Below, in pieces: positions 1-64,000 of a stretch of 64,000 nt of DNA. The notes beneath the pieces were generated by a model, which did no database searches, was not told the DNA's origin, and saw only the letters and a program-made list of their open reading frames with translations. The stretch spans positions 310,001 to 374,000 of the forward strand of contig NZ_JARRIB010000001.1 of the NCBI RefSeq assembly GCF_041647995.1, written 5' to 3'. Position 1 is the first letter of the stretch. Each line of letters opens with the position of its first letter. Source of the stretch: Pyrococcus kukulkanii (GTDB lineage Archaea > Methanobacteriota_B > Thermococci > Thermococcales > Thermococcaceae). The position numbers were made by a program, and so were the translations under genes.

Positions 1-108
1 ACACCTACAATCTTTCCTACATATGCACATCAGAAAACCTGGATTAACTTTAGCACTTCATTCTCTGGATTAGGTTATGAAGGGCTAGTTCAGGAGGAGG
101 TTAGTAAC

Positions 109-1332
109 ATGGAAAGAGAGTCCCTCCTAGACGAATTATTGGGAATTAAAGGAGGATACATACCAAGGGGAGAGGGAGATTCAGGAGACAAGCCAATAAT
201 TGTATTTTTATACGAAGATGAAGAAGAATGGCATCCCCAAGTATCATATATCTTGTCTGAATTGTACTCGGAGATTAGAGGTTCAAAACCTACACCTGCA
301 CTACGGGAATTACCAAAAGATCCCACGGAAGAGAAATCTGTTGATTCTACGAAAGATCCATATCTATTAACACAATTTAAATTCGAAGGAAGGATTGAAA
401 TTATTGATTGCAGAAAAACTACACCATACAATTTGCGGAAATTCTTGGAGATAGTAGAGAGCAGACTGAAAACGGGATACCTCCAAGGATTTGGATTCGT
501 TGTCTTTGTACTGCCAAGAATCTATGCCTCAATAACTGAGGAAATTAAGAGGCTCAAAGAAGAAGTAGAGAAGATAAAGACCATAAAAGGCATTATAAAG
601 GTCGAAATGGATCCGGAAAAGAGGGGAAACATACATCATGTCTACAGGGCACTAACTTATGCAATCCTTGGAATAGAGGACAAATATTCCGACTTTCTTC
701 ATGAACTTGAAGCAATAACTCTAGAGTTCAAAAATGTTGTTAAGCTATTCTCCCCATTTGTACCCTACGAAGAAGCTGAAGATATAGAATTTGAATTCAA
801 AGAGCGCGAGCATTACAGGTTAAAGGTCGCCACATTCTCTTATTTAGTTAGGAAGGAGATAGAGAAGTTAGAAAAGATCCCCAGGGGAATAGAGTTTTAC
901 AAGTTCCTCCATAAATTAAAACAGGAAGGAGTAATAAAAACTGAGGAGCCTCTAACTGAAGGGATAATCCCAGACATAATCTACACAAGTCCTGAAGAAA
1001 AAGCGATAATAGAGATAGAAACCCTCATTGGAAGTGGAGAGCCAATGAAGAAAATAGACAAAACAGTCGGAAAATACATAAAGAAACTTGGTGGCAGAAT
1101 TCCTCCTGAGTATGAACTCTGGATAGTTCTGAAGCCTGTTTCTGCACTAATCCACTATGAAGAGATTAAGAGAAGGCTTGATATCTACCGAGAACTCTAC
1201 GAACTCCCAATAAAAGTCAAAGTTTTGGTATTGGATAAACCCGGCAGATGGGAGCTTGTAGATATTGAGGAATTTGCAGATAAGATAAGATCTGCCTTAA
1301 GAACTACAAAATCTTTAAGGAAGGCCATTTAA
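109..1332 (+). CDS. Unrecognised protein, paralogue of the 573-aa protein at 32577
   Basis: A 407-residue soluble protein with no function I can name. A good Shine-Dalgarno (AGGAGG) precedes the ATG. Residues 28-60 (start KPIIVFLYEDEEE), 96-170, 228-250 and 285-375 align in order with the C-terminal half of the protein at 32577-34298. The clearest shared block is IIPDIIY (285-292), then IIEIETL (300-306), then a K/Y-rich helix and VLKPVSALIH (340-349); the paralogue reads TIVPDVIF, EAETL and VVEPITAFIH. The D289...E302-x-E304 spacing is compatible with a PD-(D/E)XK nuclease-like core, but the usual Lys is absent, so this is only a hypothesis. The first 600 bases are AT-rich, which suggests horizontal acquisition. 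It appears monocistronic. Confidence 0.8.
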   Translation: MERESLLDELLGIKGGYIPRGEGDSGDKPIIVFLYEDEEEWHPQVSYILSELYSEIRGSKPTPALRELPKDPTEEKSVDSTKDPYLLTQFKFEGRIEIIDCRKTTPYNLRKFLEIVESRLKTGYLQGFGFVVFVLPRIYASITEEIKRLKEEVEKIKTIKGIIKVEMDPEKRGNIHHVYRALTYAILGIEDKYSDFLHELEAITLEFKNVVKLFSPFVPYEEAEDIEFEFKEREHYRLKVATFSYLVRKEIEKLEKIPRGIEFYKFLHKLKQEGVIKTEEPLTEGIIPDIIYTSPEEKAIIEIETLIGSGEPMKKIDKTVGKYIKKLGGRIPPEYELWIVLKPVSALIHYEEIKRRLDIYRELYELPIKVKVLVLDKPGRWELVDIEEFADKIRSALRTTKSLRKAI

Positions 1333-1378
1333 TCTTAGATCAAAACCTTTATTAGCAAACTGCAAGACTCAGGAAGCA

Positions 1379-1434
1379 AGGGATGATGACGGAGATTTCG
1401 GCCGAGCTGTGATGACACTCGCATGGGCTGACCT
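1379..1434 (+). ncRNA. C/D box guide sRNA
   Basis: All boxes are visible: C box ATGATGA (1383-1389), 12-nt guide, D' box CCGA (1402-1405, degenerate), C' box GTGATGA (1409-1415), 12-nt guide, D box CTGA (1428-1431). The two 12-nt spacers match the standard Pyrococcus C/D sRNA geometry that positions L7Ae, Nop5 and fibrillarin for 2'-O-methylation. The guides would pair with CCGAAATCTCCG and CCCATGCGAGTG; I cannot place these on rRNA or tRNA with confidence. An AT-rich stretch about 30 nt upstream (AAACCTTTATTAG) could be its TATA element. The RNA ends just before the promoter of the next gene. Confidence 0.85.
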
Positions 1435-1447
1435 TAAGTTTAAAAGC
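1434..1447 (+). promoter_or_regulatory. TATA element of ttuA
   Basis: AAGTTTAAAAGCC lies 20-30 nt before the ATG at 1468, and no Shine-Dalgarno is present, so transcription should begin at or next to the start codon and give a leaderless mRNA. The element starts directly after the D box of the upstream sRNA. Confidence 0.5.
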
Positions 1448-1467
1448 CAACCCTTCTCTCCTCCTTC

Positions 1468-2475
1468 ATGGCCATGAAATGCTCAAGGTGCGGCAGGGAG
1501 GCAGTATACTTCGCGAGGTACGAGGGAAGGTATTACTGCCACAAGCACTTCAACGAGCTAGTCGAAGGTAAAGTAAAGAGGACGATCAGGAAGTACAGGA
1601 TGATCAAGAGGGGAGAGAGGATTGGAGTTGCAGTGAGCGGGGGCAAAGACAGCGTAGTCCTCCTCCATCTATTGGCTAAACTTAGAAAGAAGTTCCCTTT
1701 TGAGATAGTTGCAATAACGATAGATGAGGGAATAAAAGGGTACAGGGACAAGAGCGTTGAAGTTGCAAAGAAAAATGCCGAACTTTTGGGTGTTGAGCAC
1801 CACATATACAGGTTCAAGGACTACATAGGCTTTACCCTTGACGAAACCGTGGAAATAATGGGGGGAAGAGGAGAGAGGTTAGGGGCATGCTCATACTGTG
1901 GCGTCTGGAGGAGATGGCTCCTAAACAAGGCCGCAGAAGAGCTCAAAGTGGACAAGCTCGCCTTAGGATTGAACCTTGACGATGAGGTTCAGGTTTTCCT
2001 AATGAACCTAATGAGGGGAGATGTTGCGAGGCTCGGAAGGACTGGACCGTACTACGAGGTGATCCATGAAGGCTTAGTCCCCAGGATAAAGCCCCTAAGG
2101 GAAGTGCCAGAAAAGGAGATAGTGCTCTATGCCGTTTTAAACAACATTGAGGTTGACCTCAGCGAGTGCCCATATGCAGTTGAAGCCTTTAGGGCTGAGA
2201 TAAGGGACTGGCTTAATGAGATGGAGGAGAAGCATCCGGGAACAAAGTATCAGCTTTTGAGGAGCTACGACAAGATATTCCCTCTCCTGGCAAAGACCTA
2301 TGCAAAAGAGGTAAAGTTGAACCGCTGTAAGCTCTGCGGACAGCCGACGAGCGGAGAAATATGTAAGGCCTGCCAGTTCAGGTTGCAGGTTCACGAGAGG
2401 GCCAAGCTTAAGTTCAGCCTGAGTGATAAAAATGGGGAGGATCATCGAAACAGTTCTTTCCATAGAGGAGCTTGA
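1468..2475 (+). CDS. ttuA: tRNA 5-methyluridine(54) 2-sulfurtransferase TtuA
   Basis: TtuA/Ncs6-family thiolase making 2-thio-ribothymidine at position 54 of tRNA in thermophiles, which stabilises tRNA at high temperature. Visible elements: N-terminal zinc site C5/C8/C24/H27, the ATP-binding PP-loop SGGKDS (57-62), the three cysteines expected to hold the [4Fe-4S] cluster (C141, C144, C234), and a C-terminal zinc site C287/C290/C299/C302. At 335 residues it is close to the usual family length. It adenylates U54 and takes sulfur from a ubiquitin-like carrier in the bacterial system. An alternative start is the ATG at 1474. The downstream small gene overlaps its 3' end by 44 nt, indicating co-expression. 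Confidence 0.93.
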   Translation: MAMKCSRCGREAVYFARYEGRYYCHKHFNELVEGKVKRTIRKYRMIKRGERIGVAVSGGKDSVVLLHLLAKLRKKFPFEIVAITIDEGIKGYRDKSVEVAKKNAELLGVEHHIYRFKDYIGFTLDETVEIMGGRGERLGACSYCGVWRRWLLNKAAEELKVDKLALGLNLDDEVQVFLMNLMRGDVARLGRTGPYYEVIHEGLVPRIKPLREVPEKEIVLYAVLNNIEVDLSECPYAVEAFRAEIRDWLNEMEEKHPGTKYQLLRSYDKIFPLLAKTYAKEVKLNRCKLCGQPTSGEICKACQFRLQVHERAKLKFSLSDKNGEDHRNSSFHRGA

Positions 2476-2629
2476 GGAGATAAAGGACAAGGTCGGAGCA
2501 AATGTTGAGATTGTTCTGGCAGGAAGAAGGGAGGGCAAAATACCATTAAACGTCGTTCTAATAAAAGGGAGCAGTGAAGAAGTAAGAAAATTTTTGGATA
2601 GATTGAAGCTTGCTAGAGCAGGGGGATAG
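2432..2629 (+). CDS. Small conserved protein ending in Gly-Gly, coupled to ttuA
   Basis: A 65-residue acidic/basic protein beginning MGRIIETVLSIEELEEIKDK and ending ARAGG. An in-frame GTG 9 nt upstream could also start it. It begins inside the ttuA 3' end, in a different frame, so translation is probably coupled. TtuA uses the Gly-Gly-terminated sulfur carrier TtuB in Thermus, which makes the C-terminal GG suggestive. However, the predicted order here (strand-helix-strand-strand-helix) is not the classic beta-grasp order and the last element looks helical. Function is therefore unassigned; a sulfur-carrier role is an inference from position and tail only. Confidence 0.75.
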   Translation: MGRIIETVLSIEELEEIKDKVGANVEIVLAGRREGKIPLNVVLIKGSSEEVRKFLDRLKLARAGG

Positions 2630-2639
2630 TTTGTTCAAA

Positions 2640-3236
2640 TCAAAGGCTAACCCTTATAGCTATCTCAATAGCCCTCGCTATTGTCTCGAGGGCCATTGAA
2701 GGCCTGGGCTTATCTAGGGCCTGCTCGTGGCTGTAGGGAACGTGAATGAAACCGGCTTTGGCATTAAGCTTGTGCTTCGCTATTGTATGGAGAGCCGTGA
2801 ACATTGCCGTGTTGCAGACGTAGGTTCCGGCAGTATTGGACACTAAGGCAGGAATTCCGTTCTCCCTTAACGCCCTAACTATCTTCTTTATCGGCAGAGT
2901 CGAGAAGTAAGCTGTAGGAGCATCATCAAATATCGGCTCATCTTCCGGCTTGTACCCCTCGTTATCTGGCATCGTCGAGTCCATAATGTTAATCGCAACC
3001 CTTTCAACTGTTATCGTTGGCCTTCCTCCGGCGAGCCCCGTGGAGATAACAACGTCGGGCTTCTCCTTCAGTATCAGCTCCGGCAGAATTCTGCGGACTC
3101 CGTTAAATGTAACGGGGAGGAGCTTCTTTACCACGGTAGCCCCTTCTATCTCATCGGGGAGCAACTTCACTGCCTCCCATGAGGGATTAATTTTCTCATT
3201 CCCAAAGGGCTCAAAGCCCGTAACGAGAACCTTCAT
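2640..3236 (-). CDS. pcp: Pyrrolidone-carboxylate (pyroglutamyl) peptidase, C15 family
   Basis: Removes N-terminal pyroglutamate from peptides in the cytoplasm. The family signatures are clear: TGFEPFG at the N-terminus, and the catalytic triad as E78 (in TVERVA), C141 (in GTYVCN) and H165 (in FIHVPY). The 198-residue length is slightly short of the usual 200-215. The 5' end overlaps the 3' end of the upstream ATPase gene by 26 nt, so the two are probably transcribed together. Its 3' end converges on the small gene ending at 2629 with only about 10 nt between them. Confidence 0.95.
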   Translation of the reverse strand: MKVLVTGFEPFGNEKINPSWEAVKLLPDEIEGATVVKKLLPVTFNGVRRILPELILKEKPDVVISTGLAGGRPTITVERVAINIMDSTMPDNEGYKPEDEPIFDDAPTAYFSTLPIKKIVRALRENGIPALVSNTAGTYVCNTAMFTALHTIAKHKLNAKAGFIHVPYSHEQALDKPRPSMALETIARAIEIAIRVSL

Positions 3237-4464
3237 CTTCGATCACCATCCTGAGTATATCCTCAGGGGTTAAAACCTCAACCCCCTCCGGCTCTTTCTC
3301 CAACGAATCTAAACTTGGAACTACTAAAAACCTCCTAGCGTCAATTCGACTTAACTTCTCCTCTATTTTCCTGATCTCATCCCTCCCGACGAACTCTTTC
3401 CACTTAACCTCACCAACCATCTCGATTCTCTTAAAGGATCCCAGGGCAACGTCAAGCTGAAGATTGGGAAGTTCTATGTAGAGTCTTTTCATCCCATAAA
3501 GCTTTGAAAACAGCTCCGCTATGAAGTCCTCAACGTGAAGGGGCAATTTTTCCTCAACGACTTTTCTTATATATTCTTCAGGAATATCTAGCTCTGTATA
3601 GGCATACTTGGCCTCCAAGTAGTAGTGGAGATCAAAAAGAGGCGAAACATGATAGTAGTGGAACTTCTTTCTCCTTTTACCTATCACTTCGACTTTCCTT
3701 AAGATCCCCATTTCAGTTAGTATCCCAAGATACTTCTGCAAGATCCCAGGATTATCCTTCTCTATTAGGCCGAGTGAAAAGAGATAAGACGAAAGCTCGG
3801 TACTTGTCGTTTTTCCATCTGATACACCTTTTAATATTCCCTCATACACTGAAGTTAGTCTCCTTTCTTCTTCTGTGAATATCTCTCCAATAAGCTCCTT
3901 TATCATAAGAGACGAATCATGGAGGAAGTCAGGGAGAAATTTCCTCACTGGCGGAGTGTAGTATGGGATTAAAAGGGGCTCACGCAGGTAAGTTGCCGCT
4001 TCGATAAGTTCCTTCTCGGAGAGGTCCTTGGAAAGGCCTATTAGGATGTCCCTCTCGTCAATTAGACTTATCTTTATTGGCCTTACTATCCCAAGGAGGG
4101 GACTTCTCTTCCCTAATAGGATCTTTTTGGCAAGCCAGAGTGTGGAGGTTATAAGGATAAGTTCTCCCTTCCCCGAGTTCATGTGAAGTAAATCTAAGAA
4201 CTCCTCTGGCAATCTGTGAAATTCATCAACTACAACTACACCATTAAGCAATCTTGGAAAAATAGCAAAGAACTCCCTGTAACTCATTTTTCCATTTCTG
4301 TTTCTATCGTATACAGTCCCATCCTTACCAACGAAGAAAAACTCGTCATATTGAAGGAAATGCTCAACTAAAAAAGTCTTTCCAGTTTTCCTTCTTCCAT
4401 AGAGCATCTTCCACCCTGGCGTTTTCAGCTTCGAAATTTCTATCCTTCTAGGAATTATTCTCAT
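3211..4464 (-). CDS. DEXX-box archaeal ATPase with DUF234-type C-terminal domain
   Basis: Member of the archaeal ATPase family expanded in Thermococcales. Walker A is GRRKTGKTFL near residue 24 and Walker B is VVVDEFHR. A winged-helix middle section (about 215-265) and a C-terminal region follow with a PD-(D/E)XK-like pattern (LDVAL...GEVKWK). In this family the C-terminal domain resembles restriction endonuclease folds; the cellular role is unknown. The length of 417 residues is typical. A related intact gene lies at 57426-58778 and a broken, more distant one at 35861-36890. The 3' end overlaps pcp. Confidence 0.88.
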   Translation of the reverse strand: MRIIPRRIEISKLKTPGWKMLYGRRKTGKTFLVEHFLQYDEFFFVGKDGTVYDRNRNGKMSYREFFAIFPRLLNGVVVVDEFHRLPEEFLDLLHMNSGKGELILITSTLWLAKKILLGKRSPLLGIVRPIKISLIDERDILIGLSKDLSEKELIEAATYLREPLLIPYYTPPVRKFLPDFLHDSSLMIKELIGEIFTEEERRLTSVYEGILKGVSDGKTTSTELSSYLFSLGLIEKDNPGILQKYLGILTEMGILRKVEVIGKRRKKFHYYHVSPLFDLHYYLEAKYAYTELDIPEEYIRKVVEEKLPLHVEDFIAELFSKLYGMKRLYIELPNLQLDVALGSFKRIEMVGEVKWKEFVGRDEIRKIEEKLSRIDARRFLVVPSLDSLEKEPEGVEVLTPEDILRMVIEDEGSRYGL

Positions 4465-4574
4465 GGGAATAATTACAGTGATAATCGTTTATAAGACTAA
4501 CGAATGGCAAAACACATAAAAGCCTAGAGCAATACCTTCCGATGAGTAAAGAAGGACACTATGGAGGGTTAAAA

Positions 4575-6068
4575 ATGAAGTTTAACATGAAGATAATCAC
4601 AATCATAATTTTGCATTTGCATTCACTATGCAAATCATTCTACTTCCCCCTGGGACACGCTCACTTATGATGGAGCTTTATACATAAACATAGCAAGGAA
4701 CTTGGCTGAGAATCCGACGAGCTTTACATTTTTCTTTGAAAGCCTCGTCCTTTAGGGCTTCAAGATAGTCCCTGGAGTGGGTTTCATCCGTGTCCCTCCC
4801 CGTTCAGCGGGGAGGAGGTCAGGTATTAAGGTATTTACATGATGTACAGACCTCCCCTGTATCCCCACACCCTCTCCCTGCTCTACCACTTCATCCACGA
4901 TCCCTTAGCTCAGCTTAAAGTTGCGAGGATAGTTTCAGCATTCTTCTTTGCCCTGACAGCTTCCCTCGTGTATCTCCTCTGCCTTGAATTGTTTGGAGAC
5001 TTAATCAAAGGAGTTATAGCGTCGCTGTTCTTCATGTTCAACGGCCTCGCGCTCACGATGGGAGGTAGGGAATTAGTTCACAGCGAGTTCACGTTCTTCT
5101 ACACGCTCGCTATCTACTTCCTATACACGGGGCGGAAAAGAGGTGAGCCTCGCAGGATTTATTTGGCATTCATCTCGGCGGGACTTGCCGTACTGACAAG
5201 GTATACGGGGCTCTCGGTAATCCCGGTGTTCTTGGCCTACCTGTGGCTCACCGACTACTGGGGGAGGGTGAAAAAGAAGGAATACTGGATAGGTTTCATG
5301 CTCTTCTTCCTTGTTCTGCTACCTTGGCTGTACTTGGGACATCTTCACTATGGAGGCTACTTTAGACCGTTCAAAATAGCAAACAGAGTCGTTACCCTAG
5401 ACAAGCCAGTTTCAGTTTCAGACTTTCTGAAGTTGCTGTTCAATGACATAGGAATCGTGCTCCCAGCCCTTGCCGTTCTTGGATTCCTGAAGCAGAGACA
5501 GTATGAAAAGGGCTACCTTTTGATCGGCTGGTCGTTCATAGGTTTCATTATGATAATGATGGTGACTCATAAGGAAACGAAGTTCATAACGTTCCTTTCT
5601 CCCGTCATTGGGATACTCGCCGCGGAGGGCATTGAGCTCATTGGAAAGACAATTGAAATCGTGATTGCCCGCGTTAGAATCAAGAACATTAAACCATGGC
5701 TTATAACCCTAGCTCTAGCAATCCTCCTCATAATTCCCATTGCTCAGAAGGGCTTTGACCTAAAGGAGAGATGGAACTCCGTCGGGGTTCAAGAGTCCCA
5801 CGTGCTGAAGTATGCGAGCGAGAAGTATCCAGCTGAAAAGTTATTTGTTTCCCCCTACCTCTACACCATGGCGGGGTTCTACTATCCCAAAGCTGAGGTC
5901 GAAATGATACTCAGGCGGAAGAGCATAGAGGAGAAGATAGCGAGGGGGTACTACGACGTGATAATTCATAAGAACCCAAACGTCTACCTGAACATCCTTA
6001 CCAGCGGGAAATATGTAAAAGTGGAGGAGTTCTACGGAGGAAGGCTGGAGATATTTGTTAGGAGATAG
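4575..6068 (+). pseudogene. Membrane glycosyltransferase (PMT/ArnT-like), broken by frameshifts and a MITE
   Basis: The intact 3' portion (4839-6068, 409 codons) encodes a multi-pass membrane protein of the GT-C/PMT-ArnT type, starting YRPPLYPHTLSLLYHF, with about ten hydrophobic segments. The 5' portion is still readable upstream but in three frames: MKFNMKIITIII, then FAFAFTMQIILLP, then WDTLTYDGALYINIARN, which is the first TM helix and the acidic-loop region typical of the family. Two frameshifts plus insertion of a 95-bp element after SFT separate it from the remainder, and a stop codon lies just before the ATG at 4839. A truncated product from 4839 is possible but would lack the catalytic acidic N-terminal loop. 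Confidence 0.8.
4728..4822 (+). mobile_element. Miniature IS200/IS605-type element inserted in a glycosyltransferase gene
   Basis: A 95-bp element. The left part TTTGAAAGCCTCGTCCTTTA and the right part GCGGGGAGGAGGTCAG match the ends of the other three elements in this window (10402, 16387, 28401). It follows TTTAC, similar to GGTAC and ATTAC flanking the others on the same side, with no obvious target duplication, as expected of IS200/IS605 chemistry. It has no coding capacity and would need a TnpA supplied elsewhere. It interrupts a reading frame, so the insertion is direct evidence of past mobility. Confidence 0.75.
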
Positions 6069-6764
6069 CTACCAGATCACCTTCTCTTTTTCTTCCTCTT
6101 TAAGGGCTTGGGGCAGGGCATATATTAGGAGTACTAGAACAACAAGCCCAAGGACGGCCTCAGTGATAATTAGAATCTTCACGGATTTAACTGGATCTAC
6201 GAGTCTAGTGAGCTGATAGTACGCTGCGAGAGTATCCACCACCGTGTGAATCCCAGTTAAGGCCAAGAACGTTCTTACCGATGCCCCAGCCAAGAGAATC
6301 GTTGTGGCAACATGGAAGAGGACAACCAAGTACCTCTCAGCCAGGCTTAGCATGCCCATAATGAAGGGAACATCAGGAGTTAATCCCTTGAAGTTTATAA
6401 TAGCAATATTAATAACCACAGCAAATACCTCAGCTATTCCGAAGCCAAGACCTACGAACCCGCCCTGCCTCTTGCTCTTATCCCTGACCAAGGCAAACTT
6501 AACTCCCTCCTGAATGAAGCCAGCTGAGAGACCAACCCAGAGGCTGGCAACAAGCATTAGACCTCTCTTGATTATGTCTTTATTAGATTTAATGCCTGCA
6601 AGCACAAAAGCCCCCTGCTGTATCAGGCCCTGGAGGAGCATAGCGAAGAAGAAGATGAACACTCCAAGTATAAATTCTGCTCCTTTGAACTTTCTCAGTC
6701 CTAAAAGGTACAAGGTAAGCCAAGCCAAAAAACCACCGAGCAGGATGAAAAACGCAGGGTTCAT
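6069..6764 (-). CDS. YhfC-type putative intramembrane metalloprotease
   Basis: A 231-residue integral membrane protein with about seven hydrophobic segments. It carries the motif set of the YhfC/PrsW-like group of intramembrane peptidases: SAGFIQEGVKFAL with an acidic residue in the membrane, GLGFGIAEV, a LFHVATT segment and a late GIHTVVDTLA. The histidines and glutamates in membrane segments are the presumed metal ligands. Its start lies 2 nt after the stop of the YbjQ gene, so it is the last gene of a padR-sdpI-ybjQ-yhfC run. The substrate is unknown. Confidence 0.75.
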   Translation of the reverse strand: MNPAFFILLGGFLAWLTLYLLGLRKFKGAEFILGVFIFFFAMLLQGLIQQGAFVLAGIKSNKDIIKRGLMLVASLWVGLSAGFIQEGVKFALVRDKSKRQGGFVGLGFGIAEVFAVVINIAIINFKGLTPDVPFIMGMLSLAERYLVVLFHVATTILLAGASVRTFLALTGIHTVVDTLAAYYQLTRLVDPVKSVKILIITEAVLGLVVLVLLIYALPQALKEEEKEKVIW

Positions 6765-6766
6765 CC

Positions 6767-7105
6767 TTACTCCCTCTCAACGACCACCGCGGTGCCATAG
6801 GCATAAACTTCGGCCGTTCCAGATGAAACATTAGAAGTTGCGAACCTCACATTGACGACGGCATTTGCACCGAGTTGCTTAGCGTGCAGGGCCATTCTTC
6901 TGAGGGCTTCCTCCCTAGCTTCTGCCATCATCTGGGTGTACTCCTTAACCTCCCCACCCTTGATGTTCCTAAGGGTGGCGAGTATGTCCCTTCCAAGATG
7001 AGTGGCCCTAACGATTCCTCCCCTAGCTATTCCCTTAACCTCAACTATTCTGTACCCAGGGATTGTTTCGGTAGTGACTACAATAACCCCTTCTATTGTC
7101 TCCAT
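6767..7105 (-). CDS. YbjQ/UPF0145 family protein
   Basis: A 112-residue cytoplasmic protein of the YbjQ (UPF0145) family, which forms pentameric rings and has been called a putative heavy-metal-binding protein; its function is not established. Typical features are TTETIPGYRI at the N-terminus, GIARGGIVRATHLGRDI in the middle and LGANAVVNVRF near the end. It sits between the SdpI-like gene (36 nt away) and the YhfC-like gene (2 nt), consistent with one transcript. Confidence 0.88.
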   Translation of the reverse strand: METIEGVIVVTTETIPGYRIVEVKGIARGGIVRATHLGRDILATLRNIKGGEVKEYTQMMAEAREEALRRMALHAKQLGANAVVNVRFATSNVSSGTAEVYAYGTAVVVERE

Positions 7106-7140
7106 GAAATACCACCAAAAGAATAAGGGAAAGGGGAGGA

Positions 7141-7704
7141 TTAAAACTTTCCGTAAATAAGGAAGGCCACTTGAAGCAGGGTAACAGCGTAGAGTGCCAT
7201 CCTAATATCCCTCGACTTCCCGGGCAATCTAAGCAGGAGGGGATCCCTAGCAACGATAGTTGACATCACTGGAACCATGGCAACTAAAAATATATCCTCA
7301 AGGGGAAGCTTTATAGCGATGCCTAAGGGTATCATGAACCACTGGAGGCAGATGACCCTGGGAAATCCTGGGGACATTTCTTCTATCTCTCCCTGGGGCT
7401 CCTCTTTCATGGTCTCTACCTCATAAGCCTTCCTCGCTATTGAGTACGTTGAAATGGCAATGAGGAACATGCCAATGGCAAAAGTTGAGAGTACAACGCT
7501 CTTGCTGGCCCCGATGCAGGACTGAATCAAAACCACAACTCCCAGGATTACGCTCAAGATACCAGCTATTGTATTTGCTCTCCTCCAAGCCTCCTTGGAA
7601 AGGTACGTATATGAGAACCTAACCCCAATGAATGGGTTTTGATTGTTCCTCACCGCCAAAGTCAGAACTCCAATTATAAGCATCATCAAGCCAAGCCAAA
7701 TCAA
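7141..7704 (-). CDS. SdpI-family membrane protein
   Basis: A 187-residue protein with five to six hydrophobic segments. Residues 20-45 (NNQNPFIGVRFSYTYLSKEA followed by WRRAN) are the SdpI-family signature. In Bacillus SdpI is the immunity protein against the SdpC toxin and works with the ArsR-type repressor SdpR. Here the regulator gene overlaps its start by 4 nt but is PadR-type. Immunity to a membrane-active toxin is inferred from family only. An insert of acidic residues (about 95-110) separates two membrane parts. Confidence 0.8.
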   Translation of the reverse strand: MIWLGLMMLIIGVLTLAVRNNQNPFIGVRFSYTYLSKEAWRRANTIAGILSVILGVVVLIQSCIGASKSVVLSTFAIGMFLIAISTYSIARKAYEVETMKEEPQGEIEEMSPGFPRVICLQWFMIPLGIAIKLPLEDIFLVAMVPVMSTIVARDPLLLRLPGKSRDIRMALYAVTLLQVAFLIYGKF

Positions 7705-8033
7705 ACTACCACCTCCAAAATCTTAATTATTCCCCTAACTTCCTCCTTAAGTTCCTCTAAAACCTCCTTTCCCTGGGTGGTGAGCTTGTAATACCTCCTA
7801 GGCTTCTTGCCAACTAAGACTAGCCTATCTTCTATCAACTTGTACTTCTTCAAGCTCTTCAGCAGATCATAAAGGGTTCCCTCACTGGGGACGAGCCTTC
7901 CATTAGTGAGTTCTTCAAGCTTCTTCCTTATCCCGTACCCATGTAGTTCTCCCTCTCTCTCCAAGATGAGGAGCACTAGGTAGGAGTATAAGCCAGCCCT
8001 TAGTTCCTTCCTCAGCTTTTCAATGGCCTTCAC
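7701..8033 (-). CDS. PadR-family transcriptional regulator
   Basis: A 110-residue winged-helix protein of the PadR type: LYSYLVLLILEREGELHGYG, then VPSEGTLYDLLKSL for the recognition helix, then RRYYKLTTQGKEVL. A strong Shine-Dalgarno (GGAGGTGA) lies 4 nt before the ATG. Its stop overlaps the start of the SdpI gene (ATGA), so regulator and membrane protein are translationally coupled. A palindrome between its TATA element and its start codon is a likely autoregulatory operator. Confidence 0.9.
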   Translation of the reverse strand: MKAIEKLRKELRAGLYSYLVLLILEREGELHGYGIRKKLEELTNGRLVPSEGTLYDLLKSLKKYKLIEDRLVLVGKKPRRYYKLTTQGKEVLEELKEEVRGIIKILEVVV

Positions 8034-8046
8034 GTATTCACCTCCA

Positions 8047-8096
8047 GGTTCGATGCATCGGACCTCGAGGTATTATCGCGAAAATAGTTTATAAAC
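8047..8096 (-). promoter_or_regulatory. Promoter and palindromic operator candidate of padR
   Basis: GTTTATAAAC (8087-8096) is a TATA element. Between it and the start codon lies the near-perfect inverted repeat GGTTCGATGCATCGGACC (8047-8064), next to CCTCGAGG (8063-8070). A repressor bound here would cover the transcription start and block elongation, as expected for an autoregulated PadR protein. Binding itself is inferred. Confidence 0.5.
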
Positions 8097-8099
8097 TTA

Positions 8100-8735
8100 C
8101 CGGAACTTAAAGTGGTACTCCATTTCGAAAGGCCTAAGAAACCCATGTGCCACGCTCTGAATGTCCTCCCTTCTCCGGGACATCACGTGTATTCTTGGCA
8201 ATTTTCCCGGGGTTAAAGCCTCCTAGTGAGGTTTTGCCCCAAAAAGATGCTTTACCTGCTTGGGTGAACCCTTATACCTTATAGCTTCCCCTAACCCAAG
8301 AGGTCGTCCCCGAGAAAACTGCCAAGTAAAGGGCTGATTTTGAGATACCACCGAATAACAAGTTCTTCCGTTAAAATAATCAAAGACTGCATCGTTTCTT
8401 CTTTCCTCTCAGAGGTGCTCTAGTATCTGCTTTAGAATTCTGAAGCCCGTGTTCTTCACTAAAAGAGCAGGCCTTCAAAAATAGGCTTTTGAGAGCTACG
8501 ATGTTATCTCAGCCGTTCCCTCACACTGCATCATTGTAGTGTGGGTCATCACGGCGATTCTAAGCATTCACGGCAGAAACTCCACCCCCGTTACCCGTCA
8601 CAGCACTACCGTTCTCGGAAACCCGAGCCCACCAATGCAATGACACACAACGAAACTAATAGAGGTTTCTACCCCATGGATATACTTAACATAAATCCTA
8701 AAACTCCTAACATCTTCACCTTTCTGGTTGGTGGC
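8100..8735. other. Non-coding stretch, probably decayed sequence
   Basis: About 600 bases between the padR promoter and the fumarase genes hold no convincing gene. On the minus strand short stretches read like protein (for example GLGEAIRYKGSPKQVKHLFG near 8230-8310) but are separated by frameshifts and stops. This suggests a degraded mobile or accessory gene that I cannot identify. A short hairpin (CACACT...AGTGTG, about 8521-8542) is visible. Confidence 0.35.
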
Positions 8736-8739
8736 TAAA

Positions 8740-9561
8740 ATGGAGCAGGAGATACTTGAGGCGATAAAATTAGCGGTAACAAATATCCCCCAGGATGTAG
8801 TTGAAGCCCTTGAAGAAGCTTATAAAAAGGAAGAGTGCGAGATAGCAAAGTACAATCTCGAGCTCATCCTAAAGGCAGTAGATGTGGCCAAAAAGAAGGG
8901 AGTACCAGTATGCCAGGACACGGGGACGCCGATATTCTTCGTTGAAGTTGGGCCTAACGATAACATCCACAAAATCCAGAAAGCAATAATCAACGCCATA
9001 AGTAGAGCAACCCAAGAAGTCCCACTGAGGCCCAACGCCCTCTCAGTTTTAACTGGAAAGGTTCTAGGGAACATTCCGGAGATACACTTCGAGCCTGGAA
9101 ATAAAACGAGAATCAGCATCTTAATGAAAGGAGGAGGAAGCGAGAACTGTTCTGCCCTATTCACCCTGACCCCAGGGGAAGGCCTCGAGGGTGTGAAAAG
9201 GAAAGTGATTGAGCACGTGAAGGCCTGCGGAGGGAAGCCCTGCCCGCCGATAATAGTAGGGATTGGAATAGCGAGCCCAGCCGAAAAAGCTATGAGGCTG
9301 GCCAAGAAGTCCTTATTCAGAAAAATTGGCGAAAGGCATCCCAACAAAGAGATCGCAAGGTTTGAGGAGGAACTACTAAAAGAGATCAACTCCCTAGGGA
9401 TAGGCCCCATGGGAATGGGAGGGAAAATTACCGCGCTAGACGTTAAAGTTGAGGTTGAAAGCAGGCATCCAGCGAGCTACATAGTGGCCCTTACCATCCA
9501 GTGCTGGGCCCACAGGAGGGCCTTTATCGAGTTTGACGAGGAGGTGAGAATATGGCAGTGA
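8740..9561 (+). CDS. fumA: Fumarate hydratase class I, alpha subunit
   Basis: Large subunit of the two-subunit [4Fe-4S] fumarase that interconverts fumarate and malate. Diagnostic motifs: VPVCQDTGTP (C58), GGGSENCSAL (C137) and CGGKPCPP (C163, C168); C58, C137 and one of the latter are the likely cluster ligands. The ATG at 8740 follows GGTTGGTGG and gives 273 residues; an in-frame GTG 12 nt earlier is less likely. It overlaps the beta-subunit gene by 10 nt. Thermococcales lack a full oxidative citric acid cycle, so the role is in partial C4 metabolism. Confidence 0.94.
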   Translation: MEQEILEAIKLAVTNIPQDVVEALEEAYKKEECEIAKYNLELILKAVDVAKKKGVPVCQDTGTPIFFVEVGPNDNIHKIQKAIINAISRATQEVPLRPNALSVLTGKVLGNIPEIHFEPGNKTRISILMKGGGSENCSALFTLTPGEGLEGVKRKVIEHVKACGGKPCPPIIVGIGIASPAEKAMRLAKKSLFRKIGERHPNKEIARFEEELLKEINSLGIGPMGMGGKITALDVKVEVESRHPASYIVALTIQCWAHRRAFIEFDEEVRIWQ

Positions 9562-10046
9562 AGCTTGAAACTCCCCTCTCTCTAGATGACGTGCTTAAAT
9601 TAAAGGCCGGAGACAGGGTTCTCCTCTCTGGAGTTGTGTATACGGCCAGGGATCTGGCCCACAAAAGGTTCCTAACCCAGGGATTTCCCTTTAACCCAGA
9701 GGGGGCTGTGATATACCATTGCGGGCCCCTCGTTAAGGGGATGAAGGTAGTATCCGCCGGACCAACGACGAGCGCTAGGATGAACCCTTACCTTAACTTC
9801 ATATTCTCAAAAGGCATAAGGGCCGTGATAGGGAAGGGAGGAATGAATCCAGAGCCCTTCAAGGGGAGAGGAGTTTACTTCGCCTTCCCAGGAGGAGCAG
9901 GAAGCCTGGCTTCGGAATTCGTTAAAAGGATAAGGAGGGTTTACTGGGAAGATCTAGGGATGGCAGATGCCGTATGGGAACTTGAAGTTGAAGAGATGCC
10001 TCTCATAGTCGGGATAGACACGAAAGGGAAATCACTCTTTATCTGA
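9552..10046 (+). CDS. fumB: Fumarate hydratase class I, beta subunit
   Basis: A 164-residue small subunit with the swivelling domain typical of class I hydro-lyases. Visible motifs are LSGVVYTARDLAHKRF, VIYHCGPLV, GPTTSARMNPY and the GKGGM loop. It starts inside the end of the alpha subunit, so 1:1 synthesis by translational coupling is likely. The 3' end overlaps the tail of a broken PIN-type gene on the opposite strand. Confidence 0.94.
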   Translation: MAVKLETPLSLDDVLKLKAGDRVLLSGVVYTARDLAHKRFLTQGFPFNPEGAVIYHCGPLVKGMKVVSAGPTTSARMNPYLNFIFSKGIRAVIGKGGMNPEPFKGRGVYFAFPGGAGSLASEFVKRIRRVYWEDLGMADAVWELEVEEMPLIVGIDTKGKSLFI

Positions 10047-10214
10047 TTTCTACGAGCTTTCTAAGCTCATGGCTTCCCACTCTACAATATCCAACTTCAG
10101 CGATCTCATGGAAAACAGCGCGAGGAATGTATACTTCAAATACCTCACAAACTTTTCAAATACTCCTCCAAGGCTAAGTCTGATTATAGCGGATGAATCC
10201 AAAACAAGCCCCAT
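10039..10214 (-). pseudogene. PIN-domain (DUF3368-like) toxin remnant
   Basis: On the minus strand MGLVLDSSAIIRLSLGGVFE, a typical PIN N-terminus with the first catalytic Asp, runs until about 10135. There a 1-nt loss shifts the frame, and the sequence continues as YIPRAVFHEIAEVG before a stop. The C-terminal acidic residues and nucleotide-binding strands of a normal PIN toxin (about 150-160 residues) are missing. It overlaps the 3' end of the UPF0175 gene, the usual antitoxin-toxin order, so the pair is a decayed toxin-antitoxin module. Confidence 0.65.
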
Positions 10215-10387
10215 TCTAAAAGCTCCTCCGCTAATTCATTCTCATCATACTCATAGGGATCAATTCCTCTCTTCAATAACTCCCCCAAGAATTCCTGATA
10301 TGAGACCCCAGCGATCTCAACCGCCCTTCCTATAGAAACTATCCCCCTCCTATGCATAAAGTAACCTAACAAGCTTTTCTGTTTCAT
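10184..10387 (-). CDS. UPF0175-family small protein (antitoxin-like)
   Basis: A 67-residue protein with the UPF0175 signature VSIGRAVEIAGVSYQEFLGE and LLKRGIDPYEYDE; these are helix-turn-helix-like proteins commonly paired with PIN (DUF3368) toxins in archaea. The start codon follows CTCTCAAAGG. The partner toxin downstream is frameshifted and truncated, leaving this as an orphan antitoxin. A short relic of the same gene start occurs at 12377-12418. Confidence 0.75.
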   Translation of the reverse strand: MKQKSLLGYFMHRRGIVSIGRAVEIAGVSYQEFLGELLKRGIDPYEYDENELAEELLEWGLFWIHPL

Positions 10388-10401
10388 CCTTTGAGAGGTA
10401 C

Positions 10402-10771
10402 ATTTTTCTTTCGAAAGCCTCGCCCTTTAGGGCGGGATGCAGGGATTGAGGGTTCAGCTCTTTTAGACCGAAAACCCTTTTATATTCCACCCTCGTAATA
10501 GGGCCCTGGAAGGGGCACTCCAAGTTCATCGTGTCCTCCCGTCATTGAGAGGATGACGCCGATAGGCGTCCTTTCAAGATCTCGGCGGTTGGAACTTTGG
10601 GGGTGGCCTCCCAGCGATAACCCCGAGCCCGCTCTGCGGTAGGGGTAATTTCAGGCCGGGCCCGCGGGCTGAACCTCATGGTGATGGGCCCGCAAACCGA
10701 TGAAAACCCTGAAGGGCAGGGTTATGGCGCCCAAGAGGAACCTCCACCCTTCAGGGCCAGGAGGAGGTCAG
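10402..10771 (+). mobile_element. IS200/IS605-derived element carrying a structured RNA candidate
   Basis: The left end TTTCGAAAGCCTCGCCCTTT with its GCCCTTTAGGGC hairpin and the right end CACCCTTCAGGGCCAGGAGG plus AGGTCAG match the other elements in the window. It is preceded by GGTAC. The 370-bp element has no transposase frame. Its interior is much richer in G+C than the flanks, and it starts with BRE/TATA-like sequence (GACCGAAAACCCTTTTATAT at 10476-10495). It separates the UPF0175 gene from a transporter fragment; the corresponding second copy near 12420-12441 lacks it. Confidence 0.7.
10510..10735 (+). ncRNA. GC-rich structured RNA candidate inside the IS-derived element
   Basis: A possible promoter (CCGAAA followed by CTTTTATATT) would initiate at about 10510-10516. 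Downstream, several helices can be drawn: CCAAGTTC with GAACTTTGG (10520-10527 / 10591-10599), the hairpin GACGCC-GATA-GGCGTC, CCGC-TCT-GCGG enclosed by ACCCC/GGGGT, and GCGGGC with GCCCGC around 10662-10693. High G+C in an AT-rich hyperthermophile is a hallmark of functional RNA. It does not show the RNase P or SRP RNA signatures I know. A relation to TnpB-associated (omega) RNA or to the HgcC-type Pyrococcus RNAs is possible but unproven. Confidence 0.5.
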
Positions 10772-10795
10772 AACAACCTCACTCATACATATGAG

Positions 10796-10944
10796 CTTTA
10801 ACTCTTCCCTTTATGTCCTTATCCCAAGAAGAAAAAGCGTCAATAAGAGCGCAACAATGAGGTAGGCAAGAGAATACTTGTGAAACTCTTTCACGCTTAT
10901 TCCCGAAAGCCTTATCACTATGGGGTTTGCGAACTCCCCAACCT
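10796..10944 (-). pseudogene. C-terminal fragment of an ion transporter (duplicate of the 12456 gene)
   Basis: This stretch is nearly identical to 12441-12589, the 3' end of the intact transporter gene. It encodes the same tail (IRLSGISVKEFHKYSLAYL then a hydrophobic end with GIRT). No start or upstream part of the gene is present. It is the relic of a segmental duplication, now separated from its neighbouring UPF0175 gene by the element at 10402-10771. Confidence 0.8.
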
Positions 10945-11167
10945 CCTCGGTTATCTTAACACCCTTTCCTCCAATAATACTCCTTCACACCATCCTCCCA
11001 TTCTTTAAAACCTCTCTAACACTATCCCCCACAGCCCTCCCCGGTAATAATTCATAAAAATGTGGTATTAACTCCTAATTCAAGACGGAGAAGACCAACT
11101 GCTATAAAAGAACTGACCAAGCACCTCCCTATAGGGGCCATTAGAAAATTAACTCTATTGAAAAAGG
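10945..11167. other. No intact gene; decayed sequence
   Basis: Between the transporter fragment and hicA I see no gene. Minus-strand readings such as VKEYYWRKG and VKITEEVGEFAN in different frames look like small broken coding remnants joined to the transporter fragment. No RNA signature was found. Confidence 0.3.
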
Positions 11168-11404
11168 TCATGGATCTTTGTATTTGTTCAAGAATTCTTC
11201 CTCACTAATTCCTGCCTGTCTCAGGATGCTTTTCAGCGTCCCAATGGCGACCTCCTCGTGGTCGGGAACAATGGCAGTCCTCTTTTCACCGTTTTCTCTT
11301 CTCAATTTTATGTGACTCCCTCTCCGCTTAACGACCTTAAACCCAAACTTCTTGACAAGAATTCTGACTATCTCCCTACCCGATAATAATGGAAGCTTCA
11401 TCAA
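11168..11404 (-). CDS. hicA: HicA-type mRNA interferase toxin
   Basis: A 78-residue double-stranded-RNA-binding-fold toxin of the HicA/YcfA family. The key motif is RRGSHIKLRR with the catalytic histidine H31, preceded by GREIVRILVKKFGF and followed by TAIVPDHEEVAIGTLKSILR. HicA cleaves mRNA; it is neutralised by HicB encoded immediately upstream, whose gene overlaps it by 29 nt. All expected parts are present, so the toxin should be functional. Confidence 0.9.
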   Translation of the reverse strand: MMKLPLLSGREIVRILVKKFGFKVVKRRGSHIKLRRENGEKRTAIVPDHEEVAIGTLKSILRQAGISEEEFLNKYKDP

Positions 11405-11612
11405 CCTTGACCTCCAAGTGCCGCTTCTGGAAGACCTTCTCCCTCAACTCTGGATAATCCTCCAAGTAAAGCTCTAGTGCCTCCAAGAGGTTAGCGTAAG
11501 CCTCATCCGCCGTCCTCCCCTGTGACGCAACGCCCGTGACTGGCTCCTGGGCAACAAACCACTCACCCTTCTCACCCTTCTCCCTCCACATGATTACTAT
11601 TGGGGCTTCCAT
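11376..11612 (-). CDS. hicB: HicB-type antitoxin
   Basis: A 78-residue partial RNase H-fold antitoxin: VIMWREKGEKGEWFVAQEPV, then GVASQGRTADEAYANLLEAL, the standard HicB pattern. No extra DNA-binding domain is visible after residue 70. A Shine-Dalgarno (GGGGTGGGAG) precedes the ATG and a TATA-like AAAACTTAATACC lies about 40 nt upstream. The antitoxin is first, the toxin second, with overlap. Confidence 0.88.
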   Translation of the reverse strand: MEAPIVIMWREKGEKGEWFVAQEPVTGVASQGRTADEAYANLLEALELYLEDYPELREKVFQKRHLEVKVDEASIIIG

Positions 11613-12018
11613 ACTCCCACCCCTTTAATGTTAGCCTCCCAAGGTATTAAGTTTTTGGCTTAAAAACTAGACATCATCCTTCCCACTAGAATTTCTCTTC
11701 CGAAAGAGGTCAAATACTCCCTAGCTTGAGAACCAAGATCTGATAGTTTAAAAAGTCACGAGTCTCGGAAGAGGAGAGAAAAATACGCCTGATCCGGGTA
11801 TCCACTAACTCAGAGCTCCCCCACCAGATCACGTCTGAAGTCTTTGGATAATCTAACAACTCTTACTCCTGTATCACAAAGATGCAGGGCGGAAGAATGA
11901 CACCTTTGCAGGAATTGTCTGCACAGGACAAAGTTCCCTCACCTTGTTAGTCAAAGGGACTTTTTACACACAATTCTTCACATACATCAGTGAGTAGTTC
12001 TGGTTCCTAGTAAGGGAG

Positions 12019-12031
12019 ATTTTTATATAAA
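12019..12031 (+). promoter_or_regulatory. TATA element of the RelB-like gene
   Basis: ATTTTTATATAAA places the transcription start near 12050-12054. This fits the ATG at 12064 and rules out the in-frame ATG at 12040, which would lie upstream of the transcript. The preceding 400 bases (11613-12018), apart from the hicB promoter, show no gene. Confidence 0.6.
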
Positions 12032-12063
12032 AGACTATTATGGGATATTTCTTGGGAAGGTAT

Positions 12064-12324
12064 ATGGCTGATGTTTTACCGCTTTTGAAGAGGGTCGAGA
12101 AGATTGAGAAAGAGCTCGAAGAATTGAAGATTGAGCTTATGAGGTTAGAGGCCGATAGGCCTCCTTATGCGGATGATGTTACTGAAGAGGATATGATTGA
12201 GGCTGAGAAGGCTCTTGAAGAGATCTTGACTGGTAAGATAAAGCCATTATCAGTTGAGGAGTTCAAGAGGCTCTTAGAAGAGGATGATGGCCAGTTTTCC
12301 GAATTTTGCAAGTTCTTTCCATAG
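12064..12324 (+). CDS. Orphan RelB-like antitoxin
   Basis: An 86-residue, mostly helical acidic protein starting MADVLPLLKRVEKIEKELEE. The N-terminal coiled coil and the later EEDMIEAEKALEEIL and LSVEEFKRLLEED segments resemble the Thermococcales RelB-type antitoxins that wrap around RelE. The last residues (GQFSEFCKFFP) do not fit, suggesting a frameshift at the former antitoxin-toxin junction. An ATG in another frame there (12287) opens only a very short reading, so the toxin seems deleted. Confidence 0.6.
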   Translation: MADVLPLLKRVEKIEKELEELKIELMRLEADRPPYADDVTEEDMIEAEKALEEILTGKIKPLSVEEFKRLLEEDDGQFSEFCKFFP

Positions 12325-12376
12325 ACAAGTTTTTAGCTGGCAACCTAATTTTCAAATGTAGATCTCCTTAGTCTTC

Positions 12377-12418
12377 CTAGGACTTTTTGAGCCCTGCCTT
12401 CAAGCTTTTCTGGTTCAT
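12377..12418 (-). pseudogene. Relic of a UPF0175 gene start
   Basis: The sequence CTCTCAAAG-ATG-AACCAGAAAAGC matches the ribosome-binding site and first codons of the UPF0175 gene at 10387 (MKQKSL there, MNQKSL here), but the frame stops after 13 codons. It lies downstream of the transporter gene exactly as the intact copy lies downstream of the transporter fragment, so it marks the second copy of a duplicated segment. Confidence 0.55.
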
Positions 12419-12455
12419 TCTTTGAGAGATACTTTGGTATCTTTAACTCTTCCCT

Positions 12456-13574
12456 TTATGTCCTTATCCCAAGAAGAAAAAGCGTTAATAAGAGTGCAAC
12501 AAGAAGGTAAGCAAGGGAATACTTGTGAAACTCTTTCACGCTTATTCCCGAAAGCCTTATCGCGATAAGGTTCGCGAGAGAGCCAACCATACTTCCAGTT
12601 CCCCCGAGGTTAACCCCCAAGGAGAGGTAGAGCCAGTTCTTTGTCCAGGGCAACATAACCACGGTCGCAGGGACGTTGCTTATAATCTGACTTAGGATGA
12701 GAGAGTAAAGGAACGCGCCTGCTGAAGTTAGCTTGCCTATGTTTATCATTGAAGACAACTCGGAGAAGTTTGCGAAGATAAGTGCAAAGGTGGGGACGAG
12801 GGCCACATCAAAGGAAAGGAGAACATCCCTCTTAAAAATTAAATACACTAAAACGGTCAAGAGCAGGGAACATCTCGCCAAATCAACTCTCCCCATAACC
12901 ACGTTAAAAACGAGGAGAAAAGAGGAGAGTAGGAAAAGTTTAACATTAACCTCTACAGGGGGAACTTTAACCTCAATCCTCTTATCCTTGACCATTAGAG
13001 AGAACAGGAATAAAATCACGAGCCATAAAAAGACATAGGGTAGCATTCCCTTAATGAACCCAAGGAATGAAAGTGAATAGTGCTTCCATATTATCACGTT
13101 CTGCGGATTCCCTATTGGGGTTAAGGAAGAACCAACATTTGCGGCTATGGCAGAGAGGGCAACGGCCCTCGGAACGTTTATTCCCGCTATCCTACCTGTG
13201 ACAACAACTAAGGGCGTGAATATTAGGATTGCGGTGTCATTCATGATCAACGCCGAGGAAAATGCTATGATTGGTAGGAGGATCATCACTAACTTCCTTT
13301 CGGATCCCCTAGATAGTGCTATTAGCTTAATTGCAAGCCTAGTAAATATCCCAGAAAGCTCTAGACCCTTAGAGGTTATTATGAGGGCCGTTATGAGGGC
13401 GAGACTCTCCCAGTCAACTAAGTGGAGGCTCTTCCTGGGGTATCCCCTATCAAGTATAGTGAGAACTAGGTACATCACAATAAGAGTTGAAAGGAACCAC
13501 TCCCGCCTAATAACGTACGATATGCCTCCTAATTTCCTCCGTAAGTGGGTAGTCAGGGACAATTTTCTCGCCAT
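12456..13574 (-). CDS. ArsB/CitT-superfamily ion transporter
   Basis: A 372-residue membrane protein with about ten hydrophobic segments from the ion transporter superfamily that includes ArsB, NhaD and SLC13 carriers. Two pseudo-symmetric signature loops are visible: SLTPIGNPQNVIIW after the first half and SMVGSLANLIAIRL near the end. The cargo cannot be read from sequence. The first ATG makes a 68-nt overlap with the upstream gene; the first membrane segment begins about residue 24. A second copy of its last 150 bp lies at 10796. Confidence 0.82.
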   Translation of the reverse strand: MARKLSLTTHLRRKLGGISYVIRREWFLSTLIVMYLVLTILDRGYPRKSLHLVDWESLALITALIITSKGLELSGIFTRLAIKLIALSRGSERKLVMILLPIIAFSSALIMNDTAILIFTPLVVVTGRIAGINVPRAVALSAIAANVGSSLTPIGNPQNVIIWKHYSLSFLGFIKGMLPYVFLWLVILFLFSLMVKDKRIEVKVPPVEVNVKLFLLSSFLLVFNVVMGRVDLARCSLLLTVLVYLIFKRDVLLSFDVALVPTFALIFANFSELSSMINIGKLTSAGAFLYSLILSQIISNVPATVVMLPWTKNWLYLSLGVNLGGTGSMVGSLANLIAIRLSGISVKEFHKYSLAYLLVALLLTLFLLGIRT

Positions 13575-13941
13575 CCGCCGAGACCCTTACGTGCATGATT
13601 ATAAAGCTTTTCCAGGCAACGGGAACGATCCAGCAACGCTCAGGCTTTCTGTACTCGCAGGCTTCGACAACCCATACCTCCTTAAGGATCTCCTCCATCC
13701 TTTTCCTAATTTCATCCTCAGCTACTTGGACTTGGGAATGAACTGGATTACCCTTGGGGGAGGGTCGCATAGTTGAAGGATCGAAGTGAACCCTATCGAC
13801 AGCGAAGTCCATGTAGAGAACTGGAACGTCAACGTGAATGCCTTCGGGAGTTCTGTGGACTATCACTGGCCCTGGGGTAAAAAGTTTGAGAGCATTCCTA
13901 ACGGTCTCTATCGCCTTAAGAGAATTCTCAACGCTCAGCAT
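13507..13941 (-). CDS. Conserved hypothetical protein
   Basis: A 144-residue soluble protein starting MLSVENSLKAIETVRNALKL. The middle has a VPVLYMDFAVDRVHFDPSTM stretch and the end reads WIVPVAWKSFIIMHVRV and PDYPLTEEIRRHI. I do not recognise a family. A GTG at 13980 would overlap the gltX stop and add a hydrophobic stretch, but AAATATTTTTA just downstream of gltX looks like a TATA element that would start transcription near 13941. It overlaps the next gene downstream by 68 nt. Confidence 0.7.
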   Translation of the reverse strand: MLSVENSLKAIETVRNALKLFTPGPVIVHRTPEGIHVDVPVLYMDFAVDRVHFDPSTMRPSPKGNPVHSQVQVAEDEIRKRMEEILKEVWVVEACEYRKPERCWIVPVAWKSFIIMHVRVSADGEKIVPDYPLTEEIRRHIVRY

Positions 13942-13976
13942 ATAGAAGAATAGAAGAAAGAAGGTAAAAATATTTT

Positions 13977-15695
13977 TCACTTGTGAGCGAAGATCGCTAT
14001 AACTTTATCCCTCTCTACCCTGTCGATCCTAACAAAGCCAAACCTCTCAAACTGAACCACCTCATCAACCTTAACGTTAGCATCCTCCTCCAGCAGACCC
14101 TTCCTGATTATCAACTCATCCCCTTCAGGAATTATGACCTCACAAGGTCTGCCCTCGGTAACCCAGTGGATCATCCTCCACTTGTTCTTCCTAGCGACCT
14201 CATAATCGTAGCTGTGGAATCTCGCCTTTATTGAATCCTCCGAGACTTCAAGTATTTCAACGTTGAAGAGATCTTTGAGCCTTACAAAGTTGCCGGGCTT
14301 TAGTAGGTTGAGATCATCCTTAGAGACGTAAACCGGCTTTCCTGGGATGAACTTGAGAACCCTGTAGCCCCTCTCGGGATGGTCTGGGTGGAGGGGAATC
14401 TTGGCCTCGAACTCTTCCGCGTTCTCAACGTACATCGGGATTGGATCAGCAACAAAGAAGTATCTGTTGGCTATAGGATCGACAAGCTTCCTATTTATTG
14501 CAGCTAAGTTATCCCAGCTTACCGTCGTGTCGCTCCTCTTAAGGCCTACCTCTATGATCAGCTCCTTTATTGCCTCGGGTCTTATACCCCTCCTCCTTAA
14601 GGCCCTGATAGTTCCAAGCCTTGGATCATCCCAGCCAAGGTACTTACCCTCCTCGATGCCCTTCCTGGTCTTGGACTTGCTCAATATTACACCTTCAATT
14701 GACAATCTTCCATGGTGAACTGTAATCGGATACTCCCAGCCAAGGTACTCGTAAATGTAGCGTTGCCTCGTCTCGTTCTCAGCGTGCTCCTGTCCCCTGA
14801 ATATGTGGGTAACACCGAGCTCATGATCATCTATAGCCGAGGCGAAGTTGTAGAGGGGCCAGACCCTATACTTATTTCCAGTCCTTGGGTGATTTGGATT
14901 ATCGATAATCCTCAAGGCGGGCCAGTCCCTCACCGCAGGATTTGGGTGATTTAGATCGGTCTTTACCCTAACTACCGCCTCGCCTTCCTTGTACTCCCCG
15001 TTGAGCATCTTCCTCCAGCGCTCAAGCTGAACCTCTACCGGCTCATCCCTGTGCGGGCAGGCTATCCCCTTATCCCTCAGCTCCCTAAACTTCTCCGGCG
15101 GACAGGTGCAGACGTACGCCTTGCCCATCCTTATCAGTTCTTCAGCGTACTTATAGTAAATCTCAAGCCTATCGCTTGCGTAGACTATTTCATCTGGCTC
15201 AATTCCAAGCCACTTCAAGTCCTCAATTATCATCTCGTAAAATATCGGCTCAGGCCTCTTCACCTTTGGATCCGTATCATCAAATCTCAAGATGAACTTG
15301 CCATCGTACATGCGGGCGTACTCGTAACTTAAGATAGCTGCCCTAGCGTTGCCCAAATGGAAAGCACCATCTGGATTGGGAGCGAACCTAGTAACCACCT
15401 TACCTTTCTCAGCCTTTGGTAGAGAAGGCAATACCTTCTTCTCTTCCTTCTTCTCTTTTTTGACCTCAAAGTACTCCGGATATAATTCTTTAAGCTTGGC
15501 CTTCTGCTCCTCAAGGCTTAGGTTGTTTACTTCTTCTACTACCTTGTTCACAATTGGGACTATCTCCCTTGCCTTTGGCCTAAGCTCCGGATTCTCACCC
15601 AGGATTTTACCTATGACGGCTTTTGAATTAGCTTTACCATCATGTTCTACTGCGTTAATGAGAGCGTACTTCCAGGCTATCCTCTCGACTTCCAT
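13977..15695 (-). CDS. gltX: Glutamyl-tRNA synthetase (archaeal type)
   Basis: A 572-residue class I synthetase of the archaeal/eukaryotic GlxRS branch, charging tRNA-Glu. A helical N-terminal extension (about 1-100) precedes the Rossmann core. The HIGH motif is HLGNARAAIL and the KMSKS motif is LSKSKTRKG; DDTDPK and VHHGRL are also typical. The C-terminal anticodon-binding beta-barrels end with AIFAHK. An ATG three codons earlier is possible, but MEVERIAWKYAL is the family start. The divergent gene at 15808 shares the intergenic promoter region. Confidence 0.95.
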   Translation of the reverse strand: MEVERIAWKYALINAVEHDGKANSKAVIGKILGENPELRPKAREIVPIVNKVVEEVNNLSLEEQKAKLKELYPEYFEVKKEKKEEKKVLPSLPKAEKGKVVTRFAPNPDGAFHLGNARAAILSYEYARMYDGKFILRFDDTDPKVKRPEPIFYEMIIEDLKWLGIEPDEIVYASDRLEIYYKYAEELIRMGKAYVCTCPPEKFRELRDKGIACPHRDEPVEVQLERWRKMLNGEYKEGEAVVRVKTDLNHPNPAVRDWPALRIIDNPNHPRTGNKYRVWPLYNFASAIDDHELGVTHIFRGQEHAENETRQRYIYEYLGWEYPITVHHGRLSIEGVILSKSKTRKGIEEGKYLGWDDPRLGTIRALRRRGIRPEAIKELIIEVGLKRSDTTVSWDNLAAINRKLVDPIANRYFFVADPIPMYVENAEEFEAKIPLHPDHPERGYRVLKFIPGKPVYVSKDDLNLLKPGNFVRLKDLFNVEILEVSEDSIKARFHSYDYEVARKNKWRMIHWVTEGRPCEVIIPEGDELIIRKGLLEEDANVKVDEVVQFERFGFVRIDRVERDKVIAIFAHK

Positions 15696-15807
15696 AAGCA
15701 ACACCCAAGTGAGTTGGATTGAAGAAAGGTTATAAAGCCTTTCTAGAATTTTAGAAACGAAAAGTTAATAAAATTTTTGGCAGAGATTAGTGTGAAGGTG
15801 AAGGGAA

Positions 15808-16152
15808 ATGGTGCACGAGTACATTAAAGGAAAAATTAAGGAGTTCACTAAGGAGGAAAAAGAGAAGAGGTATAAGTACCTGGGGAAGGAGGTTATAGAT
15901 GTAGGTGATCCTGGGCTTGACAGCATTCCAGAGTTTTATGGAATAGCTAATGCAATATGGAGGGACTGGAAGAACGGGGAGATAAACACGAAGACGGCAA
16001 TAGGAAGACTAGCCCTGCTGAAGCTACTAACCTACAAGAGTAAGAACAGGAAGATCAAAGACATCCCAGAGGAAGAGCTTGAGGAGGTTAGGAAGTTCAT
16101 AGACTACGTAATCCAAGTAATCGAAAACGAGAGCAAGAGAAGTCAGCGATAG
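15808..16152 (+). CDS. Conserved hypothetical protein
   Basis: A 114-residue, highly charged, mostly helical protein beginning MVHEYIKGKIKEFTKEEKEK, with GLDSIPEFYGIANAIWRDWK in the middle and an amphipathic C-terminal helix. No catalytic motif is visible and I do not recognise a family. A purine-rich Shine-Dalgarno (GGTGAAGGG) lies before the ATG, and an AT-rich promoter is shared divergently with gltX. The 3' end overlaps an antisense C/D sRNA by about 10 bp. Confidence 0.75.
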   Translation: MVHEYIKGKIKEFTKEEKEKRYKYLGKEVIDVGDPGLDSIPEFYGIANAIWRDWKNGEINTKTAIGRLALLKLLTYKSKNRKIKDIPEEELEEVRKFIDYVIQVIENESKRSQR

Positions 16153-16193
16153 CTGGTGTCATCACACCTCAGTCCCGAAACCGGTCATCATCC
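16141..16193 (-). ncRNA. C/D box guide sRNA, predicted 23S rRNA targets
   Basis: On the minus strand: C box ATGATGA (16191-16185), guide CCGGTTTCGGGA, D' box CTGA (16172-16169), C' box GTGATGA (16165-16159), guide CACCAGCTATCG, D box CTGA (16146-16143). The D guide pairs with CGATAGCTGGTG, matching the conserved GAUAGCUGGU of 23S domain II. The D' guide pairs with TCCCGAAACCGG, matching the conserved CCCGAAACCGG of 23S. By the D+5 rule the targets are the A in GAU-A-GCUGG and the G in CCC-G-AAACC. A TATA-like CTTTTTAACTC lies about 25 nt upstream. Its 3' end overlaps the end of the opposite gene. Confidence 0.9.
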
Positions 16194-16386
16194 CATAGAG
16201 AATTCAAGCAAAGAGTTAAAAAGAATTACATAGTGAGAACAGTTACATCATAATCCCACAAGCCACAAGATACTTCAAGGTTTCTTGCGGTTACTCAATT
16301 TTTAGCCCAGGATCGCCTTCGATAATCCACAAATCACACTTATTATATCAACTTTTTGACTTTGAAATGCCAATTTCGGCCATTTT

Positions 16387-16432
16387 CTGACCTCCTCCCC
16401 GCCCTGAAGGGCGAGGCTTTCAAAAGAAAAAA
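16387..16432 (-). mobile_element. 46-bp minimal IS200/IS605-type remnant
   Basis: On the minus strand the element reads TTTTTTCTTTTGAAAGCCTC, GCCCTTCAGGGC, then GGGGAGGAGGTCAG. This is exactly the left and right end motifs of the other elements collapsed around one hairpin. It follows ATTAC on its left, the same type of flank as the other copies. No internal sequence remains; it may be a solo end or a MITE deletion product. Confidence 0.7.
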
Positions 16433-16546
16433 GTAATGAATCCAAATATTCTTGAGCCATACTTTTAAAATAGGAAAATAAAATCTTTCGGAGCTTTTTT
16501 CGATAAATATTAGTGGAGGTTGGAGATATGGTTATTTGGAGGAAGA

Positions 16547-16615
16547 ATGCGAAACCTTCATATTACCCTTGATGAGGATGCGGGCGAAGCTCTTTATCTG
16601 AATTCCAAAGAAGAT
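16547..16615 (+). pseudogene. Truncated small ORF next to tRNA-Val
   Basis: A perfect GGAGGAAG precedes an ATG that opens MRNLHITLDEDAGEALYLNS, resembling the start of a small ribbon-helix-helix or DUF2283-like antitoxin. The frame then runs antisense into the 3' end of the tRNA-Val gene and stops there. The likely remainder of the gene is missing, so this looks like a gene cut at the tRNA. Confidence 0.35.
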
Positions 16616-16617
16616 TT

Positions 16618-16695
16618 TGGTGGGCCCGCGGGGATTCGAACCCCGGACCTCCGCCTTGTGAGGGCGGCGTCATAACCAGTCTAGACCACGGGCCC
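16618..16695 (-). tRNA. tRNA-Val (CAC)
   Basis: A complete cloverleaf on the minus strand: acceptor GGGCCCG paired with CGGGCCC, anticodon stem CCGCC/GGCGG with loop CTCACAA giving anticodon CAC, T-loop GGTTCGAATC, discriminator A and an encoded CCA. No intron. A TATA-like TTAAAAACTA lies about 30 nt upstream (16721-16730). Confidence 0.97.
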
Positions 16696-16719
16696 TTCCC
16701 GAACAAACCTGACTGAAGA

Positions 16720-16731
16720 TTAGTTTTTAAG
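16720..16731 (-). promoter_or_regulatory. Promoter of tRNA-Val
   Basis: CCTTAAAAACTA on the minus strand is centred about 30 nt upstream of the tRNA 5' end, the normal archaeal TATA distance. Confidence 0.5.
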
Positions 16732-16756
16732 GATTTCGTGTTGAAAAAGCGAAAGT

Positions 16757-16767
16757 CATTTATACAT
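16757..16767 (+). promoter_or_regulatory. BRE/TATA of the PRT-type regulator gene
   Basis: GCGAAAGTCATTTATACATA contains a purine-rich BRE and TATA element; initiation near 16788 gives a very short leader with the GGGGGAGA ribosome-binding site before the ATG at 16799. Confidence 0.55.
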
Positions 16768-16798
16768 ACTTTTGTCAATTGCCGATTGGGGGAGATGG

Positions 16799-17512
16799 AT
16801 GAATCAACTCGAAGCAATGAAGGAGAAAATCAAAGTTATCAGAATGCTCAGGGTTCTCAAGAAGTCTTACACCTATGAGGAGCTTTCTAAGATCACCGGA
16901 CTTCCAATCACCGTTCTAAATAGATACGTAAGGGGGAAGGTTCTACCAAGTGTTGAAAGGGCGAGGGAGCTAACGGAAAAGCTTGCCCCATATCTTAACC
17001 TCGAAGAAGAAGTTAGAAGGAGATTAAAATATGACTCCTTCGGGTTTTTTGATACAATGAGCGTTTTAAGTGATACTAACCTCCTCGCACTAATAGCTGA
17101 AGAAGTTGCCCTAAGGTACATGAAAACGGGAGTTGGGAAAGTTCTTACGGCAGCAACCGATGGTATTCCCCTAGCCGTGCAGATAGCAAACGAGCTCGGT
17201 ATTGACGTTATCTACGCAAAGAAAAAGAAGGAGGTTGGCGTGGACAAGTTTTATGAAGTAAACTACGTCCCAAGTGCTTCGGGAAGTATAACAACACTCT
17301 ACCTCCCAGTTTGGGCCTTGAAGAGGGGGGAGAGAGTTCTTATAGTGGATGATGTAATTAGGAGCGGAGAAACCCAAAAAGCCCTAATAGAGCTCTGCAA
17401 ACAAGCAGATGCAATGCCAGTAGGAATGTTCTTCTTGATAAGCGTTGGAGATATAATTGATAAGCTGAGAGAGGAGTACAACATCCCCGTAGAAGCCCTA
17501 GTCAGGCTTTAA
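16799..17512 (+). CDS. GfcR-like regulator: HTH plus phosphoribosyltransferase domain
   Basis: A 237-residue protein with an N-terminal helix-turn-helix (YTYEELSKITGLPITVLNRY, about 20-60) fused to a type I phosphoribosyltransferase domain. The PRPP-binding loop is VLIVDDVIRSGETQKAL. Such PyrE-like proteins act as transcriptional regulators in archaea (GfcR in haloarchaea); ligand and targets here are unknown. GGGGGAGA precedes the ATG; an earlier TTG in frame is unlikely because it would precede the transcription start. The stop overlaps the convergent Lrp gene by 4 nt. Confidence 0.85.
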   Translation: MNQLEAMKEKIKVIRMLRVLKKSYTYEELSKITGLPITVLNRYVRGKVLPSVERARELTEKLAPYLNLEEEVRRRLKYDSFGFFDTMSVLSDTNLLALIAEEVALRYMKTGVGKVLTAATDGIPLAVQIANELGIDVIYAKKKKEVGVDKFYEVNYVPSASGSITTLYLPVWALKRGERVLIVDDVIRSGETQKALIELCKQADAMPVGMFFLISVGDIIDKLREEYNIPVEALVRL

Positions 17513-17955
17513 GGCTCCAACCTAAAGTCCTCCTTTACTATCTCCAAAGCAACGTGGGTGTTCGTTTTTTCAACTCCATCTATACTTAAAACGCTCTTGA
17601 CGAACCTGTTCATATCCTCCCTATTTCGAAACTTTGCAACAACAATTATGTCGTACTCGCCGGTAACATCATAAACGCATGTCACATGTTTGTCTTTTGA
17701 GATTATCCTCTCGATCTCCCTTATTTTCTTCCCCTGGGCCTTTATTCCGATTATGGTGGTCAACTCATATCCTATGGCTTCGTAGTTTATCTTTACAGTA
17801 AAGCTCTGGATAACTCCGGAGTCCTCAAGCTTCTTTATCCTGTTATATATTGTCCCCACAGCAACATTTAACTCCTTGGCTATCTCCCTATACGACGTTC
17901 TCGAGTCCCTTAGAAGAATAGCAAGAATTTTCCGGTCTAATTCGTCTAGCTCCAT
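17509..17955 (-). CDS. Lrp/AsnC-family transcriptional regulator
   Basis: About 148 residues with an N-terminal winged HTH (LDELDRKILAILLRDSRTSY then EIAKELNVAVGTIYNRIKKL) and a C-terminal RAM ligand-binding domain (VYDVTGEYDIIVVAKFRNRE). These proteins form octamers and respond to amino acids. The start follows AAGGTG; an ATG six bases earlier is also in frame. Its 5' end overlaps the upstream YkgJ-like gene by 68 nt, so the two are co-transcribed. Confidence 0.92.
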   Translation of the reverse strand: MELDELDRKILAILLRDSRTSYREIAKELNVAVGTIYNRIKKLEDSGVIQSFTVKINYEAIGYELTTIIGIKAQGKKIREIERIISKDKHVTCVYDVTGEYDIIVVAKFRNREDMNRFVKSVLSIDGVEKTNTHVALEIVKEDFRLEP

Positions 17956-18430
17956 GCTCATCACCTTTCAGCACTTCTCCAAAGTACCTCTCAACTATGG
18001 CTTCAATTGTATCTCCCTCCGGGTGGCCTATTCCGGGGCAGTTACTGTCCTTCTTTACGTAAACCTCTAGCTTGTTCCCGTGCTTTATTAGAACGAAGGG
18101 ATAAAGCTTACAGGCTAGAGGCCTATGCTCGTATATCCTGCACTTCTTCGTCTCAGGATCGAGGAAAACACAGGCATCATCAAAGGGTCTCTTCTTCATT
18201 GCATATCCCAAAAATTTGGGTCCCCTGTAGAACATCTTAGTATAGTCCACGAAGTACCCCTCATCGTATCCCAGAGCCGTAATCCTCTCTATGTCCTCTT
18301 CCCTAAGGGGAATATCATTTTCAATGCAACATTTTGCACAGTTCTCCAAGCACTTGAACCTGAAATCCCTCCTTACAACTTCTACCTCCCCAGTTTTCAT
18401 ATCCACTACCGCTATCAGCTCCTTCTCCAT
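17888..18430 (-). CDS. YkgJ-family zinc/iron-chelating cysteine-cluster protein
   Basis: A 180-residue protein of the YkgJ family. The cysteine cluster appears as CLENCAKCCIENDIPLREED, followed by CVFLDPETKKCRIYEHRPLA and CKLYPF and a late cysteine in NCPGIG. The family is thought to bind a metal centre; function is unknown. The ATG follows GGTGGGGGGT. It lies between a standalone RAM protein and an Lrp regulator in one minus-strand run. Confidence 0.85.
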   Translation of the reverse strand: MEKELIAVVDMKTGEVEVVRRDFRFKCLENCAKCCIENDIPLREEDIERITALGYDEGYFVDYTKMFYRGPKFLGYAMKKRPFDDACVFLDPETKKCRIYEHRPLACKLYPFVLIKHGNKLEVYVKKDSNCPGIGHPEGDTIEAIVERYFGEVLKGDEHGARRIRPENSCYSSKGLENVV

Positions 18431-18442
18431 ACCCCCCACCAG

Positions 18443-18673
18443 CTAATATGAGCTCGCAATTAACGTTTCACTAATTTCAATTCCCCGAATCTTCCTGAGC
18501 ACGTTATCATGGAACTTATCCAGGTCCTTTATCCCGTTCACTGAGATTCTGGCAACTATGTCATAATCACCATAAACCTTGTATATCTCCTTAACCTCTG
18601 GCCTCTCCTTCAGCCTTCTGTAGACCTCCTCTTCCTGGCCAGGATGGACGACTAAGAGTATAAACACATCCAT
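18443..18673 (-). CDS. Standalone RAM-domain (Lrp/AsnC ligand-binding) protein
   Basis: A 76-residue protein consisting only of the alpha/beta RAM domain: [20 protein letters not shown], then YKVYGDYDIVARISVNG. No DNA-binding domain is present. Such proteins can form the same rings as Lrp regulators and may modulate them or bind amino acids. The ATG overlaps the srp54 stop (TGATG), so translation is coupled. Confidence 0.88.
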   Translation of the reverse strand: MDVFILLVVHPGQEEEVYRRLKERPEVKEIYKVYGDYDIVARISVNGIKDLDKFHDNVLRKIRGIEISETLIASSY

Positions 18674-20004
18674 CACATACCAAACCTCCTTGCCAGCCTT
18701 GCAAGTTGCCTCTTATTCATGCTTTTGAAGAACTTCTTCATTTGACGGTACTGATTTAATAACTCCTTAACATCACTTATTGAAGTGCCAGATCCCCTTG
18801 CTATTCTTTTTATCCTCGAATAGTTAATTATATCCGGATCCATGAGCTCCTCCTCTGTCATGGAGTCCATGATCACCTTGAACTTCCTCAACCTTTCCTC
18901 ACCAACCGAGATCACCTCATCGGGAAGGGAATAACCAAGCCCAGGTATCATCCTAAGGATCTGCTTCAAAGGCCCCATTTTCCTCATGGCCTCAAGCTGG
19001 GCATACATGTCTTTGAGCGTGAACTTGCCCTTAAGGAACCTCTCAACATCTTCTTCAGTAAATTCGACTTCTTTCTCAAGTTCCTTGAATTTCTCCAAGA
19101 GTCCCTGAATATCCCCAAGGCCCAAAAGCCTGGAGACGAACCTCGCTGGATCGAAGGGTTCCAGATCATCTATCTTCTCACCGACACCTATAAATTTTAT
19201 CGGAGCTCCCGTCGCGGCTACAGCAGAGAGAGCTCCTCCACCTTTTGCTGAACCGTCAAGTTTGGTGACTATTATTGAGCCGATAGGAGTTGCCTCCTTA
19301 AACGCCAAGGCCTGGTTATAGGCCTGTTGCCCAATTGTACCGTCAATAACAAGGATTACTTCATGAGGCTTTATAACCTCGCTTATCTGCTTCATCTCAT
19401 CTATGAGGTACTTCTCCTCCTTATGCCTCCCAGCCGTGTCAACTATTATCAAATCAACTCCTTTACGCTTGAAGTGCTCAACTCCTTCCCTAGCTAATTT
19501 TATCGCATCCCTCTCATTTGGATTCCCAAAGACCTCTATGTGGTACGGATCAAGCAACTGCCTTAGCTGATGGTACGCTCCAGGCCTCCACGTATCTGAG
19601 CAGACAACACCGACCTTATACCCTCTCTTTTGGAAGTACCTAGCGAGCTTTGCAACGGTGGTTGTTTTACCGCTACCCTGAATTCCCACCATCAGCAGAA
19701 TTGTGGGCTTTTCCTTGATCTCTATGGGCTTAGCTTCAGTTCCTAATAACTTCGTTAGCTCCTCGTAAACTATCTTTATTATGTGCTCTTTCCTCGATAT
19801 CCCAGCTGGAGGTTTCTCTTCCAAGGCTCTCCTCTGTATCTCCTTAGTTAGCTTTAAAACAAGCCTAACGTTAACGTCGGCTTGGATTAAAGCCCTTTGG
19901 ATATCCCTCACTACCTCCTTTATTAATGCCTCATCAACGCTACCTGCTCTCGCTATCTTCTTGAGGGCATTGCTGAGTGCCCTGCCTAACGTGTCAAGAA
20001 CCAT
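18673..20004 (-). CDS. srp54: Signal recognition particle GTPase SRP54
   Basis: A 443-residue targeting GTPase that binds signal peptides and 7S RNA and docks with FtsY. Domains: N (1-85), G with [24 protein letters not shown] and [10 protein letters not shown], and a methionine-containing M domain (about 295-443) ending ARLARRFGM. The M domain carries the RNA-binding motif as [13 protein letters not shown]. All motifs are intact and length is typical. Confidence 0.96.
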
Positions 20005-20041
20005 CTTTCCTCACCAGCAAAACTCCTTAAGTGATCTAACT

Positions 20042-20653
20042 TTATAAAAGCTCATGTTCTACCAGTGCCACTATATCTCGATGGATATCTTCAATGCTAT
20101 TCATTGCATTGATGATCTTCATCTCAGGGAACATTTCAGCCAGCTTAAGGTAGTTCTGCCTAACCTTTTTTTGAAGATTCACCAGCCTATCAAATTCAGA
20201 TATGTTTGCCCTAGTTCTAATTCTCCTTAAGCTTTCCTTAGTTGGAAGGTCAAGCAAGATAGCAAGGTCAGGTCTAATAGCAAACTCATTAATTTTCATG
20301 AGCCATTCTAAGTCAAGACCGCGGGCCCATTGATATGCGAGAGAGGAATAAAAGTACCTATCGCAGATAACAACCTTCCCCTCGTCTAATGCAGGTTTAA
20401 TTATCTTTCTCACATGCTCCGCCCTATCGGCAGCAAAAAGAAGGGCTTCGGCTTCATAGCTAAGCTTTGAACCATCTATAAGGCTTCCATGGACAACGAC
20501 TTTTCGAATGAATTCTCCAAGGCTAGTATCTGTTGGCTCTTTTGTAAGGAGAACATCATACCCCTTTTCCTTGAACCACTCTGCAAGTAACCTGGCTTGG
20601 GTACTCTTGCCAGAACCATCTATTCCCTCAAATACTATAAATAGCCCCGGCAT
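20042..20653 (-). CDS. tmk: Thymidylate kinase
   Basis: A 203-residue dTMP kinase: P-loop [16 protein letters not shown], the [11 protein letters not shown] motif with the substrate-binding residues, and a lid near TRANISEFD. The start ATG follows GGTGATTTCC; an earlier in-frame start would add only four residues. Its upstream neighbour is the degenerate phosphohexomutase-like gene, 27 nt away. Confidence 0.94.
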
Positions 20654-20680
20654 GGAAATCACCAAGTGAAAGGAATAAAA

Positions 20681-21385
20681 TTAAAGCTCTCTTAGGTAGT
20701 CCAAGAACTTCCAAAGACTATTGAATTCCTTGACCTCATCGTCCTTGTAAACTTCAACGACCCCATCAGGTCTGAACCTCAACCCAAAGTCATAATTTCC
20801 TTTGCCAAGCTTCTGCAGGAAGACTTCCTTAGGTTTAGGAGGAAGGTAGCTCGTCATCATGTCATTCATTAGCTCAACTTCGAAGCCGAATCTGTCGCTC
20901 AGTCTTGGGAAAAGTAAAACCGCTGGAGTGTTCATGCAGTCGACGAGAACCTTTCCTTCAACTTTGAACTCATAGTGTTTGAAGATTTCATGAAGCATAT
21001 CATCTAGGGCATTTGGATAATATACCGTTGCTCCTATGTCGTTTGGAGGAGCCTCAACGAAGGTTCTATTGTTCAGAATTGCATTGACTTCATCCACCTC
21101 AATGCCACTTATTTCAACTCTCACTCCCCCGTAGTAGTAGACGTATGCAAGGGGGTATCCCTTCTTCTTTGCAAAGTCCCTAAGAGCAATTAGGGGGATC
21201 AACCTAACGTCCATTATCGTTGAGCCAGTGCTCACTATTCCAACTACCAAAGCTCTCTTTCCGTACCTTGAGATGGCCCTTCCATCCCTTCCAACAACAA
21301 TTGTCCCCTGAGCAACCGTCCCAATGGCCCTGCCAAGAAGCGCGAGTTCTTCTGGGTTGAACTTTTCAGATTTATATAGCTCCAT
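20681..21385 (-). CDS. Truncated phosphohexomutase-like protein lacking the catalytic serine
   Basis: A 234-residue protein related to the first two domains of phosphoglucomutase/phosphomannomutase (GTIVVGRDGRAISRYGKRAL, then GIVSTGSTIMDV). In active enzymes a TASHNP loop with the phosphoserine follows; here that region reads AYVYYYGGVRVEISGI, so the catalytic serine is absent. The metal-binding and C-terminal domains are also missing, at about half the normal 450 residues. It lies 13 nt from a sugar nucleotidyltransferase gene, so a regulatory or scaffolding role in nucleotide-sugar synthesis is plausible. Confidence 0.75.
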   Translation of the reverse strand: MELYKSEKFNPEELALLGRAIGTVAQGTIVVGRDGRAISRYGKRALVVGIVSTGSTIMDVRLIPLIALRDFAKKKGYPLAYVYYYGGVRVEISGIEVDEVNAILNNRTFVEAPPNDIGATVYYPNALDDMLHEIFKHYEFKVEGKVLVDCMNTPAVLLFPRLSDRFGFEVELMNDMMTSYLPPKPKEVFLQKLGKGNYDFGLRFRPDGVVEVYKDDEVKEFNSLWKFLDYLREL

Positions 21386-21398
21386 TCTTTACACCCCC

Positions 21399-22484
21399 TC
21401 AGTCCGGTAATATTACGCTCTCCTTACCAACCCTTGAGTCAGTCCAAATCTTAACATTTGCACCAATTTTGCTAAATTCCTCTATAATAGAGTTATCCCC
21501 AATAACACTTCCAGCCTCTATCACTACACCCTTGCCAATGTACACATTTTCACCTATTATCGCTTCCCTTATCTCCGCCCCTTCCTCTATTACAACATTA
21601 GAGAATATAACGGAGCGCTCTATCTTTACATCTCTCCCCACTTCAACGTTATCACCAAGAACAGCAAATCCAACTATGTTCGGCTTTCTCAGTATGCACC
21701 TACTACCCGTGAATAAGCTACCACCCTTCTCAACGTTGCCCTTTAGGGAACCAACGTTTACCTGGGGCAATTTGAGCTTGCCAGCAAATACATCCTCAGT
21801 AGCTTGAAGGTACGTTGATGGCCTACCAACATCGTTCCAGTATTCATCGAAGGGGAAACCATAGATAGGAATTTCCTCCTCGAGCATCTTAGGGAACAGA
21901 TTTAGCGAAAAGTCATAATTCTCCCCTTTAGGAATAAGATCAAGAATATCGGGCTCAAAAACATAGATACCAGCGTTAGCTAAGTTGCTTGGAGCTTCCC
22001 CAGGCCTAGGTTTCTCTTTAAAATAAAGCACTTTATTATCCTCATCTAAAACCACGACCCCATAGTGACTGGGATCTTCAACTTTTGTAAGAGCCATCGT
22101 AGCTATTCCACCCTTTCTTTTGTGAAACTCAACAAGCTCTTTGAAGTTCAAATTCGTTAGAACGTCGCTTGAAGCAACTATGAACGTGTCCTCTAAGAAT
22201 TTTTCAGCTTTCTTAAGCGCACCAGCCGTTCCAAGCTTTATATTTTCCCCATTTGAGTACGTGATCTCTACCCCAAATTCTTCCCCATTACCAAAATATT
22301 CAAAGATCTTTTCCTTTAAGTAACCAACAAGAATTATCACCTCATCAACTCCAATCTCAACGAGGTTTCTAAGCATGTATTCCATCAGGGGCTTATTAAA
22401 GAACGGCATCATTGGCTTTGGCCTGTATATTGTTAAGGGGAGTAGTCTCGTCCCTTTTCCACCCGCGAGCAATACTGCCTGCAT
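21399..22484 (-). CDS. Sugar-phosphate nucleotidyltransferase
   Basis: A 361-residue NDP-sugar pyrophosphorylase. The Rossmann-like domain starts MQAVLLAGGKGTRLLPLTIY with the RPKPMMPFFNKPLMEY motif. From about residue 255 a left-handed beta-helix of hexapeptide repeats follows (NVEVGRDVKIERSVIFSNVV). The choice between mannose-1-P guanylyltransferase and glucose-1-P type cannot be made from motifs alone. The ATG follows GGGAGTGACC. It precedes the phosphohexomutase-like gene and tmk. Confidence 0.9.
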   Translation of the reverse strand: MQAVLLAGGKGTRLLPLTIYRPKPMMPFFNKPLMEYMLRNLVEIGVDEVIILVGYLKEKIFEYFGNGEEFGVEITYSNGENIKLGTAGALKKAEKFLEDTFIVASSDVLTNLNFKELVEFHKRKGGIATMALTKVEDPSHYGVVVLDEDNKVLYFKEKPRPGEAPSNLANAGIYVFEPDILDLIPKGENYDFSLNLFPKMLEEEIPIYGFPFDEYWNDVGRPSTYLQATEDVFAGKLKLPQVNVGSLKGNVEKGGSLFTGSRCILRKPNIVGFAVLGDNVEVGRDVKIERSVIFSNVVIEEGAEIREAIIGENVYIGKGVVIEAGSVIGDNSIIEEFSKIGANVKIWTDSRVGKESVILPD

Positions 22485-22569
22485 GGTCACTCCCAAAAAA
22501 AATTTGTTCATTCGGTTATTAAACAATTGCGGTTGAAAAGCTTGAAGTTGAAAAGAAGAGAAGGGAGAA

Positions 22570-23847
22570 CTACTCAGCGAATGTAACTACTTTTAAGTTA
22601 ATTGGCCTTCTTATAACATTAGCCTTCTTGGCCCCTATGAGGTACTTTACTCCTTTCTCGCTGACCACGTCAATTAACCTCTGGGTTATTATCCCATTGA
22701 ATACCACTGCATATATGGAGTCATTTTCATCAATGGCACTTAGGAGATCTCTTGTATGAACCTCAGCAATCACGTTCTTGTTTTCATCGAGCAGTAGTGC
22801 TATTGGCTCGGAAGAACTCTTAACCCGCTCAATGACCTCCTTGAACTCCCCATAGTTAGGTTGAACGACCTTGATGGGCTTCACTATCTTTTCACTAGGC
22901 TTAATTGGGAGCTTAGGTTGAGGTTTTTCCTCTGTCTTTCCTTCCTTATTCTCCTTAACCTCAGCTTCCTTTTCCCTCTCCTTTACAATATCGTAGAAGC
23001 TCTTGCCCTTGTTGAAGAGCTCATTGATGACTTGTTCCGCCGGGACTTTGCTCCTTAATGCCTTTATTATTTCCTTCTTGGTGAGCTCCTCAACCTCCTT
23101 CCCCTCGGGAGCCCTCGCAACGTAGTCTATGTCGGCAACCTGCAACAGCTCCTTGAGTATTAACTCTCCACCCCTGTCACCATCGGTAAATGCGGTAACT
23201 ATCCTCTCCTTGCTGAGCCTTATTATCGTCTCCGGGATGGATGTTCCCTCAACGGCTATAGCATTCTTTATTCCATGCCTCAGGAGATTGAGCACATCCG
23301 CTCTTCCTTCAACGACAATTATTGAATCTGAAAATGGCACGTGAGGTCCAGCGGGAAGCTTTTCTGGGCCGTATTCAATAAGCTCCATCTCCCTCACTGC
23401 CTTCCTGACTTCCTCGACTAGCTCTTGGGTCTCCGGTATTTCTTCTTCCATGAGCGTTTCGAGGATCTCCTTGGCTCTTTCAATTATGTACTTCCTCTTT
23501 GTTGCCCTGACATCCTCTATCTTTACCACCCTGATTTTGGCTTCACACGGACCAACTCTATCTATCGTCTCAAGAGCAGCTGCAATTATGGCAGTTTCGA
23601 CCCTGTCAAGGCTCGATGGAACTAGAATCGTGCCATAGGTCTTCCCTGCCTTTGTATGAACTTCAACTTTTATCCTTCCGATCCTTCCGGTCTTCTGAAG
23701 TTCCCTCAAGTCAAGATCATCTCCAAGAAGTCCTTCAGTTTGGCCAAATATAGCTCCAACAACGTCTGGTCTTTCAACGACACCATTAGCTTCAAATTCA
23801 GCGTGAATTATGTATTTTGTCGTTCCAAAATCATCCTTTCCTGCCAT
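22570..23847 (-). CDS. dnaG: Archaeal DnaG (bacterial-type primase homologue)
   Basis: A 425-residue archaeal DnaG with a central TOPRIM domain (SIIVVEGRADVLNLLRHG; TDGDRGGELI). The archaeal protein associates with the exosome and binds poly(A) RNA; primase activity has also been reported. MAGKDDFGTTKYIIHAEFEA is the usual family start, preceded by GGTGGTGCT. An in-frame ATG at 23925 overlaps the stop of the upstream TOPRIM gene (TAATG) and would add 26 basic residues; I prefer the family start. The linker before the C-terminal part (about 285-330) is Glu/Lys-rich. Confidence 0.93.
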   Translation of the reverse strand: MAGKDDFGTTKYIIHAEFEANGVVERPDVVGAIFGQTEGLLGDDLDLRELQKTGRIGRIKVEVHTKAGKTYGTILVPSSLDRVETAIIAAALETIDRVGPCEAKIRVVKIEDVRATKRKYIIERAKEILETLMEEEIPETQELVEEVRKAVREMELIEYGPEKLPAGPHVPFSDSIIVVEGRADVLNLLRHGIKNAIAVEGTSIPETIIRLSKERIVTAFTDGDRGGELILKELLQVADIDYVARAPEGKEVEELTKKEIIKALRSKVPAEQVINELFNKGKSFYDIVKEREKEAEVKENKEGKTEEKPQPKLPIKPSEKIVKPIKVVQPNYGEFKEVIERVKSSSEPIALLLDENKNVIAEVHTRDLLSAIDENDSIYAVVFNGIITQRLIDVVSEKGVKYLIGAKKANVIRRPINLKVVTFAE

Positions 23848-23924
23848 AGCACCACCCTCTTTTATTTTTTCAAATCTCTGCTTTTCAGACAGGATGTGTT
23901 GGAGCACCGTTCGCTTCCTTTTCA

Positions 23925-24320
23925 TTAAATCCCCTCCTCAGGGGGCCAGAAACGGAGACTCAGGCTCTCCCAGAGAGAGTATAGGTCTTCAATGCCCTTT
24001 ATGTCCTTCATTGCAATGAACTTGAGTTCCCTTCTGGTTTCAATGTCAACCTTAGTTAAGCCCTCAAGCAGTTCGTAAAGTTTCTTAGCCAGCCGCTCAC
24101 CCGTTTCATCGAGATCCGTGAGTATCATTACCTCTTCATATTCTGATGCTATTAAGGCAATGTCCGCGAGGGGTGAGCGGGAGAGCCTGAGGATCTCCGT
24201 CCGGACCCCCAATTTCCTTAGGGATTCTTCATCTCGCCGACCTTCGACGATTATCAGACCAGTAAACTCTCGCAATCGTTCTATGATCTTTTCAAACTTC
24301 TCATAGTTCTCAGGGTACAT
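23925..24320 (-). CDS. Small TOPRIM-domain protein (UPF0292-like)
   Basis: A 131-residue protein consisting almost only of a TOPRIM fold: GLIIVEGRRDEESLRKLG with the catalytic Glu, then VMILTDLDETGERLAKKL with the DxD motif. Small TOPRIM proteins are often found with dnaG or with RNA-processing genes in archaea. Its stop codon is next to a possible upstream start of dnaG, so the pair is likely one transcript. A TATA-like CTTTTAAGTAAG lies about 20-30 nt upstream of the start. Confidence 0.85.
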   Translation of the reverse strand: MYPENYEKFEKIIERLREFTGLIIVEGRRDEESLRKLGVRTEILRLSRSPLADIALIASEYEEVMILTDLDETGERLAKKLYELLEGLTKVDIETRRELKFIAMKDIKGIEDLYSLWESLSLRFWPPEEGI

Positions 24321-24367
24321 AGGTTCGTCAAGTAGTAAGGCTTACTTAAAAGTTATAAGTTTAGCGA

Positions 24368-25642
24368 TCAGCAAACCTCTCTAATAATCCCCTGATAGGT
24401 GAAAGGTTCCTCATAAAATTCTTCAATAAGCCTCTGTAATTTTCTTGATATCTGAACCTGAATTCCCCAAGACCCTTCAATCTTGCCCTCAGCCGCCATC
24501 CTACCCAAAAACTTCTTCATCTCCTCACTTAGTGGAGATGGCTTACACCGAGCCCAGGGAGTTCCTGGGAGGGGCATGAAGTAGTGAGCCCTAACCTTCC
24601 CACCCTTCCTCATTATCCACCTCATCAACTCTATGCTCTTCCTCTGGCTCTCCTCGCTCTCACCAGGAAGGCCCACTATGAAGTCAACTACAGGCTCCAA
24701 ACCGTACTCCAAGGCTAGCTCAACGGCATTAACTACGTGCTCAACCCTGTGTAACCTATGCATTGCTTTAAGCATTGCATCGTCCCCACTCTGTGCTCCA
24801 ATGGCAAGCCTCTTAGTATCTGTATAATCTATTAATAACTCAACAGTCTCCCTAGTGACGAACTCCGGTCTCACCTCACTCGGAAATGTGCCATAGAACA
24901 GCCTCCTCCCTTCCCTCCTTAAGGGTTGGAGAGCCCTAAGAAGGGCTTCAAGCTTCTCCAGCTTAAGAATTGCCCCAGGACTACCGTAGGCAAAGGCGTT
25001 TGGAGTGATGTAGCGCATATCCTTCATTCTCCTCGAGTACCTAACAATTTGGTCTATAGGTCTGTGCCTCATCCTGAAGCCCTTGGCGTAAGGGGTCTGA
25101 CAATAATAACAACCGAAAGGACAACCCCTGCTGATCTCCATTGGAGAGATTAACCTCAAGCCCTCGGGGTAAGGAGGAAACTTCCAGAAGTCTTCAACTT
25201 TAGCAAAGCCCGTAAAAATGAAATCATCACCAAGGTAGAAGGCAAGCCCCCTAACGGAGGTTAAGTACTTGCCAATTTGATAACCATGTCTCTTTAGGAT
25301 CATTAAAAGGTTATAGAGGGCTTCCTCCCCTTCCCCTATAACCGCTATATCAAAGCCAAGAACTTTAAGGGTGTGCTTTGGCATGGCCATCGCGTGGTAA
25401 CCACCAGCAACGAATACCGCATCCACTTTGCTTCTCAAAATTCCAATCTCCCTCTTTACCTCATCAACTTCCTGGGAGTAAAAGGAGTAAAGGATTACCT
25501 TAGGCTCAGCCCTTATTATCTCTTCCAAGTCTTTCGTGACGAGAACCTCAGCTAAGTCGTAGCCTTGACTCTCTAAGGCAGCCAACAGGTGAACAAAAGC
25601 GTTATGATTTCTCCTTGTTATCCTTACCGCAACCTCAACCAC
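24368..25642 (-). CDS. B12-binding/radical SAM protein
   Basis: A 424-residue protein with an N-terminal cobalamin-binding-like domain and a radical SAM core: EISRGCPFGCYYCQTPYAKG has the CxxxCxxC [4Fe-4S] motif. The cobalamin-type Rossmann part includes VDAVFVAGGYHAMAMPKHTL and DIAVIGEGEEALYNLL. It belongs to the class C-methyltransferase-like archaeal group; the substrate is unknown. The reading frame is open further upstream into the histone gene, so I chose the GTG at 25642 (VVEVAVRITRR), which lies just after an AT-rich promoter (TTTAAAAATAAT). Confidence 0.82.
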   Translation of the reverse strand: MVEVAVRITRRNHNAFVHLLAALESQGYDLAEVLVTKDLEEIIRAEPKVILYSFYSQEVDEVKREIGILRSKVDAVFVAGGYHAMAMPKHTLKVLGFDIAVIGEGEEALYNLLMILKRHGYQIGKYLTSVRGLAFYLGDDFIFTGFAKVEDFWKFPPYPEGLRLISPMEISRGCPFGCYYCQTPYAKGFRMRHRPIDQIVRYSRRMKDMRYITPNAFAYGSPGAILKLEKLEALLRALQPLRREGRRLFYGTFPSEVRPEFVTRETVELLIDYTDTKRLAIGAQSGDDAMLKAMHRLHRVEHVVNAVELALEYGLEPVVDFIVGLPGESEESQRKSIELMRWIMRKGGKVRAHYFMPLPGTPWARCKPSPLSEEMKKFLGRMAAEGKIEGSWGIQVQISRKLQRLIEEFYEEPFTYQGIIREVC

Positions 25643-25691
25643 GAGAAAGAGTTTGAAAATCAGTTTAAAAATAATACTAAAGGAAAAGAGA

Positions 25692-25895
25692 TCAGCTCCT
25701 AATTGCGAGCTTGATGTCCTCGGCCTTAACGGTCTTTCTTCCAGCGTGCTTTGCAAGGTCAACGGCCTTCCTTGCAATCTCTAGGGCCTTCTCCTCGAGG
25801 TGCTCAGCAAGAAGCTTTGCTGCCTGCTCGCTAACTCTCTGAGCACCAGCCTTCCTTATAAGCCTGTCAACTGGAGCAATTGGTAACTCGGCCAT
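25692..25895 (-). CDS. Archaeal histone
   Basis: A 67-residue single histone fold of the HMfB/HPyA type: [20 protein letters not shown] and the C-terminal [15 protein letters not shown]. It dimerises and wraps DNA into extended nucleosome-like polymers. There are no tails. The third ATG of a cluster is chosen because the sequence [11 protein letters not shown] is the family start; AGGAGGTGTGG lies just upstream. A strong BRE/TATA promoter precedes it. Confidence 0.97.
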
Positions 25896-25942
25896 CATCC
25901 ACACCTCCTACAAGTTCTTTCATTGGAATTTGGGCTCTAAAA

Positions 25943-25959
25943 CTATATAAACTTTTCGG
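25943..25959 (-). promoter_or_regulatory. Strong BRE/TATA promoter of the histone gene
   Basis: On the minus strand CCGAAAAGTTTATATAG combines a consensus BRE with a TATA box, about 50 nt before the histone start. It is one of the best matches to the Pyrococcus promoter consensus in this window. Confidence 0.75.
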
Positions 25960-26128
25960 AATTTCTAGGGCTCCGATTGAGATATGGGCCAATGGAGCAA
26001 TAATGAATTATTAATAATAGGACATGCAGTCATAGCCATAAATCCTGGGAACATTTAGGGTTCCTATAACGAATATAACTCCCTACCCAGGTGGGAACTA
26101 TATCGGGAAAGTAGGAGAAGGTAATGGC

Positions 26129-27037
26129 TTAACTTTTATACAAAAATGACCCTTCAAGCCTGTACCCTTTCAAGAAGAGCAGTGATAAGGCAACTGCCAT
26201 TATATCGGCAAGGCTACCTGGATTCCTTAAGTCACCTTTCTCAGCCATAAAATTTGAGAACTCATCTAAGCCCAGTTCACCCCTCACCACAAGCTCGGCC
26301 TTTCTCCTGATGAGTTCCGCCTCTTCAGCACCAGCCTTTCTCTCTATTAGAGTATCCCTATACCGGGCCAAGAGGTTTAAGAAAGTCCTAAGCACTGCCC
26401 CTTCAATATTCACATTTCCGATAAACCCCTCCAGCATATTCAAGGTCTCATAAACCTTTGAGTATCCATTGAGCCACTCACAGAATATCATCTCCCTGGG
26501 ACAGCTGATCTCTGCGAGTTTGTAGAGGTTGATGTTGTCCCTGATGAGTTCACCAAAGGATGAGTCATCATAAACATCGTACTTAACTCCACCCTTGAGG
26601 CCTTTGGGGTTCGCAATCCTTATCGCCTTGTAGAAATTTACCGAATCGTACGGAGTTGACCTCTCTATAAGCTTGGAGGCATAAAGTCCGGCCTTTTCTA
26701 TTGGTCTTCCACTGGAAAGGGAAACTATTAGGGGAATGCTGAGAGCCACAACACCAAAATTTGGATTTGAATCTTGCCACCTTTTTGACTCCCTAATGGC
26801 CATGAGTATTAGCTGACCCAAGCCAACGTTACTCTCCTCAATCATGCCCTCACCAAGGAGTTCTCCCCTTTTGGCGGCCTCCATGTAAGGGCCAATAAGG
26901 GAGGTATTAGCAAATAGAAAGTGGTAAAAAGTCAAGTCGGGGAAATCCCTAAGTCTCGAAACGTTCCCTGGCTTCGGAACCGCAACCTCTACTAAGCTTC
27001 CCAGGATGAACGCCCTAACTATATTACTCGTTCTCAA
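26129..27037 (-). CDS. CitG-like triphosphoribosyl-dephospho-CoA synthase family protein
   Basis: A 302-residue protein of the CitG/MdcB family. Signatures: EVAVPKPGNVSRLRDF, then KGLKGGVKYDVYDDSSF and NPGSLADIMAVAL. CitG makes the prosthetic-group precursor of citrate lyase, but Thermococcales have no obvious citrate lyase here, so the archaeal substrate is unclear. Translation appears to start at a TTG overlapping the end of the upstream surface-protein gene by 14 nt. Confidence 0.82.
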   Translation of the reverse strand: MRTSNIVRAFILGSLVEVAVPKPGNVSRLRDFPDLTFYHFLFANTSLIGPYMEAAKRGELLGEGMIEESNVGLGQLILMAIRESKRWQDSNPNFGVVALSIPLIVSLSSGRPIEKAGLYASKLIERSTPYDSVNFYKAIRIANPKGLKGGVKYDVYDDSSFGELIRDNINLYKLAEISCPREMIFCEWLNGYSKVYETLNMLEGFIGNVNIEGAVLRTFLNLLARYRDTLIERKAGAEEAELIRRKAELVVRGELGLDEFSNFMAEKGDLRNPGSLADIMAVALSLLFLKGYRLEGSFLYKS

Positions 27038-27728
27038 CGCTCAGCTCACCCAAAACTTTTGAAATTCTCACCTCTACTTTACCTTTATCCCCCTCCGAAG
27101 AGTTATGAACTTCACCAAGAACCTTCTCAACATTGAGCTCAGCCTTATATCCCCGAGGCACCTTAATGTGGACTTCTCCCAGTACCTTTTCTATTTCCAC
27201 ACTCTTCCTGACCTTTATACTTACTTCACCGAGAACATCCTCCGCCCTAAACTCGTCTATGTAGGAGTAGGCCTCGAGATCACCAAGAATGCTATCCACT
27301 TTGATCTCCTTCAGAGGAGCGTAGATCTCCAAGGTTCCAAGGAGCTTGCCGACCTTAAGCCTAGAGATGTTCCCCTCTATGATTATCTTCCCATTCTTAT
27401 ACTCGGAGCAGTTTGAACACGTTATAAATAGGGCACCCTCGTTTAGCGAAACTTCAATTGGCAAGTTGCTCTTCACGATGGCTGAGGAGTTCCCTGGCTT
27501 AATTATAACCTCCCCAACTATCTTCGCAATCTCAACTGCCGTTGCATTGTACTTCCCCACTGTCTTTATGGAACCGGTAGGTACTTTCTCACAACCGTCA
27601 CAACTACAAATCTTAATTTCATGAGTGTCAAGGTACTTAAGAGCCAACGCGCCAACTACAACCCCTACAATAACAATAGCAAGGAAAAGCGTTAATATCA
27701 GGAAGCCCAGAAAGCTACCTTTCCTCAT
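27024..27728 (-). CDS. Membrane-anchored surface protein with LGE repeats (DUF4097-like)
   Basis: A 234-residue protein with one N-terminal membrane anchor (LGFLILTLFLAIVIVGVVVG) and an extracellular beta-rich region. At least five short repeats of the type KVLGEVHIKV, DVLGEVSIKV, SILGDLEAYS, KLLGTLEIYA and KVLGELSVEN follow each other at about 15-20 residues, as expected for a right-handed beta-helix like DUF4097/GIN domains. A cluster of cysteines (ICSCDGCE and ITCSNCSEYK) may form disulfides or bind metal. No enzymatic motif is visible. Confidence 0.75.
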   Translation of the reverse strand: MRKGSFLGFLILTLFLAIVIVGVVVGALALKYLDTHEIKICSCDGCEKVPTGSIKTVGKYNATAVEIAKIVGEVIIKPGNSSAIVKSNLPIEVSLNEGALFITCSNCSEYKNGKIIIEGNISRLKVGKLLGTLEIYAPLKEIKVDSILGDLEAYSYIDEFRAEDVLGEVSIKVRKSVEIEKVLGEVHIKVPRGYKAELNVEKVLGEVHNSSEGDKGKVEVRISKVLGELSVENE

Positions 27729-27777
27729 ACAACCACCAAAGATGAAAAACGTAGAAGGATATAAACTTTTTTGTTAT

Positions 27778-28278
27778 TCACTTAAGTAGTTTAACGAACT
27801 CTCTCATCCATGCGTACAAATCCTCAGGAACCCTCGAGCTTACCCAGTTGCCGTCAACGACAACTTCAGCATCTACCCACTCGACGCCAGCATTTATCAT
27901 GTCGTCCTTAATTCCAGGGTAGCTCGTTCCCCTCCTGCCCTTGAGAACTCCAGCAGAAATGAGTACCTGGGGCCCATGGCAGATGCTCGCAACTGGCTTG
28001 CCCTCGCTAAACATCTCCCTTACAATTTCTACTGCCTTTTCGTTCAGCCTTATGCGCTCTGGAGCCCTCCCTCCAGGCAGAACTAGGGCATCGAAGTCAT
28101 CGGGATTGACCTCATCAAAGGCTAAGTCAACATTCACCGTGTACCCATGCTTTCCGGTAATAACTCCCCTCCTAAAGCTCGCAACTACAACTTCATGTCC
28201 CTCTTCCTTGAGCCTATGGTAGGGATATATTAGCTCAACATCCTCAAACTGGTCGGCACTTAAGATTAGGATCTTCAC
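27778..28278 (-). CDS. pfpI: Intracellular protease PfpI (DJ-1 superfamily)
   Basis: A 166-residue protein, the exact family length, starting at a GTG (VKILILSADQFEDVELIYPY) after GGTGCCC. The nucleophile elbow is ASICHGPQVL with C100 and H101, and the glutamate from a neighbouring subunit completes the triad in hexameric rings. Pyrococcus PfpI is an ATP-independent protease; DJ-1-family deglycase activity has also been reported. An in-frame ATG seven codons upstream is not needed. It lies divergent to taw1. Confidence 0.95.
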   Translation of the reverse strand: MKILILSADQFEDVELIYPYHRLKEEGHEVVVASFRRGVITGKHGYTVNVDLAFDEVNPDDFDALVLPGGRAPERIRLNEKAVEIVREMFSEGKPVASICHGPQVLISAGVLKGRRGTSYPGIKDDMINAGVEWVDAEVVVDGNWVSSRVPEDLYAWMREFVKLLK

Positions 28279-28400
28279 GGGCACCACCAAAGGTATCATT
28301 GGGGGAACTCTTTAACACATTTTTTATGAAGTTCAATTCACATTAGATTTTTAAAATTAAATAATGAAATTCACCATGAGTTAGGCGAGCCTAATCGGAG

Positions 28401-28562
28401 CTGACCTCCTCCCCTGAACGGGGGTTCCCATAGCTCCGCACGGTCGCCCGTGGTTCACCGAGCAGGTTGGCGTCATCGGGCACGGTTAGAGTGCCCTCAG
28501 GAGGAATAAAAAATTTAATATAGCGGGCTTTCCTCCCCGCCCTAAAGGGCGAGACTCCCAGC
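28401..28562 (-). mobile_element. IS200/IS605 remnant with tnpB 3' end
   Basis: The right end (GTTCAGGGGAGGAGGTCAG on the minus strand) and left-end hairpin (GCCCTTTAGGGCGGGGAGG) match the other elements. Between them the minus strand still reads DDANLLGEPRATVRSYGNP, which looks like the C-terminal tail typical of Thermococcales TnpB proteins. The remainder of tnpB and tnpA are deleted. An AT-rich stretch (TATATTAAATTTTTTATT) could serve as a promoter. The retained part corresponds to the region that produces the omega RNA in intact elements. Confidence 0.65.
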
Positions 28563-28582
28563 CCACAAAGGAGGTGAGAGGG

Positions 28583-29599
28583 ATGAATATAAAGCCAGGA
28601 AAGATTACGGTTCAAGCTAATCCGAACATGCCGCCCGAGATAGCCAACCTCTTTAGGAAGCAACACTACGAACTAGTGGGAAGGCACAGCGGAGTTAAGC
28701 TATGTCACTGGCTCAAGAAGAGCCTAACCGAGGGGAGATTCTGCTACAAGCAGAAGTTCTACGGAATCCACTCGCACAGGTGCCTTCAGATGACCCCGGT
28801 TTTAGCTTGGTGCACCCACAACTGCATATTCTGCTGGCGCCCAATGGAGACATTCCTGGGGACTGAACTGCCTCAGCCCTGGGATGATCCCGCGTTCATC
28901 GTGGAGGAGAGCATCAAGGCACAAAGAAAGCTCTTGGTGGGATACAAGGGTAATCCAAAGGTGGATAAGAAGAAGTTCGAGGAGGCATGGTATCCAAGGC
29001 ATGCAGCAATTAGTTTGTCGGGAGAACCAATGCTGTATCCCTACATGGGAGATTTAGTTGAGGAGTTCCATAAGAGGGGCTTCACTACGTTCATAGTCAC
29101 GAACGGAACCGTTCCAGAGAGGCTCGAGGAGATGATAAGGGAGGACAAGCTACCAACTCAGCTCTACGTCTCAATTACCGCGCCTGACATTGAAACGTAC
29201 AACAAGGTAAACATCCCAATGATACCCGATGGATGGGAGAGGATAAAGGAGTTCCTCGAGCTCATGAACGGAATTCAAACTAGAACCGTTGTGAGGCTAA
29301 CCCTAGTGAAGGGAGAGAACATGCACAATCCAGAGGGCTACGCCAAGCTGATCCTCAAGGCCAAGCCAATGTTCGTCGAGGCAAAGGCTTACATGTTCGT
29401 TGGGTATTCAAGGAACAGGTTGACGATAAACAACATGCCGAGCCACGAGGATATAAGGAAGTTCGCAGAGGCCCTAGTAAAGCACCTCCCAGGGTACCAC
29501 ATAGAGGACGAGTACGAGCCGAGCAGGGTGGTATTGATCATGAGGGACGACGTTGATCCCTCCGGGACTGGCCTTGAGGGCAGGTTCATAAAGCACTGA
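28583..29599 (+). CDS. taw1: tRNA 4-demethylwyosine synthase Taw1 (TYW1)
   Basis: A 338-residue radical SAM enzyme that condenses pyruvate with N1-methylguanosine-37 of tRNA-Phe in wyosine biosynthesis. The SAM cluster motif is WCTHNCIFCWRP; a second cluster is expected from the upstream cysteines in KLCHWLKK, RFCYKQKF and HRCLQM. GEPMLYPY is also typical. AAAGGAGGTGAG gives a strong ribosome-binding site for the ATG at 28583, better than the GTG three codons earlier. It is followed by the eIF2-gamma gene. Confidence 0.96.
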   Translation: MNIKPGKITVQANPNMPPEIANLFRKQHYELVGRHSGVKLCHWLKKSLTEGRFCYKQKFYGIHSHRCLQMTPVLAWCTHNCIFCWRPMETFLGTELPQPWDDPAFIVEESIKAQRKLLVGYKGNPKVDKKKFEEAWYPRHAAISLSGEPMLYPYMGDLVEEFHKRGFTTFIVTNGTVPERLEEMIREDKLPTQLYVSITAPDIETYNKVNIPMIPDGWERIKEFLELMNGIQTRTVVRLTLVKGENMHNPEGYAKLILKAKPMFVEAKAYMFVGYSRNRLTINNMPSHEDIRKFAEALVKHLPGYHIEDEYEPSRVVLIMRDDVDPSGTGLEGRFIKH

Positions 29600-29675
29600 C
29601 TTCTTTTTCCAAATTTTCCCTTCGGGATAAAGCTATTAAATGGACTTAGTCGAAACTCTTCTGGAGGCGAGAGCC

Positions 29676-30911
29676 ATGTCAGAGGAGAGGAAGACCAAGC
29701 AGGCAGAGGTCAATATAGGAATGGTTGGTCACGTTGACCACGGTAAAACCACACTAACAAAGGCCCTAACGGGAGTTTGGACGGACACACACAGCGAAGA
29801 GCTCAGAAGGGGAATTACGATTAAGATAGGGTTCGCAGATGCGGAGATAAGGAAGTGCCCGAACTGCGGAAGGTACTCAACCTCCCCAGTCTGCCCTTAC
29901 TGTGGTCACGAAACCGAGTTCGTGAGGAGGGTTTCGTTCATAGACGCCCCAGGTCACGAGGCGTTGATGACAACGATGCTCGCTGGGGCTTCCCTGATGG
30001 ACGGGGCAATCTTGGTTATAGCCGCGAATGAGCCCTGCCCAAGGCCCCAGACCAGAGAGCACTTAATGGCCCTTCAGATCATCGGACAGAAGAACATAAT
30101 CATAGCTCAGAATAAGATAGAGCTCGTCGACAGGGAGAAGGTGTTGGAGAACTATAGACAGATTAGAGAGTTCATAAAGGGAACTGTAGCAGAGAACGCC
30201 CCGATAATTCCGATCTCAGCACTTCACGGTGCGAACATAGATGTGCTCGTGAAGGCCATAGAGGACTTCATACCAACCCCGAAGAGAGATCCCAACAAGC
30301 CACCGAAGATGTTAGTTCTTAGAAGCTTCGACGTCAACAAGCCGGGAACAAAGCCAGAGAAGCTTGTCGGTGGAGTTCTTGGAGGTTCGATAGTCCAGGG
30401 TAAGCTCAAGGTTGGGGATGAGATTGAGATAAGGCCGGGAGTTCCCTATGAGGAGCACGGAAGGATAAAGTACGAGCCAATAACGACTGAGATAGTTTCT
30501 CTACAAGCCGGAGGAAAGTTCGTCGAGGAGGCTTACCCAGGAGGTTTAGTTGGAGTTGGAACAAAGCTCGACCCATACTTAACCAAGGGCGACCTGATGG
30601 CAGGTAACGTTGTTGGAAAGCCCGGAAAGCTCCCACCCGTGTGGGAGGAGCTTAGGCTTGAGGTTCACCTGCTCGAGAGGGTCGTTGGAACTGAGCAAGA
30701 ATTAAAGGTAGAGCCAATTAAGAGGAAGGAAGTGCTACTGCTGAACGTTGGAACCGCGAGAACGATGGGCCTTGTTACGGGCTTAGGAAAGGATGAGATA
30801 GAATTAAAGCTCCAGATACCAGTGTGCGCAGAGCCCGGGGATAGAGTGGCAATAAGTAGGCAGATAGGCTCAAGGTGGAGGCTAATAGGTTATGGGTTCA
30901 TAAGGGAATAG
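29676..30911 (+). CDS. eif2g: Translation initiation factor 2 subunit gamma
   Basis: A 411-residue GTPase that carries initiator Met-tRNA to the 30S subunit. G1 is [14 protein letters not shown]3 is DAPGHEAL and G4 is NKIE; the zinc knuckle is CPNCG...CPYCG. Domains II and III follow. The ATG at 29676 ([20 protein letters not shown]) is chosen over an in-frame ATG 12 codons earlier by comparison with the family. The PIN-nuclease gene begins 2 nt after its stop. Confidence 0.97.
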
Positions 30912-30913
30912 AC

Positions 30914-31330
30914 ATGAGGAAGGTTTGGCTCGTTCTCCCCGATACAAATTTTCTTTTCATTCCCGGGCAGTTCGGGGTGGATATAATTTCGGAATTCGAC
31001 AGGATACTTGATGTGAAGTATCAGGTCGCCATTCCAAACGTCGTTCTTGAGGAGCTTAAAACAATAATCAAAGAAGGAAAGGTTAGAGGAAAGGATCTGA
31101 TGGCGGCAAGGATGGCCCTAAAGCTTGCCGAGAGGTTTCCCGTCGTATATATTGGGGAGTTCATGTCGAAGACCACAGATGAGTTGCTCTATGAGTACGC
31201 GATAGCCAATGATAACGTTATAGTGTGCACCAACGATAAAAAGCTCAGGAAGAGGCTTAGGGAGGCCGGAGTTCCCGTGATATTCCTTAGGCAGAAAAAG
31301 AAGCTCGAGCTCGAGGGCATGCTCGAGTGA
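30914..31330 (+). CDS. PIN-domain ribonuclease (Fcf1/VapC-like)
   Basis: A 138-residue PIN domain. Acidic residues are visible as PDTNFLFIPG, then LEELKTIIK and NDNVIVCTNDKKLRKRL, the expected four-acid set for metal-dependent RNA cleavage. It starts 2 nt after eIF2-gamma, an arrangement I know from other archaea, which suggests a role in translation or rRNA processing and not a mobile toxin. No antitoxin gene is adjacent. Confidence 0.85.
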   Translation: MRKVWLVLPDTNFLFIPGQFGVDIISEFDRILDVKYQVAIPNVVLEELKTIIKEGKVRGKDLMAARMALKLAERFPVVYIGEFMSKTTDELLYEYAIANDNVIVCTNDKKLRKRLREAGVPVIFLRQKKKLELEGMLE

Positions 31331-31344
31331 TCAAATGATCAAAC

Positions 31345-31355
31345 CTTTAATATTT
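31345..31355 (+). promoter_or_regulatory. TATA element of the two-gene cassette
   Basis: CTTTAATATTT lies about 30 nt before the ATG at 31383, so a nearly leaderless transcript is expected; this argues for that start and against an ATG at 31335 upstream of the promoter. Confidence 0.55.
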
Positions 31356-31382
31356 CCTGGAGATACTAATCCTGGGGTAAAC

Positions 31383-32576
31383 ATGGGTTACTATGAAGAG
31401 ATTCCTGGGTTCGAGTACTGGAACGTTGAGGCTTGGAAGAAATACATTAGAGATTACATAGGGCCGATATACTCCACTACAAAAACACTTCTCGAGTTGA
31501 AGGATTACCTCGAGAGGTACGTTGGAAAGTCCCTTAAGGCCGTAAAGGAAGACGACGAGAGAGTTCTAAAGTTTTTCGTTGGAGGGATAAATGAAAGCGG
31601 AAATTACACCGAAAGGAGCTTGGCCAAGCTGATAAGGCTGATGTATGGGATATACGTTGAGCCCACAGAGTTCATTAGTGCCATTGAGGCCGTTGGAGAG
31701 GAGGGACTTAGTGATATTCTTGTAAAGAAAGAGAAGGAGGATAATGTCAGCTTCCTAAAGATGATAAAAGCACTCAATAAGCTTAGTGAGAATGCCTTAA
31801 AGAAGGCAAGGGTGATCTCAGGTACAGGAACATCAATTGAAGACATACTTGACTATCCAAATAAACTCCTTGATGTTCTTAAAGATTTATACAAAGCGGT
31901 AACATACTTTAACGCCCAATATAATCCATACACATTTTTCAGACTTAGCACGGCAAGTCTCCCTTGGAGATATATGATAAGAGCGTACCAAAAGCTTACA
32001 AAAGATGTACTAGAGTTCCTGGGCATAGAACCAATTTTTATTCCTGAGGTAGAGAACGAGGAGCTAAGAGAAGAGTACACTATATGGGGTCATATAGTGG
32101 GTGAGAATTCACTTGGAAGGTATATCTACAACATTCAACTTGCTATTTGGGCATTTATGACGCCATCATTAATAGGAAGCAAAAACTCTACACTTAATGT
32201 ATTTAACTATGTCACAAACCCAGAAGATTTCGTAAAATCATACTATGGATTTGCAGGTGTAAAAAGTAAGTCAAGAACTGATGTCTACGTTGAAATCGGA
32301 AGTGAAAAATTTTATCCTCTTGATACATACAGATTCGAAATTAATGGAACACTTATCCAGAAATGGCCTAACGAAACAGCAATAAGGCTTGTAGATGGTT
32401 ATTCTAAAGCAATTATTGCGAGGAGTGAGCATGAAAAACCACCAATCTCCCTCTTCAAGATCATAGACATTGTAAGCGAGTTTCTGTTCAAAGGTATCTC
32501 AGTACTCCTTCCAGAAGGAGAGAACACGATAAGGTATATTGGAGATGTCCCATATAAAGCCCAATGGTGGTTCTAA
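31383..32576 (+). CDS. Unrecognised protein, first gene of a two-gene cassette
   Basis: A 397-residue soluble protein starting MGYYEEIPGFEYWNVEAWKK. It is mostly helical in the first 200 residues and has aromatic-rich segments later (IRYIGDVPYKAQWWF at the C-terminus). I do not recognise a domain. The first 450 bases use codons like the neighbours, whereas from about 31840 the DNA becomes clearly AT-rich and stays so across the junction into the next gene. Its stop is immediately followed by the start of the 573-aa protein, so the two proteins are probably made together and may interact. Confidence 0.8.
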   Translation: MGYYEEIPGFEYWNVEAWKKYIRDYIGPIYSTTKTLLELKDYLERYVGKSLKAVKEDDERVLKFFVGGINESGNYTERSLAKLIRLMYGIYVEPTEFISAIEAVGEEGLSDILVKKEKEDNVSFLKMIKALNKLSENALKKARVISGTGTSIEDILDYPNKLLDVLKDLYKAVTYFNAQYNPYTFFRLSTASLPWRYMIRAYQKLTKDVLEFLGIEPIFIPEVENEELREEYTIWGHIVGENSLGRYIYNIQLAIWAFMTPSLIGSKNSTLNVFNYVTNPEDFVKSYYGFAGVKSKSRTDVYVEIGSEKFYPLDTYRFEINGTLIQKWPNETAIRLVDGYSKAIIARSEHEKPPISLFKIIDIVSEFLFKGISVLLPEGENTIRYIGDVPYKAQWWF

Positions 32577-34298
32577 ATGGAAGAAAGAAATAAGTCAACC
32601 CAGGAATATCGTGAATACGAGGAGGAAAAACGAGAAAGAGAACGTAGAAAACAGAAACCTGAAAAGAAAGTTATCCCGCGTCAATCTCCACTTCCAAAAT
32701 CCATAAGTTCATCTCAAGAATCCCAAGAAGTAAACGTTAAAATTTCACAAGTAAGATTCAATGTCCCTCATCTCAGCTTTTTACATGGAACTGTAGAGGG
32801 GAAGTTCCCCCATTACTTTTCCCAAAAATCTTTCAGTATATCAGCTTTACACTTTCACTCTCCTAAATTTTCTTTCAAGGAAACTCAAATTGACTCAAAT
32901 CTCCATGTAACCCAAGGACTTAAAGAGCCTCACGTTCTACAAGTAGCTTTTAGAAAGCCAACTATTGAATTCCAATGGAGAGTTCTCGACTCATCAATAC
33001 TAAAAAAGAAAAAGAAGCAGAACGAATTCGTTATTCCTGTATTGAAGTTCTCAACAAAACCCGTGTTTGATTTTAAAGATAACACTCTTGATGCTAGTAT
33101 CACTAAAAGACTCTCTCCCAAGTATTTTAAACCCGAAATAATGAAGAAAGCTCCAGACACAAGAAAAACTTTTGTATCCAAGAGTAGAACGAAAGAAAGC
33201 AAGGGAATAGAACTACCGAGAACCCCCATCAAGCCATTGGAATTTTTATTCGGTGGGGGAGCAGGAGCCCTAAAAGATGCTCCAGAACCTCTGGTAATTT
33301 TATTCAAGGATTCCCAGGATGACAGTTACATTCACTTATTCGAGGAGATACTCATAAGAATTTACCGGGAAAAGAAAGGAGGAATTCCAGATATAAAGAA
33401 GCTAACGCTTAAGGACGAGTGGAGCAAAAGAGAAGTTGAAAGATGGCTCGATGAAGGCAAAATTTTCGTAGTTGACGTTGATTCAGAGGGAGAAATAAAC
33501 AGGGATCTCCTCGCAGATAGGTTGTGGGCAATATTCCACGGGAGGAAGGGGATAGTGATATTCTACACCAAAGACGAGAAAGTATCCGAGAAATACCAGA
33601 GGCTTCTTGAAGAAGTCAACTGGCAACTTCAAAGGGTTGCAAAGATCGTCGAGATAACCCCAAGGAAACTATCTTTTAAGGAGAAAAAGATATTAACAAA
33701 GCTTATCCTGGGGAACATCATTGTAAAGGACGTTGCCCCAGGAATTGATCAAGACACTATCTTCAACGAAACGTCAAAGCTCTACGAAGACAAGCTAGAG
33801 AAACTTGTCAACGAGTACTACCACACCCTGGGAATAATCCGAGAGGGAGAAAACGAGAGCAGGGAGCACTTAAGAATGAAAGCATTCATAATTTCAACGT
33901 TAATCAAGGAGCTCGTAAAGAGGGGAATAAAAGACATTGGTGAGATCTTGGAGAGGATAAGAACAGAAGAGCCATTTGGAACAATAGTTCCGGACGTAAT
34001 ATTCGAAGGCGAATTTTACGAGGCAGAAACCCTGTTTGAGGAAGGCTTCCACAAGATACACAAGACAATACAGAAATATTCTGGAACTTCAGGAAAAGTA
34101 AAGATAGTTGTAGAGCCAATAACTGCCTTTATCCACGCAGATGACTTCCTAAAGCTCCTCAAAATACTCAAGAAGAGGTACCCAGGAATAGATGTTAGCT
34201 TTTACACAATGGACCTAAGGAACATGAAACTCCTTGACCTGAGAAAATACCTCAAAGAACTTTCAGAATTCCTATCATCTAATGCCAATGTCCCATAG
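32577..34298 (+). CDS. Unrecognised 573-aa protein, paralogue of the protein at 109
   Basis: Three parts are visible. Residues 1-50 are extremely charged (EEEKRERERRKQKPEKK). Residues 55-185 contain about four imperfect repeats of about 32 residues with the pattern hydrophobic-x-F-x-x-P...F...-LD-x-S-I (for example LKFSTKPVFDFKDNTLDASI). From about 236 the protein matches the 407-aa protein at 109-1332 in order: EPLVILFKDSQDD, KIFVVDVDSEG, ENESREHLRMKAF, then TIVPDVIF (D473), EAETL (E482/E484) and VVEPITAFIH. The latter is a possible PD-(D/E)XK-like core. N-terminal coding is AT-rich, C-terminal is not. It ends 24 nt inside the convergent DUF4411 gene. Confidence 0.8.
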   Translation: MEERNKSTQEYREYEEEKRERERRKQKPEKKVIPRQSPLPKSISSSQESQEVNVKISQVRFNVPHLSFLHGTVEGKFPHYFSQKSFSISALHFHSPKFSFKETQIDSNLHVTQGLKEPHVLQVAFRKPTIEFQWRVLDSSILKKKKKQNEFVIPVLKFSTKPVFDFKDNTLDASITKRLSPKYFKPEIMKKAPDTRKTFVSKSRTKESKGIELPRTPIKPLEFLFGGGAGALKDAPEPLVILFKDSQDDSYIHLFEEILIRIYREKKGGIPDIKKLTLKDEWSKREVERWLDEGKIFVVDVDSEGEINRDLLADRLWAIFHGRKGIVIFYTKDEKVSEKYQRLLEEVNWQLQRVAKIVEITPRKLSFKEKKILTKLILGNIIVKDVAPGIDQDTIFNETSKLYEDKLEKLVNEYYHTLGIIREGENESREHLRMKAFIISTLIKELVKRGIKDIGEILERIRTEEPFGTIVPDVIFEGEFYEAETLFEEGFHKIHKTIQKYSGTSGKVKIVVEPITAFIHADDFLKLLKILKKRYPGIDVSFYTMDLRNMKLLDLRKYLKELSEFLSSNANVP

Positions 34299-34772
34299 GA
34301 ACTCTAAAACATCAAAAGAGTTAATACCAAACTGGGACGCTATATAAGGAATCCTGTTCCTTTTCCTCTTGTTTTCTTGGGTCACTATCATTACATCATC
34401 ATTTATCAATGCAACCTCTCTATAATGGAGGGCAAGTGTAACTACCCAAGGATCGGCCCAAGCTCCAGCCTTATTGGCTTCCCTTTCCCAGTAGTCCTCA
34501 TCATAAACAGCCTTCACTCTCATAAGGATGTTCACTTGTCCTTGGTCAGGATGAATGAACATGAACCTCCTCTTTTGCACCCATTCAAGTAGCTCATCGC
34601 TTCTGCTTTTAAGTTCTCTATAAACCTCATAAGGGGCAACAATTTTACCAGCATTTACGAGCACTTCAAGTTTGTCCCAAATTGGCCTGAAGAATTTTCT
34701 ATCCATTGGATACCATCGGGCCATATCTATTAGTGCACTTGTGTCGATGACGTATATAGTCAAAGCTCTCAC
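34275..34772 (-). CDS. DUF4411 PIN-like toxin
   Basis: A 165-residue protein with a PIN-like N-terminus (YVIDTSALIDMARWYP, first Asp in DTSALID), an internal ADPWVVTLAL segment and a NDDVMIVTQE strand, typical of DUF4411. The family is regularly encoded next to an HTH-metallopeptidase of the ImmA/IrrE type, as here, with a 4-nt overlap. RNase toxin activity is inferred from the fold family. It converges on the 573-aa gene. Confidence 0.8.
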   Translation of the reverse strand: MRALTIYVIDTSALIDMARWYPMDRKFFRPIWDKLEVLVNAGKIVAPYEVYRELKSRSDELLEWVQKRRFMFIHPDQGQVNILMRVKAVYDEDYWEREANKAGAWADPWVVTLALHYREVALINDDVMIVTQENKRKRNRIPYIASQFGINSFDVLEFLWDIGIR

Positions 34773-35824
34773 CCTAACAACTTTTCAGCATACTTAGTTT
34801 TAATATTAAGAATGTCAGCTGCTTCGTAGAACGTTATCTCTCCACTGCGATATGCTTTGCTTATTTCCTCCAAAATCAAATTACCAATCCTATTCTGATA
34901 TCTCTCTTCCCAGCTTATCTTACCCCCCTCACCCTTCTTCGGTTTATATTTTTCCTTAAATTCGACGTACCTTTCCCTTGTTATGTAACCCACCTCGAGC
35001 AACTTTATCATGATTACCTGCATGCTAACTCCATACTTCCTTGCAACGATCTGAACATCTTTCTCTCTTGGATTCCTCCCGATGTCCTTGAGGAAGTATC
35101 TAGTGGGCACTAAAAATTCCGCAGCGAACTTATCACAGTATCTCTCCACGTCGCTAATTTCTGAATCAATATCTATAGAACAAATCCCCTCCTCCCCTCT
35201 TATCAGGTGACAAAGTTCATGGAATAGCGAGAACACTTTGACTGAATACATATCTGACTCATTGAGAACGATAACAGAAAACGATCCCTTTATGCTGAAC
35301 GCCCTAACATCCTCGTCAAGGGGATACTGAATAACCCCAATACTAAATTTTGACTCTATTAAGTTCCTATAGAAGTTAAAAGCTTCCTTTGGACTCCTAA
35401 AGGAGGGCTCAGCCAGCCCTAACATCTCTCTAAGTTTATTGGCTAGAGCTTCAGGAGGAAGATCCTGGAGCGTGGGAATTTTACTTCTTAATCCAGTGAG
35501 GTTTGGAATGGACTCTGAAATATATCTCGCCCATCTAATTGCAACTGCCGTTTTCTGCCCAAGCTTCTTTTCCCTATTTATTCTGTAATCGGGCAATTTC
35601 CGAGTTTCGATGATCTCGGTTGTGAAGAAGGCAACAAGAGGAACCTTGTATATATCCGCTAGTCTCTCGAGTTGTGTAATTGTGAAGCTATCCCTCCCAG
35701 ATTCAACAGCCAGTATTTTCTCAGGCTTTACACGGAGCTTACGAGCTAAATCTTCAATGCTTAAACCAGCCCCCTCTCTGAGCTTCTTTAAAGTACTGGG
35801 CAGGACACCAATTTTCTCAACCAT
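34769..35824 (-). CDS. HTH plus ImmA/IrrE (M78) metallopeptidase, antitoxin-type
   Basis: A 351-residue protein with an N-terminal Xre-type helix-turn-helix (LKKLREGAGLSIEDLARKLR, about 10-60) and a zinc-protease domain with the HELCHLI motif near residue 202-208. A glutamate in the following helices (ERYCDKFAAEFLVP) should be the third metal ligand. Such fusions regulate the adjacent PIN-like gene and may remove a repressor by proteolysis. The start follows GAGAGGAACC. The toxin gene overlaps its end by 4 nt, so the pair acts as a module. Confidence 0.87.
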   Translation of the reverse strand: MVEKIGVLPSTLKKLREGAGLSIEDLARKLRVKPEKILAVESGRDSFTITQLERLADIYKVPLVAFFTTEIIETRKLPDYRINREKKLGQKTAVAIRWARYISESIPNLTGLRSKIPTLQDLPPEALANKLREMLGLAEPSFRSPKEAFNFYRNLIESKFSIGVIQYPLDEDVRAFSIKGSFSVIVLNESDMYSVKVFSLFHELCHLIRGEEGICSIDIDSEISDVERYCDKFAAEFLVPTRYFLKDIGRNPREKDVQIVARKYGVSMQVIMIKLLEVGYITRERYVEFKEKYKPKKGEGGKISWEERYQNRIGNLILEEISKAYRSGEITFYEAADILNIKTKYAEKLLG

Positions 35825-35860
35825 GGTTCCTCTCAATTTATCAACTCCTGATTATCCCTT

Positions 35861-36890
35861 TTAAATCTCTCCTTCAAGAACCCTCCTAATGGCCAATAGC
35901 TCTAGCCTTCCCTGGGGCCTTACCACTCCTTCAAGAGGATCAACAAACAAGATATAGGCCCTAACCGCCTGCTCTAATGCTTTAGTAATCCTGCCGTCAA
36001 AGGATATCTCATCAGCCTCAATGAAATTCTTCAAGAGGTTTATCAAGCTCTTTTTTCCATAAACAAAGCCATAGATCTGCCCAGCCCTTAAGTCGAGTAT
36101 TCTCCCACACTATTCCTTAAGGTCATCTCCATGTTTGATTGCCTCAATTAGAAGGCTTGCCCCCAAAGTATTCCAGTGCAAGCTTTGCTTTCCTCTTTTC
36201 TAATCCGTGCGAAGTTAGAAATTCCAAGGTAGTGCTTTCATCAAAGTCATCGACAAGGAGATAATCAGATCTCCCCTGAAGCATGGCTTCGTTGTAAACT
36301 TCCTCGATAAATAGGCTGTCCGAGGTTACTACGAAAACGTGGGCTAAGTGGGCCTCTTTAGTTATGTGAACAAAGAAGTTAAAGAGTTCATAAATTACGG
36401 GTCCATTAACATTCAAATCCCTAATGACCTGAAGTTCGTTAAGTATTAAAATGGGCGCCTTCCCTTTATCCTTAACCTCCCCCAGCAACTTTATGATGTA
36501 GGCAAAGGCATTCTTTGGCTTCTTCCCCCTCAATACGCACGTTAGGACACTTTCGGGGATTGGAATGCCTAAAATTTCCTTGCCCGCAGATAGAACTAGG
36601 GACAAAGCTTCCTTAAGGCTTTGAACAGGGGATTCAACGTCTATTGAGAACAAGACGTCAAGAAAGTCCTCATAATCTGTGACCGGTGTGGCTCTGAGAT
36701 TAACATAAAACGCTACATAATTATCCGGAAGCCTGCTTATGAATTCTCGCATGAGGGCAGTTTTACCGCTGTTTATTGGCCCATAAACGAACGTTACTAT
36801 ATTTGGATCTCCTCTCACAATCCTGAGCAACTCATCAATTTCCTTTTCCCCGTTAAAGAACATGCCACTTCCCCAAACAATTACTCCCAA
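35861..36890 (-). pseudogene. Archaeal ATPase gene, frameshifted and stopped
   Basis: The first 248 codons (36890-36144) encode an archaeal-type AAA ATPase with Walker A FVYGPINSGKTALM and Walker B ILILNELQVI, up to LEYFGGKPSN. A 1-nt frameshift at that point moves the frame to LLIEAIKHGDDLKE, followed by a TAG, after which CGRILDLRAGQIYG and then INLLKNFIEADEISFDGRIT continue to a natural stop at 35861. Repairing the two lesions gives a normal-length protein of about 340 residues. The 5' part may still produce the ATPase domain. Confidence 0.75.
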
Positions 36891-37000
36891 AGGGACTTAT
36901 TTAAGTTATGTTTCCTCTATCAGCATTAGCAGTTTGACAAAAATTTTTCAAGAATATTATTTAACTGTCAACAACAAGCTTAGAGCCTTGGGTGAAATAA

Positions 37001-37794
37001 TTGAAGGTTGCAGTTATTGGAGCTGGAACCATAGGGAGTGCCGTTGCAAAGGCCCTTGCCGAGGCTGGCTATCAAGTTACAGCCACGAGAAGGCATTTAG
37101 AAAAAGTCAAGTGGCTCGAAGAAGCCGGAGTAAGATTAGAGAGGGATAACAGGAAGGCCAGCGAAGAGGCTGATATAGTTATAATAGCCGTAAAGCCCAA
37201 CAAAGTCGGGAAGGTTCTTGAGGAGATTAGGGATGAAATTAAGGGCAAGATAGTAATCTCGCTGGCAGCAGGAATTCCTCTGAAGCTCCTTAAGGAGTTC
37301 GCCCCAGAGGCGAAGTTTGTAAGGGCAATGCCCAATATCGCAGTTCTCGTCAAGAAATCTTTCACGGCTTACGCCACCCAAGACTTAAGTGAAGAAGAGA
37401 TAGAAACCGTGGAAAAGCTGTTCTTAGCATTTGGAAAGTGCCTCAGAATTGAGGAAGAATATATGGACGCAATAACTGGATTAAGCGGGTCAGGCCCTGC
37501 CTACGTGTCAGTGTTTCTAGAGGCAATGATGTATGGTGGTCTTAAAGTCGGCCTCCCCAGGGACATAGCAAGGCTAGCTGCTGCTCAAACCCTCCTTGGA
37601 ACGGCAAAGCTCCTCCTCGAGCTCGGAGACCATCCTGCGGAGATAAGGGACATGGTCATAACCCCTGGGGAACAACGATAGACGGTATATTTGAGCTCGA
37701 AGAAGGGAAGATAAGGACGGCAATAATGAAGGCAATAGATGCGGCAACTAAAAAGTCAAAGATACTGTCAACAAGGGTTCTAAACTCCACTTAA
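37001..37794 (+). pseudogene. proC: Pyrroline-5-carboxylate reductase with a frameshift near its end
   Basis: NAD(P)H-dependent last enzyme of proline synthesis. The Rossmann start is MKVAVIGAGTIGSAVAKALA (TTG initiation), and the substrate-binding GLSGSGPAYV is present. The conserved TPGGTTI motif is disrupted: the sequence has CCTGGGGAACAACG where one more G is needed. The original frame then stops at 37681, while the correct C-terminus (IDGIFELEEGKIRTAI) continues in the next frame to 37794. Repair gives a normal 264 residues. A miscounted G run in sequencing is a real alternative to true inactivation. Confidence 0.85.
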
Positions 37795-37935
37795 TGATTT
37801 TAAAGTCCTCAAAATTAGAACATATATAATAGACAACTAGCTTTATCCCTTTTCAGATTATTTGTATGTCTCATATTACCTTGGAAAATATTTAAAGTCC
37901 AAAGCAATTAATCATATGAGGAGGGATGCCAGAAA

Positions 37936-38511
37936 ATGAGACTTAGGGAATTCCTTGAGAGTCTTAATGAGGGCATGATTCTCATCGAATACCAACCAAG
38001 TGACCATCCTGAAAGAGCTTTTCTTGAGGTACTCAGGTTCTTCAAGGGAAAAGATGTAACACCAGTAGTTGTAGACATCAAAGATTCCCTCCAGGTGTTT
38101 ATCCAGCAACTTAAATTGCAAGGATTTGAAATTGAAGCGGATGATTTGAAAGTAATTAAAGAAGGAGGAAGGGTAACTGTTGGAGAGCTAATTGGAAAGA
38201 TAGATGAGTTTGAGGACTTTACGCATCACATCGGCAAGTACTGGGAGATCTACAAGAAAATTTCAAGCGAGAAGAGGAAAATGCTAATCATCCTGGGCCT
38301 TCACAAGTTCTTGAATCAGATAAAGCCAGACATTACAAAGATCGAAGCGTACTTTGAAGTGATAGGAAGGAGGCACTTACAAGAGTCAGGGAGAGTTGCA
38401 TTTCTCTTTCTCAACATAGGTGCATCGTCAACATACTTCAGGAAGGGGCTCGAAGAGGTTGCAGACTGCGTTTTGAGGATAGACAAATACCAAAACGTGC
38501 TCGTTAGGTGA
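37936..38511 (+). CDS. DUF257 family protein
   Basis: A 191-residue protein of a Pyrococcus-centred family (DUF257): MRLREFLESLNEGMILIEYQ, then PVVVDIKDSLQVFIQQLK and SGRVAFLFLNIG. The fold resembles a RecA/KaiC-like core without Walker motifs, which is my inference from strand order. A TATA (AATATTTAAAG, near 37884) and GAGGAGGG ribosome-binding site precede it. It is the first of three tightly packed genes, 6 nt ahead of a second DUF257 gene. Confidence 0.82.
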   Translation: MRLREFLESLNEGMILIEYQPSDHPERAFLEVLRFFKGKDVTPVVVDIKDSLQVFIQQLKLQGFEIEADDLKVIKEGGRVTVGELIGKIDEFEDFTHHIGKYWEIYKKISSEKRKMLIILGLHKFLNQIKPDITKIEAYFEVIGRRHLQESGRVAFLFLNIGASSTYFRKGLEEVADCVLRIDKYQNVLVR

Positions 38512-38517
38512 TAAAGA

Positions 38518-39135
38518 ATGGAGATTGAGGAGTACGTTAGATTAGCCAAACCTGGAGAGATAGTATTAGTGGAGTACTCCTCACTATCCCCCTACCCAGA
38601 GGTATTCTACAAAATCGGGGAAGGAAGATGGGAAAGGCTTGTGGTAACTGACTTTCTTGACTCTGGACTTCACGTGATTAGATGGTTAAAATTCTCAGGT
38701 AAAGAAATCCCCACGGAGAAGATAAAAAGAATTAAAGTTGGTGGTTCCTCTAGGTGGGGCAAAATAATACTCGATATGGATCCGTACAAGGATCCAGTAG
38801 TTTTAATGATAAACTTCTTCAAGACACTTGTATCAACTTACAAAGAAGTCCCAGGAGCGATAGCAGTTACATTAAACCATGAAAAGCTCCTCGCAAGGTA
38901 CGATTATGATCCCTACCTTCTCAACGAAGTTCTCGCAGTACCAACAACGCTCATAGGCAATCCTCTAAGGACTGCATTCGTCTTCATGAACTATGAACTG
39001 ACTGAGAAAAGGTACCTTGCGCTCTTTGAGGAGATAGCTACAAGGGTCTTAAGGGTAGAAGGCGATGGAACTGTCAAAGTCCTTAAATCGATAAACCTTG
39101 AAGAGGAAGGCCTCGAAATGAAGGTGGTAAAATGA
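38518..39135 (+). CDS. DUF257 family protein, second copy
   Basis: A 205-residue protein clearly related to its upstream neighbour: MEIEEYVRLAKPGEIVLVEY, a central strand GAIAVTLNHEKLLARYDY, and TAFVFMNYELTEKRYLALFE near the end. The two are diverged paralogues, suggesting a heteromeric complex. No catalytic motif is visible. It overlaps the next gene by 4 nt (ATGA), so the three are one operon. Confidence 0.8.
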   Translation: MEIEEYVRLAKPGEIVLVEYSSLSPYPEVFYKIGEGRWERLVVTDFLDSGLHVIRWLKFSGKEIPTEKIKRIKVGGSSRWGKIILDMDPYKDPVVLMINFFKTLVSTYKEVPGAIAVTLNHEKLLARYDYDPYLLNEVLAVPTTLIGNPLRTAFVFMNYELTEKRYLALFEEIATRVLRVEGDGTVKVLKSINLEEEGLEMKVVK

Positions 39136-40118
39136 AAGCTCTCGTTCTCCATAAACCGGGGGAGATAAAGCTTGAAGAAGTTGAGGATCCAGCTCCCGAT
39201 AAAGGGTGGGTTAGAATCCGAGTAAAGAGGGCAGGGATCTGCGGAACAGACAAGGCTTTCTACAAGGGAACGTACGTTCCACCAAAGTTACCCCTTATTC
39301 CTGGACATGAGATCGCCGGAATAGTTGACGAGGCCCCAGGAATGGAGCACCTCGAAGGGATGAAAGTCACAACTGAAATAAACGTCAACTGCGAGAAGTG
39401 CTGGTATTGTAAACACGGAATGCCTACACACTGCCCGTACAGGGAAACAATAGGGATCAGCATTGATGGTGGAATGGCGGAGTATGTTCTGACTAAACCT
39501 CACCTCCTTCACAGCATAGAAGGTTTATCCTGGGGAGAGGGGGCTTTTGTTGAGCCCTTGGCCGCGGTAGTTGAGATGCTCGAAATGCAACCGCTAAAAC
39601 CCTCGGATAGGGTTGCCATCCTGGGAGTAGGAACCATAGGTCTTCTCTCTGCCCAACTTATCAGGCTGATAACTCCTAACGTCGTTGCAATAGCAAGGGA
39701 AGATTCCCCGAAAAGGAAGATAGCGGAGAAGTTCGTTGATGTCATTACGGTTGAGGAGGCAAGGGAATACGCGAAGAGCAAAACGCCAGAAGGACAGGGG
39801 TTTGACTACGTGGTGGAGGCCACAGGAAGCCCTAATGCCCTTAACTTGGCCTTGGAGCTTGTGAGGCCAAGGGGAGTTATCGCAGCTAAGTCCACTCATG
39901 GAGCTCAGGTAAGCTTCGACTACACCCTCATGGTTGTTAAAGAGGTTAGGATAGTAGGGAGCAGGTGTGGACCATTTGAGAAGGCAATTGACCTTATAAG
40001 ATCAGGCATGATTAAGGTCAAACCTCTGATTACCTCAACTTTCAAGCTTGATGATGGTGTTGAGGCGTTTAAAAAGAGTTTTAATAGGGAAGAAATAAAA
40101 GTTCAGCTTACTCCTTGA
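39132..40118 (+). CDS. Zinc-dependent medium-chain dehydrogenase
   Basis: A 328-residue alcohol/sugar dehydrogenase of the MDR type. Catalytic zinc ligands are C38 in RAGICGTDKAF and the histidine in LIPGHEIAG; the structural zinc site is CEKCWYCKHGMPTHC. The Rossmann cofactor motif is VAILGVGTIGLLSAQL. It resembles threonine or glucose dehydrogenase-like members, but the substrate cannot be assigned. It is the last gene of the DUF257 operon; its end overlaps a convergent permease gene by 11 nt. Confidence 0.9.
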   Translation: MKALVLHKPGEIKLEEVEDPAPDKGWVRIRVKRAGICGTDKAFYKGTYVPPKLPLIPGHEIAGIVDEAPGMEHLEGMKVTTEINVNCEKCWYCKHGMPTHCPYRETIGISIDGGMAEYVLTKPHLLHSIEGLSWGEGAFVEPLAAVVEMLEMQPLKPSDRVAILGVGTIGLLSAQLIRLITPNVVAIAREDSPKRKIAEKFVDVITVEEAREYAKSKTPEGQGFDYVVEATGSPNALNLALELVRPRGVIAAKSTHGAQVSFDYTLMVVKEVRIVGSRCGPFEKAIDLIRSGMIKVKPLITSTFKLDDGVEAFKKSFNREEIKVQLTP

Positions 40119-41016
40119 TGTACGGTTTTCCAAGGGCTCTTGGGGTCTTAACTTTCTTCATTATTATCGCTACTATTACCAACGTGGCCACATAAGGAAT
40201 CGTTCTGAAGAGGTTTGATTCTGCCGTTATTACCCTTCCAGTCATCCCCTGGATCTTTATTGGGATGTATATCGATAAGGCATCGAAGAAGCCAAAGATC
40301 AAACCACCAACTATCGCCATTAATGGATTCCAGTTACTAAATGCAACGTTCGCCAAGGCTATAAAGCCCCTTCCAGCAGAAATGAACTTGGTGAACTGTC
40401 CGATCCAACCAACCACTAAGTATGCTCCGCCCAGTCCCGTAAGTGCCCCTCCAATTACCGTGGCGTAAAATCTTGTCCTGTAAACGTTCACTCCCATCGC
40501 CTCTGCGGCCTTGGGATCTTCACCACAAGCTCTAAGTTTCAAACCGCTAGGCGTTTTTTCAAGCCACCACCATGCTAGGATTCCTACCAATATCGCCACA
40601 ACGGCAAGGGGAGAAAATGAAAAGTCGCCAAATGACAGCGTTACGATTTTATTAACCCTTGGAGATGAACCATGGCCATGCCATAATGCAACCAATGAGA
40701 GGAGACTAATTCCATAGGCGAAGGAATTGAAACCAACGCCAGCGATTATCTGGTCACCCTTAAGGTAAACACTTATCACCCCATGCAACACGCCAGCCAA
40801 GGCTCCAACCAATAAACCAAGGAGCAGGCCAAGGTAAGGATTTCCTGTATAAAACGTGACAACCGTGGATGTGAACGCGGAAAGCATGAATATACCCTCA
40901 AGCCCAATGTTAACAACCCCTGCCTTTTCAGTTATTATCTCACCCACCGCAGCCAAAGTTAGGGGAACCATCGAAAAGAGCGTGTTTGAGAGGATGTTAA
41001 GGATGTCACCGATCAT
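40108..41016 (-). CDS. ABC permease, BMP-type nucleoside importer (second subunit)
   Basis: A 302-residue permease with about eight to nine hydrophobic segments of the branched-chain/BMP superfamily. Signature stretches are GEIITEKAGVVNIGLEGIFM at the N-terminus and EAMGVNVYRTRFYATVIGGA for the EAA-like loop contacting the ATPase. It overlaps the other permease gene by 4 nt. With the BMP lipoprotein and the double ATPase it should import nucleosides, the substrate class of bacterial homologues. Confidence 0.9.
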   Translation of the reverse strand: MIGDILNILSNTLFSMVPLTLAAVGEIITEKAGVVNIGLEGIFMLSAFTSTVVTFYTGNPYLGLLLGLLVGALAGVLHGVISVYLKGDQIIAGVGFNSFAYGISLLSLVALWHGHGSSPRVNKIVTLSFGDFSFSPLAVVAILVGILAWWWLEKTPSGLKLRACGEDPKAAEAMGVNVYRTRFYATVIGGALTGLGGAYLVVGWIGQFTKFISAGRGFIALANVAFSNWNPLMAIVGGLIFGFFDALSIYIPIKIQGMTGRVITAESNLFRTIPYVATLVIVAIIMKKVKTPRALGKPYIKE

Positions 41017-42011
41017 TTTGCTTCCCTCCTAATCTTTCTCACAAGCATAGAGTAGGCATAAGGAACGGCCAACGCGATAACTATGACACCTATTAACGTA
41101 TCGGCAAGTTCTGGAGGGGCTCCCGTCTTAAGTTCCACCCACTGTCCTCCTATCACGAGGCCGGACATAAATATTGAGGAGAATATTATCCCAATTGGAT
41201 GATTCCTCCCCAGGAGACCTATCCCAATTCCCATGAAACCTATTCCGTAAATAGCGGTTAAGGTGTCATCTATGCTGTACGTTATGCCAAGAACCAAAAG
41301 AGCACCTCCAAGTCCCGCAGCGATTCCCGCAAGTAACATCGACGTTAGAACCGACTTTGCAGGCTCAAAGCCAGCGTATCTTGCCGATGCGGGGGATATT
41401 CCGGAGACCCTCAGTTTATAACCAAGGTCAGTGAAGTACAGCAGATAGTAATAAGCCAGCGCTACGGCAACTGCTATGACGAAGGTCGCAAGCGATGGTA
41501 TCCTTGCGCTTGGAGGGACGGGAACGGATTCATGAGAGTACTGGGGATTGTAGAACTTACCAGCTATCAGATATGCGAGGAGGTAATAGAATATCCAGTT
41601 AACCATTATCGCCGTTATTACCTCATTTATCCCCCTATAAACTCTTAATAAAGCTATAAAAAGTGCTAATGCTCCCCCAGCTAATGCTCCAACTATCAAG
41701 GCCAATATAGGATTCCCAGTGTAGTACGCAGTTAACAGTCCCAAGAAGGCCCCAACATATAGCTGACTTTCCCCACCTATGTTAAAAACCCCTGCAATGG
41801 CTGGAATTGAGAAGGCTAAACCAGTCATTATATAGGGAGCACTCTTGCTCAAGAGGTAGTTCAAGTTGCTATATCCATACTTGAACAAGACTGAATACAC
41901 TTCACCGGGGTTAAAGCCTAGGATTGCCAAAACTAATGCACCAGTGGCAAACGCGATTAGGAGCGAAATTGAAACCTCAATGATTACCTCATGCCTTGAC
42001 ATTGACACCAC
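41013..42011 (-). CDS. ABC permease, BMP-type nucleoside importer (first subunit)
   Basis: A 332-residue permease with about nine hydrophobic segments. GVFNIGGESQLYVGAFLGLL is the family signature in the first half and GISPASARYAGFEPAKSVLT contains the coupling loop. It overlaps the ATPase gene by 23 nt and the second permease gene by 4 nt, so the order in the operon is binding protein, ATPase, permease, permease. Confidence 0.9.
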   Translation of the reverse strand: MVSMSRHEVIIEVSISLLIAFATGALVLAILGFNPGEVYSVLFKYGYSNLNYLLSKSAPYIMTGLAFSIPAIAGVFNIGGESQLYVGAFLGLLTAYYTGNPILALIVGALAGGALALFIALLRVYRGINEVITAIMVNWIFYYLLAYLIAGKFYNPQYSHESVPVPPSARIPSLATFVIAVAVALAYYYLLYFTDLGYKLRVSGISPASARYAGFEPAKSVLTSMLLAGIAAGLGGALLVLGITYSIDDTLTAIYGIGFMGIGIGLLGRNHPIGIIFSSIFMSGLVIGGQWVELKTGAPPELADTLIGVIVIALAVPYAYSMLVRKIRREAK

Positions 42012-43500
42012 CCATTAGGAGCCCAAGTTTTTCAAGCGTGAACTCTTCACTCTTATCAAAAGCCATTATCCTACCCTCGTAGATAACGGCTATCTTATCG
42101 CTCAATTGAAGTATCTCGTCAAGGTCCGTAGAGATAAGCAGAATGGCCTTGCCTTCATCCCTCAACTTTAATATCGTTTTCCTAATGAATTCAGTAGCCC
42201 CTACGTCAAGTCCCTGGGTGGGTTCAGAGACTATGAAGACCTTAGGCTCTCTAATGATTTCCCTACCAACCATTATCTTCTGCTGATTACCTCCGCTCAG
42301 ATGCTTAACCGGAGTATTCAAGGAAGGAACTAGCACTTCAAACTCCTTAACTATCCGTCCCGCTAATTCGGAAGCCTTTCTCCAGAGAATCCTCCTTGTA
42401 GATGTCACCCTATCGAGGTTCGTTAGGACGACGTTCTCAACTATGTTCATATCGTACACGAGACCAACCTTCCTTGAATCTGGAACGTAAGCCAGCCCTA
42501 ATTTATACCTTTCATCGGCCGGGAGATTAGTTATATCCTCACCTAAAAGGGTAATCTTACCCTTTTCCGCAACCCTTATTCCGGCCAATGCCTCGGCGAG
42601 TTCCCTCTGACCATTTCCTTGAACCCCAGCTATTCCAACTATCTCCCCAGCCCTGACCTCTAACGAAACACCTTTCACTGCATCTAATCCCCTATCATCC
42701 TTCACCCAAAGGTCCTCAACCTTAAGAAGGACTTCTCCTGGGGTTGGGGGCTTCTTAGTTATCTCCATTACAACGTCTCTCTGAACCATCATTCTAGCGA
42801 GATCCCTCTCAGAAACCTTTGATGTTTCGGCAACGCCAACGACTTCTCCCCTCCTCAGCACGGTAACTCTATCCGTTATCTCCTTTACTTCTCTGAGTTT
42901 ATGGGTGATAAAAATCACCGTTATTCCGCTTTCCTTAAGCTTCCTTAGTGTCCTAAAGAGATCCTCGGTCTCTATCGGTGTCAAAACGGAGGTAGGTTCA
43001 TCCAAGATCAAGATCTTAGCATTTGAAAGGAGGGCCTTTAGTATCTCAACCCTTTGTTGAACGCCAACCGGGAGTTCTTCAACGACTTCATTAAGGGGAA
43101 CTTCAAAGTTTAACTCCTTCATTTTTTCTTTTGCCATCTTTTCAACTTCGTCTATTGTAACCTTTGGATTTAGGGAAAGCATTGCCAAGTACAAGTTCTC
43201 GAGAACCGTAAAAGTTGGAACAAGTGTGAAGTGCTGGTAGACCATTGCAATACCTTTTTTTATGGCATCCCAGGGCCCAGTAAAGTTAACTTCCTCTCCA
43301 AATATTTTTATCGTGCCTCTTGTAGGCTTTATTTCTCCATAGAGAATCCTCATAAGCGTGGACTTACCTGCCCCATTTTCCCCAAGAAGACCATGGATCT
43401 CTCCCTGTTCTACTGTTAAGTTGACACCCTTTAAGGCAACGACACCATCGGGATAAACCTTAACGATATCCCTCATCTCAACGGCATGCATGGGATGCAC
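41989..43500 (-). CDS. ABC transporter ATPase with two nucleotide-binding domains
   Basis: A 503-residue tandem ATPase. Domain 1: Walker A GLLGENGAGKSTLMRILY, signature ELPVGVQQRVEILKALL, Walker B ILILDEPTSVLTP. Domain 2: GIAGVQGNGQRELAEAL with a degenerate Walker A (no GKS), HLSGGNQQKIMVGREII and FIVSEPTQGLD. This asymmetry is normal for the sugar/nucleoside importer family to which YufO/NupO belongs. It drives the two permeases encoded next. Confidence 0.94.
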   Translation of the reverse strand: MHPMHAVEMRDIVKVYPDGVVALKGVNLTVEQGEIHGLLGENGAGKSTLMRILYGEIKPTRGTIKIFGEEVNFTGPWDAIKKGIAMVYQHFTLVPTFTVLENLYLAMLSLNPKVTIDEVEKMAKEKMKELNFEVPLNEVVEELPVGVQQRVEILKALLSNAKILILDEPTSVLTPIETEDLFRTLRKLKESGITVIFITHKLREVKEITDRVTVLRRGEVVGVAETSKVSERDLARMMVQRDVVMEITKKPPTPGEVLLKVEDLWVKDDRGLDAVKGVSLEVRAGEIVGIAGVQGNGQRELAEALAGIRVAEKGKITLLGEDITNLPADERYKLGLAYVPDSRKVGLVYDMNIVENVVLTNLDRVTSTRRILWRKASELAGRIVKEFEVLVPSLNTPVKHLSGGNQQKIMVGREIIREPKVFIVSEPTQGLDVGATEFIRKTILKLRDEGKAILLISTDLDEILQLSDKIAVIYEGRIMAFDKSEEFTLEKLGLLMGGVNVKA

Positions 43501-43538
43501 CTGAGGGTAAAAAGAAGAGAGAGGATAAAAAGCTTAGG

Positions 43539-44819
43539 TCACTCAACGGAACCCTTCTCAAGGGCCGCATTTAAGTTACCCTTTTGAAGCTCCTTAATGA
43601 TCTGCTCGTACTCCTCATGAGTCTTCGGGGTCTTAAAGACTATCTCACCATTCTTTATCTTCTCTGCAAGTTCATTGACGATATCCCAAACGTTCGGCTT
43701 GATGTACTTCTCCCTTTCCTCCTTAACGATCCTAACGACGTCATCTGGAGTCATTCCCTTAAGCTTCCCTGCCTCAGCCGCGAATTCCGCAAACTGCCTA
43801 ACCCCCTCAAGATCCCAATAGCCAACCCCGTTTTCCTTGAGCCCAAGGGTTATTATTCCGCCCTTCCAAGTACCATCCACGACCATCTTTATGGCATCGT
43901 ACACGGCCACATCAACTCTCTTTGCACCGCTTATCGGAATGTACTTTGGTGCGTACCATTCTTGACTAGCATCCTGACCCATTGCGAGGGCCTTACCCTT
44001 GCCCTGCTCGTTCCAGTCAATTATAGCGTTAAACATTCCAACGTGAGTTAAACCAGCTAATCCATAGAGAACCTTTGCACCCTGCTGAAGGAGTTGCATC
44101 GCCGTGTTGTATCCAACCTGAGTATCTCCAAACGTTCCAGTGTACTGCCAAAGTAACTTTACTGGCTTTCCAGTCTTCTTCTCAAAGTACTTAGCCCCGA
44201 AGAGGTAACCAATGTGGAACTTCCAAAGCGGGGGAATATCCATTCCAGCAACCGCACCAATAGTATCGCCACCAAGTTCGTAGGCCATTCCCGAGGCAAT
44301 CACGCCCATTAGGGCAGCAACTTCCTGCTCCCTGAACAGTATATCGACTTCATTTGGCCTTACCTTTCCGGTAGTTGAATCTATCAATGCGAACTTCTGA
44401 TCAGGATATTTGTCGGCGACCTTGTTTAGTGGATCAGTCCAAAGGAAGCCAACGAGAACGAGAAGATCATATTCCCCGCTCTGAGCAAGTTGCTCGAGGA
44501 GAGGAACCATGTCATTTACTGACTTTGGGGTCATGTATTCTACTTCGACGCCGAGCTCCTTCTTCGCCCTTTCAGCCCCAAGGTACGCCATATCGTTAAA
44601 GCTTAAGTCACCCCTACCTCCAACGTCAAAGAGAATAGCTACCTTTACCTTTTTTGTCTGTTGAGTTTGAGTCTGTTCTTGAGTTTGGGTTTGCTCCTGG
44701 GTTGACGTGCTTTTTTCAGTTGTGGTTGGTCCTCCAGTGGTCGTTGTTCCACCTCCAATACACCCGCTAACTATTGCAACAAGGAAGAGACCAACAACTA
44801 ATAAGGCCACTTTCTTCAT
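43539..44819 (-). CDS. BMP-family substrate-binding lipoprotein
   Basis: A 426-residue extracellular binding protein. A lipoprotein signal peptide (MKKVALLVVGLFLVAIVSGC then IGGG) is followed by a Thr/Gln-rich linker (about 24-55, TQEQTQTQEQTQTQQ), then a PBP1 fold starting VKVAILFDVGGRGDLSFNDM, the BMP signature. It delivers a nucleoside-type ligand to the permeases. The linker repeats should hold the domain away from the membrane. A TATA (GAATATATAAG) lies about 40 nt before the start, with GGTGGTCT as ribosome-binding site. Confidence 0.94.
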   Translation of the reverse strand: MKKVALLVVGLFLVAIVSGCIGGGTTTTGGPTTTEKSTSTQEQTQTQEQTQTQQTKKVKVAILFDVGGRGDLSFNDMAYLGAERAKKELGVEVEYMTPKSVNDMVPLLEQLAQSGEYDLLVLVGFLWTDPLNKVADKYPDQKFALIDSTTGKVRPNEVDILFREQEVAALMGVIASGMAYELGGDTIGAVAGMDIPPLWKFHIGYLFGAKYFEKKTGKPVKLLWQYTGTFGDTQVGYNTAMQLLQQGAKVLYGLAGLTHVGMFNAIIDWNEQGKGKALAMGQDASQEWYAPKYIPISGAKRVDVAVYDAIKMVVDGTWKGGIITLGLKENGVGYWDLEGVRQFAEFAAEAGKLKGMTPDDVVRIVKEEREKYIKPNVWDIVNELAEKIKNGEIVFKTPKTHEEYEQIIKELQKGNLNAALEKGSVE

Positions 44820-44849
44820 GAGACCACCAAGTTAACTTTAGGAGTGTCT

Positions 44850-44862
44850 GACTTATATATTC
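44850..44862 (-). promoter_or_regulatory. Promoter of the BMP importer operon
   Basis: On the minus strand CTGAATATATAAGT is a TATA element giving a leader of only about 10 nt. A second TATA-like stretch (GTATAAATATATTA, 44891-44904) lies further upstream and could be a second promoter. Confidence 0.55.
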
Positions 44863-44904
44863 AGCGGATTTCAGTTGCAGCTTGCGAACCTAATATATTT
44901 ATAC

Positions 44905-45210
44905 TCATGACCCTTCTAAGAGTTTAAGAACAAATCTACCCTCCTCCGTGAGGGTAACAGGCTTTGGATTTTCTTTTGTGCCGTATTCAATTAGGCCTAA
45001 CTCTTTGAGTATCCTTGCATTAAGTTTGAGGGTAGAGAGTGATTTCCTCTCTTTCCTGCTCAGCTCTTCTAAAAGCGCGTTCAGCGACCTATGCTTGCCG
45101 TTTATGCTTTGGAGTATAAGCCTCTGATTTTGATTAAGGGCCCTTAAAAGTAGCTTCCTAAGAACTTTCACTTCATCCTCAGCTATGGACATCGAGAAGG
45201 CATTACCCAT
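44905..45210 (-). CDS. Winged-helix transcriptional regulator
   Basis: About 101 residues with a winged-helix pattern: NQRLILQSINGKHRSLNALL, then LSTLKLNARILKELGLIEYG and PVTLTEEGRFVLKLL. No ligand domain is visible. It ends about 85 nt before the BMP importer operon on the same strand and is a reasonable candidate for its regulator. The start is uncertain among three ATG/TTG codons; a TATA-like GGGTTTAAAAAGG lies near 45260. Confidence 0.75.
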   Translation of the reverse strand: MGNAFSMSIAEDEVKVLRKLLLRALNQNQRLILQSINGKHRSLNALLEELSRKERKSLSTLKLNARILKELGLIEYGTKENPKPVTLTEEGRFVLKLLEGS

Positions 45211-45326
45211 TGGCGTGACATCACCCAACCACCACTAAACATCAACATTGTGCCCTTTTTAAACCCTTAGATAACTGTTCCTGTATATATGACAAAGAGG
45301 GTATGAAAGGCCAAAATTGACAAAAG

Positions 45327-46010
45327 TTAATCCTGGGAAGCCAATTCAATGAGCTTCCTCATGTGGATCTCAGCGGAATCAAAGACCTCAATGCTTACAT
45401 CACCCTGCTTTATTGCCAGCGGTAGCTCGGTACACCCCAGGATTACTCCCTCGATGCCTTCCTCCTTAGCGTACTTCTCGATGAGGTTAACTATCCAGTC
45501 TTTGCTCTTGAGGTTCTCAAAGGCCAGCTCTTCAAAGATTATCCTGTTCAGCTCTTCCTTCTCCTCGTCGTTTGGGACAACAACTTCAACCCCCTTCTCC
45601 TTCAGGGCGTTTATGTAGAAGTCAGCCGTCATCGTAGTCTTAGTTCCAAGCAAAAGAACCTTCTTCACGCCCCTCCTTTTGACTTCTTCAGCCACCGCAT
45701 CTATTATGCTCACCATCGGAACGTTTACCTCTTTCTGAACGTCATCAAACACTATGTGGGGGGTATTTGCGGAGAAAGCTATAAGCTCAGCTCCAGCCCT
45801 CTCAAGAGCCTTTGCCGCGTTTATGAGAATTCTCTTCCTACCCTCCCAGCCTTCAGGGTTCTGGAAGAACTCCTTGAAGTTTATTGAGTAGATTATCAGC
45901 TCAGGGTAAACGTACTTCTCGAACTTCTCCCTGCTTATCTCTATGTACTTCCTGTAATAATAACAGGTTGACTCTGGTGTTGTTCCCCCGATAATGCCTA
46001 TCCTCTTCAT
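45327..46010 (-). CDS. Aspartate/glutamate racemase-family protein with altered first cysteine
   Basis: A 227-residue protein of the cofactor-independent racemase superfamily: MKRIGIIGGTTPESTCYYYR, FSANTPHIVF and GVILGCTELPL. In two-cysteine racemases the first motif is CNT; here A81-N-T replaces it, while C193 is kept. It therefore may act on only one enantiomer, or be a hydantoin-type or malate isomerase-like relative. The ATG follows CGGTGATAAT. It is divergent to the phosphatase gene. Confidence 0.8.
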   Translation of the reverse strand: MKRIGIIGGTTPESTCYYYRKYIEISREKFEKYVYPELIIYSINFKEFFQNPEGWEGRKRILINAAKALERAGAELIAFSANTPHIVFDDVQKEVNVPMVSIIDAVAEEVKRRGVKKVLLLGTKTTMTADFYINALKEKGVEVVVPNDEEKEELNRIIFEELAFENLKSKDWIVNLIEKYAKEEGIEGVILGCTELPLAIKQGDVSIEVFDSAEIHMRKLIELASQD

Positions 46011-46082
46011 ATTATCACCGTGAAAACATGAAGACAAAAGCTTAAGAGAGTTTTTATGAAGCGAAATTCAGGGAGAACCATG

Positions 46083-46526
46083 CAGGTAAGGTTCATTGAT
46101 GACAACGTGGCATTTGGAAGGATGCCCTATCCAGATGAAATAGATGAACTGAAGGAGGAGTTTGATGCTTTCGTGATTTTGGTGGAGGACTTTGAGTTGG
46201 CTTATGATCTTGAGATGCTTAAAGATGGAGACGTTTTGCACTCTCCCATTCCCGACTTTACGGCACCATCATTAGATCAGCTCATTGATATTTTAAGGTG
46301 GATAGAGGAGAAGGTGAGGGAAGGGAAGAAGGTGTTCATCCACTGCTACGGAGGAAGCGGAAGGAGTGGAACTGTAGCTGTGGCTTGGTTGATGTACAGG
46401 CATGGATTAAGCCTTAGAGAATCTCTTAGGAAGGTCAGATTGCTTAAACCGAGTGCCGTTGAGACCGAGGATCAGCTTGAAGTTCTTAAGGATTTAGAAA
46501 GGTGGATAAAATGCAACCAAGGATAA
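46083..46526 (+). CDS. Dual-specificity/tyrosine protein phosphatase
   Basis: A 147-residue cysteine phosphatase. The P-loop is HCYGGSGRSG with nucleophile C89 and R95, and D59 in PIPDFTAPS is the likely general acid. It resembles the small archaeal PTPs known from Thermococcus. AGGGAGA precedes the ATG at 46083; an ATG nine codons earlier is in frame. Its end overlaps the phosphoesterase gene by 16 nt, so the two are co-translated. Confidence 0.9.
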   Translation, partial: QVRFIDDNVAFGRMPYPDEIDELKEEFDAFVILVEDFELAYDLEMLKDGDVLHSPIPDFTAPSLDQLIDILRWIEEKVREGKKVFIHCYGGSGRSGTVAVAWLMYRHGLSLRESLRKVRLLKPSAVETEDQLEVLKDLERWIKCNQG

Positions 46527-47203
46527 TCCCGGAGAAAGGCGTAATCCTGGGGGACTACCTGATAATAGCCGACCTACATATAGGATTTGAAGAGGCCTTA
46601 GTTAAGGAGGGAAAGTACGTTCCAAAGCTTTTGAGGGATGTAATTAGCCAGATCTTAAGTATTGGAAAGAAATATGGAGTTGAGAAGCTTATAATAGACG
46701 GAGACCTAAAGCACTCCTTCGTTCCAGAGCGAAGAGAGTTCATTGAGATATCAACATTTCTGGAGAGCATCCTCAGAGAGTTCAGTGAAGTCATCGTGGT
46801 TAGAGGGAACCACGACACAGGAATCAATTGGATAAGGAAGTTTGGGGTGGAGGTAGTTGAGAGGGCTGAAGTTGAGGGATGGACGATAGTGCATGGGCAC
46901 GAAGAGTGCGAATGTAAAAGGGTTATAATAGGTCATGAGCATCCTGCAATAAGGCTGAGGGATGAGGTGGGAGCAACAGTAAAAGTTCCAGCTTTTTTAA
47001 GGGGAGAAAACATCATAGTTTTACCTGCATTCAGTCCCTGGGCTTATGGGAATGATTTAACGCTAAACGAGCCAATATCTCCAATTCTAAAGAACGTTGA
47101 CATCACGCAACTCGAAGTTATCATCCCAGTTGAAGATGAAGTTCTAAGCTTTGGCAAATTTGGTGAATTGATTGAGGCCATGAGGAAGATCTCAACATTA
47201 TGA
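46511..47203 (+). CDS. Metallophosphoesterase (MJ0037-type)
   Basis: A 230-residue calcineurin-like phosphoesterase. All metal-binding motifs are visible: IADLHIGFEE, IIDGDLKH, VVRGNHDTG and the later IVHGHEE and IIGHEHPA. This archaeal group is a distant relative of the Mre11/SbcD nucleases; the substrate is not known. It overlaps the upstream phosphatase gene. Its stop codon is close to the 5S rRNA promoter. Confidence 0.88.
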   Translation: MQPRIIPEKGVILGDYLIIADLHIGFEEALVKEGKYVPKLLRDVISQILSIGKKYGVEKLIIDGDLKHSFVPERREFIEISTFLESILREFSEVIVVRGNHDTGINWIRKFGVEVVERAEVEGWTIVHGHEECECKRVIIGHEHPAIRLRDEVGATVKVPAFLRGENIIVLPAFSPWAYGNDLTLNEPISPILKNVDITQLEVIIPVEDEVLSFGKFGELIEAMRKISTL

Positions 47204-47220
47204 GACCGAAAATTTTTTAA
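47203..47220 (+). promoter_or_regulatory. Promoter of the 5S rRNA-tRNA-Asp unit
   Basis: GACCGAAAATTTTTTAAAGC is a near-consensus BRE plus TATA, 25-30 nt upstream of the 5S RNA start. It begins directly after the phosphoesterase stop codon. Confidence 0.75.
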
Positions 47221-47243
47221 AGCGAATGGATTGATGAGAAATC

Positions 47244-47368
47244 GGCACGGCGGCCATAGCGGGGGGGCTACACCCGGTCTCATTTCGAACCCGGAAGTTA
47301 AGCCCCCCAGCGATCCCGGTTGTACTGCCCTCCGAGAGGGGGCGGGAAGCCGGGGACGCCGCCGGCCG
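47244..47368 (+). rRNA. rrf: 5S ribosomal RNA
   Basis: The archaeal 5S core is clear: CATAGCGGGGGGGCTACACC, CATTTCGAACCCGGAAGTTA and the terminal helix GGCGGC/GCCGCC. Total length about 123-125 nt; ends are set by terminal pairing and are accurate to a few bases. It is not linked to 16S/23S in this window but is followed 8 nt later by tRNA-Asp, the usual Thermococcales arrangement. Confidence 0.95.
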
Positions 47369-47375
47369 CTAAAGC

Positions 47376-47453
47376 GCCCGGGTGGTGTAGCCCGGCCTAT
47401 CATGCGGGACTGTCACTCCCGCGACCCGGGTTCAAATCCCGGCCCGGGCGCCA
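47376..47453 (+). tRNA. tRNA-Asp (GTC)
   Basis: Acceptor GCCCGGG pairs with CCCGGGC, discriminator G and encoded CCA. The anticodon stem CGGGA/TCCCG encloses CTGTCAC with anticodon GTC. T-loop GGTTCAAATCC. No intron. It is probably co-transcribed with the 5S RNA. Confidence 0.97.
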
Positions 47454-47475
47454 GAATTCTTCCATTGCTATTCTT

Positions 47476-48075
47476 ATGGCAATCCATTATATGGGCCTCA
47501 GAATCGAGACTTCAGAAGACGTTTATGAGCCGGCTGAGGATACATTCCTGCTTGCAGAAGTCCTAGCTAAAGAAGTTAGGCCCCAAGATATAGTGCTCGA
47601 CATGGGGACTGGAACCGGAATACTAGCCCTTCTTGTAGCAAAAAGAGCAAAGTTCGTAATTGGAGCTGACATCTCAAAGGAAGCAGTAGAACTCGCTTGG
47701 AAGAACTCAAAAATTAATAGAATAGACAATGCAATATTTGTGGTGAGTAACTTATTTGAGAACTTAAGAGGCCAATTTGACCTTATAGTGTTTAATCCCC
47801 CATACCTCCCAGGGGAGGACTATGAAATTAGGGGAGATATAGATAAGGCCCTAATAGGAGGCCCCCAGGGAGGAGAAGTCATAGTAAGGTTTTTCGACCA
47901 GGTTACCGATTTTTTAAAGCCCCAGGGAAGGATACTCCTAGTCTACAGTTCACTGACAAAGCCAAACCCCACAGAGGTGGCTCAAAAGAGGGGATTCTTC
48001 ACTAAGGTGATTGCAAAGAAGAAGCTATTCTTCGAGGAACTCTACGTCATGAGAGCTGAACTCTCTTCACGTTAG
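47476..48075 (+). CDS. HemK2/PrmC-like N5-glutamine methyltransferase
   Basis: A 199-residue SAM methyltransferase. SAM-binding DMGTGTGILALLVAK and the catalytic NPPY tetrapeptide (FNPPYLPGED) are characteristic of HemK/Mtq2, which methylate the GGQ glutamine of release factors; the archaeal enzyme probably acts on aRF1. ETSEDVYEPAEDTFLLAEVL is the family N-terminus, so ATG 47476 or 47491 is the start. No good Shine-Dalgarno is visible. Confidence 0.88.
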   Translation: MAIHYMGLRIETSEDVYEPAEDTFLLAEVLAKEVRPQDIVLDMGTGTGILALLVAKRAKFVIGADISKEAVELAWKNSKINRIDNAIFVVSNLFENLRGQFDLIVFNPPYLPGEDYEIRGDIDKALIGGPQGGEVIVRFFDQVTDFLKPQGRILLVYSSLTKPNPTEVAQKRGFFTKVIAKKKLFFEELYVMRAELSSR

Positions 48076-48172
48076 TTATGAGGCGAACCTTTGGTTTTTC
48101 CTTCTCCTCTTCCTCCCAGTTCTCAAACTTTATTTCAAATTTCCTGAAGAGCATTGGTTGAGGCCTAAGCAT
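48047..48172 (-). CDS. Possible small basic/acidic protein
   Basis: A 41-codon frame starting MLRPQPMLFRKFEIKFENWE, with a charged middle and RLITNVKRVQLSS at the end. It follows the DUF434-like gene by 20 nt on the same strand and fills an otherwise empty gap. No Shine-Dalgarno is seen and it overlaps the end of the methyltransferase gene antisense, so it may not be real. Confidence 0.3.
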   Translation of the reverse strand: MLRPQPMLFRKFEIKFENWEEEEKEKPKVRLITNVKRVQLS

Positions 48173-48192
48173 GGCTTCGACTATCCGCTTAA

Positions 48193-48855
48193 CTATTTAA
48201 GCTTTTCGTCGAACATCCTCAACGCGACTTTAAACTCCATTGGTTTGATTCCAACCAAAGCTGAAGCACTATCTACGAGATCAATCACATGGCTAACTTT
48301 TTCTATTATTCCCGTGTCAGCCGTTGCGACGTATTCAAACTTCTTCAGCTCAAAGTCAGGACTTTTCACCAGCTCAGCACGACCATTAACTGAGAACTCT
48401 TCCAGCAATTCCTGGGTTGCCTTCTTTACTTGGCCACTCTTGGGGATTGACTTGCCATAAAAGATTACGACCCCTTTAGGTTCTACAAGTTTTATCGAAC
48501 GAACCATCAGCCTAAGGACTTCCCAAGTCCGCTCGTTTACCCTATACTTTTTCTGATACTTGATGTCCCTTATCAGAGAATCCTCACATCTTATTGCAAC
48601 TCCATCTAAGAGGGATTCGAGTGTTATTAGAACGTTGAACCCATCAACTCCCAGAATTGCACCCTCCGCGCTTCTAGCCCTCTTCTCATAAACCTCAGTA
48701 ATCCAAGTGTCCGGAAACACGCACCTCGCCAGAAAGTACCTCCCCTCCGCGGGGAGTCTGTAGTGGTTAGTCACGAATTCAAGGGCCGAAGACTTTCTAT
48801 AACCCCTGTTAAGAAGGAACTTCAAGTCTATGTAGGCTTCATAAAGCCTCCCCAT
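48193..48855 (-). CDS. DUF434-type conserved protein (COG2454)
   Basis: A 220-residue archaeal protein whose N-terminal part (MGRLYEAYIDLKFLLNRGYR) and centre (GAILGVDGFNVLITLESLLD, then GVAIRCEDSLIRDIKY) match DUF434/COG2454 proteins as I remember them. The VDGFNVL motif resembles the first strand of NYN/PIN-type nucleases, so a nuclease role is possible. No experimental function is known to me. Confidence 0.78.
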   Translation of the reverse strand: MGRLYEAYIDLKFLLNRGYRKSSALEFVTNHYRLPAEGRYFLARCVFPDTWITEVYEKRARSAEGAILGVDGFNVLITLESLLDGVAIRCEDSLIRDIKYQKKYRVNERTWEVLRLMVRSIKLVEPKGVVIFYGKSIPKSGQVKKATQELLEEFSVNGRAELVKSPDFELKKFEYVATADTGIIEKVSHVIDLVDSASALVGIKPMEFKVALRMFDEKLK

Positions 48856-48915
48856 TTGACGTTCCTCCCATTTGCCTTGAACAAAGTTTTAAAATCAATA
48901 TGATAACGTTAAGGC

Positions 48916-49776
48916 ATGGACTTAATTCTAGGAGTTGGATTGGCCCTAGGGGCAGCATTCATGTGGGCACTGACTTCGGTGCTCTCTAAAATCTCCATGG
49001 CAAAGGTTAATCCGGTCAGCTTAAATACCCTTAGGCTATTTATAAGCTCGGCATTTTACATTCCCCTCCTATTCTCCCTTAACCTTATACCTCACAAAAA
49101 CTTGGAATGGTGGGCCATAGTAATAGTTTCAGGAATAATAGGGTTCACAATAGCTGACTGGCTGTTCTTGGAGGGCATGAACATAATAGGCGTGTCAAGG
49201 GCCAGCATCCTCGTAACTCCACACCCAATACTAACTATGGTTCTCGCCCATTACCTACTAAATAGACCATTAAATGCCTCCATAGCAACTGGAGCGGGTC
49301 TAATAGTCATCGCAGTCACAATACTCGTAAGCGAGGCTATGGACAATAAGGAAATGACCTGGAAGGGCATTGCATTCGTCGTAGCTGCGGAAGTATTGTG
49401 GACCGTTGCAGTTTTAATAACGGACTGGCTAGTTCATGGAGAATCGGCCGTTTTAATAACGGGGCTCAGGATAAGCTCCGGAGCTTTAGGAGCCCTGGTA
49501 TTTGCATCTACCGTCAGGGAAGATATTAGGATAATGAACGCTAAAGATTGGGGGCTCGTCGTTGTTATCACTGTCCTCGGAACTATCTTGGGCCAGTACT
49601 TCTTCATAAAGTCGATAAGCCTAGTTAGTTCAAGCATAGCAACTCCAGTTACAGAATCAAGTCCAGTAATGGCAGCTCTGATGGCGGTAGCGTTCCTAAA
49701 AGAGAGATTCACGAAGAGGCTTGCTGTTTCATTAGTTCTGACAACCCTTGGAATAACCTTGATAGGACTAGCTTAG
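48916..49776 (+). CDS. EamA (DMT-superfamily) transporter
   Basis: A 286-residue membrane protein with ten predicted helices arranged as two EamA repeats; the repeats are seen as FMWALTSVLSKISM and VLWTVAVLITDWLV at their starts and PILTMVLAHYLLNRPLN and PVMAALMAVAFLKERFTKR at their ends. Exports or imports small metabolites; substrate unknown. It converges with a DUF996 gene, overlapping 9 nt. Confidence 0.88.
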   Translation: MDLILGVGLALGAAFMWALTSVLSKISMAKVNPVSLNTLRLFISSAFYIPLLFSLNLIPHKNLEWWAIVIVSGIIGFTIADWLFLEGMNIIGVSRASILVTPHPILTMVLAHYLLNRPLNASIATGAGLIVIAVTILVSEAMDNKEMTWKGIAFVVAAEVLWTVAVLITDWLVHGESAVLITGLRISSGALGALVFASTVREDIRIMNAKDWGLVVVITVLGTILGQYFFIKSISLVSSSIATPVTESSPVMAALMAVAFLKERFTKRLAVSLVLTTLGITLIGLA

Positions 49777-50631
49777 GGAAAATGTGTAAACCCCGTCTTG
49801 GGCATTAATAGTGAGCATGGAGGAATTGGCAGATATCTTCAACGTAACTATCTGCTTGTCATTCACATAAGAATACGAGTTACCCCAGTAAACAACCTTT
49901 CCATCAACTGAGATCTCTTTTATACATGAACCCCAGCACCTCCCATGATATACAACCTTGACGTCATATACTTCCCCTTTCTTAATGAAGACCTCGACTT
50001 TTCCTTTCCTTAATGTGATATCGTAACGAGGAATCATCACGTGAATTATGAGGAGCGACAAGACTAAGGCGTACACAAAAATTGCCCCCATTTGCCTGAT
50101 ATCTATACCAAATTCCCTTCCCTTTAGAACTTTTGGAGTGTCAGTCATGTGACTGTAACCAATAATCTCAAATATCCTCCCTGCAAATCCTATAAAAATA
50201 CCAACTATAAAAGGAAACGTCAGAATTCCAACAAGATATAGCTTTTTTGCAGTTAAGAAACTCTCCTCTTCGGTCGCCTCATAAAAGTACTGCACCTGAT
50301 ACCTTGTGAGCATGGTAACTATTGCCGTTAACGGGTAGGTATAGAGTAACCCTATATAGAAGGCCTTTGAGAAGCTCAAAGTTGAGAAGAACCCACTTTC
50401 CATGCCTATTATTAATAGAACCACGTAGAATAAGCCCAGGATTAGTTGAACTATTCCCAATGTAAAGGGCCTGTCGTCAACGTCCTTCCATTCATAGAGT
50501 CCTACAAAATACAATATAACACCAATTAACCCCAGCAAGCTACCTATAATAGGGATAAGTGAGAATAGTGAGAGAATTGAACCCCAGTAAAGCAGGGACT
50601 TTGCGTTCTTGGCTAGCGTTCTTCGTTCCAT
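49768..50631 (-). CDS. DUF996-type membrane protein
   Basis: A 287-residue protein with four N-terminal membrane segments of the DUF996 type (SLLYWGSILSLFSLIPIIGS, FTLGIVQLILGLFYVVLL), two further segments, and a C-terminal soluble beta-rich part (about 205-287) with a Cys pair CWGSCIKEISVDGK. The soluble tail probably faces outside. Function is unknown. Confidence 0.72.
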   Translation of the reverse strand: MERRTLAKNAKSLLYWGSILSLFSLIPIIGSLLGLIGVILYFVGLYEWKDVDDRPFTLGIVQLILGLFYVVLLIIGMESGFFSTLSFSKAFYIGLLYTYPLTAIVTMLTRYQVQYFYEATEEESFLTAKKLYLVGILTFPFIVGIFIGFAGRIFEIIGYSHMTDTPKVLKGREFGIDIRQMGAIFVYALVLSLLIIHVMIPRYDITLRKGKVEVFIKKGEVYDVKVVYHGRCWGSCIKEISVDGKVVYWGNSYSYVNDKQIVTLKISANSSMLTINAQDGVYTFSLS

Positions 50632-50908
50632 TTACTCCACCCCATGACAATTTTCCATTCTAGATATCATGACGCTCCTCATCAGCTTGTAATTCTCCCA
50701 ATACCCCCTCCACCCCTTAAACAAGGAAAGCTACGCTTCTTAATGTTCCCATTTCCTTAATCAACTAATTGAGTCCATACTGATCTTATAACAAGTAGTG
50801 TTTTAGTTCCTTTTATGTTATAGCTCTCAATACACATGCCATAATTGTAATATGGCCAACTACTTAAAAATCTAATGAAAATTTTTAACCTCAAATATGT
50901 TAAAGGAG
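50632..50908. other. Intergenic, no gene seen
   Basis: AT-rich stretch upstream of the C/D sRNA. No coding frame or RNA signature beyond the promoter-like AAATTTTTAACC near 50880, placed about 28 nt before the sRNA. Confidence 0.4.
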
Positions 50909-50910
50909 TT

Positions 50911-50963
50911 TGATGATGAACCCGCGCAGCGCTGAACGATGATGAGGATTTTAAGTGCTGATT
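50911..50963 (+). ncRNA. C/D box guide sRNA, possible tRNA-Leu target
   Basis: Perfect box set: C ATGATGA (50913-50919), 12-nt guide ACCCGCGCAGCG, D' CTGA (50932-50935), C' ATGATGA (50939-50945), 12-nt guide GGATTTTAAGTG, D CTGA (50958-50961). The D guide is complementary to CACTTAAAATCC, which resembles the anticodon arm of archaeal tRNA-Leu(UAA) (ACUUAAAAUCC). By the D+5 rule the methylated nucleotide would be wobble U34. The D' guide pairs with CGCTGCGCGGGT; that target is not identified. TATA-like sequence lies at the right distance upstream. Confidence 0.92.
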
Positions 50964-51022
50964 GAAAAAGTTTAAATAACAGAAGACATATGCAATATTA
51001 GAGTTACATATTAGTGATCGAA

Positions 51023-51727
51023 ATGGAGAGGATTTTAATACTGCTAGTGGGAGTTTTGGTTTTGTTCAGTGCGGGATATATAAGCACTTCATCAACAACT
51101 CAAACCTAGACAGAAGAAATCCCAGTAACGATAGACGAGAGTGGAAACATAAACACCCAGGATTTAAAATCGTACATAAATTCCTTACCAGCAGGGAAAT
51201 TACTCAAGAAGAAAAGGATGGACTACTATATATGGTCGAGGAGGATAAGCTAGCCCACGATATATACACGAAGCTGTACGAAAAGTGGGGACTTAAAATT
51301 TTCAGGAACATTGAAAACAACGAAAGCATCCACCTTAATGCAGTAAGACTGTTATTGAAGAAGTACAACATTCCAGACCCAACGAAAGACGAAGGCATTG
51401 GAGACTTCAAGAATCCAGAGTTGCAAGAGCTGTACAACAAGCTCATAGAGGAGGGAATGAAGAGCGAGATAGATGCACTCAAGGTTGGCGCGCTCATAGA
51501 GGAAACCAACATACGTTGACTTGCAGGAGAGGATAGCCCAGACTAACAAGGTGGACACAATTGCAGTCTATGAAAATTTGATGAAGGGAAGCAGGAACCA
51601 CCTCAGGTCATTCGTTAAATTACTGGAGAGCAGGGGAGTAAAGTACGAGCCTCAAGTGTTATCAAAGGAGGAGTATGAGGAGATAATAAGCTCATCGATG
51701 GAAACTGGAGGAAAGGGGAAGCCTTAA
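51023..51727 (+). pseudogene. DUF2202 ferritin-like secreted protein, inactivated
   Basis: An N-terminal signal peptide (MERILILLVGVLVLFSAGYI) is followed by a TAG stop after TQT. The sequence continues as EEIPVTIDESGNIN, shifts frame near 51196 to EITQEEKDGLLYM, and after VGALIEETN shifts again near 51510 to YVDLQERIAQTNK. The body (EEDKLAHDIYTKLYEKWGLK, MKGSRNHLRSFVKLLE) is DUF2202, a ferritin-like four-helix domain. Three independent lesions make sequencing error an unlikely full explanation. The 3' end overlaps the convergent methyltransferase gene. Confidence 0.8.
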
Positions 51728-52315
51728 AACCATTAAAAATGCATCATGCACATTTCCGTGGGTTTTGGCCTTTCCAAGCGTCATTTCATCCGTGATCTCC
51801 AGTTTGTTTTCTTTTGCAAATTCCCTGATTTTGTTTTTAAGGTCGTTCACATCAAAATCCCCAATTATTATCTTGCCATCCTGCTCCAGTAACTTGAGGG
51901 CTTTTTCGAGGAAGGGCTTCGGCTCGAAGTCATGGAGGATGTATGAAAACACTATCGTATCAAACTTCCCTTCGATGTCATCTTTCAGAAAGTCAATGTT
52001 AAGGAACCTCAGCCTGTCATTCTCAAGGCTCTTCAGGAACTCAAAGAGTCCCTCTTCCCTTTCAATGCCGACAACTTCCCCTTTCCTTGAGAGCTCGAGA
52101 GCAAGGAATCCCGAACCAGAACCAACATCCAGAATCCTCCCTTCAGACCTTTTGACGATCTCTTCAGCAAGCCTCAGCCTTAACCTTATCTCATTCCTGT
52201 AAACGGGATACCAGACGAGCCTAACTCCAACAAACCATTTAAATTCCTTATCTGTCCCTCCAGCCTTTCTAAAAGCCTCAAGGGCTCTTAAATAGAAGTA
52301 ATTGAGAGTTTCCAC
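51692..52315 (-). CDS. SAM-dependent methyltransferase
   Basis: A 207-residue class I methyltransferase: motif I RILDVGSGSGFLALELSRKG, motif II EVVGIEREEG, and the later VFSYILHDFEPKPFLEKALK. The substrate is unknown. The N-terminal helix region (ALEAFRKAGGTDKEFKWFVG) is unlike the standard small-molecule types. Convergent overlap with the DUF2202 pseudogene. Confidence 0.82.
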   Translation of the reverse strand: METLNYFYLRALEAFRKAGGTDKEFKWFVGVRLVWYPVYRNEIRLRLRLAEEIVKRSEGRILDVGSGSGFLALELSRKGEVVGIEREEGLFEFLKSLENDRLRFLNIDFLKDDIEGKFDTIVFSYILHDFEPKPFLEKALKLLEQDGKIIIGDFDVNDLKNKIREFAKENKLEITDEMTLGKAKTHGNVHDAFLMVLRLPLSSSFHR

Positions 52316-52435
52316 CTGACACCACCAGCCTACTCTTGAAAGGAGAGTTTAAATCTCCTATGATTTGGGAATTTAGTGCAAAAGTTTTAAAGTCGATCTT
52401 TCAAGGCATTTTAAGGTTTAAAACGGGGTGATTCT

Positions 52436-52918
52436 ATGTTCAGAAATCTCGGGTATACCGACGCACCCCTCTACGAAAAGACTCGAGATGAGTATGATAT
52501 CGAAAGTGAAAGAGGTCAGAAAAGATTTGAGGAGCTTAAAGAGTTACTGTTAGAACACCTTCCCATTAAAAGAGGAAAAGCCTTAGATATCGGTTGCAAC
52601 GCTGGGTTGAGTAGCTTTGTATTGGAGGAAATAGGCTTCAAAGTCGTTGGCATAGATGTTCAAGGAAAAAGCAATTGAACGGGCTAGGGAGTTAGCTAAA
52701 AAGCGAGGATCAAACACTGAATTTTATGTTATGGATGCGAGGAATTTGAAGAAAACACATTCGATCTCGTTGCACTACTTGGCTACCCTCTAGCTCACTT
52801 CAGCATTTGGGATCTTGATAAGATTTTGCAGGAAGTTAGGAGAGTCCTAAAGCCCAAAGGCTATATTGTGATACAGGAGAGCGATTTCCTCTGGACACTA
52901 ATTAAGGGATTTTATTAA
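52436..52918 (+). pseudogene. Class I methyltransferase remnant
   Basis: The first 75 codons read MFRNLGYTDAPLYEKTRDEY and then KALDIGCNAGLSSFVLEEIG, a standard SAM motif. A frameshift after VGIDVQGK moves to KAIERARELAKKRGSNTEFY. A second shift near 52745 moves to ENTFDLVALLGYPLAHFSIW and the frame ends at GYIVIQESDFLWTLIKGFY. The C-terminal third of a normal enzyme is also absent. I consider it dead. Confidence 0.75.
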
Positions 52919-53063
52919 GCTTAGATGTGGGCAATATTTAAAACTTAAGAGAGTAAGATTAGGTTCAGAGATGAACTATGGTTCAGGGTAGTAATCAATT
53001 CAAGCTGAAAACACTAAGCAGAAGAGGAGAGTCATTCGGAGAAAAGCATAAGGAGGCCTAAGA

Positions 53064-54209
53064 ATGATTGAGAATCTCAAGCTAGCCCTAAACTTAAACT
53101 TCAACACTGGAAGTCTTGAAGGGAGTATAGAAATAAACCTAAGGGAGAGTGTAAAAACCTTCATACTCAATAAAGGCCTCAAAGTGGAGGAGGCAAACAG
53201 GGAATTATCCCAGGAACTCAAGGGAATTCAAGGATTTGAGAAATTCAAGGTGAGTGTTGTTAAGCTTGAAGAACCCGCGAATAATCTCGAGCTAATATAT
53301 TCTGGAAAGCTGGAGAGCTATGAAAGTGTTCTTCCATACCTCAAAGACTCGATAAACCGAGAATATACACTCCTCAGAACTGATTCACTGTTTTATCCGA
53401 TTCCAGCGGAGCCTGCCTTTGAGAGCCTTGTTAAGTCCGTTGTGAGCTCCGAATTTAACGCGGAAATAGATATAGGAGGAGTTCCAGATGATTTGACGAT
53501 AGCATTTGGCGGCGAAATTAGGGATAATCGCTTGATAATTGAGGGAACCAATAGGCTCGACATTGCGATAGCCCCGTTCCACGTGATAGAGGGTGAACAA
53601 TTCCGCCTCTTCGTCCTGAGCACGAAGGGAATCGAGAGGACGCTTGATCTGTTAAGGAGGGCATATGAATTCTACTCATCAATTCTCGGCAAGAAAACAG
53701 CGAAGTACACGGTTATTGAAACTCCCGAAAATTATGGTGGTCAGGCAGGAAAGGGCTATGCCCTTGTCTCAGGGAGTTCATTAAGGAGGGAGATTCCTGC
53801 GAACCTCTACCACGAGCTCGCTCACCTCTGGAATCCTAGAGTAACTCCAGAGGCCCACCTAAGCAGGTTCTTTGATGAGGCCTTTGCTAATTACCTCACA
53901 GCCTTAGCAATTAGGGAAATTCATGGAGAAGAAGCATTTAACTCATTCATAGAAAACCTTCGGAGGGATTATGAGGCAGTACTTGGGAGATTCCCAGAGG
54001 CAGAAAAGCTAAAACCCTCAGAGTGGGGGAAGCTGGGACTATCAGAGTTATCCTATACGAAAGGTACCCTAATCCTCCATGATCTCCATCAAAAACTTGG
54101 TGAGGACTTTTACGAGATACTCAGGAGGATGGTAAACTCCGCGATTATTGACTTCCAAAGATTCAAGGAAATAGTAGAGGACGTTTCTGGGCTCGTGATT
54201 GATATATAG
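53064..54209 (+). CDS. M1-like zinc aminopeptidase domain protein
   Basis: A 381-residue protein with an N-terminal beta-rich region and a C-terminal gluzincin domain. LYHELAHLWNPRV supplies H250, E251 and H254, and FFDEAFANYL supplies E272, the third ligand, spaced as in the M1 family. It lacks the GxMEN substrate motif in recognisable form and is shorter than classical M1 enzymes, so specificity is unknown. The start follows AGGAGGCCTAAG. About 140 bases upstream hold no gene. Confidence 0.82.
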   Translation: MIENLKLALNLNFNTGSLEGSIEINLRESVKTFILNKGLKVEEANRELSQELKGIQGFEKFKVSVVKLEEPANNLELIYSGKLESYESVLPYLKDSINREYTLLRTDSLFYPIPAEPAFESLVKSVVSSEFNAEIDIGGVPDDLTIAFGGEIRDNRLIIEGTNRLDIAIAPFHVIEGEQFRLFVLSTKGIERTLDLLRRAYEFYSSILGKKTAKYTVIETPENYGGQAGKGYALVSGSSLRREIPANLYHELAHLWNPRVTPEAHLSRFFDEAFANYLTALAIREIHGEEAFNSFIENLRRDYEAVLGRFPEAEKLKPSEWGKLGLSELSYTKGTLILHDLHQKLGEDFYEILRRMVNSAIIDFQRFKEIVEDVSGLVIDI

Positions 54210-54260
54210 ACGAACCATCCTGGGAAAGCCTTTTTAATTCTCAACTTTTAATGCACTCTC

Positions 54261-55337
54261 GTGTGGGAGGTATTACTGCTGCTATCAATTATTGCATCCC
54301 CATTGTTTGTTGTGATAGAGGGAAGAAGGACAAGAAAATTAGAAAAGCAGGAAAGATTCATTAGAATTGAGAGAGCCATTTTCATTGGACTTTTTATAAC
54401 GCTGGCACTTTTCATGCTTACAGGAGTTTTAGGGTTCTTTGACTTCGTTAGCAGATTCAAAGAACCTCTTGACAAGATAGTCCTATTCTCACCTGTTAAT
54501 ATATCAATACTTGCCTCCATAGTTATCGCGGATCTCATGAGAGAGGAAGTTGAAGGCTCCACCAAAACGAACCTCCTAAAGGCATTCCTCCTCGCGTCGG
54601 GGGTGGTCTTCCTACTCGCATTGGCATTCGTGGTAATCCCAGCCCTGTTCCCCCTGGAGTTTAGGATTATCGTTCTCTTAGCCCTGATGCTTGCCGTTGC
54701 AGAGGCCTTCTCCCGCGTGCTCAGGCGTGTCGAGAAGGGTAAGCTCCTCGAAGGAGAACTTAAGAGGGAGGTAGAGGAGCTCTGCAGGAGAGCTGGTGTT
54801 AAAGTTGATGGAGTATACCTCATCGAGGACGAGGAAATAAATGCACTCGTGACTGGGGCCAGGGGGAAAACAATATTCGTGACTAAAGGTGCGGTAGAAC
54901 ATCTGGAGAGGGATGAACTACTTGCGATTATAGCGCACGAGCTAGGCCACGTTAAGAAGAGGCACATGCTCAAGGGCTACACTCTCTCGATTCTTCCTAT
55001 ACTCCCGATGACAGTCCTCCTCAAGATTGGAGATAAGCTTCCAGAGGCCATTCTGACGATATGTGTCGTGCTCTCCTTTGTAGTTCTTGTAGGTGGTGTT
55101 CTCTACAGGCTCACAAGGTTCAACCTCAAGTGTGAGTTAGAGGCTGATGAATTCGCGGCCGAGCTGGTTGGGGCCGATGCGATGATAAAGGCCCTGAAGA
55201 AGATAAGCGAGTACGGTGAAATTCCGGTAAAGACGCCAAAATGGTTCGATGTCATCTACTCTCATCCCTCGATAGAGGAGCGGATAAAGAACTTGAGAAT
55301 TAGCCAAGCTAAGAACGAAAAGGCACAAAACATGTAA
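54261..55337 (+). CDS. M48 (HtpX-like) membrane metallopeptidase
   Basis: A 358-residue protein with four hydrophobic segments in the first 150 residues, and the zinc motif HELGH (226-230) followed by CELEADEFAAEL with the third ligand. Two more hydrophobic segments (about 240-290) lie between them, as in HtpX/Ste24-type enzymes that cut membrane proteins. Start is a GTG. It overlaps the opposite-strand hydrolase gene by 76 bp. Confidence 0.87.
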   Translation: MWEVLLLLSIIASPLFVVIEGRRTRKLEKQERFIRIERAIFIGLFITLALFMLTGVLGFFDFVSRFKEPLDKIVLFSPVNISILASIVIADLMREEVEGSTKTNLLKAFLLASGVVFLLALAFVVIPALFPLEFRIIVLLALMLAVAEAFSRVLRRVEKGKLLEGELKREVEELCRRAGVKVDGVYLIEDEEINALVTGARGKTIFVTKGAVEHLERDELLAIIAHELGHVKKRHMLKGYTLSILPILPMTVLLKIGDKLPEAILTICVVLSFVVLVGGVLYRLTRFNLKCELEADEFAAELVGADAMIKALKKISEYGEIPVKTPKWFDVIYSHPSIEERIKNLRISQAKNEKAQNM

Positions 55338-55732
55338 ATGTTAAACTCATAAGTAGCACCATAGAGGGGACTAAAGCCAAAGGGAAAGAAGGGCTTCACA
55401 TCGGGGTGCATTATCGAGTCAAGTGTTATGTGGAGGAAAACTCCAGACAGGGCTGTTATTCTCAGCCTTTCCATATCATAGTTCCTTCCCGTAATTTTAT
55501 AGATGAAAGCCATCGCATGGGCCAAAATAAAGGCTACAATTCCTCCCCCAATATAAGTGTGAAAGAAGCCATGCACGGGATACCCATATTTTAAATCCAA
55601 GTTGAACGAGAGGACAAGGAAGGGCTCAAAGTCAACTATAACGTTGGCTATTAAGAACGTCCACACGTCAAGGTAGGGTATTAGGTAGGATAGTAGAAGT
55701 GCTGGTCCCAGGTGAAATGGAGTAAACGGCAT
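55262..55732 (-). CDS. YdjM-type membrane-bound metal-dependent hydrolase
   Basis: A 156-residue integral membrane protein with four to five segments and conserved histidines and aspartates: MPFTPFHLGPALLLSYLIPY, IVDFEPFLVL, HGFFHTYIGG and HITLDSIMHPDVKPFFPF. This is the pattern of the YdjM family of predicted metal-dependent hydrolases. It starts 1 nt after the small basic gene ending at 55734 and overlaps the M48 gene at its 3' end. Confidence 0.78.
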   Translation of the reverse strand: MPFTPFHLGPALLLSYLIPYLDVWTFLIANVIVDFEPFLVLSFNLDLKYGYPVHGFFHTYIGGGIVAFILAHAMAFIYKITGRNYDMERLRITALSGVFLHITLDSIMHPDVKPFFPFGFSPLYGATYEFNIYMFCAFSFLAWLILKFFIRSSIEG

Positions 55733-55733
55733 G

Positions 55734-55937
55734 TTACCTGAGGAACCTTTGGAAGTTAAATATCTTGCGTAAGGAAAATTCCTCCATTAGTCTTTCAACT
55801 ACTTCTTGGGAAAGGCCTTCTCTTATCAATGCCCTTTTGAAGGCCCTCTCCCCCCTATTAATGACCCTAACTATTCCCGCCATTCCAAAAGATATCCTCA
55901 ACAGCCTAAACAAAAATCTAAAGAAGAAAAGAATCAA
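55734..55937 (-). CDS. Small basic protein
   Basis: A 67-residue Arg/Phe-rich protein, MILFFFRFLFRLLRISFG followed by RGERAFKRALIREGLSQEVV. A TTG start overlaps the upstream stop (TTGA); MAGIVRVINR would be an alternative ATG at 55883. It sits between the coiled-coil protein and the hydrolase in one tightly spaced run. No known family. Confidence 0.55.
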   Translation of the reverse strand: MILFFFRFLFRLLRISFGMAGIVRVINRGERAFKRALIREGLSQEVVERLMEEFSLRKIFNFQRFLR

Positions 55938-56389
55938 TCCTCGTTACCCTCCTTTCTCTTGTGATACCTGTGAGATCTCTCCATTGGAACTAATGAAGCC
56001 AATGCTTTGAAGAGTTGCTTCCCCATGTTTATACTGTCCATATACTCCTTGGTAAGCTCAAGGGCAGACTCCTTGTCCATTCCAGACTCAACCAACGTCT
56101 TGTAGAACTCGGCTACGCTCTTCCCCATAACCTGCATCCTCTCTGGATTATAAAGTTCAGCAAGGAGTTCCTTGATGGGTCCAATAATATCTTCTATGGC
56201 ATCACTAAACTTTTCAACTAAAAGCGCCACTTTTTCAAGGTCTTTGTCTCCCTCGTAGGCCTCTATAAGATCCTCAAGTATCTCAGCCTTCTTTTTAAGC
56301 GCTTCAAGTTCCTCTGGAGTCTTTGCCCTCTTCATTTCCTCAACGAGTTCCTCCATAAGCTCCTCCAACTTCTTCTTTTCCTCGACCAT
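55934..56389 (-). CDS. Coiled-coil hypothetical protein
   Basis: A 151-residue protein starting MVEEKKKLEELMEELVEEMK, a long acidic coiled coil to about residue 60, followed by a helical domain (GKSVAEFYKTLVESGMDKES). GAGGTGATTGAG gives the ribosome-binding site for this ATG. The upstream HTH gene ends 10 nt away, so the two belong together. I do not recognise a family. Confidence 0.75.
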   Translation of the reverse strand: MVEEKKKLEELMEELVEEMKRAKTPEELEALKKKAEILEDLIEAYEGDKDLEKVALLVEKFSDAIEDIIGPIKELLAELYNPERMQVMGKSVAEFYKTLVESGMDKESALELTKEYMDSINMGKQLFKALASLVPMERSHRYHKRKEGNED

Positions 56390-56399
56390 CTCAATCACC

Positions 56400-56861
56400 T
56401 CAGTATTCATTATCGTGATCAAAGGTAATTGGTATTCCGATCATCTCTAGCCATCTTTTGATCACATCCCTAGAGAGGGCATACATCTTTCCCTTTTCCC
56501 CAGGAACTTCAACGACAACTCCAAGATCCTTAAGCAACTTAATCTTGCTCCTAACGGTGTTCCTTGAGGCTCTTCCCCTCCTGCCCTTTAGCTCTCGGGT
56601 TATCTGGCTTATATTGGCTTTCCTAAGGTCGAATAATACTTTAACTATCTCCCTGGCTATAGGATCGTTCTTTATCTCAGGAATAGCAACGTCAATGCCA
56701 ATTCCTCCATACTCGGCGTATATGTTAATCAGCCTAAGGTAAGCCTGAGCAAGCTGGGAAACTATGAGAAAGCCTCTTTTTAAGTCCTCCAAAGTCTTCC
56801 TGAGCTCCTGAAGCTCCCTTGCCAAGTCGCTGTCTGGCATGAATTTATATTCAGTGATCAT
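56400..56861 (-). CDS. Winged-helix regulator-like protein
   Basis: A 153-residue protein with an N-terminal helical region (LARELQELRKTLEDLKRGF) and a C-terminal winged helix: NISQITRELKGRRGRASRNT followed by VRSKIKLLKDLGVVVEV and KGKMYALSRDVIKRWL. Probably a DNA-binding regulator; it heads the four-gene run 56861-55262. A TATA-like AGCTTAAATAG near 56900 on the other strand belongs to the divergent gene. Confidence 0.75.
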   Translation of the reverse strand: MITEYKFMPDSDLARELQELRKTLEDLKRGFLIVSQLAQAYLRLINIYAEYGGIGIDVAIPEIKNDPIAREIVKVLFDLRKANISQITRELKGRRGRASRNTVRSKIKLLKDLGVVVEVPGEKGKMYALSRDVIKRWLEMIGIPITFDHDNEY

Positions 56862-56935
56862 CCCTTTAGGCTTTCTGGTCAGAGGTGAGCAAATGGAGGA
56901 AGCTTAAATAGTGGAATGTGAGGACTAGGAATTAG

Positions 56936-57370
56936 GTGGTGCCAGTGCTAACAACCCTCACAGTAGAGAACTACAAGTCAATAGAAAGAGTGAGACTTGA
57001 ATTTTCAAGAATAAATCTACTCATAGGGCCGAATGGTAGTGGAAAAAGCTCAATTCTCGAAGCATTTGGTCTTTTAGCCAGAAAATTAGTTCCTTTTTCT
57101 GATAGAGAGTTCGAAAAAGTAGTTCACATGCATGACAGCACAAGAAAAATCGTGACAACTGGAGAGTTCAGAGAGTTCCCTTTCGCCAAGATAACTTATA
57201 AAGTTCCCCTATTTACTCACATCCACAAAATTGAAGGAGATAAGAGAAATAAGGAAGTCACTTCATGTGCTAACCGCAAATAGGCGGTTGAGAAGAACCC
57301 ATGGGAGCATGTCAAAGGGTATCCTCAAACTCCAGAGGACGCAGTTAGGTTAAAGAGAAGGGATATGTAA
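56936..57370 (+). pseudogene. RecF/SMC-type AAA ATPase remnant
   Basis: VENYKSIERVRLEFSRINLL followed by IGPNGSGKSSILEAFGLL is the N-terminus of an ABC-type AAA ATPase (AAA_15/21, OLD-like). The frame stops at 57283, and 57284-57370 reads VEKNPWEHVKGYPQTPEDAV, which may be its original C-terminus. Walker B, signature and the remainder (usually about 400 residues) are absent, so an internal deletion removed most of the gene. Confidence 0.7.
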
Positions 57371-57425
57371 CTCTTACGTAAGACATAAAAAGATTATCTC
57401 TATAAAGATTATCTTGGTGCGTATA

Positions 57426-58778
57426 ATGTTTGTCAACCGAAAAGATGAGCTAAACTTCCTCGAGTCCCTGTACTCCTCTAACAAAAAAGAGGTGCTCATT
57501 CTTTACGGAAGGAGGAGGGTAGGAAAGACAGAGCTCATTAAGAGGTTCATTAAAAACAAAAACGCGGTATACTTCCTTGCGGACAGGGGAAGTTTGAGAG
57601 CAAACGCCAGGAGATTTTATCTGGAGGCCAGTGAAGTCCTGGATTTGCCAAAGGTCAGTGTGGAGGATTTTAGAGAGGCATTCGAGCTCATAAAGCTCAA
57701 AGCCCCAGAAAGGATCGTGGTTGTTATTGACGAGTTCTCTTATTTATTGCTCTCAGATAAGAATACCCCAGCCGTGTTTCAGCATATAATTGACGAGATC
57801 CTCGACGACAGGTTCTTTCTAATACTCTGTGGGTCAATAATTGGACTTATGGAGGGCCTAATGAGCTATAAAAATCCGCTCTACGGAAGGAGAACGGCCC
57901 AGCTGAAGCTAAAACCCCTGAACTTCTTCCACGTAAGGGAGTACTTCAGAAAAACCCCAATAGAAAACGTTGTGAGAATTTATTCAGTAACCGGGGGAGT
58001 TCCCATGTACTTCAAACTTTTCACCGGGGAGAACTTTGAGGAGGAGCTGTTGAGGAATGCCTTCTCTCCAACTTCGATACTCTACGAGGAACCGGAGTTC
58101 ATGCTTAGGGAGGAGCTCGGTGACGTTCACAGGTACTATCTAATCCTCGAGGCGATAGCACACGGAAAACACAAAGTAAGTGAAATCGCCCAGTTTGCAG
58201 GAATAGAAGCCAAGGACATGCCCAAGTACTTAAGGGTTCTCACGTCACTCGAGCTTATCAGAAGAGAAGTTCCGGTAACCGAACAAGAAAGGAGCAAAAA
58301 GGCCAGATACTACCTTAATGACAACTTCTTAGCCTTTTGGTTTAGGTTCGTGAAGCCGAACAAGAGCAAGATAGAGATGGGAACTTTTGAGATGAACTGG
58401 GGCGATTTTAACGCGTACGTAGGAAAAGCGTTCGAGGGAGTAGCCAAGGAATTCCTCATTGAGATGAACAAGAGGAAAGGATTGCCCTTTAAGTTCTCAA
58501 AGATCGGAAGGTGGTGGCACAAAGGGGAAGAGATAGATATAGTAGCCCTAGGAGATGACAAAGCCCTCTTCGTCGAGGTAAAATGGAGGGAAATAAATAA
58601 AAAGGAAGCAAGGAGAGTTGTGAGAGAGTTAGAGAGAAAAGCTACCCTCCTAGACTTGAACGTTAAAGAATATTATGGAATATTTGCTAAGCGCATAAAA
58701 GAAAAGGATGAGCTTAGAGAGCAGGGGCTGTTGGCTTGGGATTTAGACGATTTAGACAAGGCCACCAAAATCTTTTAA
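57426..58778 (+). CDS. DEXX-box archaeal ATPase with DUF234-type C-terminal domain
   Basis: A 450-residue relative of the ATPase at 3211: Walker A LILYGRRRVGKTELIKRF, Walker B VVVIDEFSYL, sensor-like LILCGSIIGLM, a winged helix (HKVSEIAQFAGIEAKDMPKY), and a C-terminal PD-(D/E)XK-like core, EIDIVALGDDKALFVEVKWR. Thermococcales carry many such genes of unknown role. The TATA (CTCTATAAAGATTATC) just upstream is close, so the transcript is nearly leaderless. No partner gene is adjacent. Confidence 0.88.
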   Translation: MFVNRKDELNFLESLYSSNKKEVLILYGRRRVGKTELIKRFIKNKNAVYFLADRGSLRANARRFYLEASEVLDLPKVSVEDFREAFELIKLKAPERIVVVIDEFSYLLLSDKNTPAVFQHIIDEILDDRFFLILCGSIIGLMEGLMSYKNPLYGRRTAQLKLKPLNFFHVREYFRKTPIENVVRIYSVTGGVPMYFKLFTGENFEEELLRNAFSPTSILYEEPEFMLREELGDVHRYYLILEAIAHGKHKVSEIAQFAGIEAKDMPKYLRVLTSLELIRREVPVTEQERSKKARYYLNDNFLAFWFRFVKPNKSKIEMGTFEMNWGDFNAYVGKAFEGVAKEFLIEMNKRKGLPFKFSKIGRWWHKGEEIDIVALGDDKALFVEVKWREINKKEARRVVRELERKATLLDLNVKEYYGIFAKRIKEKDELREQGLLAWDLDDLDKATKIF

Positions 58779-58803
58779 CTCCCGTTAATTCATTCCCGTG
58801 CAT

Positions 58804-59940
58804 ATGAAAAAGCTTTACGAGTTGCACCTCCTAACCTCAGCCCTGAGGATTGTGGGTGATGCCATAGAAAGCGTTGCCCTACCTTGGAGTCTATTAAACA
58901 GGACAAATTCTCTCCTGAGCATAGGAGGCTTTGCACTGTTCTCGCATCTTCCCTGGGTTATCCTTCCACCAATCTTGGGGAGAACCCTCGATAAAACCAA
59001 GAGAAAGGTTAAGGTTGCATTCTTGGCCCTTCTCCTTCAAGGAGCACTCGCCCTAGCTATAATTCCACTATCATCAAATCTAATTGCCTTCTACCTGATA
59101 ATATCTGGAATTTCTGCCCTGGACATCCTCCACCGCTATTATGGGCTTTCCTTGATAGCGTCGATGACCTTAAGGGAGGAGGAACTCCAAAGGCTCAACT
59201 CAACGCTGGCCACCGTTGGAAATATAACGTCGTTAATAGCCTTTCCACTCGCAGGCTTTCTCTCCCTAAAGCTCGGGATAAAGGCCATGGCAATTGACTC
59301 CCTGCTCCTCACGATCGGTGCGCTCTCATTGATACCCTTCCTCAACCTTGAAGTGGGTAAGAGGGAAGCTGAAAGCCATGAAACCGTGAAATTTAATAGG
59401 AAGCTCGTCTTTGGAATCCTCACTGCAGTTCTAGTGTTTAACTTCGCGCTTGGATCCGCTAGAATATTCATATTCTCCAACCTAAGAAGGATTAAAGAGG
59501 GAGAGCTACTGTATGGAGTGCTAAAATCTGTAACAACCCTTGGCAGTCTAATTGGAGTGTCCGCGTTAGCATATATAACTCACAGGAGAAGTGTAGGAGT
59601 AAGTAGGCCTCTCCTGCTCGGGGTTGTGCTTCAAAGTTTAGCCTTGGCAATGCTCGGCTTTCCAATGTTAGCGGTTTTGTCGCTTTCCGTGTTCATCCTG
59701 GGGCTGGGAGGAGAGATGTTAAACGTTTCACTCGACAGCATAATGCAGAAGTACGTTCCGCTCGAAAAGCTTGGAACAATTAGGGGGATTTTTGATGCCA
59801 TTGCAACCCTAATAATTCCGATCTCACAAATTTTGGTGGCGTGGCTTATAGAGGGAGGAGTTCCCCAGGAAGTTCTATCACTAAGCCTCGGAGCCTTAGC
59901 TATAGCTTCAGGAATCTGGATGTATAGGATAATTAAATAG
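58804..59940 (+). CDS. Major facilitator superfamily transporter
   Basis: A 378-residue membrane protein with about 11-12 segments. Loop 2-3 shows GRTLDKTKRKVKVAFLALLL, a degenerate MFS A-motif, and the loop 8-9 has EKLGTIRGIFDAIATL. Probably an exporter; substrate unknown. An in-frame GTG two codons upstream is an alternative start. Another MFS-like gene begins at 63213. Confidence 0.85.
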   Translation: MKKLYELHLLTSALRIVGDAIESVALPWSLLNRTNSLLSIGGFALFSHLPWVILPPILGRTLDKTKRKVKVAFLALLLQGALALAIIPLSSNLIAFYLIISGISALDILHRYYGLSLIASMTLREEELQRLNSTLATVGNITSLIAFPLAGFLSLKLGIKAMAIDSLLLTIGALSLIPFLNLEVGKREAESHETVKFNRKLVFGILTAVLVFNFALGSARIFIFSNLRRIKEGELLYGVLKSVTTLGSLIGVSALAYITHRRSVGVSRPLLLGVVLQSLALAMLGFPMLAVLSLSVFILGLGGEMLNVSLDSIMQKYVPLEKLGTIRGIFDAIATLIIPISQILVAWLIEGGVPQEVLSLSLGALAIASGIWMYRIIK

Positions 59941-59982
59941 CTCACCTTTTATACAGGATCTCCAAATCACTATGGGGGTATT

Positions 59983-60744
59983 ATGTTGGTAAGGAAGGCT
60001 ACACCCAGAGATAGACCATTTGTCGAGGAAACTGCAAGACTAACGTGGAACGGTGAAGACTACCTAGCTAGAGTCTTCGAGAAGTGGCTCAAAGATGAAC
60101 ACTTCTATGTTTTGGAGCTTAATGGAAGAGTAATAGGAACGGCCAAGCTTACCTTTCTGCCTGAAAGGGTTGGTTGGCTTGAGGGTCTAAGAGTCCACCC
60201 TAACTACAGGGGCAGGGGGTATGGGAGAGAGCTTCATAACTTCATGCTTGAGCTTGGCGAAAAGCTTGCAACAGAAGGAAAAATTGAAGCTTTAGAGTTC
60301 TCTACGTGCTTTCTAAACAAGGAAAGCATTGCAATGGCCAAGAAAGATGGATTTAAAGTAGTTGCCCGCTTCTACTATATCCAAAAGATCCTCATTCATG
60401 ATGATATCCCAGAGAAAACCAAAATAGATCCCTCTGATGAGCTGGACATACCATATAGCTGGATGTTCCTGCACAACTGTAGGGAGAGCAGGAAATGGCT
60501 GAACAGAAAGGCCGTGATTAGAAAGTACCACGGCCTCAAGTTTTTGTATCCGCCGACGAATATGAATGAGCCCACTTTTACACCTTTCGAGCTTTCTCTC
60601 GAAGCTATTGAATCACTCCTCCCCGCCATAAGCTTTGAGACTGAGAAAATTGGCTACGACAGCATTGATATCATGCTACCCAAGGATAAGGGAGAACTGA
60701 TAGAAGGAGCCAGACGTTCTGGTGTTCAGGAAAAGCTTGTTTAG
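59983..60744 (+). CDS. GNAT acetyltransferase with C-terminal extension
   Basis: A 253-residue protein. Residues 1-135 are a GNAT domain; the acetyl-CoA loop is GLRVHPNYRGRGYGRELHNF. The remaining 110 residues form an additional domain with no known motif, ending IDIMLPKDKGELIEGARRSG. GGGGGTATT precedes the ATG. Related in layout to the protein at 62207, though the extension differs. Confidence 0.87.
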   Translation: MLVRKATPRDRPFVEETARLTWNGEDYLARVFEKWLKDEHFYVLELNGRVIGTAKLTFLPERVGWLEGLRVHPNYRGRGYGRELHNFMLELGEKLATEGKIEALEFSTCFLNKESIAMAKKDGFKVVARFYYIQKILIHDDIPEKTKIDPSDELDIPYSWMFLHNCRESRKWLNRKAVIRKYHGLKFLYPPTNMNEPTFTPFELSLEAIESLLPAISFETEKIGYDSIDIMLPKDKGELIEGARRSGVQEKLV

Positions 60745-60753
60745 GTGTTTGGA

Positions 60754-61785
60754 ATGGATGATAGGCTCAGAAGTGCTGCGAGGCGCATAATCCGAGACTC
60801 TGCGCTCGTTGGAAAAGACGAAACGGTGCTGATAATCCACGGGATGCACAACAGAGACTTTGCCGGCCTGTTAGCGGAGGAGACCATGCGTATCGGCGCG
60901 TTCCCTCTCGTATGGAGCTTCGACGACTCCCTGATAAGCGATTTTCCTGAAAGGCCCCCAAAGGGTCTCGAAGCAATAATCAAGAGGGCTGACGTCGTGG
61001 TATGGCTCTCCCAGTACACGGCCGTTGATAATCTTCCCGAAAAGGTTCGGAGAAGAGTGTTTTCCTTCTGGGACGCCGTCTACAGCCTCCTGCAGGAGGA
61101 GAAGGTTCCCACACTCCTCGTGAACCTCCCATCACCAATGTGGCTTGAGGAGAATGGGATAGACCCTGATGAGTACCTCTGCGAGTTCGCCTCCGCGGTA
61201 AGCGTGGACTACGCCCAGATGCGCCAGCTCGGGATTAAGCTCATGGGGTGGCTCAGCGGAGCGAAGGAAGTTCTCATAACAGACGGAAACGGCACGCGGC
61301 TTAGGTTCAGCATCGAGGGAAGGGAGCCAGGCCTTGAGGACGGGACTCTCCGCGACTGCCGGCTGGAGCGGAGGGAGTGTGAAGTGGAAATTCCAGCAGG
61401 AGAGGTCTACATCGCACCAGTAGAGAGCTCCGCCTTCGGGAGGCTCGTACTTCCACACGATGGCCTTGAGCTGGAGTTTCGCGCCGGCAGGGTCGTCTCG
61501 GTGAGTGGTAAAAGAGCAAGCGAGCTCAGGGATAGGCTTAAAACTCCGGGGGGCAATGTGATAGCGGAGTTCGGAATCGGGCTGAATCCCGGAGTTAGAC
61601 CTCTCAGCCTCAGGATCTTCGACGAAAAGGCCCTCGGGACGGTGCACGTGGCGGTGGGCCACAACCTGCACCTCGGGGGAGCAAACGAGTCAGAGATACA
61701 CATTGATTTCATCCTGCTGGAGCCGACAGTGCTCGTAGACGGGAAGATGTTGATGGAAAGAGGAGTAATAAAGGAACAGGAGTAA
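60754..61785 (+). CDS. M29-type aminopeptidase
   Basis: A 343-residue metallo-aminopeptidase of the thermophilic M29 (aminopeptidase T) family: VLIIHGMHNRDFAGLLAEET, then GDGTRLR-like DGNGTRLRFSIEGREPG, AGEVYIAPVESSAFGRLVLP and IAEFGIGLNPGVRP, with VAVGHNLHLGGANESEIHID containing metal ligands. The gene is GC-rich: the 60 bases from 61141 have 34 G/C, against 22 in the 60 bases from 60301 next door. AGGTG precedes the ATG. Likely acquired from a higher-GC relative such as Thermococcus. Confidence 0.85.
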   Translation: MDDRLRSAARRIIRDSALVGKDETVLIIHGMHNRDFAGLLAEETMRIGAFPLVWSFDDSLISDFPERPPKGLEAIIKRADVVVWLSQYTAVDNLPEKVRRRVFSFWDAVYSLLQEEKVPTLLVNLPSPMWLEENGIDPDEYLCEFASAVSVDYAQMRQLGIKLMGWLSGAKEVLITDGNGTRLRFSIEGREPGLEDGTLRDCRLERRECEVEIPAGEVYIAPVESSAFGRLVLPHDGLELEFRAGRVVSVSGKRASELRDRLKTPGGNVIAEFGIGLNPGVRPLSLRIFDEKALGTVHVAVGHNLHLGGANESEIHIDFILLEPTVLVDGKMLMERGVIKEQE

Positions 61786-62150
61786 TAAAAGAACGGGCCA
61801 CGTTAGCAAGATGATACCTGCCACAGTTATAGAAGAGAGACCGAGGCCTACTTCAACCATCTCCCTTTCCTACGAAAGGGAGCTGCTTCAAGAAGAACAT
61901 GGCTCTCCTCGCGCGAGAGCTGTTTCTGGATAGAGGAGCTCTTCCTGAGGCCGGAGTTCAGTAGATATTGGAGGAGCTTTGTGAGAATCACCAAGATAGG
62001 CCCTATCCGGGACGGGAAAACTTATGCTTATTTACACCAAAATGAAGGAAAAGGAAAGATGGTTATTCTATGAACTTCTCTATTTTTTCTACAGGAAATT
62101 TAAGGTTTCACTTTTTCTTATATTTGGTACCTTATTTTCCCAAAATATGG
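61786..62150 (+). other. No intact gene; decayed coding remnant
   Basis: The sequence after the aminopeptidase stays fairly GC-rich up to about 62030. Protein-like stretches in changing frames, such as LLQPSPFPTKGSCFKKNMAL and FLRPEFSRYWRSFVRITKIG, suggest a broken gene imported together with the aminopeptidase. I cannot name the family. The last 120 bases are AT-rich and look like intergenic sequence. Confidence 0.35.
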
Positions 62151-62206
62151 GAAAAAATGAAAAATGATTTAATGCATCAGGACACACCTATTCGGAGGTG
62201 AGGCTC

Positions 62207-63220
62207 ATGAAGATATTCCAAGTGACCAGAGAAAATCTCTCAGATTTTCAGGATCTCTACGTTGAATTCTTCCGCGAGCTCCGGGGAAAGCAGGGATGGG
62301 GCTTTAATGAGGGGGAGTTAAAGAGGGAGGCGAAAGAATACTTCGAGAGGGGAGACCTAATATTCATAGCGTACAAGGACGAACCTGCTGGATTTATAAG
62401 GTTATCTTCCAGAGAAGGCTGCTACTGGATTGAAGAGCTCTTCGTAAAGCCAAAATTCCGAGGACAAGGGATAGGAAAGGCATTAGTGAAACGAGCTGAG
62501 GAAGAAGTTAAAAAGCACGATGACGCACTTTACCTCTACGTCCTCCCCCAGGATAAAGATGCCATTGCGTTTTGGAAAAAGATGGGATATAGGATAGTGA
62601 ACACGATAGAATTAATGAAAGATCTCAGCGATGAAAAAGTTCCTCTCAGGACAATAGAGATCCTGGGGGAGGAGTTCAAGATATTCAAGTGGAACAGGGA
62701 GAAGTATACAAGGGAAGAACTTGAATTCCTAGATTTACTAGAGGATTTCTACTCCAAGGGAGGAACCAAGGAAGAGTTTATATCAATCGTCAGCAGGGGC
62801 TTAAAGGAGTGGCTCTATGGATTAGAGGAGTGCGAAAGAGTACTTAAGGAATTTGATACACCAATAACTCCAAGGGAGCTATGGCTTTATTTAAATGCCG
62901 AGACCATTGAAAAAGATAGGTACACCCCTAAGGAGATACTCTCAAACCGATATCTCCTTCTTCATGAAATTGAGGAGATAAAGTGTCTAAAGGAGAGGGG
63001 ACTAAAGATTAGTAGGGAGGTAATAATTAATAACCCATGGATAGTATATGAATGCCATTTAAAAGCTATGGAAGCCGAACTGAAGGTGGCTAATGAAGAG
63101 TGGAGGAAAAAGAGACTTAAAGACCTAGGAAAATATCTTAAACAGCCTCTTCCTAAGGATTTGAAAGAGAAAATTGAAGGACTAATAAACAAATATAAAG
63201 CTTATAAACCGGATGTATGA
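62207..63220 (+). CDS. GNAT acetyltransferase with helical C-terminal domain
   Basis: A 337-residue protein: N-terminal GNAT domain with acetyl-CoA loop LFVKPKFRGQGIGKALVKRA, ending near residue 145, then about 190 residues of charged helices (REELEFLDLLEDFYSKGGTK, ELWLYLNAETIEKDRYTPKE). A strong GGAGGTGAG supports the ATG at 62207. Acceptor substrate unknown. It overlaps the start of the next membrane-protein gene by 8 nt. Confidence 0.85.
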   Translation: MKIFQVTRENLSDFQDLYVEFFRELRGKQGWGFNEGELKREAKEYFERGDLIFIAYKDEPAGFIRLSSREGCYWIEELFVKPKFRGQGIGKALVKRAEEEVKKHDDALYLYVLPQDKDAIAFWKKMGYRIVNTIELMKDLSDEKVPLRTIEILGEEFKIFKWNREKYTREELEFLDLLEDFYSKGGTKEEFISIVSRGLKEWLYGLEECERVLKEFDTPITPRELWLYLNAETIEKDRYTPKEILSNRYLLLHEIEEIKCLKERGLKISREVIINNPWIVYECHLKAMEAELKVANEEWRKKRLKDLGKYLKQPLPKDLKEKIEGLINKYKAYKPDV

Positions 63221-64000
63221 AAAAGCCTTCACAATGCGCTGGAGTGAAATACCCAAGGGTGCTAAGGCGTACATGATATATCATGCACTCATAGAGCCCC
63301 AATTGATCGCTTGGCTACTCCTTCCCCTCTACATGATGCTCACGGGCTACAGCGTTCTCGACGTTGGAGTGCTCTTCACTCTGGTCAACGTAGCCCTAAT
63401 CCCAGCGACGTACATCATAGGCCGGGCATTCAATAGGTGGGACATCAAGAAAGGATTAATGGTGATAGATGCCCTCGATGGGATAGCTTACATATTTTAC
63501 GGCCTAGCCCAAGGAGCTTATGCTTCAATAATGCTCTTCCTCGGCAGGCTAATAGAAAAAGTGTCAACTATCCTATACCCACTTTACAGGGCGTACGAGC
63601 AGATAATATATCCGGAAGATAAATATGAGGAAATATTCGCGTGGCACCTGAGGATACCGGAAATCAGCAGGTTAATCTCCTATCCAATCCTGGGTTACAT
63701 CTTTGGATACGTATTCTTTAAGCCTGAATACTATCGAATGGCCTTCATGATCTTCGGCCTACTTTCAATCCCAACGATCCTCTACATCCATCTCTTCCTG
63801 CCCTCAGTAGGAAGGGAGGAGAGAATACAGCCGGAAGGATTTAAGTTCAGGGTTGGGGAGTTTAAGCTACTATTGCTTTTTGAAGCCCTGTTTACCCTAT
63901 CTTGGGCCCTTGCCCCCACCTTTGTCTTGATAAACTACGTTGTCTTCACGTTACACAAGACAATCTTTGAGGTTACCCTGATAGAGTGTGCGAACAGCAT
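63213..64000 (+). CDS. MFS-like membrane transporter, cut by the window end
   Basis: The frame is open from the ATG at 63213 (MYEKAFTMRWSEIPKGAKAY) to the end of the window, at least 262 codons, with about seven hydrophobic segments, for example LIAWLLLPLYMMLTGYSVLD and PEISRLISYPILGYIFGYVF. The layout resembles major facilitator transporters. A second in-frame ATG at 63234 is possible, but the first overlaps the previous stop codon as in a coupled pair. The C-terminal part lies outside the window. Confidence 0.8.
   Translation, partial: MYEKAFTMRWSEIPKGAKAYMIYHALIEPQLIAWLLLPLYMMLTGYSVLDVGVLFTLVNVALIPATYIIGRAFNRWDIKKGLMVIDALDGIAYIFYGLAQGAYASIMLFLGRLIEKVSTILYPLYRAYEQIIYPEDKYEEIFAWHLRIPEISRLISYPILGYIFGYVFFKPEYYRMAFMIFGLLSIPTILYIHLFLPSVGREERIQPEGFKFRVGEFKLLLLFEALFTLSWALAPTFVLINYVVFTLHKTIFEVTLIECANS

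Follow-up and report, generated by a model that had tools for sequence, protein, structure and literature searches.

TnpB binds an RNA from its own right end and takes the flanking DNA as a guide (PMC8612924). In Pyrococcus abyssi, Phok et al. (2011) described four promoter-driven noncoding RNAs related to the 3' ends of OrfB genes, sRkB, sRkC, sRk48 and sRk52; binding of L7Ae was shown for sRkB, sRkC and sRk52, and sRkB and sRkC were reported as P. abyssi-specific (PMC3124441). In T. kodakarensis, three HgcC RNAs arise inside transposase genes (PMC4247193). Both the guide RNAs of IS200/IS605 right ends and the MITEs of IS200/IS605 are known kinds. PATEs and MITEs of IS200/IS605 have palindromic ends, and we know of no RNA gene described in them.

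We analyzed an element of 370 bases in a 64,000-nucleotide stretch of the Pyrococcus kukulkanii genome (the window). It lacks a protein gene and carries a promoter and a folded RNA (Table 1). A sequence-only reading had described here a BRE/TATA-like sequence, a G+C-rich block and IS200/IS605-type ends, and each of these was found at the positions given for it; the block has 57-69% G+C, compared with ~40-50% around it. A reading frame as the source of this composition was rejected, since no ORF of at least 60 aa lies within the element and many indels separate the copies. A DNA search of the same genome (2.05 Mb, 9 contigs) found 4 full copies of the element and several fragments, the other three full copies being 70-75% identical to the window copy. 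Full copies have their left end (LE) and right end (RE) in common, while the sequence outside them is unrelated except at orthologous sites.

Table 1. Features of the element and its borders, in window coordinates.
Feature	Position	Strand	Observation or basis
Target/TAM tetranucleotide, GTAC in window copy	10398..10401	+	TTAC in most copies
Non-autonomous IS200/IS605 element, LE to RE, 3' ...GGTCAG	10402..10771	+	Empty sites of sister copies
Left end, containing hairpin CGCCC-TTTA-GGGCG (subterminal, 10421-10434)	10402..10440	+	Same LE in tnpB-bearing L053, L060
BRE/TATA promoter CCGAAAA-CCCTTTTATATT	10468..10486	+	Pattern in 30/35 family copies
5' RNA domain (model R2), ~120 nt	about 10496-10614/10617	+	Only in elements without tnpB
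CCAAGTTC (10520-10527) / GAACTTTGG (10592-10600), copy-specific P1 extension	10520..10600	+	L001, L018 only
Helix P4 GACGCC-GATA-GGCGTC	10555..10570	+	99.5% paired; 10 double-compensated sequences at closing pair
Scaffold of the omegaRNA (model R1); homology with tnpB 3' ends	10615..10771	+	Alignment A2, 6 tnpB 3' ends
Helix S1 ACCCC/GGGGT	10620..10646	+	98.9% paired over 37 sequences
Helix S3 GCGGGC/GCCCGC, K-turn-like CUGA...UGAUG internal loop (predicted)	10664..10693	+	98.4% paired
Right end, with subterminal hairpin; 3' terminus GGAGGAGGTCAG	10741..10771	+	Same RE in tnpB elements
Predicted guide AACAACCTCACTCATACATA: host DNA of the flank, as RNA 3' extension	10772..10791	+	Expected from TnpB biology

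For sister copies in Thermococcus, we joined the two flanks and ran the joined sequences against 61 genomes of that genus. Uninterrupted empty sites were found for 5 sister copies, and at base level the junction reads ...TTAC followed directly by the flank. The element is therefore delimited as the base after TTAC through ...GGTCAG, and by analogy with the sister copies that have empty sites, its borders at 10402 and 10771 would be exact. Insertion in these 5 cases lies 3' of a short specific target, without target duplication and with a precise empty site. TTAC was present at 17 of the 24 copies with a readable site and was also kept in the empty sites. The subterminal hairpins of both ends are common to autonomous elements (L053, L060).

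The window copy adjoins the remnant of a UPF0175 gene (10184-10387, minus strand). It sits at the start of this broken gene, and its neighbours include HicA toxin and HicB-like antitoxin genes (11168-11612, minus strand). A second copy of its right flank (10790-10970) lies ~1.6 kb downstream, at a permease-like gene's 3' end. We do not count this near-empty paralogue (12401-12588) as a clean empty counterpart of the window copy, since its junction shows a difference of ~17 nt. Among L001 (the window copy), L019 (G004) and L018/L024 (G007), orthologous insertions have flanks that are ~97% identical; within these insertions the right end is 98% identical and the 5' domain just ~42%. In G007, left and right flanks have been recombined between copies. 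The pattern suggests that copies have exchanged sequence, by gene conversion or by ectopic recombination.

Judged by homology, the right half of the element is the omegaRNA (guide-RNA) scaffold of one Thermococcaceae TnpB clade. The 3' ends and right ends of this tnpB clade (L053, L058, L060, L063, L064 and L070) could be aligned throughout with 10615-10770, so that the scaffold is homologous to a tnpB 3' end, and the R1 covariance model matched tnpB 3' ends (at every locus tested for tnpB genes of this clade) and solo elements alike. The suggestion of an omega-like RNA with its own promoter in an IS200/IS605-derived element was borne out by this homology. In geometry, and only in geometry, the locus also has the layout of a guide: the 3' end falls at the RE boundary, the predicted guide coincides with the flank that directly follows TTAC in the empty sites of sister copies, and the TAM coincides with the insertion target.

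No two unrelated sites share a predicted guide (right flank), and for this reason we do not regard the RNA as domesticated, as the sequence-only reading had allowed. A host-domesticated regulator with a fixed target, either TldR-like or a riboregulator, would fit the orthologous insertions in G000 and G004. It is nevertheless very improbable, since the conserved guide and target of the TldR type are not seen, relatives carry empty alleles of many insertions, and internal parts have been swapped between orthologous copies.

Folding energy alone was modestly unusual (z of -2.4 for the plus strand and -1.8 for the minus strand, relative to shuffles), so the case for a structured RNA rests on comparison. 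We built an alignment of 37 sequences without using structure and scored on it a hand-written fold with one pseudoknot. Paired cells amounted to 95.6%, compared with 90.9 +/- 0.3 in shuffles, compensatory cells to 80, compared with 22 +/- 3.8, and the covariation score to 0.193, compared with 0.109 +/- 0.005, although shuffles overstate the significance, given the kinship of the copies, some of which stem from a single genome lineage. When the partners were slid, pairing fell to 35-56%; slid controls are free of the weakness from kinship, but they favour a fold drawn from the same sequences. The helices of the 5' domain (P1-P4) and of the scaffold (S1-S5 and the pseudoknot) are supported.

Covariation among copies, which had been proposed as a check, thus came out in favour of the RNA. 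The helices GACGCC/GGCGTC, ACCCC..GGGGT with CCGC-TCT-GCGG, and GCGGGC/GCCCGC, all called earlier from the window copy, proved to be conserved family-wide over the 37 sequences. A further helix, CCAAGTTC/GAACTTTGG, is present in the window copy as claimed, but it is limited to that copy and its G007 relative. Helix S3 shows double changes at 2 pairs. For the conserved 3' GGUC, pairing to an internal GACC/GGCC loop is predicted, and 98% of cells agree with it; an alternative pairing of 5' GGCCUC with 3' GAGGUC is possible.

The promoter pattern recurs in 30 of 35 copies, across genera and at a constant distance from the 5' domain, and transcription would start at about 10500-10506. A scan for bacterial-type promoters and terminators, which is not relevant to archaea, found nothing. 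Anatomy was alike in every genus examined: LE, BRE/TATA, 5' domain, scaffold and RE within about 400 bp. These data bear on the view that the element is a passive MITE, made up of the ends and a tnpB 3' remnant, with a structure that reflects a few active masters and the RE hairpin that TnpA needs. Several copies are indeed truncated, and the P. kukulkanii genome has no intact partner; even so, compensatory changes run throughout the RNA, including a 5' domain far from the ends, and the promoter has been kept at fixed spacing across genera. We consider a passive MITE unlikely.

Of 94 Thermococcaceae genomes, 51 have the 5' domain (R2), in about 200 copies altogether, and 81 give scaffold (R1) matches; 21 further genomes of the phylum gave no R2 match. 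None of 30 R2 loci examined had tnpB within ~1.5 kb on either side, and none of 10 tnpB loci had the 5' domain. Among the best 30 scaffold loci, 24 had the 5' domain but lacked tnpB, 4 had tnpB but lacked the 5' domain, one was a truncated solo copy and one lay at a contig end. Wherever R2 loci were examined, the scaffold is directly joined to the 5' domain, whose long-range helix P1 stops at the border between the two. Because of this fusion and the position of P1, we set aside the earlier alternative of an independent ncRNA hitchhiking on a MITE.

TnpB biology does not explain the 5' domain. The order of its hairpins looks similar to that of the zinc-finger coding region of tnpB, and an origin from that region, as the P0 hairpin of sRk52 would suggest by analogy, was considered and rejected: the full covariance model gave a best E of 0.66, and the pairwise score against the tnpB coding region was 11.7, compared with 10.9 (sd 0.9) in control segments, so that similarity is undetectable. 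Strong conservation of the domain, and its restriction to solo RNAs, would suit a decoy or regulator that binds TnpB without productive guiding and titrates the nuclease or its 5' RNA-processing activity, shielding non-autonomous copies or the host from cleavage. A published case in which a region of the TnpB mRNA inhibits cleavage (PMC10278001) points the same way. We nonetheless think such a role improbable, since the 3' terminus and the flank/TAM geometry for guiding, which a decoy does not need, are fully kept, although transposition alone would also preserve the RE.

Genomes with R2 more often carried the cognate TnpB clade (42 of 51, compared with 20 of 43 R2-negative genomes; Fisher p = 4e-4, uncorrected for phylogeny), and copy numbers of R2 and cognate TnpB were correlated (Spearman rho 0.62, with kinship ignored). 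The cognate TnpB was not found in nine R2-positive genomes, among them G004, with 6 R2 matches. This protein has OrfB_IS605 and Cas12f1-like TNB domains, and its sequence is related to those of TnpB/Cas12f structures. Its RuvC-III motif, NADLVGAFN, is only in part of the "derived" NADxN kind, with the terminal N changed to G, in the nomenclature of PMC10278001. By eye, the position of the usual RuvC-II glutamate reads VVGYPK, which leaves the catalytic state uncertain. In TnpB proteins of the clade such as L058, where that glutamate is apparently replaced, an acidic residue lies nearby in (V/N)EAFTS, and the active site may be rearranged.

The P. kukulkanii genome encodes a single cognate TnpB, which lacks the N-terminal residues 1-82, and a PF01797 search of this genome for a Y1 TnpA gave no match; we therefore make no claim of present mobility there. 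A TnpA-like reading frame was seen, by eye only, upstream of tnpB at L058. With its cognate TnpB truncated and no Y1 TnpA found, the system looks stranded in this genome, where it is probably dormant and its elements either relics or waiting for a partner.

Taken together, we believe that this is quite probably a miniature IS200/IS605 element with a promoter-driven omegaRNA gene that serves a TnpB supplied in trans and draws its guide from flanking DNA. The element lacks tnpA and tnpB and retains both ends, and it would carry a free-standing omegaRNA gene. Its own BRE/TATA promoter would yield a structured RNA of ~270-310 nt, the 3' part of which would be the scaffold recognised by one Thermococcaceae TnpB clade. 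The RNA would read past the right end into the flank, and the first ~16-20 nt of that flank would be the guide. TnpB from elsewhere in the cell, joined to this RNA, would cut the empty site (TTAC plus guide) left by excision of the element, or else a sister chromosome without the element, and recombinational repair would then restore the element copy. That the RNA is transcribed and bound by TnpB in trans, and that it leads to cleavage and keeps the element in place, is inferred. Expression of this RNA is plausible, given that promoter-driven solo RNAs of other OrfB clades in P. abyssi are transcribed from BRE/TATA promoters (PMC3124441).

We are evenly divided on a broader proposal, that Thermococcaceae harbor a distinct class of protein-free, "guide-only" transposons consisting of a promoter, an omegaRNA, a dedicated 5' domain and the ends, which would use TnpB in trans to be copied back into the site they occupied. 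If true, they would be RNA-level parasites of an RNA-guided nuclease, and the 5' domain would have a new role, such as heat stability, L7Ae binding, blocking of 5' trimming or recruitment of TnpB. The family supplies a natural set of putative solo guide RNAs, about 200 in number, that belong to one TnpB clade and come with a TAM, guides, a covarying scaffold and empty sites. With these, the model in which the nuclease keeps the transposon in place becomes testable for protein-free elements.

Compared with known systems, the element resembles the PATEs and MITEs of IS200/IS605 (in haloarchaea, for example) in being short and non-autonomous, and those have LE and RE only, whereas the present element is defined by an RNA gene. 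Like the sot RNAs (RF02656 and others), which are sense-overlapping transcripts at archaeal tnpB 3' ends, its RNA is tied to the end of tnpB, but the match was weak (15.2 bits against a cut-off of 88). It shares with the reRNA/omegaRNA of ISDra2-type TnpB a scaffold made of the tnpB 3' end and RE, a guide taken from the flank and a TAM equal to the insertion target; unlike that RNA, it has its own promoter, an extra conserved 5' domain and no tnpB in cis. None of the Rfam 15 families matched the element RNA above cut-off, and an RNA family absent from Rfam 15 is now defined. As far as open-access full text shows, a family-wide, promoter-driven, protein-free omegaRNA element with a conserved 5' domain is undescribed.

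The nearest precedents of the element's RNA are P. abyssi sRkB/sRk52 and HgcC. The sRk RNAs (L075-L078) differ in belonging to two other OrfB (TnpB) clades with other scaffolds, and P. abyssi has at most one weak match to R2. In L075-L078 the 5' hairpin corresponds to the hairpin encoding the tnpB zinc finger, with compensatory differences, and is joined by deletion to the 3' scaffold. We infer from their sequences that sRkB, sRkC, sRk48 and sRk52 are solo omegaRNAs of those two other clades. HgcC (RF00062) is, like the present RNA, a GC-rich Thermococcales RNA, and the HgcC copies read terminate, as this RNA does, in the right end GGGGAGGAGGTCAG; HgcC is shorter, with another internal structure. 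Identity with HgcC, a check that the sequence-only reading had named, was rejected at 14.9 bits against a cut-off of 50, and the HgcC model matched neither the solo elements nor the cognate tnpB elements of the family. The window holds an HgcC copy of its own (28388-28498, minus strand), whose flanks (about 28400-28560) include an IS605-like left hairpin, GTCTCGCCCTTTAGGGCGGGG, and the right end CCCCGTTCAGGGGAGGAGGTCAG; a second copy (L016), 3' of a tRNA gene, has the same right end. HgcC itself thus looks like a solo RNA borne by IS200/IS605, and the orphan Thermococcales ncRNAs, sRkB/C, sRk48/52 and HgcC, are tied to TnpB-type right ends.

Follow-up and report, generated by a model that had tools for sequence, protein, structure and literature searches.

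Gene B of Pyrococcus kukulkanii, which encodes a 573-aa protein, and gene A, which lies directly upstream of it, were found to form a two-gene cassette; that the unit is this pair and not a single gene is well supported, as is the mobile, mosaic and patchy occurrence of the cassette across archaea. The reading towards which we lean is that A-B is a mobile accessory conflict module of archaea, likely antiviral or anti-plasmid, with an atypical nuclease as its effector. The window, i.e. the whole stretch of DNA that was analysed, is 64,000 nucleotides long and corresponds to positions 310001-374000 of contig C1 in a genome of 2.05 Mb (G000). What is described below on pairing, invariant residues, fold prediction, mobility, exchange of a block and linkage to a protease was all obtained by computation. 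The genes concerned are as follows.

1-1332, + strand: last 443 residues of a B paralogue (737 aa), the remainder of which lies upstream of the window together with its own gene A (L003 5748-9333)
31335-32576, + strand: gene A, the upstream partner, 413 aa
32577-34298, + strand: gene B, 573 aa, whose product is the subject of the preliminary description, identified by its ORF, its homology and its pairing

In the preliminary description, B was assigned to an undescribed protein family with two members in the window, the second one at the window start. The ORF of B was confirmed at 32577-34298 on the + strand, and its homology with the window-start ORF was borne out by BLASTP, with 32% identity over 139 residues (E = 4e-9) and a score of 60.5 bits, compared with no more than 32.3 bits in 500 shuffles. 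All of the sequence blocks quoted as shared were present and kept their order, falling at B residues 237-249, 295-301, 428-437, 471-476, 482-486, and 511-520. The second member had been taken as a whole protein at 109-1332; in fact only the open C-terminal part of an ORF of 737 aa (L003 7120-9333) falls there, an ORF whose start lies 882 bases before the window and which also has a long Pro-rich N-terminus. The two proteins are thus homologous as described, but another intact copy, the third, was found on contig C6 and a remnant on contig C2, which brings the members in this genome to more than two. Remnants of B at G000:C2 409436-409741 and G005:C1 1563006-1563377 lie at equivalent sites in two genomes from this genus; both adjoin the same ATPase and helicase-like genes and are decayed copies.

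The family did prove to be undescribed, B having no match above noise in Pfam, NCBIfam, PADLOC, or PHROGs. Within the scope of the scans made of these four collections, neither A nor a shortened form of A, termed C, had a significant match. In PADLOC-DB v2, neither A nor B corresponded to a described component, and the best E values, 0.02 for B and 0.001 for a homologue, were not meaningful. Searches of PDB sequences with profiles of B, of the nuclease domain and of A returned nothing usable, the best matches being designed TIM barrels and hemocyanin. No description of an A-B cassette was found in the literature, that on "Zac" included.

The stop codon of gene A abuts the ATG of B, with A ending one base before the B start. 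The true start of A is probably M17 at 31383, where the homologues begin. All three B genes that are intact in this genome are accompanied by a gene A of 399-462 aa, which ends at or within the start of B. The preliminary description, which proposed a comparison of gene neighbourhoods across Thermococcales, had missed this obligatory partner, the occurrence beyond that group, the linked proteasome homologue and the block exchange. Of 53 loci with upstream sequence, 47 had A or C immediately ahead of B and in the same orientation, overlaps of 3-30 bases with B being frequent; this pairing spans Thermococcaceae, haloarchaea, Archaeoglobaceae, Thermoproteota, and Lokiarchaeota. The 6 unpaired loci comprised B remnants (L066 and L134), a fusion (L085) and loci with no recognised partner (L084, L139, and L142). 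In profile-profile comparison with hhalign, C matched A residues of approximately 176-297 (E = 2e-6). An AlphaFold model of A was mostly helical and of low confidence (pLDDT 53).

Comparison with the syntenic site in genome G007 divided the cassette into the following parts.

31335-31664, + strand: conserved N-terminal part of gene A, approximately 110 residues, with DNA 93-98% identical to the syntenic G007 copy
31665-33200 (boundaries approximate), + strand: exchanged block, consisting of the C-terminal approximately 300 residues of A and the N-terminal approximately 200 residues of B

At the G007 site, the DNA of the flanking genes, of the first approximately 110 residues of A and of most of the B core was mostly 92-99% identical to that of the window. 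The block in between was approximately 50-60% identical, and its edges were sharp. The C-terminus of A and the N-terminus of B were swapped as one block between the syntenic copies. Joint replacement of the touching halves of A and B is what would be expected if both halves work as one unit.

Protein B was divided into three parts, and several codons in the last of them are of interest.

32577-33227, + strand: B residues 1-217, a charged start followed by Pro/hydrophobic repeats of approximately 33 residues (IPxxxLxxPxxxFxxxxLD...), from self-alignment
33228-33839, + strand: B residues 218-421, a five-stranded alpha/beta domain, from the AlphaFold model and Foldseek
33840-34295, + strand: B residues 422-573, a PD-(D/E)XK-like domain, from AlphaFold and alignment
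33867 and 33879, + strand: codons of H431 and K435
33966, + strand: codon of E464
33993, + strand: codon of D473
34020 and 34026, + strand: codons of E482 and E484
34053, + strand: codon of K493

Self-alignment of the repeats of B gave a best offset of 34, with 32-33 in two homologues and 66 in another, and a score of 69 as against 49 or less in shuffles; in all four proteins the best alignment exceeded every shuffle. The two copies had been likened to modular effectors with different N-termini; the N-termini were found to be fast-diverging versions of one kind, namely arrays of repeats of approximately 33 residues. Unrelated N-terminal modules were ruled out by the common repeat arrays and by the clipping of one N-terminus at the window edge. 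Since the window clips the 737-aa ORF, the perceived contrast was partly an edge effect.

Residues 218-573 of B were modelled with AlphaFold from 15 diverse sequences, giving a mean pLDDT of 91.4 and a pTM of 0.90. The top Foldseek matches of the middle domain were AAA+ ATPases, in particular degenerate domains resembling clamp-loader delta, and they ranked above the nuclease matches; they were weak, with TM-scores of about 0.3 or less. The aligned family has no Walker A motif in this domain, i.e. no GxxxxGK[ST] after the first strand, and in this it differs from AAA+ proteins, to which it is only possibly related. The invariant charged positions of B all fall within the C-terminal part, none of them in the middle domain.

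For the C-terminal part, a possible PD-(D/E)XK core with D...ExE spacing had been proposed. Structure prediction gave, with high confidence, a helix at 429-448, strands at 461-463, 474-476, and 479-483, a second helix at 490-499 and a further strand at 507-511. This is the helix-strand-strand-strand-helix-strand (alpha-beta-beta-beta-alpha-beta) core of the PD-(D/E)XK superfamily, found at B residues 429-511 as an order of elements only. In the model, D473 lies at strand 2 and E482 and E484 lie in strand 3, and an H-x3-K motif is carried on the first helix. Conservation was counted in up to 41 B sequences with less than 80% identity to one another. D473, E482, and E484 were invariant in 40 of 40 nonredundant sequences and K435 in 41 of 41; E464 and T485 were 97% conserved, H431 95%, and K493 85% (34/40). 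D473 and E482 thereby supply the acidic pair of strands 2 and 3 in all 40. The canonical lysine is indeed missing, as had been noticed earlier, the position two after the strand-3 acid being E484 in 40/40. The predicted order of elements and the invariant D473, E482, and E484 agree with the PD-(D/E)XK reading; from known members the domain differs in having E484 in place of the strand-3 lysine.

Profile searches gave no confident match of B to a characterised family; no nuclease family reached significance in them, and no nuclease sequence in PDB was matched. The nearest weak matches within the superfamily were the sub-threshold ones to HSDR_N_2, the CoiA nuclease domain (CoiA_nuc), PDDEXK_4, and BsuBI/PstI (BsuBI_PstI), together with one viral-model match annotated as MmcB-like. 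K435 of the preceding helix or K493 could stand in for the canonical lysine. Judged by the model and by the conservation, B residues 422-573 probably belong to PD-(D/E)XK. Whether B would be an active nuclease is nearly an even question, to which we give slightly less than equal weight.

The domain may instead be a pseudo-nuclease that has no cleavage activity and only binds a ligand or nucleic acid, in which case A-B would be a regulatory or scaffold complex and the enzyme would be the protease or AAA+ ATPase that is linked to it at some loci. The missing lysine fits this explanation, and the preceding alpha/beta domain, lacking Walker A, looks catalytically dead as well. However, six polar residues of the putative site are 95-100% conserved across distant archaea, which is unusual for a dead enzyme, and most loci have neither protease nor AAA+ ATPase linked to them. 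We regard this explanation as rather unlikely, though the most serious of the alternatives.

B was detected in 21 of 115 genomes of the window's phylum group, confined to 2 of 12 genera, and in 29 of 394 genomes of the phylum to which the Natrialba genome belongs. A pattern scan of 84,980 species showed B in archaea only, the taxa (as given in record titles) being Thaumarchaeota, Lokiarchaeota, Natrialba, Archaeoglobaceae, Thermoproteota, Desulfurococcales, and Pyrodictium. B was not found in viral or phage collections, and in the plasmid collection it was found on one Halorussus plasmid only, with the B core at the end of a protein of 1403 aa. Between loci L070 and L071, the module is 98-100% identical over approximately 2.6 kb, while the flanks are 72-85% identical or unalignable; an identity so far above that of the neighbouring orthologues indicates transfer between species. 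Broken copies were observed at L020, L024, L027, L071, and L134.

A proteasome-beta-like gene encoding approximately 260-280 aa adjoins the cassettes at L004, L029, L030, L069, L070, L071, L080, and L081. It matched PF00227 (4e-17 for L080 and 4e-7 for the consensus) as well as archaeal proteasome beta subunits in PDB (7e-7), and the catalytic residues T1, D17, and K33 are invariant, as in members of the proteasome family. The gene occurred in 6 of the 115 genomes of the window's phylum group, within approximately 3.7 kb of B in 6/6, and in 2 of the 394 genomes of the other phylum, one adjoining B and the other having B on another contig. Linkage of the protease to one branch of the cassettes is well supported. 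The majority of cassettes have no linked protease, and the protease is therefore not essential. By its described features, being archaeal-only here and proteasome-beta-like with T1/D17/K33 kept, the protease probably corresponds to ACC, a cluster described by Fuchs et al. 2021 (PMC8665760). ACC was reported from Euryarchaeota, Crenarchaeota, and other archaea, and the survey paper makes no mention of operons or gene neighbourhoods (PMC8665760); the linkage to A-B provides a genomic context for this archaeal proteasome homologue. An unnamed gene of approximately 304-311 aa, c8, is situated between the proteasome homologue and A at L029 (6040-6954), L030, L069, L070, and L071. As a relative of A, c8 was rejected (hhalign probability 0.1%).

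Several neighbours of the cassette resemble defence genes. At L125, a C-B pair lies inside a BREX operon, between the BrxC and PglX/PglZ genes, which recalls BREX and the archaeal defence islands; most cassettes, however, are outside BREX loci, and A, B, and C are not among the components in PADLOC-DB. An IetA/TRIP13-like AAA+ ATPase is encoded directly downstream of B at L137 and L142, and type IIG restriction and TPR defence genes adjoin the cassette at L130. Other neighbours resembled AbiE (L004), Hma/DUF499 (L063), Hhe (L078), GajA (L076), and TmtA (L085). These neighbours were picked by eye and without a control set, so that enrichment in defence genes is suggested only. Among the cassette genes, no conserved methyltransferase of a restriction-modification system was found. 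A role of the cassette in defence appears fairly likely.

A role unrelated to viruses, in housekeeping or stress through quality control of protein or DNA, would accord with the linkage to a proteasome homologue and a Cdc48-type ATPase and with the lack of viral or phage copies. Presence in only 21/115 and 29/394 genomes, mobility, frequent breakage, and a location sometimes inside or beside defence operons are hardly what such a role would predict, and we consider it improbable.

Next to B in the window, the following pair is found on the opposite strand.

34275-35836, - strand: DUF4411 gene (PIN-like) and, overlapping it, an HTH-ImmA gene (RmrA-like), together resembling a toxin-antitoxin pair

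The RmrA-like gene is 471 bases from B, and the pair is missing from the otherwise syntenic G007 site. Adjoining the third A-B copy of the genome (L004 4986-7217) are an AbiEi/AbiEii pair and a recombinase-like gene.

With toxin-antitoxin genes (DUF4411/ImmA and AbiE) close by, A-B could itself be such a pair, in which B would be a toxic nuclease, A the antitoxin and the protease the agent degrading A. The order of the genes, with A first and overlapping B, the joint exchange of their touching halves, and copies that are patchy, mobile and multiple per genome would all suit a toxin and its antitoxin. Yet A and B are far larger than typical proteins of this kind, and A lacks both DNA-binding and antitoxin domains. 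Moreover, A at L024 is in three pieces while the core of B is open, which an active toxin should not tolerate, assembly errors being possible there. Such a pair is therefore an improbable explanation.

Returning to the conflict module, A together with the repeat array of B may be a rapidly evolving unit for sensing or interaction. The effector would then be the C-terminal domain of B, which stays constant: a PD-(D/E)XK nuclease of atypical kind, having a D...ExE site and a lysine that might come from the helix next to it (K435) or from the one after (K493). The complex would be regulated by the dedicated proteasome homologue in one branch and by a Cdc48/TRIP13-type AAA+ ATPase in another, perhaps through removal or processing of A or of the N-terminus of B. 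A more far-reaching version, in which A and the repeat arm of B are a joint diversifying recogniser that controls an atypical nuclease in a new archaeal immune system, switched through proteolysis by the proteasome homologue or AAA+ unfoldase, is speculative and in its entirety unlikely.

With these results, two hypothetical genes of Thermococcaceae become a defined, archaea-wide cassette with residues that can be tested. If the cassette is a defence system, current defence libraries miss it, and its two proteins swap their recognition parts jointly, which would make it a clean case for how archaea diversify immunity.

Two further loci were observed. On the Halorussus pelagicus plasmid NZ_CP035121.1 (L085 8902-13113), the 1403-aa protein of which the B core is the C-terminus is encoded third, after weakly ZacA-like and PLD/ZacB-like genes, and an integrase adjoins; this is perhaps a separate defence operon with B as its effector domain. 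In the window, an ATPase-like ORF at 36144-36890 on the - strand is approximately 60% identical to a gene near an A-B locus of Archaeoglobaceae (L079 13325-14026) and is possibly another gene common to these islands.
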